From Propionivibrio dicarboxylicus (GTDB taxonomy: Bacteria; Pseudomonadota; Gammaproteobacteria; Burkholderiales; Rhodocyclaceae), in assembly GCF_900099695.1 (NCBI RefSeq), contig NZ_FNCY01000001.1:186001-250000 (forward strand): a stretch of 64,000 bases of DNA, given 5' to 3'. Of this stretch, positions 1 to 64,000 are shown piece after piece. Under the pieces are notes generated by a model. The model worked only from the letters and a program-made list of their open reading frames with translations. It ran no database searches and was not told the origin of the DNA. How positions within the stretch are numbered: position 1 is the stretch's first letter; every line of letters starts with the position of its first letter. The position numbers and the translations under genes are program-made.

Positions 1-2
1 AA

Positions 3-1478
3 ATGAGCTTGCTCAACCGCGAAGAAGCCGAAGCCCTCATCCAGGAGGTGCTCGAGGTTTATCCCGAAAAGGCCAAGAAGGACCGGGCCAAACACCTGAT
101 GGTCAATGACAAGGCCATTACGCAGTCGAAGAAGTGCATCACCTCCAACCGCAAGTCGGTGCCGGGCGTGATGACGCAGCGCGGCTGCGCCTACGCCGGC
201 GCACGCGGCGTGGTGTGGGGACCGTTCAAGGACATCATCGCCATCTCGCACGGCCCGATCGGCTGCGGCCAGTATTCGCGCGGCGGCCGCCGCAATTATT
301 TCGCCGGCACCTCGGGCATCGATTCGTTCTGCGACGTGATGTTCTCGTCGGACTTCCAGGAGAAGGACGTCGTCTTCGGCGGCGACAAGAAACTCGCCAA
401 GCTGATCGACGAGGTCGAAGGGCTGTTCCCGCTCTCCAAGGCGCTTTCCGTGCAATCCGAATGTCCGATCGGCCTGATCGGCGACGACATCGAAGCCGTC
501 TCAAAGAAGAAGGCGGCCGAGATCGGCAAGACCATCGTCCCGGTCCGCTGCGAAGGTTTCCGCGGCGTCTCGCAATCGCTCGGCCACCACATCTCCAACG
601 ACGCGATCCGCGACTGGATCATCTCCAATCGCGACGGCAAGCTCGAACCGGGCGGCCCCTATGACGTCGCGATTCTCGGCGACTACAACATCGGCGGCGA
701 TGCCTGGGCGTCGCGCATCCTGCTCGAAGAAATGGGACTCAACGTCGTCGCGCAGTGGTCCGGCGACGGCACCATCGCCGAGATCGAAAACACGCCGAAG
801 GTCAAGCTCAACCTGCTGCACTGCTACCGTTCGATGAACTACATCGCGCGGCACATGGAAGAGAAGTACGGGATTCCCTGGCTCGAATACAACTTCTTCG
901 GTCCGTCGAAGATTGCCGCGAGCCTGCGCGAGATCGCCTCGCACTTCGACGACACGATCAAGGAAGGCGCCGAGCGCGTGATCGCCAAGTACAAGCCGGC
1001 GATGGACGCGATCATCGCCAAGTTCCGCCCGCGTCTCGAAGGCAAGAAAGTCATGCTCTATGTCGGCGGCCTGCGTCCGCGCCACACGGTCGGCGCCTAC
1101 GAAGATCTCGGCATGGAAGTCATCGGCGCCGGCTACGAGTTCGCGCACAACGACGATTATGACCGCACGATGCACGACCTCAAGGACACGACGCTGATCT
1201 ACGACGATGCGACCGGTTACGAGCTTGAAGAGTTCGTACGCCAGTTGAAGCCCGATCTGGTCGGCTCCGGCATCAAGGAGAAATACACCTTCCACAAGAT
1301 GGGCGTGCCCTTCCGCCAGTTGCACTCATGGGACTACTCCGGCCCGTACCACGGCTTCGACGGCTTCGCTGTCTTCGCCCGCGACATGGACATGGCGGTG
1401 AACAACCCGTGCTGGACCCTGTTCAAGGCGCCCTGGCAGAAGCCGGCCGAAAGTACGGCGGAAGCAGAAGCCGCGTAA
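3..1478 (+). CDS. nifD: Nitrogenase MoFe protein alpha chain NifD
   Basis: This is the alpha subunit of dinitrogenase, which with NifK holds the P-cluster and FeMo-cofactor and reduces N2 in the cytoplasm. The protein has 491 residues, a normal family length. P-cluster cysteines are at 62, 88 and 154, and Val70, Gln191 and the His195-His196 pair sit at their Azotobacter positions. The cofactor ligands are Cys274 (in [10 protein letters not shown]) and His441 (in [10 protein letters not shown]), each one residue below Azotobacter numbering. The ATG is the third base of the window, so its ribosome binding site and the expected nifH lie outside. It is the first gene here of a + strand nif operon. 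All key residues are present, so it should be active. Confidence 0.98.
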
Positions 1479-1500
1479 GGACAACCCCACGGCATGCGCA

Positions 1501-1556
1501 GCGGGCACGACGAAATGCGAAGGCAAGACCATGTCATGGTTGCTCGCCGTGCCCGC
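1501..1556 (+). other. Intercistronic hairpin between nifD and nifK
   Basis: The 9-base arms GCGGGCACG (1501-1509) and CGTGCCCGC (1548-1556) are perfect inverted repeats. They enclose a smaller inverted repeat, ACCATG-T-CATGGT. No T-run follows, so it is more likely an mRNA-stabilising or processing hairpin than a terminator. It sits in the roughly 165-base gap between nifD and nifK. The function is inferred from position. Confidence 0.5.
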
Positions 1557-1643
1557 CGCGTCGCCGGAGTGAAAAGTCGTTGATCGAATTCCCTCAACTT
1601 CTGTTCGCGTCCACGGATGAGTGGCCGGACAAAGGAGATGCAA

Positions 1644-3209
1644 ATGCAAGTCGCTGACAAAATCAAACCCTGTTTTCCGCTCTTCGCCGAGCCGGAGTAT
1701 CAGAACATCTTCGAGAGCAAGCGCGCTTACGAAGAGCGCCATCCGAAGGAAAAGGTACAGGAAGTGTTCGAGTGGACGACCACTCAGGAGTACCAGGATC
1801 TCAACTTCAAGCGCGAAGCGCTGACGGTCAATGCGGCCAAGGCCTGCCAGCCGCTCGGCGCGGCGCTGTGCGGCCTCGGCTTCGAGAAGACGATGGTCTA
1901 CATCCACGGTTCGCAAGGCTGCGTGGCGTACTTCCGCACCTACTTCAACCGGCACTTCAAGGAACCGATCGCCTTCATCGCCGATTCGATGACCGAAGAC
2001 GCGGCGGTGTTCGGCGGCCAGAAGAACGTGCATGAAGGCCTGCAGAACGCGACCAAGCTATATGACGCCAAGATGATCGCGGTGTGCACCACCTGCATCG
2101 CCGAAGTCATCGGCGACGACCTCGGCGCCTTCATCGGCAACGCGCGCAAGGAGGGCTATGTCGACAAGGACTTCCCGATCCCCTACGCCAACACGCCGTC
2201 CTTCGTCGGCTCGCACATCACCGGCTGGGATAACATGTTTGAAGGCGTCGCCAAGTACTTCACCCTCAAGGAAATGGAAGGCAAGGCGCCGGGCAGCAAC
2301 GGCAAGATCAACATCGTGCCGGGCTTCGAGACTTACCTCGGCAACTACCGCGTGATCAAGCGCTACATGACCGAGATGGGCGTCGATTACAGCTATCTCT
2401 GCGATCCTGAAGAAGTCCTCGACACGCCGGCAACCGGCGAATACGCAATGTACGCCGGCGGCACGACGATCGATGAGGTCAAGGACGCGCCGAACGCGAT
2501 CACCACCTTCCTGCTGCAATCGACGACGCTGGAAAAGTCGAAGAAATATATCGAGAACACCTGGAACCACGAAGTCCCAAAGCTCAGTATCCCGATGGGC
2601 GTCGAATGGACCGATGCGTTCCTGATGAAGGTCTCGGAAGTCACCGGCAAGGCAGTTCCGGCGTCGATCACCAAGGAGCGCGGTCGCCTCATCGATATGA
2701 TGACCGACTCGCACCAGTGGCTGCACGGCAAGAAGATGGCGGTATTCGGCGACCCGGATTTCGTCATGGGCCTCGTCAAGTTCATGCTCGAACTCGGCAT
2801 CGAGCCGACGCACATCGTCTGCAACAACAGCAACAAGCGTTGGGAAAAGGCGATGAAGAAAGTGCTCGAGGAATCGCCCTACGGCATTCACGCCAAGCTC
2901 TATCCGGGATGCGACCTGTGGCACCTGCGCAGCCTCTGCTTCACCGACAAGCCGGATTTCGTCATCGGCAGCAGCCTCGGCAAGTTCATCCAGCGCGACA
3001 CGTTGCACAAGGGACCGGAGTTCGAAGTGCCGCTGATCCGCATGGGCTTCCCGATCTTCGACCGGCATCACCTGCACCGCATGACGACGCTCGGCTATGA
3101 AGGCGGCATGTACATCCTGACGACGCTGACCAACGCTGTGCTGGAACGTCTCGACGAGCAGACCAAGCTGCTTGGCAAAACGGACTACAACTTCGACCTG
3201 GTGCGCTAG
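1644..3209 (+). CDS. nifK: Nitrogenase MoFe protein beta chain NifK
   Basis: This is the beta subunit of the MoFe protein, partner of NifD in the alpha2beta2 dinitrogenase. P-cluster cysteines are visible at 68, 93 and 151 (the second Cys of CTTC), in the contexts AAKACQPLGA, SQGCVAY and TTCIAEVIGDDL. The start at 1644 is chosen because AAAGGAG lies five bases upstream. An in-frame ATG at 1617 would place that Shine-Dalgarno inside the gene. The resulting 521 residues match the family. It follows nifD after a hairpin-containing gap and precedes nifT. Confidence 0.97.
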   Translation: MQVADKIKPCFPLFAEPEYQNIFESKRAYEERHPKEKVQEVFEWTTTQEYQDLNFKREALTVNAAKACQPLGAALCGLGFEKTMVYIHGSQGCVAYFRTYFNRHFKEPIAFIADSMTEDAAVFGGQKNVHEGLQNATKLYDAKMIAVCTTCIAEVIGDDLGAFIGNARKEGYVDKDFPIPYANTPSFVGSHITGWDNMFEGVAKYFTLKEMEGKAPGSNGKINIVPGFETYLGNYRVIKRYMTEMGVDYSYLCDPEEVLDTPATGEYAMYAGGTTIDEVKDAPNAITTFLLQSTTLEKSKKYIENTWNHEVPKLSIPMGVEWTDAFLMKVSEVTGKAVPASITKERGRLIDMMTDSHQWLHGKKMAVFGDPDFVMGLVKFMLELGIEPTHIVCNNSNKRWEKAMKKVLEESPYGIHAKLYPGCDLWHLRSLCFTDKPDFVIGSSLGKFIQRDTLHKGPEFEVPLIRMGFPIFDRHHLHRMTTLGYEGGMYILTTLTNAVLERLDEQTKLLGKTDYNFDLVR

Positions 3210-3236
3210 TGACCTCGGAACGAAGCGCCGATACGT

Positions 3237-3266
3237 CCGTCATTGCGGCCTGCGCCGCAATGACGG
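3237..3266 (+). repeat. Palindromic repeat, copy 1 (nifK-nifT gap)
   Basis: A perfect 13-base inverted repeat, CCGTCATTGCGGC and GCCGCAATGACGG, surrounds the loop CTGC. The same 13-base arms with a different loop recur at 3748-3777. Sequence shared in the stem but not the loop suggests a REP-like mobile palindrome or a selected RNA structure. No T-run follows, so it is not a simple terminator. Confidence 0.85.
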
Positions 3267-3293
3267 CGTCTTGCCAGCGAAAGGAAAAATGAC

Positions 3294-3515
3294 ATGGCCA
3301 ACATCATGATCCGCAAGGGCGACCGCGGCTACGTGTTCTACATGCCCAAGCGAGACATCGAGGACTCGATCGTCTCGATGGAGTTCGATTCACCGGAGAA
3401 GTGGGGCGGCGAAATCAAGCTCGGCAACGGCGGCATTTACTACATCGAGCCGCAGACGGCGCCGGCGCGCCTGCCGTATTCGCTGCGCGCCAGGCGCATC
3501 GACGGCGTCGAGTGA
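3294..3515 (+). CDS. nifT: NifT/FixU family protein
   Basis: This 73-residue protein belongs to the NifT/FixU family, usually encoded just after nifK. Its biochemical role is unresolved and it is generally dispensable for fixation. The family is recognised by the start MANIMIRKG, the segment EKWGGEIKLGNGG and the ending LPYSLRARRIDGVE. AAAGGAAAAA lies a few bases upstream of the ATG. The gene is framed by the two copies of the 13-base palindrome, together with the ferredoxin gene that follows it. Confidence 0.93.
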   Translation: MANIMIRKGDRGYVFYMPKRDIEDSIVSMEFDSPEKWGGEIKLGNGGIYYIEPQTAPARLPYSLRARRIDGVE

Positions 3516-3541
3516 ATCGTTGAACTGAAAGGAGAAACATC

Positions 3542-3739
3542 ATGGCAATGAAGATTACGCAATCCGAATGCACCTCCTGCGGCGACTGCGTGCCGGTCTG
3601 CCCGACCAAGTCGATCGTCGAGAAGGGCGGCATTTTCAAGATCAACAAGGACAGCTGCACCGAGTGCGACGACGAGGCCGATTCGCCGAAGTGCCAGGAC
3701 ACCTGTCCGGGTGGCGACACCTGCATCGTCTACGCCTGA
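3542..3739 (+). CDS. nif-linked 2[4Fe-4S] ferredoxin
   Basis: This is a small 65-residue electron carrier. Cysteines at 10, 13, 16 and 20 form CxxCxxCxxxCP. Those at 39, 42, 51 and 55 form CxxC-x8-CxxxCP, the longer second motif typical of FdxN and Allochromatium-type ferredoxins. A ninth cysteine is at 61. AAAGGAG lies seven bases before the ATG. Its place between nifT and nifY suggests electron supply to nitrogenase or to cofactor assembly, but which one cannot be told from sequence. It is probably the FdxN-type ferredoxin of this operon. Confidence 0.92.
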   Translation: MAMKITQSECTSCGDCVPVCPTKSIVEKGGIFKINKDSCTECDDEADSPKCQDTCPGGDTCIVYA

Positions 3740-3747
3740 CCTCAAGA

Positions 3748-3777
3748 CCGTCATTGCGGCGAATGCCGCAATGACGG
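3748..3777 (+). repeat. Palindromic repeat, copy 2 (ferredoxin-nifY gap)
   Basis: The 13-base arms are identical to those at 3237-3266 (CCGTCATTGCGGC and GCCGCAATGACGG), here around the loop GAAT. It lies just after the ferredoxin stop and 21 bases before the nifY start. In the operon mRNA it would fold into a very stable hairpin and could separate the transcript into differently stable parts. Confidence 0.85.
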
Positions 3778-3798
3778 GCGATCCGTTGGAGAAGTGTC

Positions 3799-4512
3799 AT
3801 GACCGCACAAATCACCCGCGAGGCCGCACTGCGCCTCGGCATGGCCGCCAGGGAACTCGACGGCCTCAGCGCCGCGGCGTTCGCCCAGGCCGTTGGCGAT
3901 CGTCTCGGACTGCCGCTGACGGAGACGCGACTGGCGGCGATCACCGTGACCGATCTGCGCGAAATTCTCGCCGGCAACCATGCCGAGAAAGACTGCGCGG
4001 TCGGCGTCGAACCGGAAAAGCTCAAGCAGGTCGCGCGACTGCTGTGGGGCGAGGACCTGGCCTTCAGCGAATTGCCGCCGCTCGACAGCCACAGCGACGG
4101 CGACATGCCGGGTTCGATCCGCGCTGCCTGCGCTTCGAATACCGGCGAGGTACTCGACGGACATTTCGGCTCCTGCGAACGCTTTCTCATTTATCAACTC
4201 TCGCCTGCCGAATCGCGCCTGATCGCCATCCGCCCGACCCTCGAAGCCGACCACGCCGAAGACCGCAACGCGGCACGCGCTGCGCTGATCGCCGACTGCG
4301 ACGTCGTCTTCGTCCAGTCGATCGGCGGACCGGCGGCGGCCAAGGTGGTACGGGCCAGCGTGCATCCGGTCAAAATCCCCCGGCCGGAATCGGCGCGCGC
4401 CGTCGTCGCCCGTCTGCAGAATTCGCTGCGCCATCCGCCGCCCTGGCTGGCGCGGGTGATGGGGGTGCCGGCGCAGTCGCTGGAGAAGTTCGCGACGACG
4501 GACAACGCATGA
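3799..4512 (+). CDS. nifY: NifY/NafY-like FeMo-cofactor chaperone
   Basis: This 237-residue protein belongs to the dinitrogenase iron-molybdenum cofactor biosynthesis family (NifX/NifY/NafY). The C-terminal half, from about residue 105, carries the cofactor-binding core with the signature DGHFGSCERFLIYQL and ends in the PESARAVVARLQ segment typical of NifX/NifY. The N-terminal hundred residues are helical and absent from the shorter NifX, so NifY or NafY fits better. Such proteins hold FeMo-co or apo-dinitrogenase during maturation. It follows nifHDKT-ferredoxin as in several diazotrophic betaproteobacteria. Confidence 0.85.
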   Translation: MTAQITREAALRLGMAARELDGLSAAAFAQAVGDRLGLPLTETRLAAITVTDLREILAGNHAEKDCAVGVEPEKLKQVARLLWGEDLAFSELPPLDSHSDGDMPGSIRAACASNTGEVLDGHFGSCERFLIYQLSPAESRLIAIRPTLEADHAEDRNAARAALIADCDVVFVQSIGGPAAAKVVRASVHPVKIPRPESARAVVARLQNSLRHPPPWLARVMGVPAQSLEKFATTDNA

Positions 4513-4529
4513 CGATTCAGGATTGAACG

Positions 4530-5498
4530 ATGACACCTATCATGTCCAAGCAAACCCTCGATTTCGACGCTGCCGCGCGCAGTCTGTGTGTCGGCTTGCC
4601 CGTCTCTATCGGTGCATCCGGTCTGGCGCGCGAGTTGTCGGCAATTGCGCCGGATCGCGCCTTCCGCGATGTGCTGACGCGCGGCGGCTGGTTTCGGCTC
4701 GGTGGGGTTATCGACGCCACCGGCCGGCATATCGCCGACGATCTGACCCGTTGGGGCGAGTCCGAGTTGGCGAAGCACGAGGACGACCTGCGCGCCCTCT
4801 ATGACGCCTGTGCCGGCAGCGGTTTGCGTGCGACCCGCTTGCTCGGGCGGACACATTACCTGGTAGCGGTCACCGGCACTCAGGCGGCGGATTTCGTTCA
4901 GGTCGAAATCGAGGAACTGCAGGAAACGGTCAGCCATGTGCTATTCGAGGGGCATGTGCCCGGCAGCCTCGAGGAACTCTTCGAAGCGCCGGAAGCCGGA
5001 GCAGCGACGAATGAACCGGTTTCCGTGCCGTTCTATGCGCTGCGCCGCATCACCAATGTGTCGGAACTGCTCAAGCGCATCGCCGCGGAGAAACCCGAAC
5101 CGCAGACGGTTCATCGCTTCTTCGATGCCTGGCAGGCGAGCAGTGCCGGTCAAACCACGCATTTCAGCAATCATTGGGTCCTCGCCGTACGCGAGTACCT
5201 TGACCGCTATCGCCAGTCCATCCAGCAAGCGACGCCCGTCGCCGCCCTGAACGGCCCATCGCCGAAATTTCTCAGTGCCTACGGGGCGAAAGGCCTGGCA
5301 TTGGCCGAGGCATTGCAGCAGTTCGACCGACAGGCCGGCTATCCGATGGCCTGGTTCTTCCACATGCTGACCACAAAGAGCGTGCCGCAAGCCGTCGCCT
5401 ACGCCGTCATCGACGATGTGCAGGACGGCTTCGCCTATTTGCCGGAACGCGACGTAAAGGTGCTCCGGAACTGGCTGCACCGGCCGTTCGGTTTCTGA
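4530..5498 (+). CDS. nif-linked conserved hypothetical protein
   Basis: I do not recognise the family of this 322-residue protein. It has no signal peptide, no membrane segment and no cysteine cluster, and looks soluble and mixed alpha/beta. It starts 17 bases after the nifY stop with AGGA upstream of the ATG. A second ATG four codons in has no ribosome site. The C-terminal half holds aromatic-rich stretches such as AGYPMAWFFHML. As the last gene of the operon it is probably co-transcribed with nifDKT and nifY, so a role in nitrogenase maturation or protection is possible but unproven. Confidence 0.8.
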   Translation: MTPIMSKQTLDFDAAARSLCVGLPVSIGASGLARELSAIAPDRAFRDVLTRGGWFRLGGVIDATGRHIADDLTRWGESELAKHEDDLRALYDACAGSGLRATRLLGRTHYLVAVTGTQAADFVQVEIEELQETVSHVLFEGHVPGSLEELFEAPEAGAATNEPVSVPFYALRRITNVSELLKRIAAEKPEPQTVHRFFDAWQASSAGQTTHFSNHWVLAVREYLDRYRQSIQQATPVAALNGPSPKFLSAYGAKGLALAEALQQFDRQAGYPMAWFFHMLTTKSVPQAVAYAVIDDVQDGFAYLPERDVKVLRNWLHRPFGF

Positions 5499-5689
5499 AT
5501 ACACCGGATTCGGAATCTCGATCGATAGCGATACGGCGACAACGCCGGTCCGATGTGTAATGACCGAAAAACGACACTCACGGACACGCCCTAAACATAC
5601 GCCTGCCGGAAATCTAGCCCGACGGTTTCCGTTTCGATAAACTGTACCCCGCTCCAATATACGTTGTTTATATGTAGTTGATTTTAAGA

Positions 5690-5695
5690 TATAAT
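5690..5695 (+). promoter_or_regulatory. Candidate -10 box upstream of the porin gene
   Basis: A perfect TATAAT is preceded by AT-rich DNA, with only a weak -35 match (TTTATA at 5667-5672, 17-base spacing). It lies in the 442-base gap between the nif operon and the porin. Transcription would begin near 5702, about 35 bases before the terminator-like hairpin at 5737-5761. The rest of the gap shows no gene. Confidence 0.5.
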
Positions 5696-5736
5696 TGCTT
5701 TTTTGCGTTTCTACCCATCAGCATTGGTATTGTCGG

Positions 5737-5761
5737 GGCTCGCAGCAATGCGGGCCTTTTT
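5737..5761 (+). terminator. Terminator-like hairpin in the porin leader
   Basis: GGCTCGCA (5737-5744) pairs with TGCGGGCC (5749-5756) across a GCAA tetraloop, with one G-U pair, followed by TTTTT and more T-rich sequence. It could end a short RNA started at the TATAAT upstream, act as an attenuator for the porin, or terminate the nif operon about 240 bases after its last stop. Confidence 0.55.
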
Positions 5762-5940
5762 CATTTTAGTGGGGGGGTACGACGCGAACTTGGCACCCGA
5801 GTTCGTCGTTCGGCGCGCCCAGCCTCATGATCGATTTTTAGTTGCACCATGTCCGGGAGGGCGGTTGGCTGTCTTGAAACACGAGGCGGCTGATCGCCGT
5901 TTTGTTTTAACCATTACCTTGATATCAGGAATCAAACGTT

Positions 5941-7260
5941 ATGACACACGTCAAAAAAATCGTCGCTGCGCTGTCCGCAGTGGGAATGATTGCCGCTTCG
6001 GCGCCGGTCTTTGCCGGTGAAGTGGAGGAACTGCGCGCGGCCGTGCAAAAGCTGCTCGCTCGCGTCGAACAGCTCGAAGCACAGAAGGCGGCGGCGCCCG
6101 CCCCGGCTGCTGCCCCCGCCGCCGCTGCGCCCGCCCCTGCGGCCGTCGTCGTGACCGCCGGCGATCTGCCCAACTCGATCAAAGTGCCGGGAACCAACAC
6201 CTCCCTGCGCGTCTATGGTTACGTCCAGACCGATGCCACGTATGACATGCGCGGCAAGAACAGCGACACCAAGGACAACGGCGACTGGTCGAGCATGATT
6301 GCCGCCCAACCGCTCAACAAATCGGCCGACGGCCAGCGCAAGGGCCAGCTCTACATGACCGCCCGCACCTCGCGCCTGGGCATCGAAACGAGCACGGCCA
6401 GCGATGTCGGCCCGATCGGCACCAAGATCGAAGCTGACTTCAACGCGCCGAACGACCACGGCGGCGAACTGCTGACGAACTCGCAACTGTTCCGTCTGCG
6501 CCACGCCTACGGCACGGTCGGTCGCTTCCTCGTCGGCCAGACCTGGTCGAACTTCTCCGACATGGATTCCTTCGTCGATTCCGTCGATTACAACGGTGTC
6601 GGCACGCAGACCTTCGTGCGTCAGCCGCAGATCCGCTACACGCAGCCGATCAATGCATCCACGTCCCTGGCGGTTGCCGTGGAAAATCCCCAAAGCTACT
6701 CGGCCGGAACGTCGACGAGCTTCGACCGTACGCCGGACGTCACTGCCCGCTTCACCACCAAGGGCAACTGGGGCCACCTGTCGGCCAGCACGATCTTCCA
6801 GCAATATCGTAACGACCAGCACAGCAAGAGCGCGCTGGGCCTCGGCATCGGCGGCAGCCTGAAGATCAGCGCCAACGACACGATCGTGGCACAGGTCAAG
6901 GGCGGTAACGGCATCGGCCGCTACATGCTCAACTCGCTCGTCCAGAGCGCTTACGAAAATGGCACCGGCATCGATCTGTGGAAGACGGTCGGCGGCCACG
7001 TCGGCCTGACTCATGCATGGGCGCCGACGATCCGTTCGAACCTGATCTATGCCTACACCCGTTTCTCCGGAAACGCCGCGCTGGAAAGCCAGACCGACGT
7101 GAACCAGAAGATCAACGAAGCAATGATCAATACGTTCTGGACCGTTGCCAAGAACACCGAAGTCGGCATCGAGTACGCCTATGGCCAGCGCACCACCTTC
7201 GCCAACGACAAGGGCACGCAGAACCGCATCAACGCGACGTTCCGCTACAACCTGTTCTAA
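5941..7260 (+). CDS. DcaP-like outer-membrane porin
   Basis: This 439-residue protein is probably a trimeric outer-membrane porin for small anionic solutes. A signal peptide ends near APVFAG (residue 26). A short coiled coil follows (VEELRAAVQKLLARVEQLEAQ), then an Ala/Pro-rich linker, then a beta-barrel from about residue 88 that finishes with the classic C-terminal Phe (FRYNLF). The coiled-coil-plus-barrel plan and the start SLRVYGYVQTDATYD match DcaP-family porins. The gene has its own leader and a strong terminator downstream. The substrate cannot be read from sequence. Confidence 0.88.
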   Translation: MTHVKKIVAALSAVGMIAASAPVFAGEVEELRAAVQKLLARVEQLEAQKAAAPAPAAAPAAAAPAPAAVVVTAGDLPNSIKVPGTNTSLRVYGYVQTDATYDMRGKNSDTKDNGDWSSMIAAQPLNKSADGQRKGQLYMTARTSRLGIETSTASDVGPIGTKIEADFNAPNDHGGELLTNSQLFRLRHAYGTVGRFLVGQTWSNFSDMDSFVDSVDYNGVGTQTFVRQPQIRYTQPINASTSLAVAVENPQSYSAGTSTSFDRTPDVTARFTTKGNWGHLSASTIFQQYRNDQHSKSALGLGIGGSLKISANDTIVAQVKGGNGIGRYMLNSLVQSAYENGTGIDLWKTVGGHVGLTHAWAPTIRSNLIYAYTRFSGNAALESQTDVNQKINEAMINTFWTVAKNTEVGIEYAYGQRTTFANDKGTQNRINATFRYNLF

Positions 7261-7286
7261 TCAGCGCGTCAGCTTCACGAACGACA

Positions 7287-7317
7287 ACGGCAGCGGATTT
7301 CCCGCTGCCGTTTTTTT
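7287..7317 (+). terminator. Intrinsic terminator of the porin gene
   Basis: A ten-base stem, ACGGCAGCGG with CCGCTGCCGT, has a five-base loop and is followed by seven T's. It starts 27 bases after the porin stop codon. Confidence 0.9.
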
Positions 7318-7416
7318 CGTCGACCGTCCGGACCTGAACGATCTCGCACTGGGTGCACCGCTCATCTTGCGACGACAGCCCGTCGCCTCACGGCGGCCAT
7401 CCATTCCGGGAAATGC

Positions 7417-9138
7417 TCAGATCAGCACGGCCGGATCGACATTGATGCGCAAACCGCCCCAGTGGCGCCCGCTGACGCTGATGGGCGTACCGATCTCGGT
7501 CAACACCCGACCCGTACCCGCCTGACTGTAGGTTTGCGCGCAGAAAGCTTCCGTATTCTGCGCCGACCGTATGCCGACCGGATCGTTGAAGATGCGTTTA
7601 TGCCGACTGAACGCAACATCGTTCTCCGGGTTGCCGGTCTGGACCGAGAACTTCCGGCAATGCGTCGGCGCATAGCCCTTGATATCGACGGCGATCAATG
7701 ACACCGCGCCGGGAATCGTCGTCAGCATTTCTTCATAGATTGCCTGCAGATCCTTTTCGACCGCCTTGTCATAGGCCGTTTCATACTTGGCCGGCGTAAT
7801 CCCCGGAATCTGCCGATAGTTCTGGTCGAACACGTTGATGCCACGATCGGCGTAGGACTGCAGCAGCGCCTGGACCTGATCGCGATACGCATAACACTGT
7901 CCGAGCACCTGTTCGAATTTCCCGTAGCCGAGCCGGAAGCGGGCGCCTGAGGCGAGGATGCCTTCGGTCGACGCGCTCAAGGCATTCGCCGACACCAGGG
8001 AGGCGCGCATTCGCCCGCCCATGTCGCTGGAGAGCGCGTCGATTTCCTTGGCGCGGTCGAGAATGCCGAGATTGGCCGTCTCGAGTTCATGCGCGGCTTC
8101 GGCCATCGAACACAGGCCCTCCGAGGTCACGTTGAAGTTCTCGACGATACTGCTGAAGCTCGCCGACGCCCGCTGGACCGCCTCACGCGCATGTTGGGTA
8201 TCGTGGCAGACCTGATGCGTCACCTCCATGGTGTCATCGGCCAGCGCCGTCATTTCGTGGGCGCTGGCGGTGATCGTCCCGGCAGCGCTCTTGGCCCGTT
8301 CGGCGAGCTTTCTGACTTCGTCGGCAACCACCGCGAATCCGCGTCCCTGCTCCCCCGCCCGCGCCGCTTCGATCGCAGCGTTCAACGCAAGCAAATTCGT
8401 TTGATCGGAGATTTCCTGGATCAGCTGAATGATCTGGCTGATGTTATGAGCATGCTTCGAAAGCGACTCGACGGTAACGCGAAACGTCTGCTGTCGCTCG
8501 TTAATCGTGTGGATATCCTCGACCAGTTCGTTCAACTCGACTTCCGATTTCTTGGCTGCGGCCAGATGCTCTGCAGCACGCTGATTCAGGGCTTCGACCT
8601 GTTGTGCGACATGGACGACGGTATCGGTCACGGCGGCACACGAACTGGCGATGTCCCGGGACGCCGCTTCCTGCGATTCGGCCGACGTCACCGCAGCGGT
8701 GATATTTTGTTTGAGTTGTACCGATTCCGACGCAATCCGCACCGTTTGGGCGCGAATCATGTCGATCAGGCGCCGCAACGCGGCCATCAGGGTGTTATAG
8801 CAACTCCCGATCCGCGCATAGGCAGAGCCATCGAGCCCTGCCGCATCCCGTGAGAGGTCGCCTTCGCTGGAAGCCGCGCCCTCGAGAACATCGCTGATCA
8901 CGGCAATAGGTTGGCACATCTTGCGCATCAACACATAGACGCTTCCGACCGTACCGACCACGGCGAACACCATCATCATGATCGCCAGCGAGTAAGCGGG
9001 CTGCTCCGTCCCTTGCTGCGAGAGCGAGAAAAATGCCAACGGGAGGGCGGAAAGCAGCGCAACCACGCCTCCTGCATAGAATGACCAACGAAGAGACTGC
9101 GCAAAAAAATCGCGATCATTGGCAATCTGCACTTGCAT
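7417..9138 (-). CDS. Methyl-accepting chemotaxis protein with C-terminal sensor-like domain
   Basis: This 573-residue chemoreceptor has two membrane segments near residues 20-75 with only a short periplasmic loop, then a signalling hairpin centred on [20 protein letters not shown] and [14 protein letters not shown]. Unusually, about 150 residues follow the signalling region (from [14 protein letters not shown] to the end). They look like a cytoplasmic Cache/PAS-like sensor, with [18 protein letters not shown] and [10 protein letters not shown]. The start at 9138 is chosen for the purine run GGGGGGA five bases upstream. An upstream in-frame TTG (9162) has none. Sensing is therefore probably internal rather than periplasmic. 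Confidence 0.9.
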
Positions 9139-9329
9139 AGAATCCCCCCAATTTCTATTCAACCGACGAGCGACGGCATCGCCCCCCGCGCTCCGTCACT
9201 CCTTGTATTTTCTCGATTATTTTGCTGCCAAAGAAAGACAGAGGCATCGCCATTTCAGGAATTTCTACTATGCCATAGATCGATTGTCATAGGATAGCGG
9301 GCATAAATGCGAGCTGCCAGAGGAAGGCG

Positions 9330-9398
9330 GTTCGCAAGGAAGCGCTTTGGTTTCCTATCAAAATCGCCTATCTCTGGCGTTGCTTGCAGATCACCCGC
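9330..9398. repeat. Decayed copy of the metF 3' end
   Basis: This stretch aligns with the end of metF and its downstream sequence at 12762-12830, for example GGAAGCGCTTT, TTTCCTATC and GCTTGCAGATC, with scattered changes. It is the most decayed of three metF-end copies (also at 10531-10645). It lies directly upstream of the broken caspase-like copy. The gap 9139-9581 holds no gene. Confidence 0.6.
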
Positions 9399-9581
9399 AT
9401 TAGCGCGGATAGGTCATGAAAACCCTGCGGGTATTACGAATCCAGAACATCTCCCGTCAAGACATCGCCTCAAGCATCTTGTCATATCATCCCGTTTAAG
9501 CGCAGAATTCCTACGGCCCCAAGCCCTGTCAGCTGGCGCATTTTCAACACAAGCATCGAGCATTACTGCAAACGATTTAGT

Positions 9582-10463
9582 CATGAATTTTTTGCAGCCA
9601 TTTCATCGGTCATTTGGCATCCTGGTTCGTGTTAATGACCGGAAGCGCGATTGCCGCAGACAAGTTGGACAAGCCTGCCCCCGGAATCAGGGATGCCGGG
9701 GCCAGAGTCGCGGTCGTCATAAGAAACTGCCGCGATCCGTCAGGCGCATTGGAAAACCCGAAAAACGATGCCACGGTTATGGCCGCAGCCTTAAGAAGGC
9801 TCGGTTTTGACGTTGAGCTTAAAATCGACGCGACCAAGTCCGATCTCGACGGAATACTCAAACGGCTTGGCAAAATCGACAGTGGCGCTGGTCTTTTACG
9901 CAGGCCATGGCGTTCAGGTCAATGGCGTTAATTTTCTGATCCCCATCGATGCGGCGCCGCAAAACGAACGCGACCTCAAGCACGAGCTGGTTCGCCTCGA
10001 TGATGTCATCGATGACATGGCGAGTGCCAAGATCAAACTCATATTCTTTGATCCCTGCCGCGACAATCCTTTCGCCAGAAGCTTCAGCCGCGGATCGGCG
10101 AGAGAGCTTGCCGCCCCCTCCGAGGCTTCGGGCACTCTGATTTCGTTTTCCACGAAGCACGGCAATACGGCAGCCGATGGCGACGGGAAGAACAGCCCCT
10201 ACACATCAGCCTTGCTTGCGGTATTGGAAAGCCAGCCGCAGATGGAGATCGAGCAGATGCTGCGCAAAGTGCAGCAGGAAGTGAAACGCTTGACACGAGG
10301 ACAGCAGGGGCCATCGCGTTATGGCTCCCTGGATGGCGATTTCTATTTCCGTCCCCCGGAGGTTGAAGACTCGGCAACGCTTTCCAGAGAAACCGTCGAC
10401 AAGGCCATTTCCGACGCCGTTGCTGAAACCGTAAAGAAAGCAACCGAGCGCTCGGACTCCTGA
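9582..10463 (+). pseudogene. Caspase-like gene, broken first copy
   Basis: This is a close copy of the intact gene at 10809-12656, covering its first 272 or so codons. An 11-base deletion near 9880 (opposite about 11102-11112 of the intact copy) shifts the frame just before the YAGHG histidine motif. Small deletions in the signal-peptide region put the ATG out of frame as well. The catalytic segment reads FFDPCRDNPF instead of FFDACRDNPF, and the VIGNSRY motif has become VIRNCRD. A stop then follows KKATERSDS, so the coiled-coil and C-terminal parts are absent. Two open stretches, 9614-9931 and 9807-10463, remain. It is very unlikely to make active protein. Confidence 0.85.
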
Positions 10464-10530
10464 CCTACTCCCCGAGGATAGTCCGGAAATGAAGTAGGGG
10501 CTGCCTCATATAGCCAGTCCCACAACAAAA

Positions 10531-10645
10531 AAACGGGCCTCCTGATGGAAGCCCGTTCGTAAGGAAACGCTTTCGTTGCCTATCGAGAACGCTTAAATCC
10601 CAAGCCGCTTGCAGATCTCCAGCGTCAGGGCAGACTGGTTCATCA
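10531..10645. repeat. Duplicated metF 3' end with its terminator
   Basis: About 113 bases match 12738-12850 with roughly eight differences. They include the terminator hairpin (AACGGGC and GCCCGTT) and the last 19 or so codons of metF. The copy is cut off from any metF reading frame. It sits between the broken and intact caspase-like genes and marks a tandem duplication junction. The gap 10464-10808 otherwise holds the leader of the next gene, which resembles the leader of the first copy. Confidence 0.85.
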
Positions 10646-10808
10646 AACTCTTTTGAGTGGTACAAATCCGAAGTATCTTCCACCATGGCACCATCCCAAG
10701 CTTCTTGGCATATTATCCCGTTTAAGTGCAGAATTTCTGCGCCCCCAAGCCCCGTCTGTTGGCTTGTTTTCAACATGGACATTGAGCATTACCGCAAACG
10801 ACTAAATC

Positions 10809-12656
10809 ATGAAATTTTTTCGTACCCATTTCATCGATCTATTCGCATCTTGGCTTCTGCTGGCGATCGGAAGCGCGATTGCCGCAGACACGTTGTACAA
10901 GCCCGCCCCTGACGCCAAGGATGCGGGGGTAAGAGTCGCGGTTGTCATAGGAAACAGCCGCTATCCGTCGGGCGCATTGGAAAATCCGAAAAATGATGCG
11001 GCGGTTATGGCCGCTGCCCTCAAGAAATTCGGCTTTGACGTTGAGCTTAAAATCGACGCGACCAAGTCCGATCTCGACGGGCTATTCAAACGGTTTGGCG
11101 TCAAGGCCGAAAAATCGGCAGTGGCGCTGGTTTTTTACGCGGGTCACGGGGTTCAGGTCAATGGCATCAATTTTCTGATCCCCATCGATGCGGCGCCGCA
11201 AAACGAACGCGACCTCAAGCGCGAGTTGGTTCGCCTCGATGATGTCATCGATGACATGGCCAGTGCCAAGGTCAAACTCATATTCTTTGATGCCTGCCGC
11301 GACAATCCTTTCGCCAGAAGCTTCAGCCGCGGATCGGCGAGAGGGCTTGCCGCTCCCGCCGAGTCCTCGGGTACCCTGATTTCGTTTTCGACGAAACACG
11401 GCAACACCGCAGCCGATGGTGACGGCAAGAACAGCCCCTACACGTCTGCCCTGCTTGCGGTATTGGAAAGCCAGCCGCAGATGGAGATCGAGCAGATGCT
11501 GCGCAAAGTGCAGCAGGAAGTGAAGCGGCTGACACGAGGACAACAGGAGCCATGGCGTTACGGTTCCCTCGATGGCGATTTCTATTTCCGCTCCCCCGAG
11601 GTTGAAGGCTCGGCAGCGCTTTCCAGAGAAACCGTCGACAAAGCCATTTCCGAGGCCGTTGCTGAAGCCGTAAAGAAAGCGACCGAGCACTCGGATTTCC
11701 AGCAAAGGGCAAACCAGCAAGCGGTTGTCGAGGCTTTGAAAGTGGCCAACGAACAAGCCGCACGAGAAAAAGCGGAGCTTGAGAAACGCGCCGAAGAGCG
11801 GATCGCCCGCGAGCGGGCAGAGGCCGAATACAAGGCGGCAGAGCGCTTTTCCAGGGAGCGCGCCGAGCTGAAGGAATCCATGGAGCGAATGCTCAAGGAA
11901 GCAATGGACCGGCAAAACTCGCAGTTGCAACTCGAACGGGATGCCCGCAGGGCCGCGGGAGAAAAGGTCTCCGTCCAAGTTCTGACGGAACCGTTGGCGC
12001 ACAACAAGCCACTCGAATCCTCCCTTCGGAGCGAAAAAGCGCAGGAGGCGCTGGGAAGCGCCGTTCAGCCGGCTGTAGTGCCTCCACTTTCCATCGACGA
12101 TAAGCAACTCGGTGACGAATGGGAATACGTCATCAAGGATCAAGTTTCTGGTCTGATCAAGAATAGGATACGTTTCCGGACAACTGCCGCGACAAGTGAA
12201 CGTCAGCTGGAAGAAGTTAGTTTCGATGGACTCAAGTCGTTTGACTGGGTCTTCCACCCGAACAAGGCCTCCGCGGTTGCCATTTCCGGTGATTCCACCT
12301 TTGTATTCGGACCGCTCTGGAATGGCAAAGACATACCGGCTGAGTTGCTCGTAGAAGGAGGCAGAGGATTCTGCAATCCACTGCAGCAGAATCTCTGCCG
12401 GCTATCGCTGACAATTGTTGGCCATGAACAGCTATCGCTATCTGCTGGAACGTTTGACGCTATTCGTCTCGATGGCTGGCTGACTATTTCATGCCCGAGC
12501 GGTTCCAACTGTCCTTCTGGAGGGCTGCGCTCACAGGTATGGTATTCGATACCAGACAAGAGAATGCTGAAGCAGGAGATCAGGAGGACCGGAGGAGGAT
12601 ACGGCACGTTTGGCGAAACTGTCGAACTTGTTGCCATACGAAAGGCTATGCACTAG
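10809..12656 (+). CDS. Secreted caspase-like (peptidase C14) protein
   Basis: This 615-residue protein has a signal peptide (residues 1-26, ending AIAA) and a caspase p20-type domain (about 40-255). The catalytic dyad is visible as His113 in FYAGHGVQV and Cys163 in FFDACRDNPF. A long charged Glu/Arg/Ala-rich region (about 295-395) probably forms a coiled coil. The C-terminal 190 residues are a domain I do not recognise, with four cysteines. Bacterial orthocaspases cleave after Arg or Lys. This one should act in the periplasm or outside. It converges on metF and is the intact member of a tandem duplication. The substrate is unknown. Confidence 0.88.
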   Translation: MKFFRTHFIDLFASWLLLAIGSAIAADTLYKPAPDAKDAGVRVAVVIGNSRYPSGALENPKNDAAVMAAALKKFGFDVELKIDATKSDLDGLFKRFGVKAEKSAVALVFYAGHGVQVNGINFLIPIDAAPQNERDLKRELVRLDDVIDDMASAKVKLIFFDACRDNPFARSFSRGSARGLAAPAESSGTLISFSTKHGNTAADGDGKNSPYTSALLAVLESQPQMEIEQMLRKVQQEVKRLTRGQQEPWRYGSLDGDFYFRSPEVEGSAALSRETVDKAISEAVAEAVKKATEHSDFQQRANQQAVVEALKVANEQAAREKAELEKRAEERIARERAEAEYKAAERFSRERAELKESMERMLKEAMDRQNSQLQLERDARRAAGEKVSVQVLTEPLAHNKPLESSLRSEKAQEALGSAVQPAVVPPLSIDDKQLGDEWEYVIKDQVSGLIKNRIRFRTTAATSERQLEEVSFDGLKSFDWVFHPNKASAVAISGDSTFVFGPLWNGKDIPAELLVEGGRGFCNPLQQNLCRLSLTIVGHEQLSLSAGTFDAIRLDGWLTISCPSGSNCPSGGLRSQVWYSIPDKRMLKQEIRRTGGGYGTFGETVELVAIRKAMH

Positions 12657-12731
12657 CGCTGCATCACAATAGTCAGATCAATTAATTTCTGCTGTTTCAG
12701 CGTTTGACGGACCATGGGACTACCTCCACAC

Positions 12732-12763
12732 AAAATAAACGGGCCTCCTGATGGAAGCCCGTT
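12732..12763 (-). terminator. Intrinsic terminator of ahcY-metF
   Basis: On the - strand, AACGGGCTTCC and GGAGGCCCGTT form an 11-base stem with one G-U pair around ATCA, followed by TATTTTG. It lies 36 bases after the metF stop, and a copy of it persists at about 10532. Confidence 0.85.
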
Positions 12764-12798
12764 CGTGAGGAAGCGCTTTCGTTTCCTATCGAGAGTGC

Positions 12799-13626
12799 TT
12801 AAATCCCGAGTCGCTTGCAGATCTCCAGCGTCAGGGCCGACTGGTTCATCGAATAGAAATGCAGGCCAGGCGCCCCACCGGCAAGCAGGCGCTGGCAGAG
12901 CGAAGTCACCAGATCCAGTCCGAATGCCCGAATCGCCTCGGTGTCGTCGCCAAGCCCCTCAAATTTCCGCCGCATCCAGCGCGGCAATTCCGCACCGCAA
13001 ACATCCGAAAACCGCGCCAGTTTCGAGAAGCTGACAATCGGCATAATGCCCGGAACGATTGGAATATCGACGCCCTGCCGACGAACCTCATCGACAAAAT
13101 GGAAGTACGCATCGGCGTTGTAGAAATACTGCGTGATCGCCGAGTCGGCGCCCGCCTTGACCTTGCGCACGAAATTCGCCAGATCGTCGCGAGGGAAACG
13201 GGCCTGAGGATGCCATTCGGGATAGGCGGCTACTTCGATCTCAAAGTGCTTTCCGGTTTCGCTCCGAACGAATTCGACAAGCTCGTTGGCATAACGAAAC
13301 TCGCCGGCTTCGGCCGTCCCGGAGGGCAAATCGCCACGCAGCGCAACAATTCGACGAATACCGGCACTCTGGAATTCGTCCAGTATTTCCCGAATGCTGG
13401 CGCGCGTGGAACCAATGCAGGAGAGGTGCGGCGCAGCTTCGTATCCCTCCGCCGCAATCTCTTTGACAACGGCAAACGTGCGCTCACGCGTCGACCCGCC
13501 GGCACCGTAGGTGACCGAAAAGAATTCCGGCTTCAGCACCGCCAGCTTGGCGCGCTCGCCACGCAACTTCTCCAGTCCTTCCGGAGTTTGCGGAGGAAAA
13601 AACTCGATTGAAATATTGGTGGTCAT
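12799..13626 (-). CDS. metF: 5,10-methylenetetrahydrofolate reductase
   Basis: MetF reduces methylene-THF to methyl-THF, the methyl donor for methionine synthesis, using FAD. At 275 residues it matches the bacterial single-domain enzyme. Family motifs include SIEFFPPQT at the N-terminus, FFSVTYGAGGSTRERT, ALRGDLP, and the C-terminal GLHFYSMNQS. It lies about 75 bases downstream of ahcY on the same strand and presumably shares its SAH-responsive promoter. The 3' end of this gene has been copied at least once, probably twice, upstream at 10531 and 9330. Confidence 0.97.
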   Translation of the reverse strand: MTTNISIEFFPPQTPEGLEKLRGERAKLAVLKPEFFSVTYGAGGSTRERTFAVVKEIAAEGYEAAPHLSCIGSTRASIREILDEFQSAGIRRIVALRGDLPSGTAEAGEFRYANELVEFVRSETGKHFEIEVAAYPEWHPQARFPRDDLANFVRKVKAGADSAITQYFYNADAYFHFVDEVRRQGVDIPIVPGIMPIVSFSKLARFSDVCGAELPRWMRRKFEGLGDDTEAIRAFGLDLVTSLCQRLLAGGAPGLHFYSMNQSALTLEICKRLGI

Positions 13627-13702
13627 TTTTCGATCTTCGGATCAGAAGAAACACTGGCTAACGGCGTCATCGGGCGAAAGCCGACAACGCCGCACGCCCC
13701 GA

Positions 13703-15103
13703 TCAGTAACGGTAATGATCGGCCTTGTACGGGCCATCCACCGATACGCCGATGTACTGCGCCTGCTTCTCGGTCAGCACGGTCAGTTGCGCGTTGAGCT
13801 TCTTCAACTGAAGACGGGCGACCTTCTCATCGAGATGCTTCGGCAGCGTATAGACACCGACCGGATATTTCGCCGTCTGCGTAAACAACTCGATCTGCGC
13901 GATCGTTTGGTTCGCGAATGACGAAGACATCACATAGCTCGGGTGTCCCGTGGCGCAACCGAGATTGACCAGGCGTCCCTTGGCCAGCAGGATAATGCGA
14001 TTTCCCGACGGCATGACAACGTGATCGACCTGCGGCTTGATCTCTTCCCACTGATATTTCTCGATCGAGGCAACGTCGATTTCACTATCGAAGTGGCCAA
14101 TGTTGCAGACGATCGCCTGGTCCTTCATCTTGATCATGTGCTCATGCGCGATGACATGGTAATTACCCGTGCAGGTAACAAACATGTCGGCCTTGTCGCA
14201 GGCATAGTCCATGGTGACGACGCGGTAGCCTTCCATTGCCGCCTGCAGCGCGCAGATCGGATCGACTTCCGTGACCCAGACTTGCGCCGAGAGCGCGCGC
14301 AGCGCTTGCGCCGAGCCCTTGCCGACATCGCCGTAACCGCAAACGACGGCGACCTTGCCGGCAACCATGACGTCGGTTGCGCGCTTGATGCCATCGACAA
14401 GCGATTCGCGACAGCCGTAGAGGTTGTCGAACTTCGACTTCGTGACGGAATCGTTAACGTTGATGGCCGGGAATTTCAGTTCGCCACGTTCGTGCATCTG
14501 ATACAGGCGATGAACCCCGGTCGTCGTTTCCTCGGTGACGCCCTTGATTTGCGCGAGGCGCGTCGAATACCAGGCGGGCGACTGGGCCAACTTGGCCTTG
14601 ATCGAGGCGAAAAGCACCGTTTCCTCTTCGCAGGTCGGTTGATTCAGGATCGAGAGATCCTTCTCAGCGCGTGCGCCGAGATGCAGCAACAGCGTCGCGT
14701 CGCCGCCATCGTCGAGGATCATGTTCGAATAGCCGCCGTCGGCCCACTCGAAAATGCGATGGGTATATTCCCAGTAGTCGGGCAGGGACTCGCCCTTGAC
14801 CGCAAAAACCGGGATATTTTGCGCGGCGATGGCTGCCGCCGCATGATCCTGGGTCGAGAAAATATTGCACGACGCCCAGCGCACTTCGGCGCCCAGCGCG
14901 ACCAGCGTCTCGATCAACACGGCCGTCTGGATGGTCATGTGCAAAGATCCGGTGATGCGCGCGCCCTTGAGCGGCTGGCTCGCCGCGAACTCGTCGCGGA
15001 TAGCCATCAGGCCCGGCATTTCGGTTTCTGCGATACGGATTTCCTTGCGTCCCCAATCGGCGAGGGCGAGGTCTGCGACCACGAAATCAGTGAATTGAGC
15101 CAC
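13703..15103 (-). CDS. ahcY: S-adenosylhomocysteine hydrolase
   Basis: AhcY splits S-adenosylhomocysteine to adenosine and homocysteine, relieving inhibition of methyltransferases. The NAD-binding motif [15 protein letters not shown], the [11 protein letters not shown] segment and the C-terminal YKADHYRY are all typical. The start is the GTG at 15103 because AAGGAG lies seven bases before it, giving 466 residues. An ATG farther upstream would run through the regulatory leader. Start and Shine-Dalgarno lie inside a hairpin (15100-15127) below an SAH riboswitch. Confidence 0.97.
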
Positions 15104-15127
15104 AGCTGTTCTCCTTAAGAACTGTGG
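15100..15127 (-). promoter_or_regulatory. Shine-Dalgarno hairpin of ahcY
   Basis: On the - strand, CCACA and GTTCT (15127-15118) pair with AGAAC and TGTGG (15112-15108 and 15104-15100), leaving TAAGG of the Shine-Dalgarno in the loop and the GTG start in the stem. This is the likely output end of the SAH riboswitch upstream. Opening or closing it would set translation. Confidence 0.6.
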
Positions 15128-15187
15128 CCGACGCGGATGCGGGATTTTTCTGCTCACCCACAATCCCGTGTCGGCACGGGTTGGTCA

Positions 15188-15260
15188 GGTGAGCGCCGTT
15201 GGAAAGTCCGAGCCTGAAACCATTCGCCGCGGCGAAAAAGGGTTTTGCAGCGCTCCTCGG
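15188..15260 (-). promoter_or_regulatory. SAH riboswitch (ahcY leader)
   Basis: Read on the - strand, the leader carries the known SAH aptamer landmarks: CCGAGGAGCGCTGCAA, then CAGGCTCGG, then AACGGCGCTCACC. GAGCGC pairs with GCGCTC for P1, and CCGAG pairs with CTCGG. These riboswitches are known upstream of ahcY and metF in betaproteobacteria and raise expression when SAH accumulates. GCTCACC at the aptamer's 3' end is also complementary to GGGTGAGC at 15159-15152. This gives a plausible switch between two folds. Confidence 0.92.
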
Positions 15261-15271
15261 ATAAGTTACGG

Positions 15272-15299
15272 ATTATACGCGATATTAGCTGCTTGTACA
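15272..15299 (-). promoter_or_regulatory. Promoter of ahcY-metF
   Basis: A - strand TATAAT lies at 15277-15272 with TGTACA at 15299-15294, 16 bases upstream. Transcription would start near 15265, just before the SAH aptamer. Confidence 0.6.
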
Positions 15300-15451
15300 G
15301 ACACCGCCCCGCGGCGGCCACTCGACCAACGCCGCAAAATCCACAACGAACGCCTTGCTGAAAGGGAAGAAAGATGCCACTCCAATGCTCGCGCCATTTC
15401 AAGAATGTGCATGCCAGGTTCTGCGATCAATCACAAAAACGTGCTTATTTT

Positions 15452-15480
15452 TTGACGAATCGAAATCGAGTCGTTATAAT
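15452..15480 (+). promoter_or_regulatory. Promoter of tRNA-Phe
   Basis: TTGACG and a perfect TATAAT are separated by 17 bases, ending 11 bases before the tRNA. This is one of the best sigma-70 promoters in the window. Confidence 0.85.
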
Positions 15481-15491
15481 GCGCGGCTCTT

Positions 15492-15567
15492 GGCCAGTTA
15501 GCTCAGTTGGTAGAGCAGCGGATTGAAAATCCGCGTGTCCGTGGTTCGATTCCGCGACTGGCCACCA
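15492..15567 (+). tRNA. tRNA-Phe (anticodon GAA)
   Basis: A 76-base cloverleaf with encoded CCA. The acceptor stem is GGCCAGT with ACTGGCC, the D-loop is AGTTGGTA, the anticodon loop TTGAAAA carries GAA at positions 34-36, and the T-loop is TTCGATT. It has its own promoter upstream and a terminator just downstream. Confidence 0.98.
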
Positions 15568-15574
15568 GATACCT

Positions 15575-15604
15575 AAAACGGCTGACCTTCGGGTTGGCCG
15601 TTTT
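15575..15604 (+). terminator. Terminator after tRNA-Phe
   Basis: AAAACGGCTGACC pairs with GGTTGGCCGTTTT around a TTCG tetraloop (13 pairs with two G-U), with T's at the 3' side of the stem. It ends 19 bases before the yjdM start. Confidence 0.8.
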
Positions 15605-15622
15605 GCTTTGCGGACCATCCCC

Positions 15623-15961
15623 ATGACGACCCTGCCCAAGTGCCCCCAGTGCAATTCCGAATACACCTACGAAGATGGGGCCATGTTCATCTGCCCGGAA
15701 TGCTCCCACGAATGGAGCAAGGAAGGCCTGGTCGAATCTTCGGACGTTCGAATCGTTCGCGATGCCGTGGGTAACGTCCTTCAGGACGGCGACCGCGTCA
15801 CCGTCATCAAGGATCTGAAGGTCAAGGGCTCCTCGCTCGTCGTCAAGGTAGGCACCAAAGTCAAGAACATCCGGCTCGTTGAAGGCGACCACGACATCGA
15901 CTGCAAGATCGACGGCATCGGCGCGATGAGTTTGAAATCGGAGTTCGTGAAGAAAGCCTGA
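15623..15961 (+). CDS. yjdM: PhnA/YjdM family zinc-ribbon protein
   Basis: This 112-residue protein has an N-terminal zinc ribbon, [28 protein letters not shown], with two CxxC pairs. A conserved SH3-like C-terminal part follows ([23 protein letters not shown] and [17 protein letters not shown]). It is very close to E. coli YjdM, historically PhnA, whose role is unclear despite the alkylphosphonate label. The ATG at 15623 gives the family-length protein. Its last 189 bases recur at 17730-17918. Confidence 0.92.
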
Positions 15962-16232
15962 TCCGCCACCGCGAGCCTGAAATTCGGCAGGTCGACGCCC
16001 CGCCCTCCCCTCGCGCTAAAGAAACATCCAAGGGTTTAATCAAAAGATCAGGCCTTTTTCGTTTGGTCACACTACAACCCAAGAAAGATACCTCTCGGCA
16101 TAGCGCTTGTCACGGAACATATCCATTAAGCATATATCCGACAACCGGGAGCCACCCCGCCGCATTTCTCATTTCACTTGTAGGCGTCTATCAATTCAGA
16201 TAGCACAAGATAATCTTGCAACACATCACTCA

Positions 16233-16267
16233 GCGCCCTTCGGAGAAATCCCTTGGGCGTTTTCTTT
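16233..16267 (+). terminator. Possible terminator downstream of yjdM
   Basis: GCGCCC (16233-16238) and GGGCGT (16255-16260) form a six-base stem with a 16-base loop, followed by TTTCTTTT. It is the only structure I see in the 419-base gap 15962-16380, which is otherwise AT-richer non-coding DNA. Confidence 0.35.
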
Positions 16268-16380
16268 TATCCATCCGCCGGGAACCACCTGCATCACTCA
16301 CATCACCAGCCAACCCGTCTGCCGTATCTATCGCTGCAATCGTCGCAACAATTATCACGTTAACAATGCCGGTTATAACC

Positions 16381-17544
16381 TCATTTCCCTAAGACAATTG
16401 TGCGCACCAGAGGGATGTAGGATATTAATTGGTATAGAACCAAACTACTCAAAATAGCCGCAACCACCGGCGGCTTGTAGTCAATGAAATAGAAATGCAT
16501 CGCATATATCCCAAGCGATGCTCTACCTATAAAGCACATTGAAACATTAATCCACTTAATTCCACATGAGTACATTAACCTCGACAGATCGACAATGGCA
16601 AAAACTCCTGAAATCGCAACTATAAGTGCATATTTCTTCGCTACCAGACCGATAGTCAGAAAATTAGGAGCATCCTGAATGATATTGTTATCTAGGGTTC
16701 GATGCCAATAAGGAACTAAAGCCAAAAAAATCACATATGGAAAAACCTGAAGGGCCACGCTTCTGATATTTATGAAACGCTTAAAAAATACGAGCCCGAG
16801 CAGAAAAAAGAAGAATAGACCACCATGAAAGAAATTCGCGAATCCAAAACCAAATCCATCAGGAAGTTGTTTTCGGAACAGCAACCAAACAATCAGCAAA
16901 GCTGCCATCTGAGCGGGAAGCGGCGTTAGATAGCGCAATAACTTCCCAAGACGAGTGGTTTCAAAAATTTTTTTCGCGGTGGAAAAGAAAAGCATGAACA
17001 ACGAAGTGAAGGTTGTACACCAAAATATGCAAGGTAAAAACCACAAGGAATAATGTGCTTCTCTAAAAACTTTCCGGAGATGCTGGTCAATGGATTCTTG
17101 CGAACCACTAAGAAAAAAAGCAACTACGGTCCAGAACAAGAAAGGTAACAACAAATGAACCGCAGACTTACGCACCCGACTAATTGATGCTCCGGTCAAT
17201 TCCATTAGGCTGCCAGACGCATTAAGCCTCACAGCCCAGTGCGCTGCCGCAGCACCTGACAAGAAGGCAAATAGAGGCATGTGGAACGAGTATATGAAAC
17301 GAAATCCATACAACTCATCGAAGTTCGATGTTTGATTTTGAAAAGTATGTCCCAACACCACCAGAATGATGGCGACACCCTTTACAAAATCAAGCAAATA
17401 GTCATATTCCGTTTTTATTGCAGTAGGGACGAAGTGGTTAGTCATCGGGTTAGCAATGCTCATCTCGGCTGAACTGAAGATGGGAAAGTTATTAAACGTG
17501 AGCCTAATAGTACTTGGCGTTGAAACAAAAGACAATTTCAGCAT
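16381..17544 (-). CDS. Membrane acyltransferase (acyltransferase-3 family)
   Basis: This protein of up to 387 residues is hydrophobic with about ten membrane segments. The family signature lies at residues 47-67 (YDYLLDFVKGVAIILVVLGHT), followed by the loop SFHMPLFAFLSG. Members transfer acetyl or other acyl groups to sugars of LPS, capsule or glycolipids. Codon use is markedly more AT-rich than neighbouring genes. The start is uncertain, since ATGs at 17544, 17463 and 17445 all lack a good ribosome site. It is bracketed by yjdM and a truncated yjdM copy, which suggests foreign origin. Confidence 0.85.
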   Translation of the reverse strand: MLKLSFVSTPSTIRLTFNNFPIFSSAEMSIANPMTNHFVPTAIKTEYDYLLDFVKGVAIILVVLGHTFQNQTSNFDELYGFRFIYSFHMPLFAFLSGAAAAHWAVRLNASGSLMELTGASISRVRKSAVHLLLPFLFWTVVAFFLSGSQESIDQHLRKVFREAHYSLWFLPCIFWCTTFTSLFMLFFSTAKKIFETTRLGKLLRYLTPLPAQMAALLIVWLLFRKQLPDGFGFGFANFFHGGLFFFFLLGLVFFKRFINIRSVALQVFPYVIFLALVPYWHRTLDNNIIQDAPNFLTIGLVAKKYALIVAISGVFAIVDLSRLMYSCGIKWINVSMCFIGRASLGIYAMHFYFIDYKPPVVAAILSSLVLYQLISYIPLVRTIVLGK

Positions 17545-17729
17545 AAAATCTGAAACACCAAATAACTACAGAAAAGCATATAGTCTGTTTATGGGTCGAT
17601 TCTGTCTGTCATTCGTGAAAATAGAATCACAGTAATTAGTCAAATTCACATTCTAAAGGAGTCAGGCTGAACTGCTGGCAAGGGCGATTCGTGTCAGTGT
17701 GCCTATATAACCTGTGGTCTTTTTTGTAA

Positions 17730-17918
17730 AACATCCTCCAGGACGGCGACAGCGTCACCGTCATCAAGGACCTGAAGGTCAAGGATTCCTCGCTGGTCGT
17801 CAAGGTCGGCACCAGGGTCAAGAACATCCGGCTCGTTGAAGGCGACCACGACATCGATCGCAAGATCGACAGCATTGGCGCAATGAGTTTGAAATCGGAG
17901 TTCGTGAAAAAAGCCTGA
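17730..17918 (+). pseudogene. Truncated second copy of yjdM/phnA
   Basis: These 189 bases match 15773-15961 with 16 differences (about 91.5% identity) and keep the frame to the stop, encoding [19 protein letters not shown] through SEFVKKA. The zinc-ribbon half and start codon are missing. Downstream, AAGGGTTTGATCGAAAGA resembles the sequence after the intact gene near 16030. The rest of the 17545-18036 gap holds nothing I recognise. It looks like the far boundary of an inserted or rearranged acyltransferase segment. Confidence 0.88.
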
Positions 17919-18036
17919 TCGGCAACCGCAAACATACGCTTCGGCGGCACCGACTTCGATTCCGACTCGGGGTCCCGAAATTTCCAAGGGTTTGATCGAA
18001 AGACCGGGCCCTTTTCGTTTTGCCGCTACGCCGGCA

Positions 18037-19527
18037 TCAACGGCACACGCGGTTCCTGCCACTTGCCTTGGCTTGGTACAGCGCGTCGTCGGCCCGTTTT
18101 ACCAACGAATCTACCGTGTCGCCCTCAGCCACCTCGGCCACACCGGCGCTGATCGTTACGCGAAAACCATCGTCCGGATACGACATCGACTCATCCGCAA
18201 TCGCACTGCGGATGTTTTCTGCGACCACGATTGCTTGCTCGATATCGCAGTCGTTGAGAAGAACAATAAATTCCTCGCCCCCCCACCGGCACGACAAATC
18301 CGTTTTCCTGACTCTGCAGCGAATGACGTTGGCCACACGCCTCAACACCTCATCGCCCTTCAAGTGGCCACGCGTGTCGTTGATCATCTTGAAATGGTCG
18401 ATATCGAACAAGGCCACGGAAAGACGTTCACTGAACGAATTTCTCACCCTGCGCGCCATCATAAACTCGAGTGTACTGTCGAAGATTCTCCGATTCTTCA
18501 AGCCCGTCAGGCTATCGGTTGTCGCGAGTTTTTCCAACTCTTGCTGATGCCGGACATATACCCACAAGAAGCAAGCGAAGGCTAGCGCGAGACAGAAATA
18601 GCAAACGACATACAGGTAGATCTTGCCCTGCTGCAGCGATCGTATCGCTTCGCTCGAACGCCCGACGACCAGCACATAGGGATAGGCACCTATATTGCGA
18701 ATGACATAGTGGCGATCCACGCCATCGATTCCGGCCCCTCGCCGGTAGCTAATGGCACTCGGGTCCGAGGGAAAATGCATCACGACCGCCAATTGGTCGA
18801 ACTGCTGCCCAACCGCGTCTAAACGCGGCGGATGACGCGCCAACAGGCGCTTGTTTTCGTCGAGCAGGGAGATGCTATCGTCAGCACCGACGTTAACGAG
18901 TTCGAACAGCCCCTGGAAATATTCGGTGCGCAGTGCCGCCTGAACCACGCCAGCGAAATTCCCTTCGGCATCGACCATCCTTCGACTCAGCGTCAGCAAC
19001 CATTTGCCGGTAAACCGCGAAAGTATCGCCTCGGAAAGGACCAAGCCGGCATTCGGGTCGCTCTTATGTCGCAGAAAGTAGGCACGATCGGCTACGACCA
19101 CATTGGGGAGCTCGGCCGTTTCGCCTGCATTGAACACCACTCGTCCGTCGGCATTGATAACACGCAGACTCAAGGCCTGCGCTTCCGGAATGTAGGCCAT
19201 ACGGCGCAGCAGCTCCTGGTTAGCCTCCAATAGAGCAAGCTTCTTCCGGCCATCGACCATTGGGCCGAACGTATATGCTGTTTCGCTGATGACAACATCT
19301 ATCTTGCTCAGGGTCGCTAGAACGTTGCTCTCGATGATGATCGACAGGTTTTCAAGTTCCTTGCGGGATTCGGCGACGCGCTGCTGGTAGGAGTAATAGA
19401 GATCGACTCCCATCCATACTCCAAAAGCAAGCATCAGGAACGCAACCAACCCGACAACGGCAAGCCGCCGAAGGCGATTTGCCTGGAATGAAAACTCCCA
19501 CAGTCGATTGATGTTGCTTCTTTTCAT
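18037..19527 (-). CDS. Membrane diguanylate cyclase with periplasmic Cache domain
   Basis: This protein of about 496 residues makes c-di-GMP from GTP. A membrane segment near residues 22-42 and a second near 305-325 flank a periplasmic double-Cache sensor of about 260 residues. The cytoplasmic GGDEF domain has an intact GGEEF active site (about 416-420) and an RxxD inhibitory site five residues before it (RKTD), so product feedback is expected. The ATG at 19527 is preferred. The upstream GTG at 19623 adds a hydrophilic extension without support. The ligand is unknown. Confidence 0.9.
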   Translation of the reverse strand: MKRSNINRLWEFSFQANRLRRLAVVGLVAFLMLAFGVWMGVDLYYSYQQRVAESRKELENLSIIIESNVLATLSKIDVVISETAYTFGPMVDGRKKLALLEANQELLRRMAYIPEAQALSLRVINADGRVVFNAGETAELPNVVVADRAYFLRHKSDPNAGLVLSEAILSRFTGKWLLTLSRRMVDAEGNFAGVVQAALRTEYFQGLFELVNVGADDSISLLDENKRLLARHPPRLDAVGQQFDQLAVVMHFPSDPSAISYRRGAGIDGVDRHYVIRNIGAYPYVLVVGRSSEAIRSLQQGKIYLYVVCYFCLALAFACFLWVYVRHQQELEKLATTDSLTGLKNRRIFDSTLEFMMARRVRNSFSERLSVALFDIDHFKMINDTRGHLKGDEVLRRVANVIRCRVRKTDLSCRWGGEEFIVLLNDCDIEQAIVVAENIRSAIADESMSYPDDGFRVTISAGVAEVAEGDTVDSLVKRADDALYQAKASGRNRVCR

Positions 19528-19706
19528 TTGGACAACCGAACCCGCGATCACAGGGAGATCGCGCCAGAAGTCGATTGTAAGCCGATTTTGTACCCGATAG
19601 TCATAGACACGCGCACACGACACTCTGCTCGTGCAACAGCGCGATGCCTGCCCCTATGATCGATGCTGACGGGGAGGCACTACCAATCCAAAGGGTCATG
19701 CGCATG

Positions 19707-19740
19707 AAAAAGGGGCTGCGAAAAAATCGCAGCCCCTTTT
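19707..19740 (-). terminator. Terminator downstream of the CAU tRNA
   Basis: AAAAGGGGCTGCGA and its complement TCGCAGCCCCTTTT flank a short A/T loop, with T-runs on both strands. It terminates the rpoD-side transcript after the tRNA on the - strand. Confidence 0.85.
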
Positions 19741-19743
19741 GAT

Positions 19744-19820
19744 TGGTGGGCCCGCAGGGACTTGAACCCTGGACCAAAGGATTATGAGTCCTCTGCTCTG
19801 ACCAACTGAGCTACAGGCCC
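19744..19820 (-). tRNA. tRNA with CAU anticodon (Ile2 or elongator Met)
   Basis: A 77-base cloverleaf read on the - strand, with acceptor GGGCCTG and CGGGCCC, encoded CCA, and anticodon loop CTCATAA. CAU can belong to elongator Met or, after lysidine modification, to Ile2. The variable region TTGGTC resembles tRNA-Ile2, so that is my preference, but sequence reading alone does not settle it. It lies just after rpoD on the same strand. Confidence 0.93.
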
Positions 19821-19828
19821 GAAAGCAA

Positions 19829-21787
19829 TTAGCTATTGCTATCGAGGAAGCTGCGCAGTTTATCCGAACGGGAAGGATGACGCAGCTTCCGCAGGGCCTT
19901 GGCTTCGATCTGGCGGATACGTTCGCGCGTCACGTCGAACTGCTTGCCGACTTCTTCGAGCGTGTGGTCGGTATTCATCTCGATGCCGAAGCGCATGCGC
20001 AGCACCTTGGCTTCGCGCGGCGTCAGCGTGTCGAGTACGTCCTTGGTGATCAGGCGCAAGCTCGAGAACAGCGCGGCATCCGTCGGGGCCAGCGTTGCCG
20101 CGTCCTCGATGAAATCACCAAGGTGCGAATCGTCGTCGTCGCCGATCGGCGTCTCCATCGAAATCGGCTCCTTGCTGATCTTGAGGATCTTGCGGATCTT
20201 CTCTTCCGGCATGTCCATCTTCTTGGCAAGGGTCGCCGGGTCAGCCTCAACACCGGTTTCCTGCAGGATTTGCCGCGAAATGCGGTTCATCTTGTTGATG
20301 GTTTCGATCATGTGCACCGGAATCCGGATCGTGCGCGCCTGGTCAGCGATCGAACGCGTAATGGCCTGACGGATCCACCACGTCGCATAGGTCGAGAATT
20401 TGTAACCACGACGATATTCGAACTTATCGACGGCCTTCATCAGGCCAATGTTCCCCTCCTGGATGAGGTCGAGGAACTGCAACCCGCGGTTCGTGTATTT
20501 CTTCGCGATCGAAATGACGAGACGGAGGTTCGCCTCGGTCATTTCCCGCTTGGCCCGCCGCGCCTTGGCTTCACCCGTGGACATCTGCTTGTTGATGTCC
20601 TTGAGTTCCTTGAGCGGAATGCCGATGCGTTCCTGCAGCGCCAGCAATTTGCGCTGCTCCTCGACGATGTTCGGCGCGTTGCGCAGCAGGATCTGCGCAT
20701 ACGGCTTGCCCGACGCCGCCGCGATTTCCTGCTCGACCCAATTCAGGTTGAGTTCGTTGCCGGGGAACACCTTGATGAAGTGCGGACGCGGCATGCGCAC
20801 GGTATCAACGCAGATGCGCTGGATTTTGCGCTCACAGGCGCGCGCCTCTTCAACCATTGAACGCACGGAATCGCACAGCCGCTCGATCATCTTGGACGTG
20901 AAGCGGATGGACATCATTTCTTCGGAAATCTTCTGCTGGAGCTTCAGATAGGCCTTGTCCTGCGAGCCCTTCTTGGCCAGCGTGGCATGCGCCTTGGCGT
21001 AAAGCGCCTTGATTTCCTCCAGACGCTGCAAGCCTTCTTCTTTCAGCTTCAGCAGCGATGCCGACGCCGCGGCGCCTTCACCGCCGTCGCCGTCATCACC
21101 CTCTTCTTCGTCGAGTTCGGCGGCGGTTTCTTCGTCGTCGGCCAGCGCCTCGATATCTGCGTCGGTCGCATTCGGGTCGATCAAACCATCGATGAGTTCA
21201 TCGATGCGCATCTCATCCTTGGAAATCCGGTCGGCGCAATCGAGAATCTCGGCGATCGTCGTCGGGCAGGCGGAAATCGCCTGGATCATGTGCTTGAGGC
21301 CGTCCTCGATGCGCTTGGCAATTTCAATTTCGCCTTCGCGCGTGAGCAACTCGACCGATCCCATTTCCCGCATGTACATCCGTACCGGATCCGTCGTCCG
21401 ACCGAACTCGGAGTCAACCGTCGACAGCGCCTGCTCGGCCTGCTCTTCGACATCGGCATCGTCGGTCACCGCTGGCGGCGCCGAGTCGGACATCAGCAGC
21501 GTCTCGGCATCCGGCGCTTCGTCGTAGACCTGGATGCCCATGTCGCTGAACGTACTGATGATGCTCTCGATCTGTTCGGCATCGACCACATCGTCCGGCA
21601 GGTGATCGTTCACCTCGGCATAGGTCAGGAAGCCGCGATCCTTGCCCAACTTGATCAGTGTTTTGAGACGCGTCTTGCGCATCTCTTCGTCATCAGGCGA
21701 GGGCTGACCGCCCATCTGCGCAAGTAACTCAGCGGCCTTCAATTTTGCCGACTTGTTGTTCGCTGCCTTTTCCCGTGCCATGGTCAT
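19829..21787 (-). CDS. rpoD: RNA polymerase primary sigma factor RpoD
   Basis: This is the 652-residue housekeeping sigma-70. Region 1.1 is at the N-terminus, region 1.2 begins at [11 protein letters not shown], and an acidic non-conserved insert ([14 protein letters not shown]) follows. Region 2 contains [25 protein letters not shown] and [18 protein letters not shown] for -10 binding. Region 4 contains [24 protein letters not shown] for -35 binding. It ends the rpsU-yqeY-dnaG-rpoD operon. Two in-frame ATGs two codons apart could serve as start. Confidence 0.98.
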
Positions 21788-21843
21788 ACCCCGGAAAGCG
21801 TAAGTATCAAAAAACCCTTGATTTTATCACAACTTGTCACTCC

Positions 21844-23580
21844 TTATGCCTCCGAGCGACGGCCATTAAGCGCCTGCAAATACTGCTGCTTCTCTTCATT
21901 CGACAGACCAGAAACGCCAAGTTTCGACACCTTGGCCTGAAGCGCCGCAAAGTCGCGCTTCCGTCCGGCTTCCAACAAGCGCTCGACGGCACCCTCAAAT
22001 TCCTCGTCGATCACGGCCTCGTCGAACGGTTGCTGCATCAACTCGCCGGCCGCATCACGCAACATTTCTTCGTCCTCGCTACCGCGCAGACGTTCCAACA
22101 GCACGGGATAGGCCGGCACAACGTCGCCCGCCGCCCGCACCACCTGGCAATAGGTCCGGACCGCCCGACCTTCTTCCGTATTCAATGGCAACGCCTCGAG
22201 CGGAAGATTCTTCGCCAACTCCGGTTTGTGCATCAATATTCGCAAGAGCGGACGCAGCACCGAAGGCGCCTTTCGCGGCGCTTTCGCGGGTGCTGGCCGT
22301 GCTACGGGACGCAAATCGCACAAACGCTCCACTTCCTGTTGAGAGAATCCGCTTGCTTCCGCAAGACGCTTCACCAACTGTAGTCGCAAAAGCGGCGTTT
22401 GCAAGCGTCCGAGCAGCGGCTTCGCCTCGGACACAAGCCGTGCACGACCTTCCGCACTGGTCATGTCGCATCGGGACGCCAACTCACGCAGCATGAACTC
22501 CGACAGCGGCAGCGCGTCGGCAATCAGGCGTTCGAACGCATCCTTGCCGTGACTGCGAACGAAGCTATCGGGGTCCTCGGTCTCCGGCAGAAAAACGAAG
22601 CCGATGCTCTTTTGCTCCGGCAACGCATCCAGACTGTTTTCGAGTGCCCGCCATGCGGCCTTGCGCCCGGCATTGTCGCCATCAAAGCAATAGACGATAC
22701 GATCGACCTGCCGCAGCAGCTTCTGCACGTGCGTCGCCGTCGTCGCCGTGCCGAGCGTCGCCACCGCATTGCCGACACCATGCTGGGCCAGCGCCACCAC
22801 GTCCATATAGCCTTCGACGACGATCACCGTGTTCTTTTCGCGCAACGCGGTGCGCGCCTGCGGCAAACCAAAGACCTCGCGCCCTTTTTCGAACAGCGGC
22901 GTTTCCGGCGAATTCAGATATTTCGGCTCGCCGCTGCCAAGCACCCGCCCGCCAAAGGCGATCACTTCGCCTTTCTGATTGACAATCGGGAACATTACGC
23001 GGTCACGGAAGCGGTCGTAGAGACGCCCCTGCTCGTTCTGGATGACCAGACCCACCGTCTGCAATTCGCTTCGAGTGTAATCCTCAAACGCAGCGCCAAG
23101 ATTCTGCCAACCGTCCGGCGCATAACCGATCCCGAATTTCTGGGCGACTTCTCCGGACACGCCGCGCCCCTTGAGGTACTCGATTGCTTTCGGCGAGTGC
23201 TTGAGCTGTTCGTAATAATATTTCGCCGCGCGCGCCATCAAGTCCGTGAGCGATGCGAGCTTCGGCCCTTCATGGGAGCGACGCCCCGCCTCTTCGGGAA
23301 CCTGAAGCCCCGCCCGGGCGGCGAGATCCTTGACGGCATCGACGAAACCAAGACCGGAGAACTCCATCAGAAAACTGATGGCGCTTCCGTGCGCCCCGCA
23401 CCCGAAGCAATGGTAGAACTGCTTGGTCGGGCTGACCGTGAAGGATGGCGATTTTTCGTTGTGGAACGGACAGCAGGCGGCGTAATTCGCCCCGGCCTTC
23501 TTCAGCGGGACATGCGTATCGATCAGGTCGACGATGTCGACCCGGTGCAATAGCTCCTGAATAAAGGAATCGGGGATCAT
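21844..23580 (-). CDS. dnaG: DNA primase
   Basis: DnaG makes RNA primers at the replication fork. The 578-residue protein has an N-terminal zinc-binding domain (CCPFHNEKSP then FYHCFGCGAHG). The central RNA-polymerase/TOPRIM core has VVEGYMDVVALAQHG and the acidic DGDNAGRKAA. The C-terminal helical part binds DnaB helicase. It lies between yqeY and rpoD in the conserved operon linking translation, replication and transcription. Confidence 0.97.
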   Translation of the reverse strand: MIPDSFIQELLHRVDIVDLIDTHVPLKKAGANYAACCPFHNEKSPSFTVSPTKQFYHCFGCGAHGSAISFLMEFSGLGFVDAVKDLAARAGLQVPEEAGRRSHEGPKLASLTDLMARAAKYYYEQLKHSPKAIEYLKGRGVSGEVAQKFGIGYAPDGWQNLGAAFEDYTRSELQTVGLVIQNEQGRLYDRFRDRVMFPIVNQKGEVIAFGGRVLGSGEPKYLNSPETPLFEKGREVFGLPQARTALREKNTVIVVEGYMDVVALAQHGVGNAVATLGTATTATHVQKLLRQVDRIVYCFDGDNAGRKAAWRALENSLDALPEQKSIGFVFLPETEDPDSFVRSHGKDAFERLIADALPLSEFMLRELASRCDMTSAEGRARLVSEAKPLLGRLQTPLLRLQLVKRLAEASGFSQQEVERLCDLRPVARPAPAKAPRKAPSVLRPLLRILMHKPELAKNLPLEALPLNTEEGRAVRTYCQVVRAAGDVVPAYPVLLERLRGSEDEEMLRDAAGELMQQPFDEAVIDEEFEGAVERLLEAGRKRDFAALQAKVSKLGVSGLSNEEKQQYLQALNGRRSEA

Positions 23581-23650
23581 GACAACTGGCCAATCAACAT
23601 ACGTAAACGAAAAGAACGGACCGGATTTCCGGCGTGACGATCTCGTCGTA

Positions 23651-24097
23651 TTACTTCGCCAGAGCCGCCTTCACCCGCTTCGACACTTCCGTCATATCGG
23701 CACGCCCCGCCAGTTGCGGCTTGAGCACGCCCATCACCTTGCCCATGTCACCAGGCCCGGCGGCGCCGACGGCAGCAATCGCCGCCTCGATGGCCGCGAC
23801 AACCTCATCGTCCGACAAGCCTGCCGGCATATATGCCGACAGTACGTCGGCCTCGAACTTTTCCGCTGCCGCGAGATCCGTCCGACCGGCACTTTCGTAC
23901 TGGGTGATCGAGTCGCGACGCTGCTTGAGCAACTTGTCGATGACAGCAATGACCGCAGCATCGTCGAGCACGATGCGCTCGTCGACTTCCTTCTGCTTGA
24001 TCGCCGCCAGCAACAGACGAATCGCGTCGCGCTTTGCCGCTTCCCCCGCCCGCATGGCGGCCTTCATGTCTTCACTGATGCGTTCTTTAAGACTCAT
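23651..24097 (-). CDS. yqeY: GatB/YqeY domain protein
   Basis: This 148-residue all-helical protein is related to the tRNA-binding tail domain of GatB amidotransferase. It begins MSLKERISEDMKAAMRAGEAAKRDAIRLL and contains the family segment PAGLSDDEVVAAIEAAIA. The start at 24097 leaves out a 19-codon extension with no similarity to the family. Its position between rpsU and dnaG is usual in betaproteobacteria. A tRNA-related function is presumed from the family but not established. Confidence 0.92.
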   Translation of the reverse strand: MSLKERISEDMKAAMRAGEAAKRDAIRLLLAAIKQKEVDERIVLDDAAVIAVIDKLLKQRRDSITQYESAGRTDLAAAEKFEADVLSAYMPAGLSDDEVVAAIEAAIAAVGAAGPGDMGKVMGVLKPQLAGRADMTEVSKRVKAALAK

Positions 24098-24173
24098 CCC
24101 GAGACTCCAGCATTGACAGCACAGTAACCGGGCGTAGCGCCCGACCGCAAACACGCGTTACCCATAAACGCCA

Positions 24174-24203
24174 ATAGCCGCCCGTCATTCAACAGGCGGC
24201 TAT
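24174..24203 (-). terminator. Attenuator-like hairpin between rpsU and yqeY
   Basis: ATAGCCGCC and GGCGGCTAT form a nine-base stem with a 12-base loop. It lies 21 bases after the rpsU stop, with only a weak T-run. In E. coli a partial terminator at this point makes S21 message more abundant than dnaG message, and this hairpin could do the same. Confidence 0.55.
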
Positions 24204-24224
24204 CCGAGGGTCGAAACCTTTGAA

Positions 24225-24437
24225 CTAGAAAAGCTTCGGCGGCAGCGTCTGGCTACGCATGCGCTTGTGATGGCGCTTGACAGCAGCCGCAAGCTTGCGC
24301 TTGCGCTCGGCGGTGGGCTTCTCGTAGAACTCGCGGGCACGCAACTCGGTCAGCAGACCGGTTTTTTCAACAGTGCGCTTGAACCGGCGAATGGCCACCT
24401 CGAACGGCTCGTTTTCCTTCACACGAATGGCAGGCAT
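24225..24437 (-). CDS. rpsU: 30S ribosomal protein S21
   Basis: This small basic 70-residue protein of the small ribosomal subunit starts [21 protein letters not shown], the family hallmark, and ends in a Lys/Arg-rich tail. It is the first gene of the rpsU-yqeY-dnaG-rpoD operon and has a recognisable promoter about 50 bases upstream. Confidence 0.98.
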
Positions 24438-24486
24438 TAACTCTTCCTAAATTCAAAGACAAAGTCGGATTACGACAGAGCCGAGC

Positions 24487-24515
24487 ATTATAAAGAAAGA
24501 CTGGAAAAACGCCAA
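24487..24515 (-). promoter_or_regulatory. Promoter of the rpsU-dnaG-rpoD operon
   Basis: On the - strand, TTGGCG (24515-24510) and a perfect TATAAT (24492-24487) are separated by 17 bases. The rpsU ATG is 49 bases downstream of the -10 box. Confidence 0.8.
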
Positions 24516-24552
24516 GCTTTTTTATTCATGCCGACACAAGCTCACGCCAGAC

Positions 24553-25911
24553 TCAGCCCAAAGCCGCCAGCAACTTGCCATGAATGCCGCCAAATCCGCC
24601 GTTGCTCATCACCAAAATATGGTCTCCGGCACGCGCCTCGGCAGTCACGACATTGACCAATGTTTCGAGATCGTCGGCCACGACCGCGGTATCGCCCATC
24701 GGCGCCAACGCCTCGCGCGCATCCCACCCCAACTGCGCCGCATAGCAATAAACCCGGTCCGCGTCGACCAGACTGCCGGGCAACTGCGCCTTCATCACAC
24801 CAAGCTTCATGGTATTCGACCGCGGCTCCAGCACCGCCAGGATGCGCCCGCCCGTACCGATACGCCGACGCAAACCGGCGAGCGTCGTGGCGATCGCAGT
24901 CGGATGGTGCGCGAAATCGTCATAGACGCTGACGCCGCGAACCGTACCGCGCAATTCCATGCGCCGTTTGACGCTTTCGAAGCGCGACAACGCGGCCAGG
25001 CCATGCTCGAAGCTTACGCCCACGTGCCTTGCCGCCAGCAGCGCCGCTCCCGCATTGGCGCGGTTGTGCTCACCGGTAAGAGACCACTGCGCCGAACCGA
25101 CCAGCACACCGCCCTTCATCCAGCGCAAGGCACCGCTCGCGTCGTCACCTTCCATATGCCAGCCATCGCGATTGGCGAAGCGTTCGACCGGCGTCCAGCA
25201 GCCGCGCGCCAGCACCCGTTCAAGACTCGCCTCCTGCCCATTGACGACGAGCAAGCCATTCCGTGGCAGCGTGCGGACAAGATGATGGAACTGAGTCTCG
25301 ATCGCCGCCAGATCGGAAAAGATATCGGCGTGATCGAACTCCAGATTGTTCAGTACAGCGGTACGCGGATGATAGTGAACGAACTTCGAGCGCTTGTCGC
25401 AAAATGCAGTGTCATATTCGTCGGCTTCGATGACGAAAAAAGGCGAATCGGCCAGATGCCCGGCCAGGCGCGCCGACACGCCAAAGTTATTGGGCACGCC
25501 GCCGATCAGGAAGCCCGGACTCAAGCCGGCATCTTCGAGAATCCAGGCAAGCATCGATGCGGTCGTCGTTTTTCCGTGCGTACCGGCGACGGCCAGAACC
25601 CAGCGCCCATTCAGGACATTGTCAGCCAGCCATTGCGGTCCGGAGACATACGGCAGGCCGCGATCGAGTATCTCTTCAAGCAGCGGATTACCGCGCGAAA
25701 CGGCATTGCCGATGACAAACACATCGGGGGCCAGCTTGATCTGATCGCTGCCGAAGCCCTCGATCAACTCGATGCCGGCCGCTTCGAGTTGCGTGCTCAT
25801 CGGCGGATACACGTTGGCATCGCATCCGGTGACGCGATGGCCGGCGGCACGGGCGAGCTGGGCGACCCCGCCCATGAAGGTCCCGCAGATGCCGAGGATA
25901 TGAATATGCAT
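24553..25911 (-). CDS. mpl: UDP-N-acetylmuramate:L-Ala-gamma-D-Glu-meso-DAP ligase (murein recycling)
   Basis: Mpl reattaches the recycled tripeptide L-Ala-gamma-D-Glu-meso-DAP to UDP-MurNAc. The 452-residue protein begins MHIHILGICGTFMGGVAQLAR and has the Mur-ligase ATP loop GTHGKTTTASML, the metal/substrate segment VIEADEYDTAF, and YDDFAHHPTAI. The GICGTFMGG start separates Mpl from MurC (GIGGxGM). The ATG at 25911 is chosen because the upstream extension shows no Mur similarity. It diverges from the gene starting at 26015. Confidence 0.96.
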   Translation of the reverse strand: MHIHILGICGTFMGGVAQLARAAGHRVTGCDANVYPPMSTQLEAAGIELIEGFGSDQIKLAPDVFVIGNAVSRGNPLLEEILDRGLPYVSGPQWLADNVLNGRWVLAVAGTHGKTTTASMLAWILEDAGLSPGFLIGGVPNNFGVSARLAGHLADSPFFVIEADEYDTAFCDKRSKFVHYHPRTAVLNNLEFDHADIFSDLAAIETQFHHLVRTLPRNGLLVVNGQEASLERVLARGCWTPVERFANRDGWHMEGDDASGALRWMKGGVLVGSAQWSLTGEHNRANAGAALLAARHVGVSFEHGLAALSRFESVKRRMELRGTVRGVSVYDDFAHHPTAIATTLAGLRRRIGTGGRILAVLEPRSNTMKLGVMKAQLPGSLVDADRVYCYAAQLGWDAREALAPMGDTAVVADDLETLVNVVTAEARAGDHILVMSNGGFGGIHGKLLAALG

Positions 25912-26014
25912 GAAACAATTCCACGATAAAATGGTATGAGCATCGCGATTGCGACCGGGCGAATTGTACCGCCTCCGTAGCGTCACCCCGCATTTCTTGC
26001 CGTTGAAGACTCCC

Positions 26015-26626
26015 ATGCCGCATTCAAACGCCACCGCACGACAGCGCCAATTGATCGCCGCCGCAGCGGCACGCCTGATGGCGGAAGAAGGCATCGGCGA
26101 CGCCAGCCAGGCCAAACGCAAGGCCGCCCACCAACTGGGTTTGGCGGAAAACGTCAAGCTCCCCGAAAACGCCGACGTCGAGGCCGAGCTGCGCCTGTAT
26201 CAGCGTCTTTTCCAGCATGACGAGCAAAGCATCCGCCTTCTGCGCCTGCGCCGCACGGCCCGGGAAGCGATGGCCGAACTCCAGCGCTTCTCTCCCTACC
26301 TCTCGGGCGCCGTGGCTGACGGCACCGCCGGGCGTCACGCCGAAATCGACATTCAACTCTTCACCGACAGCGCCAAGGACGTCGAAATATTCCTGCTCAA
26401 CAAGGGCATCGCCTTCACGCACCAAACGCCGCGCAACGATCGCGCCGAAGCGGTGCTGACAATCGAGGACGAAGAAGCCCCCATCAACCTCGTCATTTAC
26501 CCGCGCAACGACGAACGCATCGCCCCGCGGACGCGCGACGGCCGCCCCCGCCCGCGCCTGCAACTCGCCGCGCTTGATCGCCTGCTGGAGGAATTCCCCG
26601 ATGATCTGCCTGAACCGCTGCCGTAA
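26015..26626 (+). CDS. Conserved hypothetical protein, betaproteobacterial type
   Basis: This soluble 203-residue protein starts with a helix, ATARQRQLIAAAAARLMAEEGI, then GDASQAKRKAAHQLGL, a pattern I associate with an uncharacterised betaproteobacterial family. The central part, RHAEIDIQLFTDSAKDVEIFLLNKGI, is vaguely like a nucleotidyltransferase core, but no catalytic motif is clear. The ATG at 26015 is preferred over an upstream start at 25949. It overlaps the next gene by 26 bases, so the two are probably co-translated. The function is unknown. Confidence 0.8.
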   Translation: MPHSNATARQRQLIAAAAARLMAEEGIGDASQAKRKAAHQLGLAENVKLPENADVEAELRLYQRLFQHDEQSIRLLRLRRTAREAMAELQRFSPYLSGAVADGTAGRHAEIDIQLFTDSAKDVEIFLLNKGIAFTHQTPRNDRAEAVLTIEDEEAPINLVIYPRNDERIAPRTRDGRPRPRLQLAALDRLLEEFPDDLPEPLP

Positions 26627-27209
26627 ACAGACGCTCGCCTTCGTCATCGGCGCCCTCATCACCGTCGCCGGCATCTATATCGCGGTGCAAGCGACGCTTC
26701 CCCAGAACGACGCTGGCAAGCTCGATGCCAAAGACATCCCGCGCCAGGCGATCGAGACCTTGTTCGCCACACGCCTCCCCGATGGACAAGGCAACGCCGT
26801 CAAAATCGGCGACTGGCGCGACAAGACACTGGTGGTCAACTTCTGGGCTGCCTGGTGCCAGCCCTGCCGCGACGAGATGCCCGCCTTTTCGCGCCTGAAC
26901 AGCCAATACCGCGATCGCGGCGTTCAGTTCATCGGCATTGCCGTCGACAACGCAAAGAACGTCGCCGATTTCTCGGCAAAGCTGCCGGTCAGCTATCCGC
27001 TGCTGATTGCCGACACGGAGGGTAGCCGGCTAATGCGCGATCTCGGCAACACCTCGATGGGATTGCCCTACACACTGATCATACGCCCCGGCGGAGACCC
27101 AGCGCTGACCCAGCTTGGACGACTTTCCGAACAAAGGCTCGACAGCTTCCTGGCGGCGGAAACGAAGGCCAATCCTGCCCGCGTTTCTGGACAAGCGCCG
27201 AGCAATTGA
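26601..27209 (+). CDS. TlpA-like thiol-disulfide oxidoreductase
   Basis: This 202-residue protein has an N-terminal membrane anchor (LAFVIGALITVAGIYIAV) and a periplasmic thioredoxin-fold domain whose active site is WCQPC within VNFWAAWCQPCRDEMP. The cis-Pro region reads MGLPYTLIIRPGG. Such proteins reduce periplasmic disulfides, often for cytochrome c maturation. GAGGA lies eight bases before the ATG, inside the end of the upstream gene. In related genomes aroQ often lies between this gene and accB, but it is absent here. Confidence 0.92.
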   Translation: MICLNRCRKQTLAFVIGALITVAGIYIAVQATLPQNDAGKLDAKDIPRQAIETLFATRLPDGQGNAVKIGDWRDKTLVVNFWAAWCQPCRDEMPAFSRLNSQYRDRGVQFIGIAVDNAKNVADFSAKLPVSYPLLIADTEGSRLMRDLGNTSMGLPYTLIIRPGGDPALTQLGRLSEQRLDSFLAAETKANPARVSGQAPSN

Positions 27210-27297
27210 CGCAAACTTCGGCTATTCTTCGCCCCTTTTTTCAGCGCCACGGCGTCCATCCAGACCGCCGCCAAGTCGAATAACTCAGGATTTCCCC

Positions 27298-27723
27298 ATG
27301 GATTTGCGCAAGCTCAAGAAACTCATCGACCTCGTCGAGGAATCCGGAATCGCCGAACTCGAAGTCACCGAAGGCGAGGAAAAGGTGCGCATCGTCAAGC
27401 ACGCCTCGGCCATGGTTCCGCGCCAGAAGCGCAGCGAATCGGCCGTCCAGCTGCCGCCCGCAACCGGCGCCGACGACGACCTCGGCGACGGCGAAACGGT
27501 CAAGGCGCCGATGGTCGGCACCTTCTATCGCACTGCCAGCCCGGAAGCCGCACCGCTGGTCGAGATCGGCAGCATCGTCAAGGAGGGCGACCTGCTCGGC
27601 GTCATCGAGTCGATGAAGCAGATCCACGAAATCGAATCGGACTGCGACGGCGTCGTCCGTGCCATCCTCGTCGAAAGCGGACAAGCCGTCGAGTACGGCA
27701 CGCCGCTGTTCGTCATCGAATAG
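27298..27723 (+). CDS. accB: Biotin carboxyl carrier protein (AccB)
   Basis: This 141-residue carrier has the typical N-terminus MDLRKLKKLIDLVEESGIAELEV, a variable linker and the biotinyl domain. The predicted biotin-accepting Lys107 lies in IESMKQIHEI. The usual motif is (E)AMKM or AMKL, so Ser before Met and Gln after Lys are unusual. It is followed after seven bases by an accC-like gene that has lost catalytic residues. The pair may therefore not be the cell's working acetyl-CoA carboxylase module. The fold itself looks intact. Confidence 0.9.
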   Translation: MDLRKLKKLIDLVEESGIAELEVTEGEEKVRIVKHASAMVPRQKRSESAVQLPPATGADDDLGDGETVKAPMVGTFYRTASPEAAPLVEIGSIVKEGDLLGVIESMKQIHEIESDCDGVVRAILVESGQAVEYGTPLFVIE

Positions 27724-27730
27724 GCAGGGC

Positions 27731-29095
27731 ATGTTCGGCAAGATCCTGATCGCCAACCGCGGTGAAGTCGCCCTGCGCATCCTGCGGGCCTGCCGCGACC
27801 TCGGCATCAAGACCGTCGTCGCGCATTCGGAAGCGGACCGCGGCGCCCGTTTCCTCGCGCTCGCCGACCAGGCCGTCTGCATCGGCCCGGCCCCGGCCAG
27901 TCTGAGTTACCTGAACGCCGCGGCGATCCTGTCGGCGGCGATCGTCAGCGATGCCGAAGCCATCCATCCGGGTTACGGATTCCTCGCCGGCAGTGCCGAT
28001 TTCGCTGCCCGCGTCGACGCCGCCGGACTGAGCTTCATCGGCGCACGGGCGGAAACGCTGCGTTTGCTCAACGACAAGACACGCCTGCGCGGCGCCATGA
28101 AAACCGCCGGCATACCGTGCATTCCCGGCCCCGACACTCCGCTCGCTGACGACGCGAAGGAGGCGCAGCGACTCGCCAAGAAGCTCGGTTATCCAGTCGT
28201 CATCAAGGCTTCCGTCTACCGCGGCGAACGCGGCATGCGCATCGTCCACACCGACGCCGCGCTGCTCAACGCGATCACGCAGACCCGGGCTGAAGCGCTA
28301 GAGCTCTGCGGCTCCGCCGATGTCTATCTCGAAAAACATCTCGAATACCCACGGCATATCGAGATCCAGATGCTCGCCGACCAGCATGGCAATGTCCTTT
28401 TTCTCGGCGAGCGCGACTGCTCGCTGCAGCGCAAGGGGCACCGGCTGATCGAGGAAGCGCCGGCCTTCGGCATCCCCAACCGATTGGTTGCCCGCATCGG
28501 CGAACGCTGCGCCGATGCCTGCCGTCAGATTGGCTTCCACGGCGTCGGCGGTTTCCGTTTTCTCGTCGAAAAGGGCGACTTCCACTTTGCCGGAATCACC
28601 GCGGGACTGCAGTTCGAACACCCCTTGTGCGAAATGGTCACGGGCATCGACCTCGTTCAGGAACAGATCCGCGCCGCCGCCGGCGAAAAATTGCGCTTCC
28701 GCCAACGCGAACTGGTTTTCCGCGGCCACGCGATCGAATGCCGGATCAATGCCGAGGACCCGCAAAGCTTTCTGCCCGCCCCGGGGAAAATATCCGCCCT
28801 TCATTTCCCGGGCGGCCCCGGCATACGCTGCGACAGTGCCCTGCAGGCCGGCGAAGCGGTGACCGCACACTACGATCCTTTGGTGGCGAAAATCATTGCT
28901 TTCGGCGAAAATCGCGAACATGCCATTCGTCGTCTGCGCAACGCGCTGGACGAGGCGAGAATCGAAGGTCTGCGAACCAATCTCGCCCTGCACCGGAACC
29001 TGCTCAACGACGCCAATATTCAAAAAGGCGTGACCAACCTTCACTACCTTGAAAAAGTGCTCGCCATCAAACGCGACGCCCAACGAAAGTCTTAA
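27731..29095 (+). CDS. accC: Biotin carboxylase-like protein with degenerate active site
   Basis: This 454-residue protein aligns without gaps to E. coli biotin carboxylase as far as residue 340, so numbering is shared. Lys116, Lys159, His209, Glu211, Gln233, Glu296 and Arg338 are kept. The ATP-grasp glycine loop 162-166 is V-Y-R-G-E instead of five glycines. His236 is Gly, Lys238 is Arg, metal ligands Glu276 and Glu288 are Arg and Gly, Asn290 is Thr and Arg292 is Gly. With both metal ligands and the bicarbonate-site residues gone, catalysis is very unlikely. The frame is open throughout and the gene keeps its usual place before prmA. Confidence 0.9.
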   Translation: MFGKILIANRGEVALRILRACRDLGIKTVVAHSEADRGARFLALADQAVCIGPAPASLSYLNAAAILSAAIVSDAEAIHPGYGFLAGSADFAARVDAAGLSFIGARAETLRLLNDKTRLRGAMKTAGIPCIPGPDTPLADDAKEAQRLAKKLGYPVVIKASVYRGERGMRIVHTDAALLNAITQTRAEALELCGSADVYLEKHLEYPRHIEIQMLADQHGNVLFLGERDCSLQRKGHRLIEEAPAFGIPNRLVARIGERCADACRQIGFHGVGGFRFLVEKGDFHFAGITAGLQFEHPLCEMVTGIDLVQEQIRAAAGEKLRFRQRELVFRGHAIECRINAEDPQSFLPAPGKISALHFPGGPGIRCDSALQAGEAVTAHYDPLVAKIIAFGENREHAIRRLRNALDEARIEGLRTNLALHRNLLNDANIQKGVTNLHYLEKVLAIKRDAQRKS

Positions 29096-29100
29096 GCATC

Positions 29101-29997
29101 ATGTCATGGACAGCCATCAGCATCGAAACCGACTGCGAACACGCCGAAGCGCTGGCTGACGCGCTGATCGACAATGGCGCGCTCTCGGCCAGTATTGAAG
29201 ATGCCGATGCCGGCACCCCGGCCGAAACGCCGCAATTCGGCGAACCGGGGTCGGTGACGACACCGGGATGGTCGCGCTCGCGCGTCGTCGCCCTGCTCGA
29301 CGACAGCACCGATCCCGATATCCTGCTGGCGGTCTGCGCACCCCTGGCCGAACTGAATGCGGTGCCGAACTACACGCGCGAAACCGTCGCCGAGCAGAAC
29401 TGGGTGCAACTCACGCAATCGCAATTCGACCCGATCCGGGTATCCGACCGGTTGTGGATCGTGCCATCCTGGCACGAAGCGCCAGACCCCAATGCGATCG
29501 TTCTCGTGCTCGACCCAGGCATGGCCTTCGGCACCGGCTCGCACCCGACCACACGCTTGTGCCTCGAATGGCTGGAACGCGCCATCGCGCCCGGCGAATC
29601 GCTGCTTGATTACGGCTGCGGTTCCGGCATCCTGGCCATCGCCGCGGCAAAGCTCGGTGCAACCCCAATCCTGGGTGTCGATATCGACCCGCAGGCGGTC
29701 AGCGCCGCGATCGACAATGCCGAACGCAATGGCGTCACCGCCCGCTTCGCCGATTCGGCCCAGTCCATTGCCGGACAGTTCGACGTCGTCGTCGCCAACA
29801 TTCTCTCGAATCCGCTCAAGGCCCTGGCTCCGGCCATCTGCAGCCACGTTCGTCCCGGTGGAAAGCTCGCGCTGTCAGGCATTCTCGCCGAGCAAGCCGA
29901 CGACCTGATCGGCGTATACGCCCCCTACGCCACCCTTGTCGTCGAAGACACGCGTGACGGCTGGGTCTGTCTCGCCGGCACCAGAAAGTCCGCATGA
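29101..29997 (+). CDS. prmA: Ribosomal protein L11 methyltransferase
   Basis: PrmA trimethylates ribosomal protein L11 using SAM. The 298-residue protein has an N-terminal L11-recognition domain and a C-terminal Rossmann methyltransferase. Motifs are DPGMAFGTGSHPTTRLCLEWL, motif I LDYGCGSGILAIAAAKLG and the substrate-site VVANILSNPL. It starts five bases after accC and its stop overlaps the next start (ATGA), so the genes form one operon. Confidence 0.97.
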   Translation: MSWTAISIETDCEHAEALADALIDNGALSASIEDADAGTPAETPQFGEPGSVTTPGWSRSRVVALLDDSTDPDILLAVCAPLAELNAVPNYTRETVAEQNWVQLTQSQFDPIRVSDRLWIVPSWHEAPDPNAIVLVLDPGMAFGTGSHPTTRLCLEWLERAIAPGESLLDYGCGSGILAIAAAKLGATPILGVDIDPQAVSAAIDNAERNGVTARFADSAQSIAGQFDVVVANILSNPLKALAPAICSHVRPGGKLALSGILAEQADDLIGVYAPYATLVVEDTRDGWVCLAGTRKSA

Positions 29998-31169
29998 AAA
30001 CCCGCTGCCCCGAGTGCCAGACCACCTTCCGCGTCACCCCGGACCAGTTGCGTGCACGCGCCGGCAAGGTTCGTTGCGGCCAATGCCAGACGGTGTTCAA
30101 CGCACTCGACAGCCTGATCGAAGAGCACCCGACGGCCGGCAACGATCTGCCCGTGCCGGCACCTGGGCCATCACCGGCCGCCCCGGTCGAACTGGCAGCG
30201 CCAATCGACTTCGGCGTGGTGCCCCCGGCACCGGTGCTGACGGCCACGCCGCAAACACCGGCCATGGAGGCGCCATCGGAACCCGAATTTCCGGAGGCGA
30301 TGCCGGAAGAAGAGGAAGAAGACGCTGCCGACCCGACCGATGAGCTAACGGACGACGAGGCAGATGACGAGGCAGATGACGAGGCAGACGACAAAGCGGA
30401 CGACGACGCGGAGGATGAACCCTACATCCCGGCACCGGACCCCGCCCTCAGCGTCCTGCTCGAACCGACGTTCGCCGAGCCCTCCGATACAGAAAGGCGC
30501 AGGGAGCCCAGCGAACAAGCCACGGAGACGACCGCCGACGGCGAGCCCGTCACCCCGCTCAGCGAAGCCGAAGCCCAGGAACTCGGCAAGGCGACCGGCC
30601 TGATTCTGCCCCGCGAAATGACCGAAGTGCCTGGCTACAGCAAGTGGTCGGCCGGTGTCATGGCAGCCCCCGTGCATCAGGAAGCTGCACCGCCGATGCG
30701 CTGGCCGTACATCGTCGTCGCCACAGTGCTGGCCATTGCACTGCTCGGACAGATGTCCTATCGCTTCCGCACCGAACTGGCCATCAACGTGCCGGTCCTG
30801 CGCCCCGTACTCGAAAAAATGAGCGCCAGCCTGGGCACCACGATTCCGCTCGCGCGCCGGGTTGATCTGATCAGCATCGAGTCGTCCGACCTGCAAAGCG
30901 ACACCGCCCGCGGCAACTTGCTCGTACTGAGCGCCACCGTGCGCAACCGCGCGGCCTTTCCGCAGGCGTATCCCGCACTCGAACTGGCTCTGACCGATAC
31001 GCGCGACACACCGATTGCCCGCCGCGTCTTCCTGCCGGAAGAATATCTGCCAGCCACTCAACCCGCTGGCCAGCCCATCGGTCCGCACGCCGACGTCGGC
31101 GTCCGCGTCTGGATCGAGGCCAAGGACATCAACGCCGCCGGCTACCGCCTCTACGTCTTCTATCCCTGA
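29994..31169 (+). CDS. Zinc-ribbon and DUF3426 membrane protein
   Basis: This 391-residue protein opens with an MJ0042-type zinc ribbon, CPECQTTFRV then RCGQCQTVFNAL. A long Pro/Ala and acidic low-complexity linker follows, including a tandem DEAD/DDEA repeat. There is one membrane segment (YIVVATVLAIALLGQ, about residue 240), and the C-terminal DUF3426 domain lies outside the membrane. It overlaps prmA by four bases, the standard betaproteobacterial arrangement. The function is unknown. The design suggests a cytoplasmic metal or nucleic-acid module tethered to a periplasmic domain. Confidence 0.9.
   Translation: MKTRCPECQTTFRVTPDQLRARAGKVRCGQCQTVFNALDSLIEEHPTAGNDLPVPAPGPSPAAPVELAAPIDFGVVPPAPVLTATPQTPAMEAPSEPEFPEAMPEEEEEDAADPTDELTDDEADDEADDEADDKADDDAEDEPYIPAPDPALSVLLEPTFAEPSDTERRREPSEQATETTADGEPVTPLSEAEAQELGKATGLILPREMTEVPGYSKWSAGVMAAPVHQEAAPPMRWPYIVVATVLAIALLGQMSYRFRTELAINVPVLRPVLEKMSASLGTTIPLARRVDLISIESSDLQSDTARGNLLVLSATVRNRAAFPQAYPALELALTDTRDTPIARRVFLPEEYLPATQPAGQPIGPHADVGVRVWIEAKDINAAGYRLYVFYP
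30353..30411 (+). repeat. 12-base tandem repeat coding an acidic tract
   Basis: Units close to GACGAGGCAGAT repeat about five times within the DUF3426 gene and encode Asp-Glu-Ala-Asp. The repeats drift in sequence toward the 3' end. Length polymorphism by slipped-strand pairing would keep the reading frame. Confidence 0.75.
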
Positions 31170-31208
31170 GTTCCGGCGCCGTGAAGGGAAGGCCGGTGGC
31201 GCCGATGC

Positions 31209-31214
31209 TATAAT
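31209..31214 (+). promoter_or_regulatory. Candidate -10 box for the PfkB kinase gene
   Basis: A perfect TATAAT lies 34 bases before the kinase ATG in the 79-base gap after the DUF3426 gene. The -35 region is poor, so this is a weak prediction. Confidence 0.4.
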
Positions 31215-31248
31215 CCGCGCTCCCTGGTCCATACAATACTGACGCCCC

Positions 31249-32184
31249 ATGTCCACGCTCATCTGCGGCTCCATTGCCTACGACAACATCATGGTTTTCC
31301 ATGATCGTTTCAAGAACCATATCCTGCCCGAGCAGATCCACATCCTGAACGTCGCCTTCCTGGTGCCTGAGATGCGGCGCGAATTCGGCGGGTGTGCCGG
31401 TAATATTGCCTACAACCTGAAACTGCTCGGCGGTAAGCCACTGATCATGGCCACGGTCGGCGAGGACGCCGAGCCCTATCTGCGTCGCCTCGATGCCCTC
31501 GACATCCCGCGGACCTATGTGCGTCAGATCGAGGGCAGCTTCACCGCCCAGGCCTTTATCACCACCGACCTCGACGACAACCAGATCACCGCATTCCATC
31601 CCGGCGCGATGACCCATTCACACGCCAACCGGACCACCGATGCGCGCGAAGCGACGCTGGCGATCGTCGCCCCTGACGGCCGCGACGGCATGCTCCAGCA
31701 CGCCCGCGACCTCGCCGCCAGCAAGGTGCCTTTCTTCTTCGACCCGGGCCAGGGCATGCCGATGTTCTCGGGCGAGGAATTGCTGCAGTTCCTCGACCTG
31801 TGCGACTACGCCTGCTTCAACGACTACGAGGCGAAAATGGCCTGTGATCGCACTGGCCTGCCGCTGGAAGCGCTGGCCGCGCGCGTCAAGGCACTGATCG
31901 TGACGCTCGGCCCGGCCGGTTCGCACATCTATGCCGATGGAAAACGCCTGGAAATTCCGTGCGTCGAGGCCGACGACGTTGTCGACCCCACCGGTTGCGG
32001 CGATGCCTATCGTTCCGGATTACTGTACGGCATTGCCGAAGGTTGGGCGTGGGAAGATACCGGACGACTGGCAGCCGTCATGGGCGCAATCAAGATCGCT
32101 CACCGGGGCGGCCAGAACCACCGTCCGACGCGCGACGAGATCGCGGCCCGCTACACCAAGGCCTTCGGCAAGGCACCGTGGTAA
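31249..32184 (+). CDS. PfkB-family sugar or nucleoside kinase
   Basis: This 311-residue ribokinase-fold enzyme has the N-terminal substrate motif GGCAGNIAYNLKLLGG and the C-terminal anion-hole signature DPTGCGDAYRSGLLYG, with the catalytic Asp. The cysteine replaces the usual Ala of DTxGAGD. The beginning LICGSIAYDNIMVF resembles adenosine-kinase-like members found at this position in betaproteobacteria. ATP-dependent phosphorylation of adenosine or a sugar is expected, but which one is open. Confidence 0.9.
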   Translation: MSTLICGSIAYDNIMVFHDRFKNHILPEQIHILNVAFLVPEMRREFGGCAGNIAYNLKLLGGKPLIMATVGEDAEPYLRRLDALDIPRTYVRQIEGSFTAQAFITTDLDDNQITAFHPGAMTHSHANRTTDAREATLAIVAPDGRDGMLQHARDLAASKVPFFFDPGQGMPMFSGEELLQFLDLCDYACFNDYEAKMACDRTGLPLEALAARVKALIVTLGPAGSHIYADGKRLEIPCVEADDVVDPTGCGDAYRSGLLYGIAEGWAWEDTGRLAAVMGAIKIAHRGGQNHRPTRDEIAARYTKAFGKAPW

Positions 32185-32198
32185 GAAAGGAGTCCCTC

Positions 32199-32651
32199 AT
32201 GCAATACGCTCGCATCATCAGTCTTATTCTGACGACATTTTTTCTGGGCGCTTGCGCCAGCAACCTCTCGGGTGATGTGTACACACGCGATCAGGCGCGC
32301 CGTGAAATGACCGTCCGTGCCGGTGTTGTCGAGACCGTGCGCGAAGTTCGCATGGAAGGTACGCGCAGCGGCACCGGCACGCTTGCCGGCGGTGCCATCG
32401 GTGGCGTTGCCGGCAGCAACATCGGCGGCGGCAAGGGCCAGATCGTCGGCGCCATCCTCGGCGCCGTCGCTGGCGGACTCGCCGGATCGGCCGCCGAGGA
32501 AAAGCTCACGCAGAAAAACGCGCTCGAAATCACCGTCAGGCTTGACAACGGCCAGACCGTCGCAATCGTCCAGGAAATGGGCGAAGTCTTTCACCCCGGT
32601 GAACGCGTCCGCGTCCTGAGCAACTACAACTCGTCGCGCGTCTCGCACTAA
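32199..32651 (+). CDS. SlyB/Pcp-like outer-membrane lipoprotein
   Basis: This 150-residue lipoprotein has the signal peptide and lipobox FFLGACAS. A glycine-zipper segment follows (AGGAIGGVAGSNIGGGKGQIVGAILGAVAGGLAG), which spans or inserts in the outer membrane, then a small beta-rich C-terminal domain ending NSSRVSH. AAAGGAG precedes the ATG by seven bases. SlyB-type proteins stabilise the outer membrane under stress. It follows the kinase after 14 bases. Confidence 0.9.
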   Translation: MQYARIISLILTTFFLGACASNLSGDVYTRDQARREMTVRAGVVETVREVRMEGTRSGTGTLAGGAIGGVAGSNIGGGKGQIVGAILGAVAGGLAGSAAEEKLTQKNALEITVRLDNGQTVAIVQEMGEVFHPGERVRVLSNYNSSRVSH

Positions 32652-32665
32652 GCGCCTCGGCATCG

Positions 32666-33454
32666 ATGCATTCGTCCGACACCACGCCATACCTGATACG
32701 GGGCTGGCGTTGTCTGCGCCTGGCCCTGCACTTCGTCTGGATCGGACTGGGCGCAGCGCTGATCTACCCCTGCGTCGGCGAACTTCGACGACTTCGCCTC
32801 AAACAAGCGTGGTCGCATCGTATCCTGACGCTGCTTGCAGTCAAGGTCGACGCACCCGCCATTGACGCCCCGCCGGGCTGTCTGATCGTGGCAAACCATA
32901 TCTCCTGGCTCGACATTTTTGCGATCAATGCCGTTCGCCCGGCCGCCTTCATCGCCAAGTCGGAGGTCCGCCACTGGCCGTTCATCGGCTGGCTATCGGC
33001 CCGCAACGGCACGATTTTCCTCGTGCGCGGCAGCCGCGCACATGCTCAGGAGATCAACCGCGAGATCGACGCGCTGCTCGACCGCGAGCAGGACGTCGCC
33101 ATTTTCCCGGAAGGCATGACGACCGACGGCACGCAGGTACGTTCGTTCCATGGCGCGCTGCTACAACCGGCAATCGAAACCGGACGCCCGATCCTGCCGC
33201 TTTCGCTCAGTTACTGCGATGCCGACGGACGATTCAGCCTGGCACCGTCCTATGCCGGAGACATCACGCTGATGCAGTGTTTTTCGGCCATTTTGGCCCG
33301 TCGCCGATTGATCGCCCGCGTTCGTGCCGGTGCAGTCATCGCCACGGCGGGAAAATCGCGGCGCGAGCTCGCCGCCGAAGCGCACGCGGAGATTTCCCGT
33401 CACCTCGGCTACACCGCGGCGCCAGCCACCTCTTCCGGCAAGCACGGCACCTGA
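32666..33454 (+). CDS. PlsC-like lysophospholipid acyltransferase
   Basis: This 262-residue glycerolipid acyltransferase has a membrane segment near residues 20-38, the catalytic HX4D motif NHISWLD, the glycerophosphate-binding FPEG and further PlsC-like blocks. It probably acylates lysophosphatidate or a related lipid at the inner membrane. It starts 14 bases after the lipoprotein. Its 3' end overlaps the convergent apaH by 46 bases. It may be a secondary PlsC rather than the essential one. Confidence 0.88.
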   Translation: MHSSDTTPYLIRGWRCLRLALHFVWIGLGAALIYPCVGELRRLRLKQAWSHRILTLLAVKVDAPAIDAPPGCLIVANHISWLDIFAINAVRPAAFIAKSEVRHWPFIGWLSARNGTIFLVRGSRAHAQEINREIDALLDREQDVAIFPEGMTTDGTQVRSFHGALLQPAIETGRPILPLSLSYCDADGRFSLAPSYAGDITLMQCFSAILARRRLIARVRAGAVIATAGKSRRELAAEAHAEISRHLGYTAAPATSSGKHGT

Positions 33455-34236
33455 AAGACCGACCGGTCCTCCAGGCGAACGGCGGTCAGCAGGCCGCCCC
33501 ACAGGCAGCCCGAATCGATCGCCAGCAGATTCGGCGTCATCTTGAGTCCCAAGGCAGACCAGTGACCGGTGACCAGCACCGTATCGACGCTGTGCCGCCC
33601 CGGCACCTCGAACCAAGGCACATAGCCCGGCGGCGCATCGACAAGCTCGCCCTTCGCATGAAAATCCATGACGCCGTCAGGCGTGCAAAAACGCATGCGC
33701 GTCATGGCGTTCACGATCACACGCAGGCGCGCCCAACCGACCAGTGCGTCGTCCCACGCCGCCGGCTCGCTGCCCCACATGTTGGCCAGAAAAACGCGCC
33801 AGTCATCAGCAAGCAGCGCCACCTCTACCTCCCTGGCCAAACCCCGCGCTTGCGCCACCGACCACGCCGGCAGCAAACCGGCATGCACCATGCAGAAGCC
33901 ATATTCGACATGACAAAGCGGCTGGTGTCGAAGCCAATCGAGCAGCACGTCGCGATCCGGTGCGTTCAGCACATCCTCGACCGTATCGTCCTTGCCGCGC
34001 TTGCCAAAGCCCTCGGCCGTCATCAGCAAGGCGAGATCGTGATTACCAAGCACCACGACCGCGGCAGCGCCGAGGCCGCGGACAAAACGTAGCGTCTCGA
34101 GCGAGCGCGGCCCGCGATTCACCAGGTCGCCGACGAACCACAACCGGTCTTTCGCCGGATCGAACGCAATTTTTTCGAGCAGGCAGCACAGGGTGCCGAA
34201 ACAGCCCTGGATATCGCCAATGGCATAAGTCGCCAA
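33409..34236 (-). CDS. apaH: Symmetrical bis(5'-nucleosyl)-tetraphosphatase
   Basis: ApaH hydrolyses Ap4A to two ADP and can remove Np4 caps from RNA. Metallophosphatase motifs GDIQGCFG, GDLVNRGP and LGNHDLALL are intact. The start appears to be TTG at 34236 (reading LATYAIGDIQG), with GGGAG about ten bases upstream, giving 275 residues. An ATG start would add 19 unrelated residues. It lies 11 bases after galE on the same strand and overlaps the convergent acyltransferase gene at its 3' end. Confidence 0.94.
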   Translation of the reverse strand: MATYAIGDIQGCFGTLCCLLEKIAFDPAKDRLWFVGDLVNRGPRSLETLRFVRGLGAAAVVVLGNHDLALLMTAEGFGKRGKDDTVEDVLNAPDRDVLLDWLRHQPLCHVEYGFCMVHAGLLPAWSVAQARGLAREVEVALLADDWRVFLANMWGSEPAAWDDALVGWARLRVIVNAMTRMRFCTPDGVMDFHAKGELVDAPPGYVPWFEVPGRHSVDTVLVTGHWSALGLKMTPNLLAIDSGCLWGGLLTAVRLEDRSVFQVPCLPEEVAGAAV

Positions 34237-34247
34237 GGCCTTCTCCC

Positions 34248-35252
34248 TCAGCTGCCCGACTGATGCTGCTGCCAGCGCCAGGCATCGCGGCACATCTCGT
34301 CGATGCCCCGCTTCGCCCGCCAGTCGAGTCGCTCGCCAGCGAGCGTCGTATCGGCATAGCAGGCGGCGACATCGCCAGGGCGACGCGCGACGACGGCATA
34401 ATCGATACGCTTGCCGCTGGCACGCTCGAACGCCCGCACCATCTCAAGCACCGAATAACCACGCCCAGTACCAAGGTTGACCGTCACCACGCCGCCGTCC
34501 CTCCGGAGGCAAGCCAGCGCCGCCACATGCCCCTCGGCAAGATCCATGACGTGGATATAGTCGCGGACTCCCGTACCATCGGGCGTCGGATAATCGTCGC
34601 CAAATATCGACAAGCGTTCACGCTGCCCGCTGGCCACCTGCGCCACATAGGGCATGAGGTTGTTGGGCACGCCATTTGGCGCTTCGCCGATCAGTCCGCT
34701 TTCGTGCGCGCCGACCGGATTGAAATAGCGGAGGCGGGCGATCTTCCATTCGGCATCGGCCCGCGCCAGATCCGCCAGGATGTCTTCAATCATCAGCTTG
34801 CTGGCGCCATAAGGATTCGTCGCAGACCGCGGAAAATCCTCACGAATCGGCACGGCAGCGGGATCGCCGTACACAGTCGCCGACGAACTGAAGATCAGCG
34901 TCCTGACGCCACACTCGGCCATCACCTCGCACAGCGCGATCGCGCCGCCGACATTGCAGTCGTAATAGCGCAGCGGCTGTACCACCGATTCGCCGACGGC
35001 TTTCAGGCCGGCGAAATGGATGACCGCATCAATCTTCCGCTCGGAAAAAACTCGCCGCAGCAGTGCCCGATCGCGCACGTCGCCTTTGACGAAATCAGGA
35101 CGTTGTCCGCTGATCCGCGCAATCGCATCGACAACGCTGGCCTGACTGTTCGAGAGATCATCGACAATGGTGACCTGGTGGCTGGCCGCCATCAGCGCGA
35201 CGCAAGTATGGGAGCCAATATAACCGCAGCCGCCAGTAACCAAGATATGCAT
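34248..35252 (-). CDS. galE: UDP-glucose 4-epimerase
   Basis: GalE interconverts UDP-glucose and UDP-galactose using bound NAD. The 334-residue protein has the Rossmann start VTGGCGYIGSHT, the catalytic Ser/Tyr/Lys set (SSSATVYG and NPYGASKLM) and the C-terminal RPGDVAACYAD block. It lies in a - strand run with the phosphohexomutase and rfb genes, which points to supply of LPS or exopolysaccharide sugars. Confidence 0.96.
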   Translation of the reverse strand: MHILVTGGCGYIGSHTCVALMAASHQVTIVDDLSNSQASVVDAIARISGQRPDFVKGDVRDRALLRRVFSERKIDAVIHFAGLKAVGESVVQPLRYYDCNVGGAIALCEVMAECGVRTLIFSSSATVYGDPAAVPIREDFPRSATNPYGASKLMIEDILADLARADAEWKIARLRYFNPVGAHESGLIGEAPNGVPNNLMPYVAQVASGQRERLSIFGDDYPTPDGTGVRDYIHVMDLAEGHVAALACLRRDGGVVTVNLGTGRGYSVLEMVRAFERASGKRIDYAVVARRPGDVAACYADTTLAGERLDWRAKRGIDEMCRDAWRWQQHQSGS

Positions 35253-35265
35253 AGCGATTCCTGTT

Positions 35266-36723
35266 TTAGTCTGCCGTCGTTCCGCCGAAGGCGAGCACGC
35301 GCTTCAGGCATTCCTCGACGAGATGCCGGGCGCGCGCGGCATCGCTAGCTTCGGCATAACACCGCAGTTCCGGGGCATTGCCGGAAGGCCGCAGATGAAC
35401 GATCTCGTCCGAATCGAGCCGGATGCGCAAACCGTCGGTCTCGTCGATCGACACCGGCTTGCCGGCAAGGCCTGCGAGAAAGTCCTCGATCGCCGCTGAC
35501 GATGCCGTCAGCTCAGCAATGAGCGCCCGGCTTCGCGCTGTCGAAAATGCCTGGAGGCGGTCGCTGGCCGTGAATCGTGCCGGCAAGCGGCTCGACAAGG
35601 CCGAAAGAGGCTGCCCGTTCTCGCCGGCCAGCGCCAGCAAGCTGAGCATCGGCAAAACCGCGTCGCGGGTTTTCAGGGCCGCCAGGGCACGCCCGGAACG
35701 CGTCAGCGGCGAACCGACAAGGAAGCCGCCGTTCGGCTCGAACCCGACCACCGTTCCTGCATCTGCCGCCAACAATTGCTCGATGCCCTCGATGACATAC
35801 GGCGAACCGATCCGGGTTCGCGTCACGCGGGAAAATGCACCGCAACTATCGATCGCCGTATTGCAATTGACGGTCGTCGCCACCGCGCCGGCACCGAGAT
35901 ACTGGGCGCAAAGAATGCCAGTGACATCGCCGCGAAACCAGTCGCCGTTTTCGTCGCCGATCAGCGGCCGATCGGCATCACCGTCAGTCGACACGATGGC
36001 GTCGAAGCTATTGGCCACAGCCCAGCGACGCGCCTGAGCGACGTCTTCCGCGCTGACGGCCTCGGTGTCGATGGGGACGAATGCGTCGGTACGGCCGAGC
36101 GAGAGCACCTGCGCCCCGAAACCCTCAAGAAGTTCGCGCAAGAGATCGCGAGCAACGCTCGAATGCTCATACACGGCGACTTTCTTTCCGGCGAGAAAAG
36201 CCGACGGGAAGAAATCGCGATAGCGCTGCAAATAGGCGCGTCGCGCTGCATCATTCGGCGCGGGCAATGGCGCCGTCACGCCGCTGTCGGGCACCGTGAC
36301 AATCGCATCGCGAATGCGTGCCTCGTCATCCTTGGTAATCTCTCCGTTCGCGCTGTAGAACTTGATGCCATTGCGATCGAAGGGAATATGGCTGCCGGTC
36401 ACCATGATCGCCGGAATGCCTTCGGCCTCGGCATACAAGGCCAACGCCGGCGTCGGAATTGCGCCGCAATAATCCGCCTTGAGGCCGGCCGCCTCGATCG
36501 CCGCGACACAGGCCGACGCGATCGCCGGACTGCTCGGGCGCAGGTCGATCGCCAACGCCACCCGTCCGGCCTTCGCCGGCACGGCTTGCAGGAACGCCAC
36601 AGCGTAGGCGTGACACACTTCGGCGGTCATCGCTGCCACCAATCCACGTGCGCCGCTCGTTCCGAAACGCACGCCACTTGTCTCCATCAAATCGGCGATC
36701 CGATATTGCATTGCCATTTTCAT
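35266..36723 (-). CDS. Phosphomannomutase/phosphoglucomutase family enzyme
   Basis: This 485-residue alpha-D-phosphohexomutase has the phosphoserine loop VTGSHIPFDRNGIKF, where TGSHIP replaces the commoner TASHNP. The metal loop is STDGDADRPLI, the sugar-specificity loop is VGFEPNGGFL, and the phosphate-binding end is RPSGNAPELRCY. It probably makes mannose-1-P or glucose-1-P for nucleotide sugars. The start overlaps the rfbC stop (TGATG), which supports the ATG at 36723 over a longer frame. Substrate preference is not certain. Confidence 0.92.
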   Translation of the reverse strand: MKMAMQYRIADLMETSGVRFGTSGARGLVAAMTAEVCHAYAVAFLQAVPAKAGRVALAIDLRPSSPAIASACVAAIEAAGLKADYCGAIPTPALALYAEAEGIPAIMVTGSHIPFDRNGIKFYSANGEITKDDEARIRDAIVTVPDSGVTAPLPAPNDAARRAYLQRYRDFFPSAFLAGKKVAVYEHSSVARDLLRELLEGFGAQVLSLGRTDAFVPIDTEAVSAEDVAQARRWAVANSFDAIVSTDGDADRPLIGDENGDWFRGDVTGILCAQYLGAGAVATTVNCNTAIDSCGAFSRVTRTRIGSPYVIEGIEQLLAADAGTVVGFEPNGGFLVGSPLTRSGRALAALKTRDAVLPMLSLLALAGENGQPLSALSSRLPARFTASDRLQAFSTARSRALIAELTASSAAIEDFLAGLAGKPVSIDETDGLRIRLDSDEIVHLRPSGNAPELRCYAEASDAARARHLVEECLKRVLAFGGTTAD

Positions 36724-37277
36724 CACTCTGTTCCGGCTTGTTTCAGTGTCGAGAAATTGGCGCCGAGCGCATCCTTCGCCGAAACGAGCGGCGCACCATC
36801 GAGCGGCCAGTCGATCGCCAGATCGGGATCGTCCCAACGAATGCAGCGCTCGACCTCGGGCGCCCAGTAATCGGTCGTCTTGTAAAGAAACTCGGCGGTC
36901 TCGCTGACGACGACGAAGCCGTGCGCGAGTCCCGGCGGAATCCAGAGCTGGCACTTGTTCTCCGCCGACAGGTGCTGTCCAACCCAGCGGCCGAAGGTCG
37001 GCGACTCCGGACGAATATCGACGGCGACATCGAACACCTCGCCGGCGACAACGCGCACCAATTTGCCCTGCGCCCGCGGCGCCAGTTGATAGTGCAAACC
37101 ACGCAGCACGTTGCGGGCGCTGCGCGAGTGATTATCCTGCACGAACGTTACATCCGTCCCGGTCGCCTCGACAAACGCGCGCTGGTTGAAACTCTCGAAA
37201 AAAAAGCCTCGTGCATCGCCGAACACCTTCGGCTCGATCAGCATGACGTCCGGAATCGCCAGCGGCGTCGCCTTCAT
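36723..37277 (-). CDS. rfbC: dTDP-4-dehydrorhamnose 3,5-epimerase
   Basis: This is the third step of dTDP-L-rhamnose synthesis. The 184-residue cupin-fold enzyme has the hallmark segments [33 protein letters not shown] with the catalytic His, and [12 protein letters not shown]. It overlaps rfbA by four bases (ATGA) and the hexomutase gene at its stop, so translation is coupled. Confidence 0.97.
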
Positions 37278-38164
37278 ACGAACACCTTGTCCTTGAGGAG
37301 CCCGAACAAATACTGGCCGTAGCCCGACTTCGCCAGCGCCTGAGCCATCTGTTCGAGTTGCGCGTCGTCGATCCAGCGCCTATGCCAGGCGATTTCCTCG
37401 GGACAGGCTACCTTGAGCCCTTGCCGGTTCTCGATGGTGTAGATGAACTGGCTGGCTTCGAGCATCGATTCGTGCGTACCGGTATCAAGCCAGGCATAGC
37501 CACGGCCCATCGTCTTGACGCTGAGTTGCCCACGTTCGAGATAGAGCCGGTTGAGGTCGGTGATTTCGAGTTCGCCGCGGGCCGACGGCTTGATCGTCTT
37601 GGCTAGCTCAACCACCTGCTCGTCATAAAAATAAAGGCCGGTCACGGCATAGCGCGACTTCGGCGCTTTGGGCTTTTCCTCGAGACTGACGGCGCGCCAT
37701 TGCGCGTCGAATTCGACGACGCCGTAGCGTTCGGGATCGGTCACCGGATAAGCAAAAACGGTCGCACCGTCCCGGTTCCGATCCGCCTCACCGAGCAAGG
37801 CCGCGAAGTCGTGGCCATAGAAGATATTGTCGCCAAGCACCAGCGTCGACGGCGCGCCGTCGATGAAGCGCTCGCCAATCAGAAAGGCCTGCGCCAGACC
37901 GTCCGGCGAGGGCTGCACCGCATACGACAAATGAATTCCCCACTGACTGCCGTCGCCGAGCAACTGCTCGAAGCGTGGCGTGTCCTGCGGCGTCGAAATG
38001 ATGAGGATGTCGCGGATCCCGGCCAGCATCAGCGTGCTGAGCGGGTAGTAGATCATCGGCTTGTCGAAGATCGGCAGCAGTTGTTTCGAGACGACCTGCG
38101 TTGCCGGATAGAGGCGTGTCCCCGACCCGCCTGCGAGAATGATGCCTTTGCGATTGAGTGCCAT
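37274..38164 (-). CDS. rfbA: Glucose-1-phosphate thymidylyltransferase
   Basis: RfbA makes dTDP-glucose from dTTP and glucose-1-phosphate, the first step toward dTDP-rhamnose. The 296-residue protein has the nucleotide-binding loop [16 protein letters not shown] and the [16 protein letters not shown] segment of the family, plus [12 protein letters not shown]. It is part of the contiguous rfbBDAC set on the - strand. Confidence 0.98.
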
Positions 38165-38195
38165 GTGATTCAGCTTCCTGAGTGTAAAAAACTGG

Positions 38196-39092
38196 TCATT
38201 TATTCAGCATTTCATCGAGCGCCCGGCGCACTCCGACGCGCCAATCCGGCAGCACCAGACCGAAGCAGTGTTGCAACTTCGTCGTATCGAGGCGCGAATT
38301 GGCCGGGCGTCCTGCCGGCAACGGATAGTCCTGCGTCGTGATCGGCGCGATGGCCTCCGGCTCGACCCGGATCGGCACACCAAGCTCGCGCGCATGGTCG
38401 ATGAGCATACGGGCATAGCCATGCCAACTCGTTTCGCCCGACGCCACCAGATGATAGATGCCCGCCACATCAGGACGGTCGGCATGTGAGCGCAGGATCT
38501 GCGCCGTCACATCGGCGAGCAATTCGGCACCGGTCGGCGCGCCGACCTGATCGTCGATGACGCGCAAGGCATCGCGCTCTTGCGCCAGCCGCAGCATGGT
38601 CCTGGCGAAATTGTTCCCGCGCGCCGCGTAGACCCAACTGGTGCGGAAGATCAAATGTTTGGGGCAGCGCGCCACCGCCTGCTCGCCTTCGAGCTTGGTC
38701 TGCCCATAGACGCTCAACGGCCCGGTTGCGTCGTCTTCGCGCCAGGGCGATGTTCCGCTCCCGTCGAATACGTAGTCGGTCGAGTAATGCAGCAACCAGG
38801 CGCCGATTCTTGTCGCTTCGTCGGCGAGTACGCCCGGCGCTTCGGCGTTGATCCGGCGTGCCTGCACCGGCTCCGACTCGGCGCGATCGACCGCCGTATA
38901 GGCCGCCGCATTGACGATCACATCCGGGCGCACCTCACGCACTGTGGCAGCCAGGCCGGCGAGATCGAGGAGGTTGCCGCACAGCGCGCCGTCGCCGCGT
39001 GAATCGAGCGCGATCAGTTCACCGAGCGGCGCAAGGCTGCGCTGCAATTCCCAACCGACTTGCCCGTTCTTGCCGAGGAGCAGGACCTTCAT
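38196..39092 (-). CDS. rfbD: dTDP-4-dehydrorhamnose reductase
   Basis: RfbD carries out the last, NAD(P)H-dependent step to dTDP-L-rhamnose. The 298-residue short-chain dehydrogenase-type protein begins [16 protein letters not shown]. It has YSTDYVFDG, the catalytic Tyr/Lys in [10 protein letters not shown], and [13 protein letters not shown]. It overlaps rfbB by four bases and is followed after about 30 bases by rfbA. Confidence 0.97.
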
Positions 39093-40156
39093 TCGCCGCG
39101 CGCGCCGTATTGCCGTTCAAGCCACTCGCGATAGGCACCGGACTGCACATTGGCAACCCATTGGGCATGATCGAGATACCACTGCACCGTCTTGCGGATG
39201 CCGGTTTCAAAGGTTTCCGCAGGACGCCAACCGAGTTCGCGCTCGATCTTGGTCGCGTCGATGGCATAGCGACGGTCGTGGCCCGGCCGGTCGGTCACGT
39301 AGGTGATCTGTTCCCGATAGCTCTTGCCGTCGGCACGTGGCCGCAGTTCATCGAGCAAATCGCAGATCGCATGGACGATGTCGATATTGGGCTTTTCGTT
39401 CCAGCCGCCGATATTGTAGGTCTCGCCGAGACGACCGCCCTCGAGGACGCGCCGGATCGCCGCGCAGTGGTCGGTCACGTAGAGCCAGTCTCGGATCTGC
39501 TGGCCATCGCCATAGATCGGCAGCGACTTGCCCGCCAGCGCGTTGACCACCATCAGCGGAATCAGCTTTTCGGGGAACTGGAAGGGTCCGTAGTTGTTCG
39601 AGCAATTGGTCGTCAGAACCGGCAGGCCGTACGTATGGTGATAGGCACGCACGAGATGGTCCGACGCCGCTTTCGACGCCGAGTAAGGACTGTTCGGCTC
39701 GACGCGGTTCGTTTCGCTGAAAGCCGGATCGCCCTTGGCGAGCGAACCGTAGACCTCGTCGGTCGACACATGGAGGAAGCGGAAGGCGCTACGCTCGTCC
39801 TCGTGGATCATGCCGAAATAGGCGCGCACGCTTTCGAGCAGGCTGAAGGTGCCGATGATATTGGTCTGGATGAAGTCGCCGGGACCGTGGATCGACCGGT
39901 CGACATGGCTCTCGGCGGCGAAATGCACGATCGCACGCGGACGGTGCTTGAGCAGGAGACGGTCGATCAGCGCCTTGTCGCAGATGTCGCCCTGGACAAA
40001 CGCGTAACGCGGATCGCCTTCGAGACTGGCAAGGGTCTCGAGATTACCGGCGTACGTCAGCTTGTCGAGATTGAGTACTGGCTCGTCGGCATTGCGCAAC
40101 CATTCAAGAATGAAATTCGCGCCGATAAAACCGGCGCCTCCGGTCACAAGTATCAC
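39089..40156 (-). CDS. rfbB: dTDP-glucose 4,6-dehydratase
   Basis: RfbB converts dTDP-glucose to the 4-keto-6-deoxy sugar. The 355-residue protein has the NAD-binding start [12 protein letters not shown], the active-site block [25 protein letters not shown] with the catalytic Tyr and Lys, and [18 protein letters not shown]. It is first in the rfb operon and is transcribed away from waaC, 60 bases distant. Confidence 0.98.
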
Positions 40157-40177
40157 AGCCCATCCTTTCGCTTATCT

Positions 40178-40183
40178 TATAAT
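40178..40183 (+). promoter_or_regulatory. Candidate -10 box for waaC-waaA
   Basis: A perfect TATAAT lies 33 bases before the waaC ATG in the short divergent gap with rfbB. No strong -35 is visible. Confidence 0.4.
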
Positions 40184-40216
40184 GCGGCCTTTCCGCTGCC
40201 GTCATTTTACTCTCTG

Positions 40217-41170
40217 ATGCGCATTCTGTTGATCAAAACTTCCTCGCTCGGTGACGTCGTTCACAATCTGCCTGTCATGAGCGATCTTCGCCGCGCCTTC
40301 CCGCAAGCGGCAATCGACTGGTGCGTCGAGGAAGCCTTCGTCGACATCCCTCGCCTCCACCCGGAAGTTGCCGACGTCATTCCCGTCGCCATTCGTCGCT
40401 GGCGCCGGCAGCTCCTGCATGCATCAACCTGGCGCGAGATTGGCGACTTCCGGCAACGGCTGCGCGCCTATGATTATGACGCCGTTCTTGACACTCAGGG
40501 GCTTGTCAAGAGCGCGTTGATCGCCTGGCAGGCACGCGGCGAACGCTTCGGCTATGCGGCTGAAGTCGCCCGCGAACCGCTGGCGGCACGCGCCTACGAC
40601 CGGACCTTCGTCATTCCGCCCAACGCGCACGCGGTCGAACGCAATCGTTGGCTGGCCGCCGCTGCCTTCGACCTGCCCGTCGATAATCCCCTGTCCTATG
40701 GCATCGTGACGCCCGAGCTTGCGCTGCCCTGGCTCGGCATCGGGCCTTATGCTGCCATGCTGACGGCCACCAGCCGCGCCGACAAGCTCTGGCCCGAAGC
40801 CGACTGGGTCGCCGTCGGCAAGGCGTTCGCCGAACGCGGCATCGCCCCGGTTTTTCCGTCGGGCAGTCCGGCCGAACGCGAACGCGCCGAATGCCTCGCC
40901 GCCGCCATTCCCGGCGCCATCGTCGCGCCGCGGCTGTCGCTGCGTGAACTCGCGGCGCTGCTCGGCCGCGCACAACTGACGCTCGGCGTCGACACCGGCC
41001 TCGTGCACCTTTCGGCGGCACTCGGCACGCCGACGATCGCGATCTACACCGCCACCGACCCGGCGCTGACCGGCGCCTATGGGCCGGGCTTCGTCCGTAA
41101 CCTCGGCAACCGGCTCGCTCCGCCGTCCGCCGCGCAGGTACTTGCGGTCGCCGAACAGGAACTCCGCTGA
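40217..41170 (+). CDS. waaC: LPS heptosyltransferase I
   Basis: WaaC adds the first heptose to Kdo2-lipid A. This 317-residue GT9-family glycosyltransferase begins MRILLIKTSSLGDVVHNLPV and contains LDTQGLVKSAL and the donor-site segment LGVDTGLVHLSAALGTPTIAIY. The ATG at 40217 gives the family start. The frame runs open upstream opposite rfbB without meaning. The stop overlaps the waaA start (TGATG). Confidence 0.96.
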   Translation: MRILLIKTSSLGDVVHNLPVMSDLRRAFPQAAIDWCVEEAFVDIPRLHPEVADVIPVAIRRWRRQLLHASTWREIGDFRQRLRAYDYDAVLDTQGLVKSALIAWQARGERFGYAAEVAREPLAARAYDRTFVIPPNAHAVERNRWLAAAAFDLPVDNPLSYGIVTPELALPWLGIGPYAAMLTATSRADKLWPEADWVAVGKAFAERGIAPVFPSGSPAERERAECLAAAIPGAIVAPRLSLRELAALLGRAQLTLGVDTGLVHLSAALGTPTIAIYTATDPALTGAYGPGFVRNLGNRLAPPSAAQVLAVAEQELR

Positions 41171-42444
41171 TGGCACGCTTCGTCTATACGCTCCTTTTCT
41201 TTTTCGCCCAGCCGCTCGTCTGGCTGCGCCTGGCCTGGCGCGCGCGCCGGCAACCCGAATATCTCGACAAGGTCGGCGAACGCTATGGCCGTTACCCGCA
41301 ACCGGCACCCGAGCGCCTCATCTGGCTGCATGTCGTCTCGGTCGGTGAGACCCGCGCCGCCGAACCACTGATCAAGGCCTTGCTCGCCGCCTATCCGGAC
41401 CATCACCTGCTGATGACTCACATGACGCCGACCGGACGCGCGACCGGTGGCGAATTGATCGGCAAGTATGGCGAGCGTCTGATCCAGGCCTACCTGCCCT
41501 ACGACCTGCCCGGCGCCTGCGCGCGCTTTTTCACGCACTTCCGGCCCAAGGTCGGATTGCTCATGGAAACCGAATTGTGGCCGAACCTGATCGCCTCGGC
41601 GGCGACACACGGCACACCATTGCTGCTCGTCAATGCGCGCCTGTCGGCACGCTCGCTGCGCGGTTACCAGCGTTTCCTGCCGCTGATCCGGCCGGCACTG
41701 CGACAACTTGCCGGCGTCGCGGCACAAACCGCCGCCGATGCCGAACGACTGACCGTCATCGGCGCCGAGAACGTCCGCGTATTTGGCAACATCAAGTTCG
41801 ACGTGACGCCGGCGGCTGAAAAACTCGCGCTCGGTGGAGAATGGCGTGCCGCATTTGGCACGCGGCCAGTCTGGCTCGCCGCCAGCACGCGCGAAGACGA
41901 GGAAGCGCTGATCATCGACGCCTTTATCCGTCATGCCACGCCAGACGCGCTGTTGCTGCTCGTTCCGCGCCATCCGCAACGCTTTGACGCGGTGGCGGCG
42001 CTGGTCGGGACCCGTCAGCTGACGCTGCAACGCCGCAGCGGCGGCGTTTTTCCGGACACCCGGACCCGGGTCTGGCTTGGCGACAGCATGGGAGAAATGC
42101 CGGCGTACTTCGCCGCGGCCGACATCGTGCTGATGGGAGGGACCTTCCTGCCGTTCGGCGGACAGAACCTGATCGAGGCCGCCGCCTGTGGCTGCCCGGT
42201 GCTCGTCGGCCAGCACACCTTCAATTTCGCCCAGGCAACCGAAGACGCCATCGCCTGCGGCGCAGCGCGCCGCCTTGCCGACGCCGACGCGGCCGCCGCA
42301 GAAGCTGCCCGTTTATTACAGGATCGCGACGTACTCGTCGCCATGCGTCAGGCCGCCGTCGAGTTCAGCCAGGCGCATCGCGGCGCCACGGCGCGAACCG
42401 TCGCATTGGTCGAGGAAATCAGGGCGTCTCGAAAAGCGGATTGA
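41170..42444 (+). CDS. waaA: 3-deoxy-D-manno-octulosonic acid (Kdo) transferase
   Basis: WaaA attaches Kdo to lipid A precursor. The 424-residue protein has an N-terminal membrane anchor and the GT30 segments WLHVVSVGETRAAEPL, METELWPNLI and GGTFLPFGGQNLIEAAACG. It is translationally coupled to waaC. Its last 26 bases overlap the convergent tolC gene. Confidence 0.96.
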   Translation: MARFVYTLLFFFAQPLVWLRLAWRARRQPEYLDKVGERYGRYPQPAPERLIWLHVVSVGETRAAEPLIKALLAAYPDHHLLMTHMTPTGRATGGELIGKYGERLIQAYLPYDLPGACARFFTHFRPKVGLLMETELWPNLIASAATHGTPLLLVNARLSARSLRGYQRFLPLIRPALRQLAGVAAQTAADAERLTVIGAENVRVFGNIKFDVTPAAEKLALGGEWRAAFGTRPVWLAASTREDEEALIIDAFIRHATPDALLLLVPRHPQRFDAVAALVGTRQLTLQRRSGGVFPDTRTRVWLGDSMGEMPAYFAAADIVLMGGTFLPFGGQNLIEAAACGCPVLVGQHTFNFAQATEDAIACGAARRLADADAAAAEAARLLQDRDVLVAMRQAAVEFSQAHRGATARTVALVEEIRASRKAD

Positions 42445-43768
42445 TCGCTTCGAGGTCGTTCTCGCTCAGGGCACCGACCGCTGCCTTCAGCTTCAGCTGT
42501 GCCATCAGCGTATCGAAGCGCGCCTTGAAGAGATCGCGTTTGGTCACATAGACCTGATTCTCGGCGTTCAGCACGTCGATGTTGATGCGCACGCCGACTT
42601 CATAACCGAGCTTGTTCGATTCGAGCGCGCTGGTACTCGAAATCAGCGCCGCTTCGAGCGCCTTGACTTGCGCCAGACCGTTGACGACGCCGAGATAGGA
42701 TTGCCGCGCGCTCAGCGCCGCCGTCCGCCGCGCGTTGTCGAGGTTCGCCCGCGCCGCCTCGCGATTGGCGACCGCTTCACGCGTGCGCGAATTGACCGCA
42801 CCGCCCTGGAACAGCGGCAGGTTCACCTGCACGGCGACGTTACGGGGGGTAGTCTCCAGCATCGCACCGGGAACACCGACCGAATAGATCGAGTTGGTCT
42901 GCCCGTAATTGGCCACCAGGTCGAGCGTCGGATAGTGGCCGGCGCGGTTGCGTTCGATTTCCTTGTCGGCAACCTCGGCTGCGGCTTCCTGCGCCTGGAC
43001 GACGAAACTGTCCTTTTCGGCCGCATCGACCCAGCGATCCATGGTTGCCGGCTGTGGCGGCACCAGCGCCGCCTGCGCCCGCAGACGATTCAGCGCGCCC
43101 GGATCCTTGCCGACGATCACGCGCAAGGCATAGCGCTTGACCTCAAGATCGTTGCTCGCGGCGATTTCCTGCGCCGTCGCAAGATCGTAGCGCGACTGTG
43201 CTTCCTGCGAATCGGTGATGGTCGCGGTCCCGACCTCGAAATTCTTCTTGGCCTGTTCAAGCTGCTGGGCAATCGCTTGCTTGCTGGCACGCACAGCGGT
43301 CAGGTTCTCTTGCGCATAGAGCACGTCGAAATAAGCCTGCGCAACACGCAAGATCAGGTCCTGCGACGACTGGGCGAAATTGGCCTCGGCCTGGGCGACC
43401 TGCAGTTGCGCCTGCCCGTACTGAACAATGTTCTGCCAGCGGAAGAGCGGCTGCGTCAGATTGAGGTTCCAGCCGTTGGAATTGAAATTGCGGCTCGGCG
43501 CTGCCAAGGGCGTTGTCCCGGTGACGGTATAGGTATTGCGGTTACCGGTCATGTTTCCCGTCGCCGAAATCGTCGGCAGCAGCCCAGCCAGGCCTTGCGG
43601 CAGTTTTTCCCGCCCGGCCGCCACCGTCGCCCGCGCGGCGACATACTGCGGATCGTTGACGAGCGCCTCGCGATAAACCTGGAGGATATCGGCCGAGAAG
43701 ACGGGAGAAGAAGAAAGCAGCGCCCCAAGGATGAGAGGCAGGCCTCGAGCCGGAAAACTCATGCGCAT
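42419..43768 (-). CDS. tolC: TolC-family outer-membrane efflux protein
   Basis: This 449-residue outer-membrane channel is the exit duct for type I secretion and RND pumps. A signal peptide ends near FSAD. Two homologous halves of helical-tunnel and beta-strand repeats follow, for example DPQYVAARATVAAGREKLPQG and RTREAVANREAARANLDNAR. It lies 20 bases after pcm on the same strand, and an RND pump and adaptor are encoded farther upstream in the same direction. It overlaps waaA by 26 bases. Confidence 0.94.
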   Translation of the reverse strand: MRMSFPARGLPLILGALLSSSPVFSADILQVYREALVNDPQYVAARATVAAGREKLPQGLAGLLPTISATGNMTGNRNTYTVTGTTPLAAPSRNFNSNGWNLNLTQPLFRWQNIVQYGQAQLQVAQAEANFAQSSQDLILRVAQAYFDVLYAQENLTAVRASKQAIAQQLEQAKKNFEVGTATITDSQEAQSRYDLATAQEIAASNDLEVKRYALRVIVGKDPGALNRLRAQAALVPPQPATMDRWVDAAEKDSFVVQAQEAAAEVADKEIERNRAGHYPTLDLVANYGQTNSIYSVGVPGAMLETTPRNVAVQVNLPLFQGGAVNSRTREAVANREAARANLDNARRTAALSARQSYLGVVNGLAQVKALEAALISSTSALESNKLGYEVGVRINIDVLNAENQVYVTKRDLFKARFDTLMAQLKLKAAVGALSENDLEAINPLFETP

Positions 43769-43788
43769 GGGGAGTCCCTTTGATCCCT

Positions 43789-44478
43789 TCAGAAAACGAA
43801 TTTCTTCCGCGCCGGCGCATTGACGAGCGGCGCCAGCACCGTTTCAAGCACGCCATTGGTCGCGAACGATGACTCATTGACGCGGGTCACGCACTGCAAC
43901 TGCATCGCCGGCGCCTCGCCGACGACAGCGATCAAACGCCCGCCGACCTTCAATTGCTGCAACACCGCCTCGGGCAACACCGGCGTGGACGCCGAAAGCA
44001 CGATCACGTCATACGGCGCATGGGCCGGCCAACCTTGTGCTCCGTCACCGGTCTCGACCTGGACATTGACGACGCCGGCGTTGGCCAGATTGGCCCGCGC
44101 CTGATCGGCGAGTTCGGAATCGATCTCGACGCTGTAGACGAATTCCGCCTTGGCTGCCAGCAAGGCCGCCATGAAGCCACTGCCGGTTCCCACTTCGAGC
44201 ACCGTATCGGTATTGCGGATGTTGAGTTCCTGCAGAATGCGCGCTTCGAGGCGCGGCGCCAGCATCGATTGTCCGGGCAAGGCCTGGGCTTCGCCGGGCC
44301 GCAGGGGAATTTCCACATCGGCAAAGGCCAGATCGCGATAAGCGTCCGGTACAAAATCTTCGCGTCGTACCACCGACAACAGCTTGAGGACGACCGGATC
44401 GAGCACTTCCCACGGGCGGATCTGCTGCTGGATCATGTTGAAGCGGGCGGTTTCGTTGGATACTGGCGTGACGGACAT
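43789..44478 (-). CDS. pcm: Protein-L-isoaspartate O-methyltransferase-like protein
   Basis: This 229-residue PCMT-family protein methylates isoaspartyl residues during protein repair. It has the SAM-binding motif VLEVGTGSGFMAALLA, the segment SVEIDSELADQARANL, and LKVGGRLIAVVG. It lies directly before tolC, as in many betaproteobacteria, and 43 bases after the RND pump gene. The upstream active-site loop is somewhat changed relative to E. coli Pcm, so the exact substrate should not be assumed. Confidence 0.88.
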   Translation of the reverse strand: MSVTPVSNETARFNMIQQQIRPWEVLDPVVLKLLSVVRREDFVPDAYRDLAFADVEIPLRPGEAQALPGQSMLAPRLEARILQELNIRNTDTVLEVGTGSGFMAALLAAKAEFVYSVEIDSELADQARANLANAGVVNVQVETGDGAQGWPAHAPYDVIVLSASTPVLPEAVLQQLKVGGRLIAVVGEAPAMQLQCVTRVNESSFATNGVLETVLAPLVNAPARKKFVF

Positions 44479-44521
44479 GGCGCTCCCCGATAAGACGATG
44501 TTCTGGTGTGAATCCTGTTGA

Positions 44522-47500
44522 TTATACCTTTACGCGATACCAGACCGCATAGAGCGCAGGCAGAAAGAACACCGTCAGCACGGTCGCCACGACCAACCCG
44601 CCCATGATCGCCACCGCCATCGGCCCCCAGAAGACGCTACGCGACAACGGAATCATCGCCAGGATCGCCGCCGCTGCAGTCAGCATGATCGGCCGGAAAC
44701 GGCGCACGGTCGACTCGACGATGGCCTCCCAGGTCGAGCGGCCGGACTTTTCGTCCTGCTCGATCTGGTCCACGAGAATGACCGAGTTGCGCATGATCAT
44801 CCCGGACAAGGCGATCACGCCGAGATTGGCGACGAACCCGTACGGCATGTTGAAGACATAGAGTGCGAACGCCACGCCGATCAAGCCCAGCGGCGCCGTC
44901 AGCAGCACCAGCACGACCCGGCGGACATTCTGCAGTTGCAGTACGAGCAGGGTAATGACGAGCAAGACCATGACCGGCATCACCGCCTTGATCGAATCCT
45001 CGGCCTTGGCCGATTCCTCGGTCGCACCGCCGGTCTCGATGCGAAAACCGGGCGGCAAGGCCGCGCGGATGGCATCGAGCTGCGGACTGATCTGGGCGGT
45101 GACCACCGGCGCCTGCATGGCGCCGCGAATATCGGCGCGGACCGTCACGGTCGGCAGGCGGTTCCGACGCACGATCAGGCCGTCCTCGAGTTCGTAGCGG
45201 ATCTTCACCAATTGCGCCAAGGACACGCTACGCCCGGACGCCGTACGCACTGCCACGTCAGGCAGTTCCGACAAGCGCATGCGCTCGTCGCCGGTCGCGC
45301 GCACGACGATATCGACGAGCACGTCCCGCTCGCGCACCTGCGTCACGCTCAGGCCATTGAGCAGAAGATTCAACGCATTCGACAGATCGAGCGTACTGAC
45401 CCCCAGCGCCCGCGCCCGATCCTGATCGATGTCGAGGCGCACCGTCTTGCTCATTTCGTTCCAGTCGAAATTGACATCCTGCACATGCGGATTGGCTCGC
45501 ATGACGCCGGCCACGGCTTCGGCAGTTTTCCGCAACGCCGGCAGGTCTTCGCCGGAAACGCGGAACTGGACGGGAAAGCCGACCGGCGGCCCGTTTTCGA
45601 GACGGAGTACCCTAATCCGAGCGTTGGCGAAGCCCTGGCGCCAATCGGCGTTATCACTGACAAAATAGGCTTCCAGGCGCCGCTTGAGATCTTCGCGCGA
45701 CGCGACATCGCGCGTCAGCACGACGAACTGCGCAAAGTTGTCGTTGAAGAGTTGCTGATCGAGCGGCAGGTAGAAGCGCGGACTGCCGTTGCCGACGTAA
45801 CTGACGAAATCGCTCACCGACTTCTTCATTTCGGCGTCATGCAGGAGAAGATTCTCGATACGCCGCGTCTGCGCCTCGGTCGCCTTCAGCGAACTCCCCT
45901 GTGGCAACCACACGTCGATCAGCAACTCGAGCCGCTCGGACGCGGGGAAAAACTGCTTCTGCACGCCGCTGTTGAAAATCAGCAGCGACAACGCAAAGGC
46001 TGCAACGGTCGCCGCGATCACCCATCCCCGTCGGCGCAGACACAACTCGACGGCGCTGCGCACGGCACGATAAAAGCGCGTGTTGTAGATGTCGTCGCCA
46101 TGCGTCGCGGCCTTCGCCCGCAATTTTTCGGGATCGAGCAGCTTGTAGCCGATATACGGTGTGAATATGACGGCAACAATCCAGGAAACGATCAGCGCAA
46201 TGCTGACGACGGCGAAAATCGAAAACGTATACTCGCCCGCCGTGGACTTGGCGAAGCCGACCGGCGTGAACGCCGCCGCCGTGATCAGCGTCCCGGTCAG
46301 CATCGGGAAGGCCGTCGAGGTATACGCGAAGGTCGCTGCGCGGAAGCGGTTCCAGCCCTGTTCCATCTTCACCACCATCATTTCGACGGCAATGATCGCG
46401 TCATCGACCAGCAAACCGAGCGCGATCACCAGCGCTCCCAGGGAAACGCGCTGCAGGTCGATGCCGAAGATCTCCATCAACAGGAAGGTGATCGCCAGCA
46501 CCAACGGAATCGACAGCGCCACGACCGTGCCGGTGCGCAATCCGAGACTGAGAAAGGACACCGCCAGCACGATGACCAGCGCCTCGCCGAGCGAGGAGAC
46601 GAAGAGATCGATCGAACGGCGGACGATCTCCGGCTGATCGGCGATGACATGCACATCGATCCCGGTCGGCAGGTCGCGCTGCATCCGCTCAACCTCGTGG
46701 CGTAGCTGCCGGCCCAGGGCAATCACGTCACCGCCCTTGGCCATGGCGACGGCGATGCCGATCGCCGGCAGCCCCTGCACACGCATGGCTGGCGCCGGCG
46801 GCTCGACGAAGCCGCGCGAAACCGAGGCGATGTCGCCGAGCCGGAAGGACCTGCCGCCCGCCTGTATCGGCGTCGCGCGCACGCTCTCAAGCGAGCCGAA
46901 GGCACCGCTGGCGCGGAGCCGGACGCGATCCGACTCGGTTTCGAAAAACCCCGAGGACGCCATCGCATTCTGTCGCTGGAGCGCATCGAAAATCAGTTGC
47001 GCATCGATCCCCAGCGTCGCCAGCTTGCGGTGTGAAATTTCGACGTTGATGCGTTCGTCCTGTACACCGACCAACTCGATCTTCTTCACATCGGGAACAT
47101 GCCGCAAGGCCCGGGCGATGCGCTCGGCCTCCCAGCGCAACCGGCCGACGTCGAAGCCATCGCCGGTCAGGGCGAAGATATTGACGAAGGTATCGCCGAA
47201 TTCATCGTTGAAAAACGGCCCCTGGATGCCGGCCGGAAAGGTCTGGCGCACGTCGCCTATCTTCTTGCGCACCTGATACCAGGCATCCGGCACATCCGCC
47301 TTGGGCGCCCGATCCTTGAGCACGATGAACACCAGCGATTCGCCGGCTTTCGAGTTGGACCGCACGACATCGACCCAGGGAACGTCCTGCAGCTTTTTCT
47401 CGATGCGCTCGGTGACTTGCTGTTCGACCTCGCGCGCGGTTGCGCCCGGCCACAAGGTACGCACGACCATGACCTTGAAGGTGAAATCCGGATCTTCGGC

Positions 47501-47611
47501 GCGACCGAGTTTCAAATAGGACATCGCCCCGCCGATCATCAGGACGATCATCAGATAGGCTACGATCGTCCGATGGTTCAGCGCCCATTCGGACAGGTTG
47601 AGTTGCTTCAT
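44522..47611 (-). CDS. RND efflux pump inner-membrane subunit
   Basis: This 1029-residue proton-driven transporter has 12 membrane segments and two large periplasmic loops. Markers are the start WALNHRTIVAYLMIVLMIGGAMSYLKLGRAEDP, the proton-relay region with GLLVDDAIIAVEMMVVKMEQG in TM4, and GVIALSGMIMRNSVILVDQIEQ in the second half. The adaptor gene upstream overlaps by four bases. Its sequence type is that of multidrug or solvent pumps rather than metal pumps. Substrates are not predictable. Confidence 0.95.
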   Translation of the reverse strand: MKQLNLSEWALNHRTIVAYLMIVLMIGGAMSYLKLGRAEDPDFTFKVMVVRTLWPGATAREVEQQVTERIEKKLQDVPWVDVVRSNSKAGESLVFIVLKDRAPKADVPDAWYQVRKKIGDVRQTFPAGIQGPFFNDEFGDTFVNIFALTGDGFDVGRLRWEAERIARALRHVPDVKKIELVGVQDERINVEISHRKLATLGIDAQLIFDALQRQNAMASSGFFETESDRVRLRASGAFGSLESVRATPIQAGGRSFRLGDIASVSRGFVEPPAPAMRVQGLPAIGIAVAMAKGGDVIALGRQLRHEVERMQRDLPTGIDVHVIADQPEIVRRSIDLFVSSLGEALVIVLAVSFLSLGLRTGTVVALSIPLVLAITFLLMEIFGIDLQRVSLGALVIALGLLVDDAIIAVEMMVVKMEQGWNRFRAATFAYTSTAFPMLTGTLITAAAFTPVGFAKSTAGEYTFSIFAVVSIALIVSWIVAVIFTPYIGYKLLDPEKLRAKAATHGDDIYNTRFYRAVRSAVELCLRRRGWVIAATVAAFALSLLIFNSGVQKQFFPASERLELLIDVWLPQGSSLKATEAQTRRIENLLLHDAEMKKSVSDFVSYVGNGSPRFYLPLDQQLFNDNFAQFVVLTRDVASREDLKRRLEAYFVSDNADWRQGFANARIRVLRLENGPPVGFPVQFRVSGEDLPALRKTAEAVAGVMRANPHVQDVNFDWNEMSKTVRLDIDQDRARALGVSTLDLSNALNLLLNGLSVTQVRERDVLVDIVVRATGDERMRLSELPDVAVRTASGRSVSLAQLVKIRYELEDGLIVRRNRLPTVTVRADIRGAMQAPVVTAQISPQLDAIRAALPPGFRIETGGATEESAKAEDSIKAVMPVMVLLVITLLVLQLQNVRRVVLVLLTAPLGLIGVAFALYVFNMPYGFVANLGVIALSGMIMRNSVILVDQIEQDEKSGRSTWEAIVESTVRRFRPIMLTAAAAILAMIPLSRSVFWGPMAVAIMGGLVVATVLTVFFLPALYAVWYRVKV

Positions 47612-48660
47612 GGAGACGCCTGCGCGTCAATCGCCCGGATTTTCTCGCCGGCACTCAGCTTATGCACGCCAGCAATGACGATGCGATCATCCGGCTGAAG
47701 ACCGTTGGCGAGCAGAACCTCGCTTTCGCCATAGGACAGAACGACCACCGGACGCAGCGACACGGTCTGGTCGGCACCGACCACCCAGACGGCGGGTTTC
47801 CCCTCATGCTGGAACAGCGCGCCCAACGGAATGGCATGCGGCGCCGAAGCGGTGCGTGCCGGGGAATTGGCGAACTCGACCCGCGCCGTCATACCCAGGC
47901 GGAAGCGGCCATCCGGATTATCGATCGTCACCCGCGCGGCATAAGTGCGGGTCGCTGCGTCCGCCACCGCCGCCAACTCGCGCACATGACCGCGATAATC
48001 GGCCTGTCCGTCGGCCCATAGGCGAATACTCGCCGACTGTCCGGCACGAATCTCGGCGACGCGGGATTCAGGCACGGCGATGGCGATCTCCGGCGTATCC
48101 AGACGCGAATGACGCATCACCGCTTGCCCCGCTGCGACGACCTGCCCGATCTCGGCGTTGACCTGATCGATGACGCCAGCCTTGTCGGCGCGCAGTACGG
48201 TATAGGCGGACTGATTTTTCGCGAGATCCGCCTGCGATACTGCCGTGGCATATGCGGTTTCCTTGGCGTCGAGGACGGACTGGCTGACGAAATTCTTCGC
48301 GCGCAAATCGCGATAGCGACGTAATTCCGCCGCGGCGAGATCCGCCTGCGACTGCGCCGACGCCAACGCCAGGCGTGCATCGGCAGGATCGAGCCGGGCC
48401 AGCACGTCGCCGGCTTTGACCGTATCGCCGACGTTCACAAAACGCTCGCTTATCTTGCCGGACACACGAAATGCCAACGGCGTTTCGTAACGCGAACGTA
48501 TCTCGCCGGTATACCCGATGCCGACGGCCTCGCCGCGAAGACCGACCTTGCGTGTCAGGACCGGCCGCTGCGGCTCGGGGGGCGCGTCGCTCTTGCCACA
48601 CCCCGACACAAGGGCGACGACACACGCCATTGCCAGCATCGCCGTACGTTCTCCCCTCAT
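47608..48660 (-). CDS. RND efflux periplasmic adaptor lipoprotein
   Basis: This 350-residue membrane-fusion protein has a lipoprotein signal with lipobox VSGCGKSD. A lipoyl/barrel-sandwich domain is split by a helical hairpin (DVLARLDPADARLALASAQSQADLAAAELRRYRDL). A beta-barrel and membrane-proximal domain follow. It connects the RND pump to a TolC-type channel. It overlaps the tetR stop and the pump start by four bases each, so the three genes are coupled. Confidence 0.94.
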   Translation of the reverse strand: MRGERTAMLAMACVVALVSGCGKSDAPPEPQRPVLTRKVGLRGEAVGIGYTGEIRSRYETPLAFRVSGKISERFVNVGDTVKAGDVLARLDPADARLALASAQSQADLAAAELRRYRDLRAKNFVSQSVLDAKETAYATAVSQADLAKNQSAYTVLRADKAGVIDQVNAEIGQVVAAGQAVMRHSRLDTPEIAIAVPESRVAEIRAGQSASIRLWADGQADYRGHVRELAAVADAATRTYAARVTIDNPDGRFRLGMTARVEFANSPARTASAPHAIPLGALFQHEGKPAVWVVGADQTVSLRPVVVLSYGESEVLLANGLQPDDRIVIAGVHKLSAGEKIRAIDAQASP

Positions 48661-49304
48661 CGTCCGGCCTCTTCCTTCGACAAGCCGCGCAGGACGAGAT
48701 CGATATGCTTTTTCAGGAAAGATTTGGGATCGTCACTTCCGCTACAGAACGCCAGCGAAAAGCGCGACAACACCAACATCAGCAAAGGGGAAAAAATCAC
48801 GTCAATGGCCGAATCGATATCGACGGCGCGAAATTCACCGTTGGCGATCCCCCGTTCCAGCACCGAACGCATCAGAGCTCGCCCCCGGACAATCACCTTG
48901 TCATGATAATAACGCGTCACTTCCGGGAAATTCCGCGATTCCGAGATCATCAGCTTGGCGACACCGGCGAGCGGCGTGCTGCCGATCTGCTCCCACCAAG
49001 CCAGCAACAGGTGCTGCAGCAAATCCGTCGCCGTTCCGTCGAAGGCTGCCGCCTGCTCGCCGGCAGCAACGAAGCGCGCGACGATCCCCTCTTCGATCAC
49101 CGCCTTGAACAAGGCTTCCTTGCTATCGAAATAGAGGTACAGGGTCCCCTTGGAAACGCCGGCATGTGCCGCGACGTCCTCAAGCCGCGTCGCCGCGAAC
49201 CCTTTCTCGACGAAAAGCGCCAGCGCGGCGGCCGTCAACTCGGATGGCCGCGCTTCCTTGCGTCGCCTGCGCGGCGCGCCAACTGGCTCGGAGGAATTGC
49301 TCAT
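48657..49304 (-). CDS. TetR-family repressor of the RND pump
   Basis: This 215-residue regulator has an N-terminal helix-turn-helix, AALALFVEKGFAATRLEDVAAHAGVSKGTLYLYFDSKEALF, the TetR signature, and a helical ligand-binding domain. It is the first gene of the efflux operon. A palindrome typical of TetR operators lies 20 bases upstream of its start, so it probably represses itself and the pump until an inducer binds. Confidence 0.95.
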   Translation of the reverse strand: MSNSSEPVGAPRRRRKEARPSELTAAALALFVEKGFAATRLEDVAAHAGVSKGTLYLYFDSKEALFKAVIEEGIVARFVAAGEQAAAFDGTATDLLQHLLLAWWEQIGSTPLAGVAKLMISESRNFPEVTRYYHDKVIVRGRALMRSVLERGIANGEFRAVDIDSAIDVIFSPLLMLVLSRFSLAFCSGSDDPKSFLKKHIDLVLRGLSKEEAGR

Positions 49305-49323
49305 GGGATATCCCCATCGACTG

Positions 49324-49345
49324 TTAATGACTATTCGGTCATTAA
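49324..49345 (-). promoter_or_regulatory. TetR-type operator overlapping the efflux promoter
   Basis: TTAATGAC and GTCATTAA are perfect inverted repeats separated by TATTCG. The core TGAC-N6-GTCA with a central TATTCG/CGAATA is common among TetR operators. A - strand TATATT (-10 like) touches the palindrome, so a bound repressor would block polymerase. Confidence 0.75.
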
Positions 49346-49437
49346 TATAGCATTCCTTCGCACTGCGTCAAGCGATCGCCCCGGTACCGGCACGTCGCAC
49401 GCAATGCTGCGATCCTTGCGTGATTCGTTCGCCCCCC

Positions 49438-51762
49438 TTATTCGGGCAGCCACCGTGCCAGACACTCTTTCAGCTGATCCAGCGACAGCGGTTTACTCAA
49501 GTAGTCGTCCATGCCAGCCTCCAGGCATTTCTCGCGCTCTCCGCTCAACGCATGCGCCGTCATGGCGACGATCGGCGTCCCGACCCCCAGTTCCCGCAAG
49601 CGGCGTGTCGCTTCGTAACCGTCCATGTGCGGCATCTGGCAGTCCATGAAAATCAGATCATAGGAGACCTCCTGGGCGGCATCGACAGCCTCGACGCCGT
49701 CGCGAGCCTTGTCGATCTGGGAGAAACCCAATTTGCCCAGCAACCCCTTGACCACCACCATGTTAATAGCATTATCCTCGACCACCAGCAGTCGACATGA
49801 TCTGTTCGGTAGCGCCCCGGAAACCACTGGCTGCGTTTGCGTCGGCGCTTCCGCGGGGAAAGAATGTGTCAACCGCTGCAAGCATTCCTGCAACACCGCC
49901 TTCCGTGCCGGCTTGTGCACATATGCCGCAAATCCGGCGTCATGGATGCGCTGAGCGTCGCCACGGAAGCCTGCGGCGACGCACAACACGAGCACGATCC
50001 CGCGATATTCCTCGGCGACGGCGACCTGTCGCCCAAGCGATTCGCCCTCGTTCCCCGGCAGACTCTGGTCAACGATCAGTGCACGATAGGGACGCGACGA
50101 ATCGCGCGCATGCCGAAGCGCCAGCAGCGCCGCCTCGGCATTGCCGACGGCGTCGGCCGCATAGCCACAGCGCCATAAGCGCTCCACCAGGCCTTGACGA
50201 CTCACCTCGAAGTCGTCGACAACCAGCACGCGCGCCATCGACACATCGTCTGCCGCCGTCGATAGCACACCTTCTGCCGAGGCCGGTCGATCTGCGGCCC
50301 GACGCAGCGCCAGACTGAAGACGAACGAGGTGCCATCGCCAAGACGGCTGGCGACACTGATATCGCCCCCCATCAGACCGATCAACTGGCGCGTGATCGT
50401 CAAGCCCAGTCCGGTACCGCCATAGCGACGTGTCGTCGATGAATCCGCCTGTTCGAACGGCGCAAAGATTTTCGGCAGATCCTCTTCTGCGATGCCGATG
50501 CCTGAATCGCTGACCTCGATCTGCAGCACGATCTCATCATCCCGATCGGGCAAACGCGACACCCGCACCGAAATCGTACCGACCTCGGTAAACTTGATGG
50601 CATTGCCGACCAGATTGGTCAGAATCTGCCGCACCCGGCCAGGATCGCCGCAGACGCGTTCAGGCACCGCCCGATCCATAACCCACGCATACTCGATCCC
50701 CTTTTCTGCCGCACGCAAGGCCATCAGGTCGGAGAAATCCTCAAGCAAGGACGGCAGGCTGAAGTCGATCGCCTCGAGTGCCAACTTATGCGCTTCGATC
50801 TTCGAGAAATCGAGCACATCGTTAATCACCGACAGCAGCGATTCGGAACTCGAACGAATGATGTCGAGGTAACGACGCTGTTCGTCGTTGAGCGGCGTAT
50901 CGAACAGCAAGGTCGTCATGCCCATGACGCCGTTCATCGGCGTCCGGATTTCGTGCGACATCATTGCCAAAAACGCCGCCTTGGCCTGATTGGCCATCTC
51001 CGCACGCTGTCGGGCAGCGATCAGATCGTCCTCGATACGGATCCGTTCGGTCAGATCGTTGAAGGCGAACACTCGGCCGATGATGCGCTCGTCGAGGTAC
51101 TGCGGCAAGGACTTGCACTCGAACACGCTACCGCTCTTCAGATGCAGCAAATCCTTAGTTTCGTTTTCATCGACGACGATGCGCATGCGTTGCTGCCACA
51201 CCTCGGCATCGACCAACTGGTCGGCAACGAAGTCGAGAATCGCCTGATCATCCTGGCGCAGCAACAATCCTTCGGGAATCGACCACATGCCACTGAACTG
51301 GCGGTTCATGCTCGCGACCTTGCCCTGCCAATCGAGCACCAGAATGCCATTCCCCGTCGATTCGAGCGTCGCACGAAGCTGCGACATCGTATAGGCGAGA
51401 TTCTCGGCGGCCGTCGCCACACCGCTCGTCGGAGAGGCTTGCACCAGCAGACGACACTGCCCCTCCATCTCGATCACCTGCACCGTTTTCGTCGCCGGCC
51501 ACATCGAACCGTCGCCGCACAGATACACGCCTTCCTGCGCTTCGATAGCAGACAACTGCCCGTTCCGTATCTCTTCCCAGTAAAAGACGTCCTGCAGTGA
51601 ACATTCGACATCGAGAATCGTCATCGCCCGCAACTGCTCGCCCGAATACCCGAGCATGCGCTCAACGACGCGATTGGCATAGTCGATACGCAAGGACTCC
51701 GGTTCGACCAGGAAGATCATCTGCCCAAGATGATCGAGGAGGAGCGCTTCGCTCGCCATCAT
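49438..51762 (-). CDS. Soluble hybrid sensor histidine kinase (PAS-PAS-HK-REC-REC)
   Basis: This 774-residue protein has no membrane segment. Two PAS-like domains (about 1-115 and 125-240) lead to a HisKA domain with His270 in [12 protein letters not shown]. An HATPase domain follows ([10 protein letters not shown], then [20 protein letters not shown]) and two receiver domains. The second receiver is intact, with its Asp in [16 protein letters not shown]. The first has VVDDFEV and LIVDQSLPG. No Hpt domain is present, so a partner must complete the relay. Its start overlaps the HD-GYP stop (ATGA), making them one operon. Confidence 0.93.
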
Positions 51763-53060
51763 TTCGCGACAGACTCCTTGCTGGGAGAACCGGCATCGAA
51801 ATAATAGCTGACCTGCTTGCGCGGACTCAGATAAGCATAGATCTCCCGCGGCAACTGGGCCGGCCGGATGGCCTTGACGATATTGACATCAACCGTCCCG
51901 TCCATGTCGATAAGAATGGCCTCCTCCTTGGGAATATCGGCGTCATAGGCGACGATCATCGGCTTCATCGGCTTGGCGGTATTGATCGTCGCCACCATGC
52001 CGATCACGCCATTCGACAACTGGACGATCGTTCCCGGCGGATAGACGCCAAGGCATCGCACGAACAGTTGCAGCAGTTTGGGATCGAATTTCCCGCGCAA
52101 ACGGGCAAACATCATCGACAACGCCTCGTGCGGCGTCAGCGCGTTGGCGATGTTCGAGGGGTTGCAAAGCTCATCGTAATAATTGGCGATGGCGACGATG
52201 CGCGCCGACAGGCTGATGGCATCGGTCTTCAAACGGGAGGGATAGCCACTACCATCAACCATTTCGTGATGTTGTTGAATGACGTCGATCGCCAACGGCG
52301 CAAATCCAAGCTTGCGACCAATTTCGGCGCCATAGGCGCAGTGCAGTTCGTAGTAGTTACGTTCGGCCTGCGTCCAGGGTTCGCTTTTCTTGAGGATCTT
52401 GTCCGGGATCTCACGGCAGCCGACGTCGTGAAACAAAGCGCCCATCCCCAGGCACTGCATCACTTCCGCCGGCAATTTGAGATCGCGCGCCATCATCAGC
52501 GACAACATGGTCACGTTGAGCGAGTGAAAATAAAGCTCCTCGCTGCCGATCTTATCGCCCATCACATGGATGGCAAGTTCGGGTGCATCGAGAAACGAGT
52601 CGGCAATCTGGCTGATCAACTGGTTGGCTTCGCGCAAGGTCTCGGCCGGATTGGTCAGAAGATTCTTCTCGACGTTATGAATGGTTCGGGCGGTGTCAAC
52701 GAATGCCGATTCGATCCGCGCCGCAGCCTCACGCTGCACCCGGATCTTCTCGATCAGCGCACGCTTCGCCGCCAGCGCCGGATGTTCCTTGACGACCGGG
52801 GCGACCGGGGCGACCGTTTCAGATGGCGCCAAGACAAGCTCGCTGCCAGACGGCGTCGCCTTGTCGCTACGCGCCGGATCATAGCGAATCCGCGCCAGCC
52901 CCAGGCTGCGCAGCGAACGGATCTGCTCTTCGTCCTTGATCTTGAAACTGTTGAACGCAAACGGGTGCTCGAACCATCTCAGGTCGATATAAACGTACAA
53001 ACCGACCCGCAACTGGTCCATCGTCACGTATGCGCTGTCCTGCATCTGCATGGCAGTCAT
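51759..53060 (-). CDS. HD-GYP domain c-di-GMP phosphodiesterase
   Basis: This 433-residue protein has an N-terminal DUF3391-like segment (MDQLRVGLYVYIDLRWFEHPFAFNSF) and an HD-GYP domain. The HD pair is in LFHDVGCREIP (211-212) and the loop HHEMVDGSGYP holds GYP (272-274). Such enzymes hydrolyse c-di-GMP. No receiver domain is attached, so control may come through the co-encoded hybrid kinase. The ATG at 53060 has AGG upstream, and the longer frame begins with TTG. Confidence 0.92.
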   Translation of the reverse strand: MTAMQMQDSAYVTMDQLRVGLYVYIDLRWFEHPFAFNSFKIKDEEQIRSLRSLGLARIRYDPARSDKATPSGSELVLAPSETVAPVAPVVKEHPALAAKRALIEKIRVQREAAARIESAFVDTARTIHNVEKNLLTNPAETLREANQLISQIADSFLDAPELAIHVMGDKIGSEELYFHSLNVTMLSLMMARDLKLPAEVMQCLGMGALFHDVGCREIPDKILKKSEPWTQAERNYYELHCAYGAEIGRKLGFAPLAIDVIQQHHEMVDGSGYPSRLKTDAISLSARIVAIANYYDELCNPSNIANALTPHEALSMMFARLRGKFDPKLLQLFVRCLGVYPPGTIVQLSNGVIGMVATINTAKPMKPMIVAYDADIPKEEAILIDMDGTVDVNIVKAIRPAQLPREIYAYLSPRKQVSYYFDAGSPSKESVAK

Positions 53061-53242
53061 TCCCAACCTGGCTGAATAATCGACGGATCCGACCGAAGGA
53101 CAGAAACTGACGCCATGGAACCGTCGCCGCCTATCCTAGGGCTTTTTTCCATGCTAATCCACTATTGAACGCTGGCGCCCACCGGATCCACTCTCTGGAT
53201 CGAACGGCGACCGTTCGTGCCGCCCCGACGTGCGTCAATGAG

Positions 53243-53260
53243 ACTACCCGTCCGGGTAGT
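53243..53260. promoter_or_regulatory. 18-base palindrome upstream of the Dcu carrier
   Basis: ACTACCCG and CGGGTAGT are perfect inverted repeats separated by TC. It lies 149 bases before the carrier start and is a good candidate binding site for a dimeric regulator. The LuxR-type response regulator encoded at 54833-55462 is one possible binder. The rest of the 53061-53408 gap shows no gene. A loose -10-like TATAAAAAT occurs near 53293. Confidence 0.55.
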
Positions 53261-53408
53261 TACACTGGCGCGGCGTTGGACTATGATTCGGCTATAAAAA
53301 TAGCAATACAACCGTTTCATCGGCAATCAGCTGCCCCTCGCTTTCAACAAGAAACCAGCTTCCGACGAAACATAACGACAAAACTACACTTCGATTTGGG
53401 ATCGGTCC

Positions 53409-54761
53409 ATGGAAACAAGCATCATTCTCGAGTTTGGCATCATCCTGCTTTGTTTGCTGGCGGGCGCCCGTTACGGCGGTTACGGCCTGGGGCTTATCAG
53501 CGGTTTCGGCCTGCTGGTCTTCGCCTTTGTCTTCCATCTGGCGCCGGGTAAACCACCGATCGACGTATTGCTCACGATCATGGCCGTGCTGGCATGCGCC
53601 TCGACGCTGCAAACCGCCGGCGGCCTGAACGTCATGATGCGCTTCGCCGAACGACTGTTACGCCGCCACCCGAAGCACATCACATTGCTCGCCCCGATCA
53701 CCACGTGGTCGCTGACGGTCATGTGCGGCACCGGGCACGTCGTGTATACGATGTTCCCGATCATCTACGACATTGCCATCAAGACCGGCATCCGCCCGGA
53801 ACGCCCGATGGCCGTCGCATCGATATCCTCGCAAATCGGTATTTGCGCTTCACCTGTGTCGGTCGCTGTCGTCTCGATGGTCGCCATCATGGCCAAGGCG
53901 AAAGGGCTCGATCATCCGCCCAGCATCATCGAACTCCTCGCCGTCGGAATGCCGGCGACGTTCTGCGGCATGATCGTCGCCGCACTCTGGAGCATGCGAC
54001 GCGGCCTCGATCTCGACAAGGACCCGGAGTTCCAGGCCAAGCTGCAGGATCCGGTACAGCGCGAGTACATTTACGGCGAATCGGCCACGCTTCTCGACAA
54101 GGTCTTCCCGAAAGAAGCGTACTGGGCCACCTGGATCTTCTTCGCGGCCATCGGCATCGTCGTGCTGCTGGGTGCCTTCCAGGATCTGCGCCCGTTGGTC
54201 GGACCCGTCGGCAAGCTCAAGCCGCTGTCGATGAATCTCCTGATTCAGGTGATGATGCTGAGCGCTGGCGCCCTGATTCTCGTCCTTTGCAAGGTCAAGC
54301 CCCAGGAAATTCCGAACGGCACCGTTTTCAAGGCTGGGATGGTCGCGGTCATTTCGATCTTCGGCGTCGCCTGGATGGCTGACACCGTGTTCGAGGCCCA
54401 CTTCACGCTGCTCAAGGAAGGTCTCGCCGGCATCGTCGCCGCACAGCCCTGGACTTATGCCCTCGTGTTGTTCATCGTCTCCAAGCTGGTTAATAGCCAG
54501 GCCGCTGCGATCGCCGCAATCGCACCGCTCGGCGTCAGTCTGGGCGTCGATCCGAAGGTCATGATCGCGTTCTTGCCGGCGTGCTATGGCTACTTCATCC
54601 TGCCAACCTATGCGAGCGACCTGGCCTGTATCGGTTTCGACCGGTCCGGCACAACCCGCATCGGCAAGTTCGTCATCAACCACAGCTTCATCATCCCCGG
54701 CCTGATCGGTGTCGGTGTCGGCTGCTGCGTCGGCTGGTTGATGGTCAAGGTCCTCTACTGA
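53409..54761 (+). CDS. Anaerobic C4-dicarboxylate transporter (DcuA/DcuB family)
   Basis: This 450-residue inner-membrane carrier has about ten to twelve membrane segments. Family signatures include the start LEFGIILLCLLAGARYGGYGLGLISGFGLL, GGLNVMMRFAERLLRRHPKHITLLAP, CGTGHVVYTMFPIIYDIA and SSQIGICASPVSVAVVSM. It exchanges or takes up fumarate, succinate, malate or aspartate. DcuA versus DcuB cannot be settled here. A bidirectional terminator separates it from a convergent two-component pair whose sensor looks C4-dicarboxylate specific. Confidence 0.95.
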   Translation: METSIILEFGIILLCLLAGARYGGYGLGLISGFGLLVFAFVFHLAPGKPPIDVLLTIMAVLACASTLQTAGGLNVMMRFAERLLRRHPKHITLLAPITTWSLTVMCGTGHVVYTMFPIIYDIAIKTGIRPERPMAVASISSQIGICASPVSVAVVSMVAIMAKAKGLDHPPSIIELLAVGMPATFCGMIVAALWSMRRGLDLDKDPEFQAKLQDPVQREYIYGESATLLDKVFPKEAYWATWIFFAAIGIVVLLGAFQDLRPLVGPVGKLKPLSMNLLIQVMMLSAGALILVLCKVKPQEIPNGTVFKAGMVAVISIFGVAWMADTVFEAHFTLLKEGLAGIVAAQPWTYALVLFIVSKLVNSQAAAIAAIAPLGVSLGVDPKVMIAFLPACYGYFILPTYASDLACIGFDRSGTTRIGKFVINHSFIIPGLIGVGVGCCVGWLMVKVLY

Positions 54762-54794
54762 TAACTTATCGACATACAAGGATACGGTTCAAAA

Positions 54795-54826
54795 AAGCGC
54801 CCCGGACATCCGGGGCGCTTTGCATT
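54795..54826. terminator. Bidirectional terminator between dcu and the response regulator
   Basis: AAGCGCCCCGGA and TCCGGGGCGCTT form a 12-base perfect stem with a CA loop. TTTGCATTTT follows on the + strand and an A-run (T-run on the - strand) lies on the other side. It serves both convergent transcripts. Confidence 0.88.
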
Positions 54827-54832
54827 TTGTCC

Positions 54833-55462
54833 TCAGTCTTTTGGCGCTCGCTTCCTGACATGGGTGGCCACTGCCTGCGTCCGGTTGTAGGACCCCATGA
54901 TGCGGAGGATATTTTTCATGTGGTATTTCACATTCTCCTCCGAACAACCGATGATCTTGGCGATCTCCCAGTTCGTCTTGCCTTCGCGCACCCAGCGGAA
55001 AATCTCCCGCTGACGCTCGGTCATGTTCTCCTGGCGGCTGTCCTCCTCGACGGCGTCATCACGCGACGCCGCCTGGACCACCCGGCGAAATTTCAGATGA
55101 TTGCGAATCCTGGCCTTGACGATTTCCTCATTGATCGGCTTGGTGATGTAATCGACCGCCCCAAGATTGAGCCCCTTGATCTCTTGCGCCGTCGACCCCA
55201 GCGCAGTGACATAAACGACTGGAATACTCGACGTTTTCCGGTTTTCCTGCAGGCGGGCACACACCGCATAACCATCCATGTCCGGCATCATGATATCGAG
55301 CAGAATGATATCGGGCATGGATTCACTCGCACGACGGACCCCCTCCTCGCCGCCCGAAGCGAAGATTACGACATAGTCATCCTTGAGTACATCCGACAGG
55401 ATCTTGATGTTTACCAACTCATCGTCGATCAGCAAAACTGTCGCCTTGGCGCTATTCGACAT
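54833..55462 (-). CDS. Response regulator with LuxR-type DNA-binding domain
   Basis: This 209-residue protein has a receiver domain (LLIDDELVNIKIL, phospho-Asp in IILLDIMMPDMDGY, switch Thr/Lys in YVTALG and DYITKPIN). A LuxR-type helix-turn-helix follows (MTERQREIFRWVREGKTNWEIAKIIGCSEENVKYHMKNIL). The ATG at 55462 has AAGGAG upstream, whereas the longer frame would use a TTG inside that site. It starts 11 bases after the hybrid kinase gene and is its likely partner. Confidence 0.94.
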   Translation of the reverse strand: MSNSAKATVLLIDDELVNIKILSDVLKDDYVVIFASGGEEGVRRASESMPDIILLDIMMPDMDGYAVCARLQENRKTSSIPVVYVTALGSTAQEIKGLNLGAVDYITKPINEEIVKARIRNHLKFRRVVQAASRDDAVEEDSRQENMTERQREIFRWVREGKTNWEIAKIIGCSEENVKYHMKNILRIMGSYNRTQAVATHVRKRAPKD

Positions 55463-55473
55463 CCCTCTCTCCT

Positions 55474-57993
55474 TCAAGCGTCCGTCCCTGCCACATGCAT
55501 CTCCGGCGAGACGATCAACGTTGCCAAAATTTTCCGGGCCACCGGATAATCCAGGCGATCGATCGCGCGCTCAAGCGCATCAAATTCAGACGTTTTTCCA
55601 TTCGTCACAAACCTCTGGCGCAAGTCCTGAAGACAGGCTTCGGCCGCAATATTGTTGGTCGCCAGCAGAACATCAAGCCAAGCCAACGAAGCGCCGACAG
55701 CCGCTGACTCCGGCATGGCGACCGACTCCCGACCGTGACCAGCATCCCCATCCGCAGGCTGCCCGCCAAAGACCGTCGCCAGCGTTTCCAGCAAGAGCAC
55801 CGGTTCGATCGGCTTGAACATTTCCGCATCAACCCCGGCGTCCGGAACGTTCAGCGCTGCATCGTCGTCACTGCGACGCTTGAGCAAGACAACTTTCGCC
55901 AGCGGATTGCCTGCCGACACCGAACGCAACTCGCGAATGACACCGAGGCAGTCGTATGCTGGCGTCGCGGCATCAATCAGGAACAGATCGAATTCGCCGG
56001 CACATCCCGCTTCCGTGCTCCATTCCAAGGCTTCACCCGCTGAAGCAAACGCCTCCACCTGCATCCCCCAGGAACGAAGCAGAAGCGCCAGTGCATCGCG
56101 GGAACAAGCGTTATCGTCGATCACAACGACCTTGAGACCGGCGAAATCAGAACCGTTCTGACGCAAGGAATGTGCGTCGGCAGGGCAGCCGAAACGCGCC
56201 GTAAAAACGAAGCGACTCCCCTGTCCCAACGCACTTTCAACACCGATCTGGCCTCCCATCGCTTCGGCCAGCATTTTGCAGATCGCCAGTCCCAAGCCCG
56301 TTCCGCCATAGCGACGCGTCGTCGACTGATCTGCCTGGCTGAACGCCTGAAAAAGGCTCTGACGCTGCTCAGGTGAAATGCCGATTCCCGTATCGCTGAC
56401 ACAGAACCGCAGGCAAATATTGGAAGTATCGCGCTCGACACTGTCGACTGAAATGCAGATCTCGCCACTTTCCGTAAATTTGATGGCATTGCCGACCAGA
56501 TTCATCAGCACTTGGCCCAAGCGAAGCGGATCCCCCTCAAGGCTGAGCGGAAGATCCGGATCGAAGCGAAAAATCAGCTCTAGCCCTTTGCTCTCGGCGC
56601 TCAGCGCCTGAATCGAAGCGACATTATGAAAGACCTCGCTGAGATCGAAAGCGATGCGTTCGATCTGCAACTTGCCTGCCTCGATCTTCGAAAAATCGAG
56701 AACGTTGTTCAAGACGCCAAGCAAGCCGGTCGCCGCGGAATCGACATTGGCGAGATAGTTGCGCTGCTTTGCATCCAGTTCGGTCTTGAGCGCGAGATGC
56801 GTCAGTCCGAGAATGGCATTCATCGGCGTCCGGATTTCATGGCTCATGTTGGCGAGAAATTCCGATTTGGCGCGATTGGCGCGGTCCGCTTCGGCAATCG
56901 CGCGGGCCAGTTCGACAACGGTTCTTTCAAGTTCCTGATTGTTTGTCTCAAGCTCCAGGTGCGCCTTCTGCAAGGCCCGTTGCGACTCTTCCTTTTCCAC
57001 CCGCCGGCGCTGAATCAACTGCCAATACATCGCCATCAGAATCAGGATGACCGCCCCGGCACACACTGCCAGCGCAACCAGGCGTGCCCGAGACTCGGTT
57101 TCCTCCAGTGACGTATAGATGCCGACTTCCCACTTTGCGCCCTGCAAGGCGGCTCGCCGCACCAGGAAACGGTGTTCCTTCGGCGCACCTTCGGCCTCCG
57201 TCTCTATCACGCGCACGATGCGATCGCCGTGGTCGAGTTGGCGTTCCATACTCTGGAGCACGGGAGGCTTGAGACGCGCCCCATATTGCTGCGTCCGCTC
57301 GAGTTCTTCCAGCATGTGCTGATCCAGCGCACGCAGCGCCCGATACTTCCAATCCTTGCGCGAACTCAGGAAGGCGATCCCGTTTTCGTCGGTGACGACC
57401 ATCGTGTCCTGTCCATCGTCCCAACGCGCATCGAGGTCCCCAAGATCGACCTTGACGACAACGACCCCTTGCAAGCCGCCGGATGTCCTCACGCGATGCG
57501 AAAGATAGTAGCCCGGCAGCTGGCTGACCGTGCCGACGCCGAAAAAGCGCCCTTTCCCTTGCAGAATCGCATCGTGATAGTAGGGCCGGAAATAGTAATT
57601 GTTGCCAAGAAAAGTCACCGTATCGCGCCAGTTGCTGGACGCGATCGTCAGGCCGTTTTCATCGAGAACATAGATGGCCTCGGTGCGAGCGATACGGCTA
57701 AGGCCTTCAAGATATACATTGAGCCGGCGTATCCGCGTCGCATCGTCCGTTTTTTCGAGTGCTGCCGCCACTAACGGATGCTCCGCCGTGATTTCCGGCA
57801 GATAGTCATATTTGTCCATCGGCGAGAACAAGGCCGCCGAGAATACTTCCAACCGATGAGCGGCAATCTCCTGACGCTCGCGGATCCCCGCCTTGAGGCT
57901 GTAGTGGTAAGCAAGGACCCCCGCCACCACCAGCATGGCCAGCACCACCAGCACATCGAGGAAACGTCTTGGCATAGGGGTCGAATCGAACAC
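55474..57993 (-). CDS. Hybrid histidine kinase with DctB-like periplasmic sensor
   Basis: This 839-residue protein has membrane segments at about 11-30 and 305-325 flanking a double-Cache periplasmic domain. Its segment [39 protein letters not shown] closely resembles DctB, the C4-dicarboxylate sensor. A HisKA domain follows with His385 in [12 protein letters not shown]. The HATPase part has [10 protein letters not shown] and [21 protein letters not shown] receiver domain has its Asp in [12 protein letters not shown], where the pocket is less canonical. The last about 110 residues are helical without an Hpt histidine. Its neighbour is a Dcu carrier. Confidence 0.93.
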
Positions 57994-58065
57994 CGCCCGG
58001 AATCGGAACAGGTGAACAATACCCCAAGCCGGAACGAATGGAGGCTCCGGCGAACAGGCGACCGG

Positions 58066-59379
58066 CTAGCGCGATTCCTTGATGATGCGGTCGGAACCCG
58101 GCTGTACCGGACGTGCATTGGGCGGATACAGGCGCTGAAAGATCGCGAGCTGTTCCGACGAAACCGACTGCGTCTGTTTGAGCACCAGCCACAGCACGTC
58201 CTCCGTACACGGCGGCATGGTCAGCGATCCCATGAACGCGTAATAGCGCCGATCGGCGGGCAATAGACGCTCCAGATCGAGAAGTTGCGACACCGGCGCC
58301 ACCTCGCCGCCGCGCTCCAGCGGCAGATTATTCAGAATTGACTGGATTGCCGGATTCTCCGCCCCGCGCTCAAGCAGGATCGAAACGATCGCCTGCTGCC
58401 CATCCGCGGCGCGATGCATCAACTGGACTTCCATATCGAAAGAACGGCCGCCCACGGTCGTCTCACCGGGGCGGTGGAAGAGCACTTGCGTCAATGCATA
58501 GCTCTTTCCGAGCAATCCGAAGACTCCGCCGTAACTCATGACGAGCAGATTCCTGCCGGCATCGACGACCTTGAATTTCACCGGGTGATAGGAAAACTGG
58601 ATCGGCTCAAGATCGACGGCAATCCCATCACGGATATCGATCGGCGACTGGCGATGACCAAAAGTGCAGACGGCATACTCGGACCGCAACGCAGCCCAGC
58701 GCTCGGGCGCCCCTGCCCCCTCGTACGACCAGGCAACCGTAGGCGCCGGAACACCTTTCTTCTCGCTCCTTGAAGAAGCCCCCCCTTGCCGCTCGGTCAG
58801 GCGACCGACTTTGTCGCGGGAGCGCGATGCGTCCTTCTTGACTTCCTTGTCGATCATCATCTGATTGACCTGGCGCAACTCCGACGCCGCTTCGTTCACC
58901 CGATCGACGGTCTGGCTCAGACTCACCGGCCGGACACCGGCAGACGCCTCAGGACGGCATGCCTCACGGAACAGACGGTCGTCCGGCGTCCCCGAGCGCA
59001 CCGGCATATTGTCCGGCATGCGCACTTCTTCCTGGCGCACCAATTCACCGTTTTCCTTGATGTACGAACGTTTCAGCGTCGCATACGTCCGCTCGCCACA
59101 ATCAAAACGGTTGGAAATCTCGATGACGCGATACAAAGACGAAGTCCTAGGATCGATGATCGACTTGTCGAGCACGATCCGGCCGCGCACCCGGACCTCC
59201 CCGCCCTCGCCGGTTGCGATGCTGTCCCGTTCGATTTCGACCCGCTTGCCTTGCTCGGTCGCCACCAACTGCCATGCCGCCTGCGCACTCGGCGACACGG
59301 CCAGCGCAGGCAGGACGGCCAAGGCCGCTGCAATAATGATTTTTCGCCCCATCTGCGTATTCACGGACCCGCGCGCCAT
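58066..59379 (-). CDS. Alpha-carbonic-anhydrase-like protein lacking two zinc ligands
   Basis: This protein of about 437 residues has a signal peptide ending near PSAQA and an N-terminal domain of about 120 residues resembling surface-adhesin E proteins (WQLVATEQGKRVEIERDSI). After a charged linker comes an alpha-carbonic anhydrase domain (WSYEG, QSPIDI, MGSLTMPPCTE, NARPVQP). In active enzymes three His bind zinc. Here only His302 remains, while the other two positions are Leu300 and Gln319. Glu306 is kept. It resembles acatalytic carbonic-anhydrase-related proteins. The start is uncertain (59400, 59379 or 59352). Confidence 0.85.
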   Translation of the reverse strand: MARGSVNTQMGRKIIIAAALAVLPALAVSPSAQAAWQLVATEQGKRVEIERDSIATGEGGEVRVRGRIVLDKSIIDPRTSSLYRVIEISNRFDCGERTYATLKRSYIKENGELVRQEEVRMPDNMPVRSGTPDDRLFREACRPEASAGVRPVSLSQTVDRVNEAASELRQVNQMMIDKEVKKDASRSRDKVGRLTERQGGASSRSEKKGVPAPTVAWSYEGAGAPERWAALRSEYAVCTFGHRQSPIDIRDGIAVDLEPIQFSYHPVKFKVVDAGRNLLVMSYGGVFGLLGKSYALTQVLFHRPGETTVGGRSFDMEVQLMHRAADGQQAIVSILLERGAENPAIQSILNNLPLERGGEVAPVSQLLDLERLLPADRRYYAFMGSLTMPPCTEDVLWLVLKQTQSVSSEQLAIFQRLYPPNARPVQPGSDRIIKESR

Positions 59380-59483
59380 TTCTTTAGCGTAATTCGACAT
59401 CGGAGGGAACCGAACGCCCCCGACTTGCGTCAAAAAAAGGCGAATCTTGCCATCGGACGCCAATTCCAGTACCTTGGTCGGTC

Positions 59484-59566
59484 TCGCCTGGGGTGCTCTG
59501 TCACAGCAGACAGGGCTGAGATAATACCCTTTGAACCTGTACGGGTAATGCCGTCGTAGGGAAACG
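59484..59566 (+). promoter_or_regulatory. TPP riboswitch upstream of thiD-thiC
   Basis: The THI-box landmarks are in order: GGGGTGC at 59490, GGGCTGAGATAATACCC at 59513-59529, GAACCTG at 59533, GGGTAATGCC at 59543, and CGTAGGGAAACG ending at 59566. The ATG of thiD follows three bases later. The AGGGA of the aptamer (59558-59562) is therefore also the Shine-Dalgarno, which suggests TPP binding shuts off translation directly. Confidence 0.93.
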
Positions 59567-59568
59567 TA

Positions 59569-62426
<2,858 letters not shown>

Positions 62427-62446
62427 CAACACCGGTCTCGAAGACG

Positions 62447-62489
62447 CACAAAGAGCTGCCAGCATTCTGCTCGCAGCTCTTTGTGTTTT
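62447..62489 (+). terminator. Terminator of thiD-thiC
   Basis: CACAAAGAGCTGC and GCAGCTCTTTGTG form a perfect 13-base stem with a 13-base loop, followed by TTTT. It starts 21 bases after the thiC stop and lies between thiC and the convergent chemoreceptor. Confidence 0.85.
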
Positions 62490-62525
62490 CGGCGGCGCTG
62501 AAGAAACGACAGCGCCTGTCCGCAC

Positions 62526-64000
62526 TCACACCTGAAAGCGTGCCGCCGAATTTCTCAATTCATTGGCCAATTGCTCCAGCATCCTGACATTGCTGTTGGC
62601 TTGCTCGACAGACTTCGCTGATGCTTCGATCATGCTCGATATCTGCTCGACATTGCGCGCAACCGTCGCGCTCGCCTGACTCTGCTCGCTGGTTGCGGCG
62701 GCAACTTCGCTGACGTTGCCTTTGGCTACCTGAGTCGCATCACTGATCTTGCGAAGCGCCGACCCGGTCTTGCCCACAATTTCGACGCCCAGCAACACCT
62801 GGGGACCTACGGCCCGCATGCCATCGACAACATTCGCGGTGTCTTTGTGGATCCCTTCGATCATGCCGGTAATCTGATCCGTCGCCAGACTGGTTCGCTC
62901 TGCCAACTTGCGGACCTCGTCGGCAACGACAGCGAACCCTCTCCCCTGTTCTCCGGCTCGCGCCGCCTCAATCGCTGCATTGAGCGCCAGCAGATTCGTC
63001 TGGTCCGCGATTTCCTTGATGACTCGTGCGATTCCGCCAATCTCATAGGAGCGCTCGACCAAGCTGCCGATCATTCCCGACGCATCTTCAACCTGCTTCG
63101 CTGCACGCTGAAATTCCTGACTGGCACTGTTGACAAGCGACTCGCCGTCCAGCGCCAACTGGTTCGCATTGACGGCGTTGGTTTCCGTTTCCTTTGCACT
63201 CTGCGAGATATGGTTCACGCTGACTGCAATCTCCTCGATCGCGATTGCCGTTGCCGTGATCGCATCGAGCGATTGGAGCGAAGCCGCATTGATCTGGCCC
63301 ATCTGAAGCGTCAGGCTGTCTGACGCATTTCCGACCCGATCAGCATTCTGCTTGATCGCCAGAATGATGTCGTGGAGACTCTTCTGCATCAACTCTATGG
63401 ATTCCATCAGACTTCCCGCCGACCGGCTGTATTCGATCCGTTGCGACAAGTCCCCAGCGGCAATCGCCCGCGCCATCTCTGCCGCATATTCGGGCTCGCC
63501 GCCCAGCGCGCCATAGATCCGTTTTGCCATCAGCAATGCCGACACGACAACCACGACGAAGACCGCAAACCCGATCAGACCGAGGTAGATCGCATTTTTG
63601 CGATACGCCGCATCAATATCATCGATAAAGAGGCCGTAGCCAATCATCCATTCCCATGACGGAATTTTTGTCACCCCGTTGAGTTTCGGCACCGGTTCGG
63701 TCGTTCCTGCTTTCGCTGTCATGATTTCGACCAAAGCCGGGTCTGCGTTCTTGAGTCCGTCCAAATACACCTGCAAAGTTGTGCGCCCATCCGGAACTTT
63801 GGCGCCCACATCGACTTTTCCGACTCTTTTCGGATCTGGATGAACCAGAAGCGTCCCGACAAAATCACGAATGAATACATAGTCATTGCCGTCTCGCAGC
63901 GCTAATGCCGCCTCCTTGGCACGCGCTTGCGCCTCCTCCCGCGACAGGGTCCCCTTTTTTTCCATCGCGACGAAATAATCCACCTGCTTGCCGGCGAGAT
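62526..64000 (-). CDS. Methyl-accepting chemotaxis protein, 5' end outside the window
   Basis: This chemoreceptor is open to the window edge and lacks its first membrane segment here. The visible part begins [35 protein letters not shown], typical of a periplasmic single-Cache (sCache_2) domain, followed by GNDYVFIRD and [14 protein letters not shown] membrane segment ([23 protein letters not shown]), a HAMP domain and the signalling hairpin [34 protein letters not shown] come next. It ends without a CheR-tethering pentapeptide. Ligands of this class are often small organic acids. Confidence 0.94.

Follow-up and report, generated by a model that had tools for sequence, protein, structure and literature searches.

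Results

A biotin carboxylase with an erased catalytic centre

The window analysed here, a stretch of 64,000 nucleotides from Propionivibrio dicarboxylicus, carries on its forward strand the genes accB (27298..27723), accC (27731..29095) and prmA (29101..29997), and the usual accB-accC-prmA order given in the original prediction is correct. The accC frame encodes 454 aa with no inner stop and is likewise stop-free in a second species (genome G027), whose orthologous protein is 97% identical. In phmmer searches residues 1-446 align without gaps to 4mv1 of H. influenzae and residues 1-449 to 3jzf of E. coli (E about 1e-166), and because the alignment to the E. coli biotin carboxylase is gap-free, the residue numbers used below are those of E. 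coli. The gap-free alignment to E. coli AccC that had been predicted therefore stands, whereas its predicted end at residue 340 does not, as the alignment runs to about residue 446. The N, ATP-grasp and C domains (PF00289, PF02786 and PF02785) all pass their cut-offs, which identifies the biotin carboxylase fold; the protein stays under both NCBIfam cut-offs for AccC (569.2 vs 626.5 bits for TIGR00514, 588.6 vs 597 for NF006367). An AlphaFold2 model shows the same fold with confidence (pLDDT 90.3), and the structures closest to it are E. coli biotin carboxylases (TM-score 0.96, 55% identity). Given that an alignment of AccC relatives served as input to AlphaFold2, an AccC fold was a near-certain outcome, and the model says little about the site. 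On the basis of the alignment, a residue check and a dN/dS of 0.047, we refer to this protein, a biotin carboxylase fold with its catalytic centre erased, as the erased AccC.

The preceding gene, accB, encodes a diverged biotin carboxyl carrier protein of 141 aa that scores 138.5 bits against a TIGR00531 cut-off of 115.2. An alignment of 22 AccB proteins places the presumed biotin-accepting lysine at K107 (codon 27616..27618, forward strand). The protein passes the PF00364 cut-off and keeps this acceptor lysine, which together mark it as a carrier protein, and the lysine lies in the context ESMKQIHE in place of EAMKLLNE. Judging from the sequence K107 is probably biotinylated, yet since the motif ESMKQ departs from EAMKL, biotinylation is not certain. 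In E. coli the N-terminal part of the carrier binds AccC, and AccB represses its own operon. The first 35 residues of the present AccB are those of two relatives, G003 and G013, both of which have a whole accC and also an accA.

Residues lost and residues kept

A position-by-position check bears out the predicted list of retained residues, Lys116, Lys159, His209, Gln233, Glu296 and Arg338, at each position checked; G165 is kept as well, as are E201, K202, Q294, Y82 and G83. The predicted losses, namely four loop glycines, His236, Lys238, Glu276, Glu288, Asn290 and Arg292, are equally real, the substitutions being G162V, G163Y, G164R, G166E, H236G, K238R (a conservative change), E276R, E288G, N290T and R292G. 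On the forward strand, the former glycine loop at residues 162-166 (28214..28228) has lost four of its five glycines in both species and reads VYRGE, or VHRGD in G027, in place of GGGGG; residues 236-238 (28436..28444) have changed from HQK to GHR; codon 276 (28556..28558) now specifies Arg; and residues 288-292 (28592..28606) read GITAG, or GITPG in G027, in place of EMNTR. E276 and E288, which we take to be the metal ligands of biotin carboxylase, and N290, to which we likewise assume a role, are thus replaced by R, G and T. Among K238, R292, E296 and R338, presumably the bicarbonate and biotin residues, E296 and R338 are present, R292 is lost and K238 has become Arg. The G027 orthologue lacks the residues at all ten positions as well (with H at 163 and D at 166), so that the losses are neither private to one genome nor sequencing errors, which the original prediction had rightly discounted. 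Being a homologue without catalytic residues, the erased AccC is best read as a pseudoenzyme, and its sequence suggests that it has no carboxylase activity.

For comparison, biotin carboxylase is present in 100 of the first 112 loci, 98 of them after the window's own genome (G000) and G027 are set aside; these 98 comprise 13 congeners, 5 proteins of the PCC type and the best 80 of 592 matches, and are therefore biased to close relatives. Among these 80, the nearest AccC proteins that come with a name belong to bins labelled Dechloromonas, Betaproteobacteria, Rhodocyclaceae and Azonexus. E276, E288, N290, R292, K238 and E87 are each retained in 98/98 and H236 in 97/98, and none of the 98 has lost two or more among H236, K238, E276, E288, N290 and R292. 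The erased AccC is additionally without E87 and N88, the latter kept in 97/98. As G162 is retained in just 91/98, its loss alone means little. Across 109 loci, a redundant set with several per genome, 184 sites are at least 97% conserved; the erased AccC has lost 36 of these, half of which (18) fall within residues 163-166, 235-238 and 269-299. Sites invariant across the 13 congeners are altered in 107 of 337 cases, and the changes reach 15/27 in residues 271-300 as against 0/20 in residues 316-345, two segments picked post hoc, the second being the retained block around Arg338, RGHAIECRINAEDP (28676..28765, forward strand). Between G000 and G027, 5 of the 15 differences lie in former-site segments that make up 52 of the 454 residues, more than expected in this post hoc comparison (p 0.022).

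Purifying selection on the erased gene

The original prediction had proposed comparing dN/dS of this copy across relatives. Between G000 and G027 the erased accC shows a dN of 0.0154 and a dS of 0.326, that is a dN/dS of 0.047, with 15.5 non-synonymous vs 90.5 synonymous differences over 454 codons. For the same pair of genomes dN/dS is 0.043 in the neighbouring prmA, which served as rate yardstick and as tree marker, 0.013 in accB and 0.051 in mpl. The median over 58 mechanical ORF calls from six regions common to both genomes is 0.091, a set in which four calls with dN/dS above 1 resemble antisense frames. In this set the frames for accC and accB start upstream of the genes, giving 0.057 and 0.149, so that the gene-based 0.047 and 0.013 are the better figures. 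Constraint on the erased accC is about that on prmA and tighter than that on the median ORF call; the gene is under purifying selection in two species. The ratio of dN in accC to dN in prmA has a median of 0.41 in 78 pairs of the 13 genomes with ordinary accC, is 1.84 for G000 against those 13 congeners, and is 1.12 for G000 against G027. The rate pattern is a burst on the stem and then constraint, somewhat looser than in true AccC.

Apparent loss of acetyl-CoA carboxylase (ACC) in the genus

The assembly of G000 has 4.53 Mb in 44 contigs and is 98.6% complete and not closed; that of G027 has four contigs and is 98% complete. According to one branch of the original prediction a working accC would lie elsewhere, and it had proposed a genome search for it. 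Searches of G000 and G027 found no biotin carboxylase besides the erased one, and accA and accD are missing from both as well. The sole other hits to biotin carboxylase in G000, two matches of 22%, lie in a single 1069-aa frame, which we read as carbamoyl-phosphate synthase. The prediction would have been refuted if this were the only accC of its genome and active, or if all relatives carried the same residues in proven AccC. It is indeed the only accC found, whereas the relatives with whole accC keep the catalytic residues. The partner carboxyltransferase that a working AccC needs, AccA with AccD, was not found in G000: PF01039 has a single match there, an MmdA-type protein, and a single match in G027. 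In both genomes alkA and tilS, the genes on either side of accA in G012, lie at most about 150 bp apart with accA absent, and between trpA and folC, where G026 has accD, there is an unrelated ORF of about 280-320 aa. This ORF was rejected as a diverged accD, as it has no PF01039 match; by eye its product resembles a periplasmic solute-binding protein (L287 4377-5348 and L288 4108-4947), 87% identical between the two species.

Within a genus sample of 28 genomes, ordinary whole accC is present in 13, at 60-62% identity, and G007 (75% complete) has a short accC end beside prmA and nothing more. No accC was found in 12 others, G010 (70% complete) and G015-G025. True AccA (E below 1e-145) occurs in 14/28 genomes, and was found neither in G000, G027 and G010 nor in G015-G025. 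In these last 11 genomes none of accA, accC and accD was found, and five of them, G015, G016, G017, G021 and G022, are 92-100% complete. Both the accA and the accD places are tightly closed in G016 and G017, and the accD place is closed in G022; stretches where folC does not adjoin trpA (G015, G021) or alkA does not adjoin tilS (G015, G021, G022) are uninformative. prmA is without accBC upstream in 10 of the 11, and in G019 the contig stops within prmA. In a family sample of 248 genomes at least 85% complete, biotin carboxylase was found at E <=1e-60 in 245, the three without it being G015, G016 and G022 of this genus. Six of the 245 (G061, G115, G148, G164, G194 and G245) have a best biotin carboxylase match of only E about 1e-111 to 1e-81, poorer than expected of an ordinary AccC, and may also lack AccC or represent gaps.

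In a tree of prmA and fabD the erased pair and the ACC-less genomes stand in separate places, with several weak nodes. The AU test rejects a single loss shared by the 11 ACC-less genomes and the erased pair (p 0.003) and also one confined to the 11 (p 0.006), but does not reject a common loss in the two larger clades, which hold 10 genomes (p 0.116); the test draws on two proteins, which is little data, omits G010 as incomplete and was run with 5000 replicates vs the 10000 asked for by the program. It seems that the genus lost ACC more than once.

Fatty-acid synthesis and candidate sources of malonyl-CoA

ACC is regarded as the enzyme that commits bacteria to fatty-acid synthesis in its first step, and as an antibiotic target. 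G000 and G027 each have a fabD above its curated cut-off, and so do 9 of the 11 genomes G015-G025, which are without ACC; the exceptions are G018, where the gene is cut, and G023, where a weaker match lies in a 921-aa frame. In G000, frames that read as plsX, fabD, fabG, acpP and fabF adjoin one another, all but fabD being named by eye. Very long frames (921-2521 aa) in G024 (C104), G019 (C82) and G023 (C284) match the fabD model less well and are perhaps polyketide synthases.

Genes for the A, D, C and B subunits of a Na+-pumping methylmalonyl-CoA decarboxylase (Mmd) are present in G000 and G027. In G027 alpha, delta, gamma and beta lie together at about 229-233 kb of contig C2 (delta named by eye); in G000 A and D are on C13, and C and B on the contig ends C15/C35. 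These ends (L175 1-222, L176 5732-5953) break inside one biotin-carrier repeat, and at the corresponding place G027 has MmdC twice in tandem and a further MmdB (L179 6129-7126). The extra MmdC and MmdB copies of both genomes adjoin a gene that by eye resembles methylmalonyl-CoA mutase. The beta subunit passes TIGR01109 (450 vs 190.6 bits), and MmdA is under the TIGR01117 cut-off (749 vs 998.8). Mmd A, D, C, B sets occur in 9/11 of G015-G025, and not in the loci examined for G019 and G024. Since G012, which bears ACC, also has an Mmd set, the set alone does not predict ACC loss. G000 and G027 also share a 511-aa OadA/5S-like protein, which ends in the apparent start of a biotin-carrier domain (L174 5465-7000; L178 5584-7119). 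It is 99% identical between the two (dN/dS 0.023), passes PF02436 and PF00682, and is under all NCBIfam cut-offs listed (5S 206.7 vs 827, oadA 220.6 vs 756.5 bits); relatives of it adjoin Na+-pump genes in G010 and G011.

Discussion

As the rest of ACC is apparently lost, the erased AccC has seemingly taken on a new task, probably a non-catalytic one, and malonyl-CoA must come another way. We propose that AccB and the erased AccC form a selected, non-catalytic carrier or scaffold pair, and that their lineage makes malonyl-CoA without ACC, most likely via Mmd, a reading to which we give a little less than an even chance. ACC would have been dismantled in the lineage of G000 and G027, with accA and accD removed; the site of AccC for ATP phosphate, metal and bicarbonate would have gone in a burst of substitutions, after which AccC would have come back under strong purifying selection, jointly with AccB. 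Given that AccB keeps its N-terminal segment and lysine, and the erased AccC its fold and the Arg338 block, the pair probably still forms a complex, in which the erased AccC may act as a non-catalytic holder of biotinylated AccB. MmdA, the only carboxyltransferase found, would pass a carboxyl group via biotin to acetyl-CoA and so yield malonyl-CoA. Possible donors of this group are methylmalonyl-CoA, oxaloacetate (by way of the OadA/5S-like protein) and, if the pump runs backwards, CO2. We infer the complex, its participation in malonyl-CoA synthesis and any link of the pair to Mmd.

Reversal of the methylmalonyl-CoA decarboxylase pump is reported to carboxylate acetyl-CoA (Dimroth and Hilpert 1984, cited in PMC7274780). 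Mmd-based malonyl-CoA synthesis in these genomes is what their gene content would suggest. The reversibility of decarboxylase Na+ pumps of this type is discussed in a passage of PMC7274780, and passages of PMC8473912 and PMC7145394 on such pumps make no mention of malonyl-CoA synthesis by such pumps. The erased AccC is found in two species only, and as 10 of the 11 ACC-less genomes are without accBC beside prmA and no accC was found in any of the 11, the pair is not needed for ACC-free life there. A wider reading, which we consider rather unlikely but worth stating, is that a bacterium with FASII can make malonyl-CoA without ATP-dependent ACC, by a Na+-pumping decarboxylase run in reverse or by transcarboxylation, that leftover AccB-AccC serves as a soluble biotin-carrier module with AccC as its scaffold, and that the genus lost ACC more than once by this route.

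That the erased AccC might be a slowly decaying relic, the other branch of the original prediction, would fit the missing catalytic residues and the long stem branch. It is contradicted by a dN/dS of 0.047 at a dS of about 0.33, with so few of the differences non-synonymous, and by the absence of an inner stop in either species, and we regard it as scarcely credible; the pseudoenzyme branch is borne out by the same figure as far as sequence can. Nor does a spare copy beside an ordinary ACC hidden in the missing part of the assembly seem other than very improbable: G000 is indeed neither complete nor closed, but G027 is without the same genes, the accD and accA places are closed in both, and three genes would have to hide twice, which makes an assembly gap an unlikely cause of the absence. 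Malonyl-CoA could instead derive from malonate through a malonyl-CoA synthetase, or fatty acids could be mainly imported, with the AccB-AccC pair unrelated to either. Acyl-CoA synthetases related to the MatB model do occur in G000 and G027 (281 and 278 bits), yet the MatB cut-off of 558 bits is passed by 0/28 genomes, which led us to reject MatB as the source, a MatB match at 1e-60 is lacking in 7 of the 11 genomes without ACC, and fabD is kept; we hold these routes to be quite improbable.

Two further explanations accept that the gene is selected and differ on what for. The site of the erased AccC may have been rebuilt for another task and not silenced, so that the old fold now serves as a different enzyme or as a sensor, for instance one that senses nucleotides or handles carboxybiotin without ATP cleavage. 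Strong purifying selection and the retention of K116, K159, E201, K202, H209, Q233, Q294, E296, R338, Y82 and G83 speak for this, whereas positions 163, 166 and 291 still vary between the two species, which suggests slack and not a rebuilt site; on balance we think it unlikely. To the same degree we doubt a regulatory or other moonlighting role of the pair with no part in malonyl-CoA formation. Such a role would keep the fold and the interaction surfaces and yet allow loss of the site, and the AccB N-terminus is unchanged, but with the former target ACC gone there is little left to regulate.

With AccC of bacterial ACC the erased protein shares the gap-free alignment, 55% identity, a TM-score of 0.96 for the predicted model and the accB-accC-prmA order; it differs in being without the glycine loop, E276, E288, N290, R292, H236, K238 and E87, and in that neither AccA nor AccD was found in G000. 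MmdABCD is matched by the gene set A, D, C, B, but is known as a decarboxylase pump, whereas here it is additionally proposed as a malonyl-CoA source. In plants, BADC proteins are described in PMC11926652 as non-biotinylated BCCP-like subunits of plastid ACC, a non-catalytic part of its assembly. As is proposed for the erased AccC, they are non-catalytic descendants of an ACC subunit retained in a complex; in contrast, it is there the carrier-like protein and not the carboxylase that is non-catalytic, and active ACC is present. AccS of Shewanella, presented in PMC11602165 as a single-chain, working multi-domain ACC, likewise deviates from the four-protein ACC usual in bacteria, but it works as an ACC, whereas the search of G000 turned up no other biotin carboxylase. 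As judged by the listings, literature searches on biotin carboxylase pseudoenzymes of acetyl-CoA carboxylase and on the names of the residues lost found none, and a search on Propionivibrio with acetyl-CoA carboxylase found nothing related; on transcarboxylase replacing ACC there was nothing relevant, and on bacteria lacking ACC no case by title among the matches listed.

An AccC that is erased and yet tightly conserved would be a natural case in which what biotin carboxylase does as a structure is set apart from its chemistry. Likewise, given that ACC has seemingly been lost repeatedly with fabD kept, whether FASII runs without ACC, and on which carboxyl donor, is directly testable.

Two other segments of the window deserve a remark. 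The gene 3' of prmA (29994-31169), whose product by eye starts with a zinc ribbon, evolves fast between G000 and G027, with 78% identity and a dN/dS of 0.26. The segment 16381-17544, between tRNA-Phe and tRNA-Met, has a GC content of about 0.42 vs about 0.6 around it; it appears by eye to encode a membrane acyltransferase and was possibly acquired.
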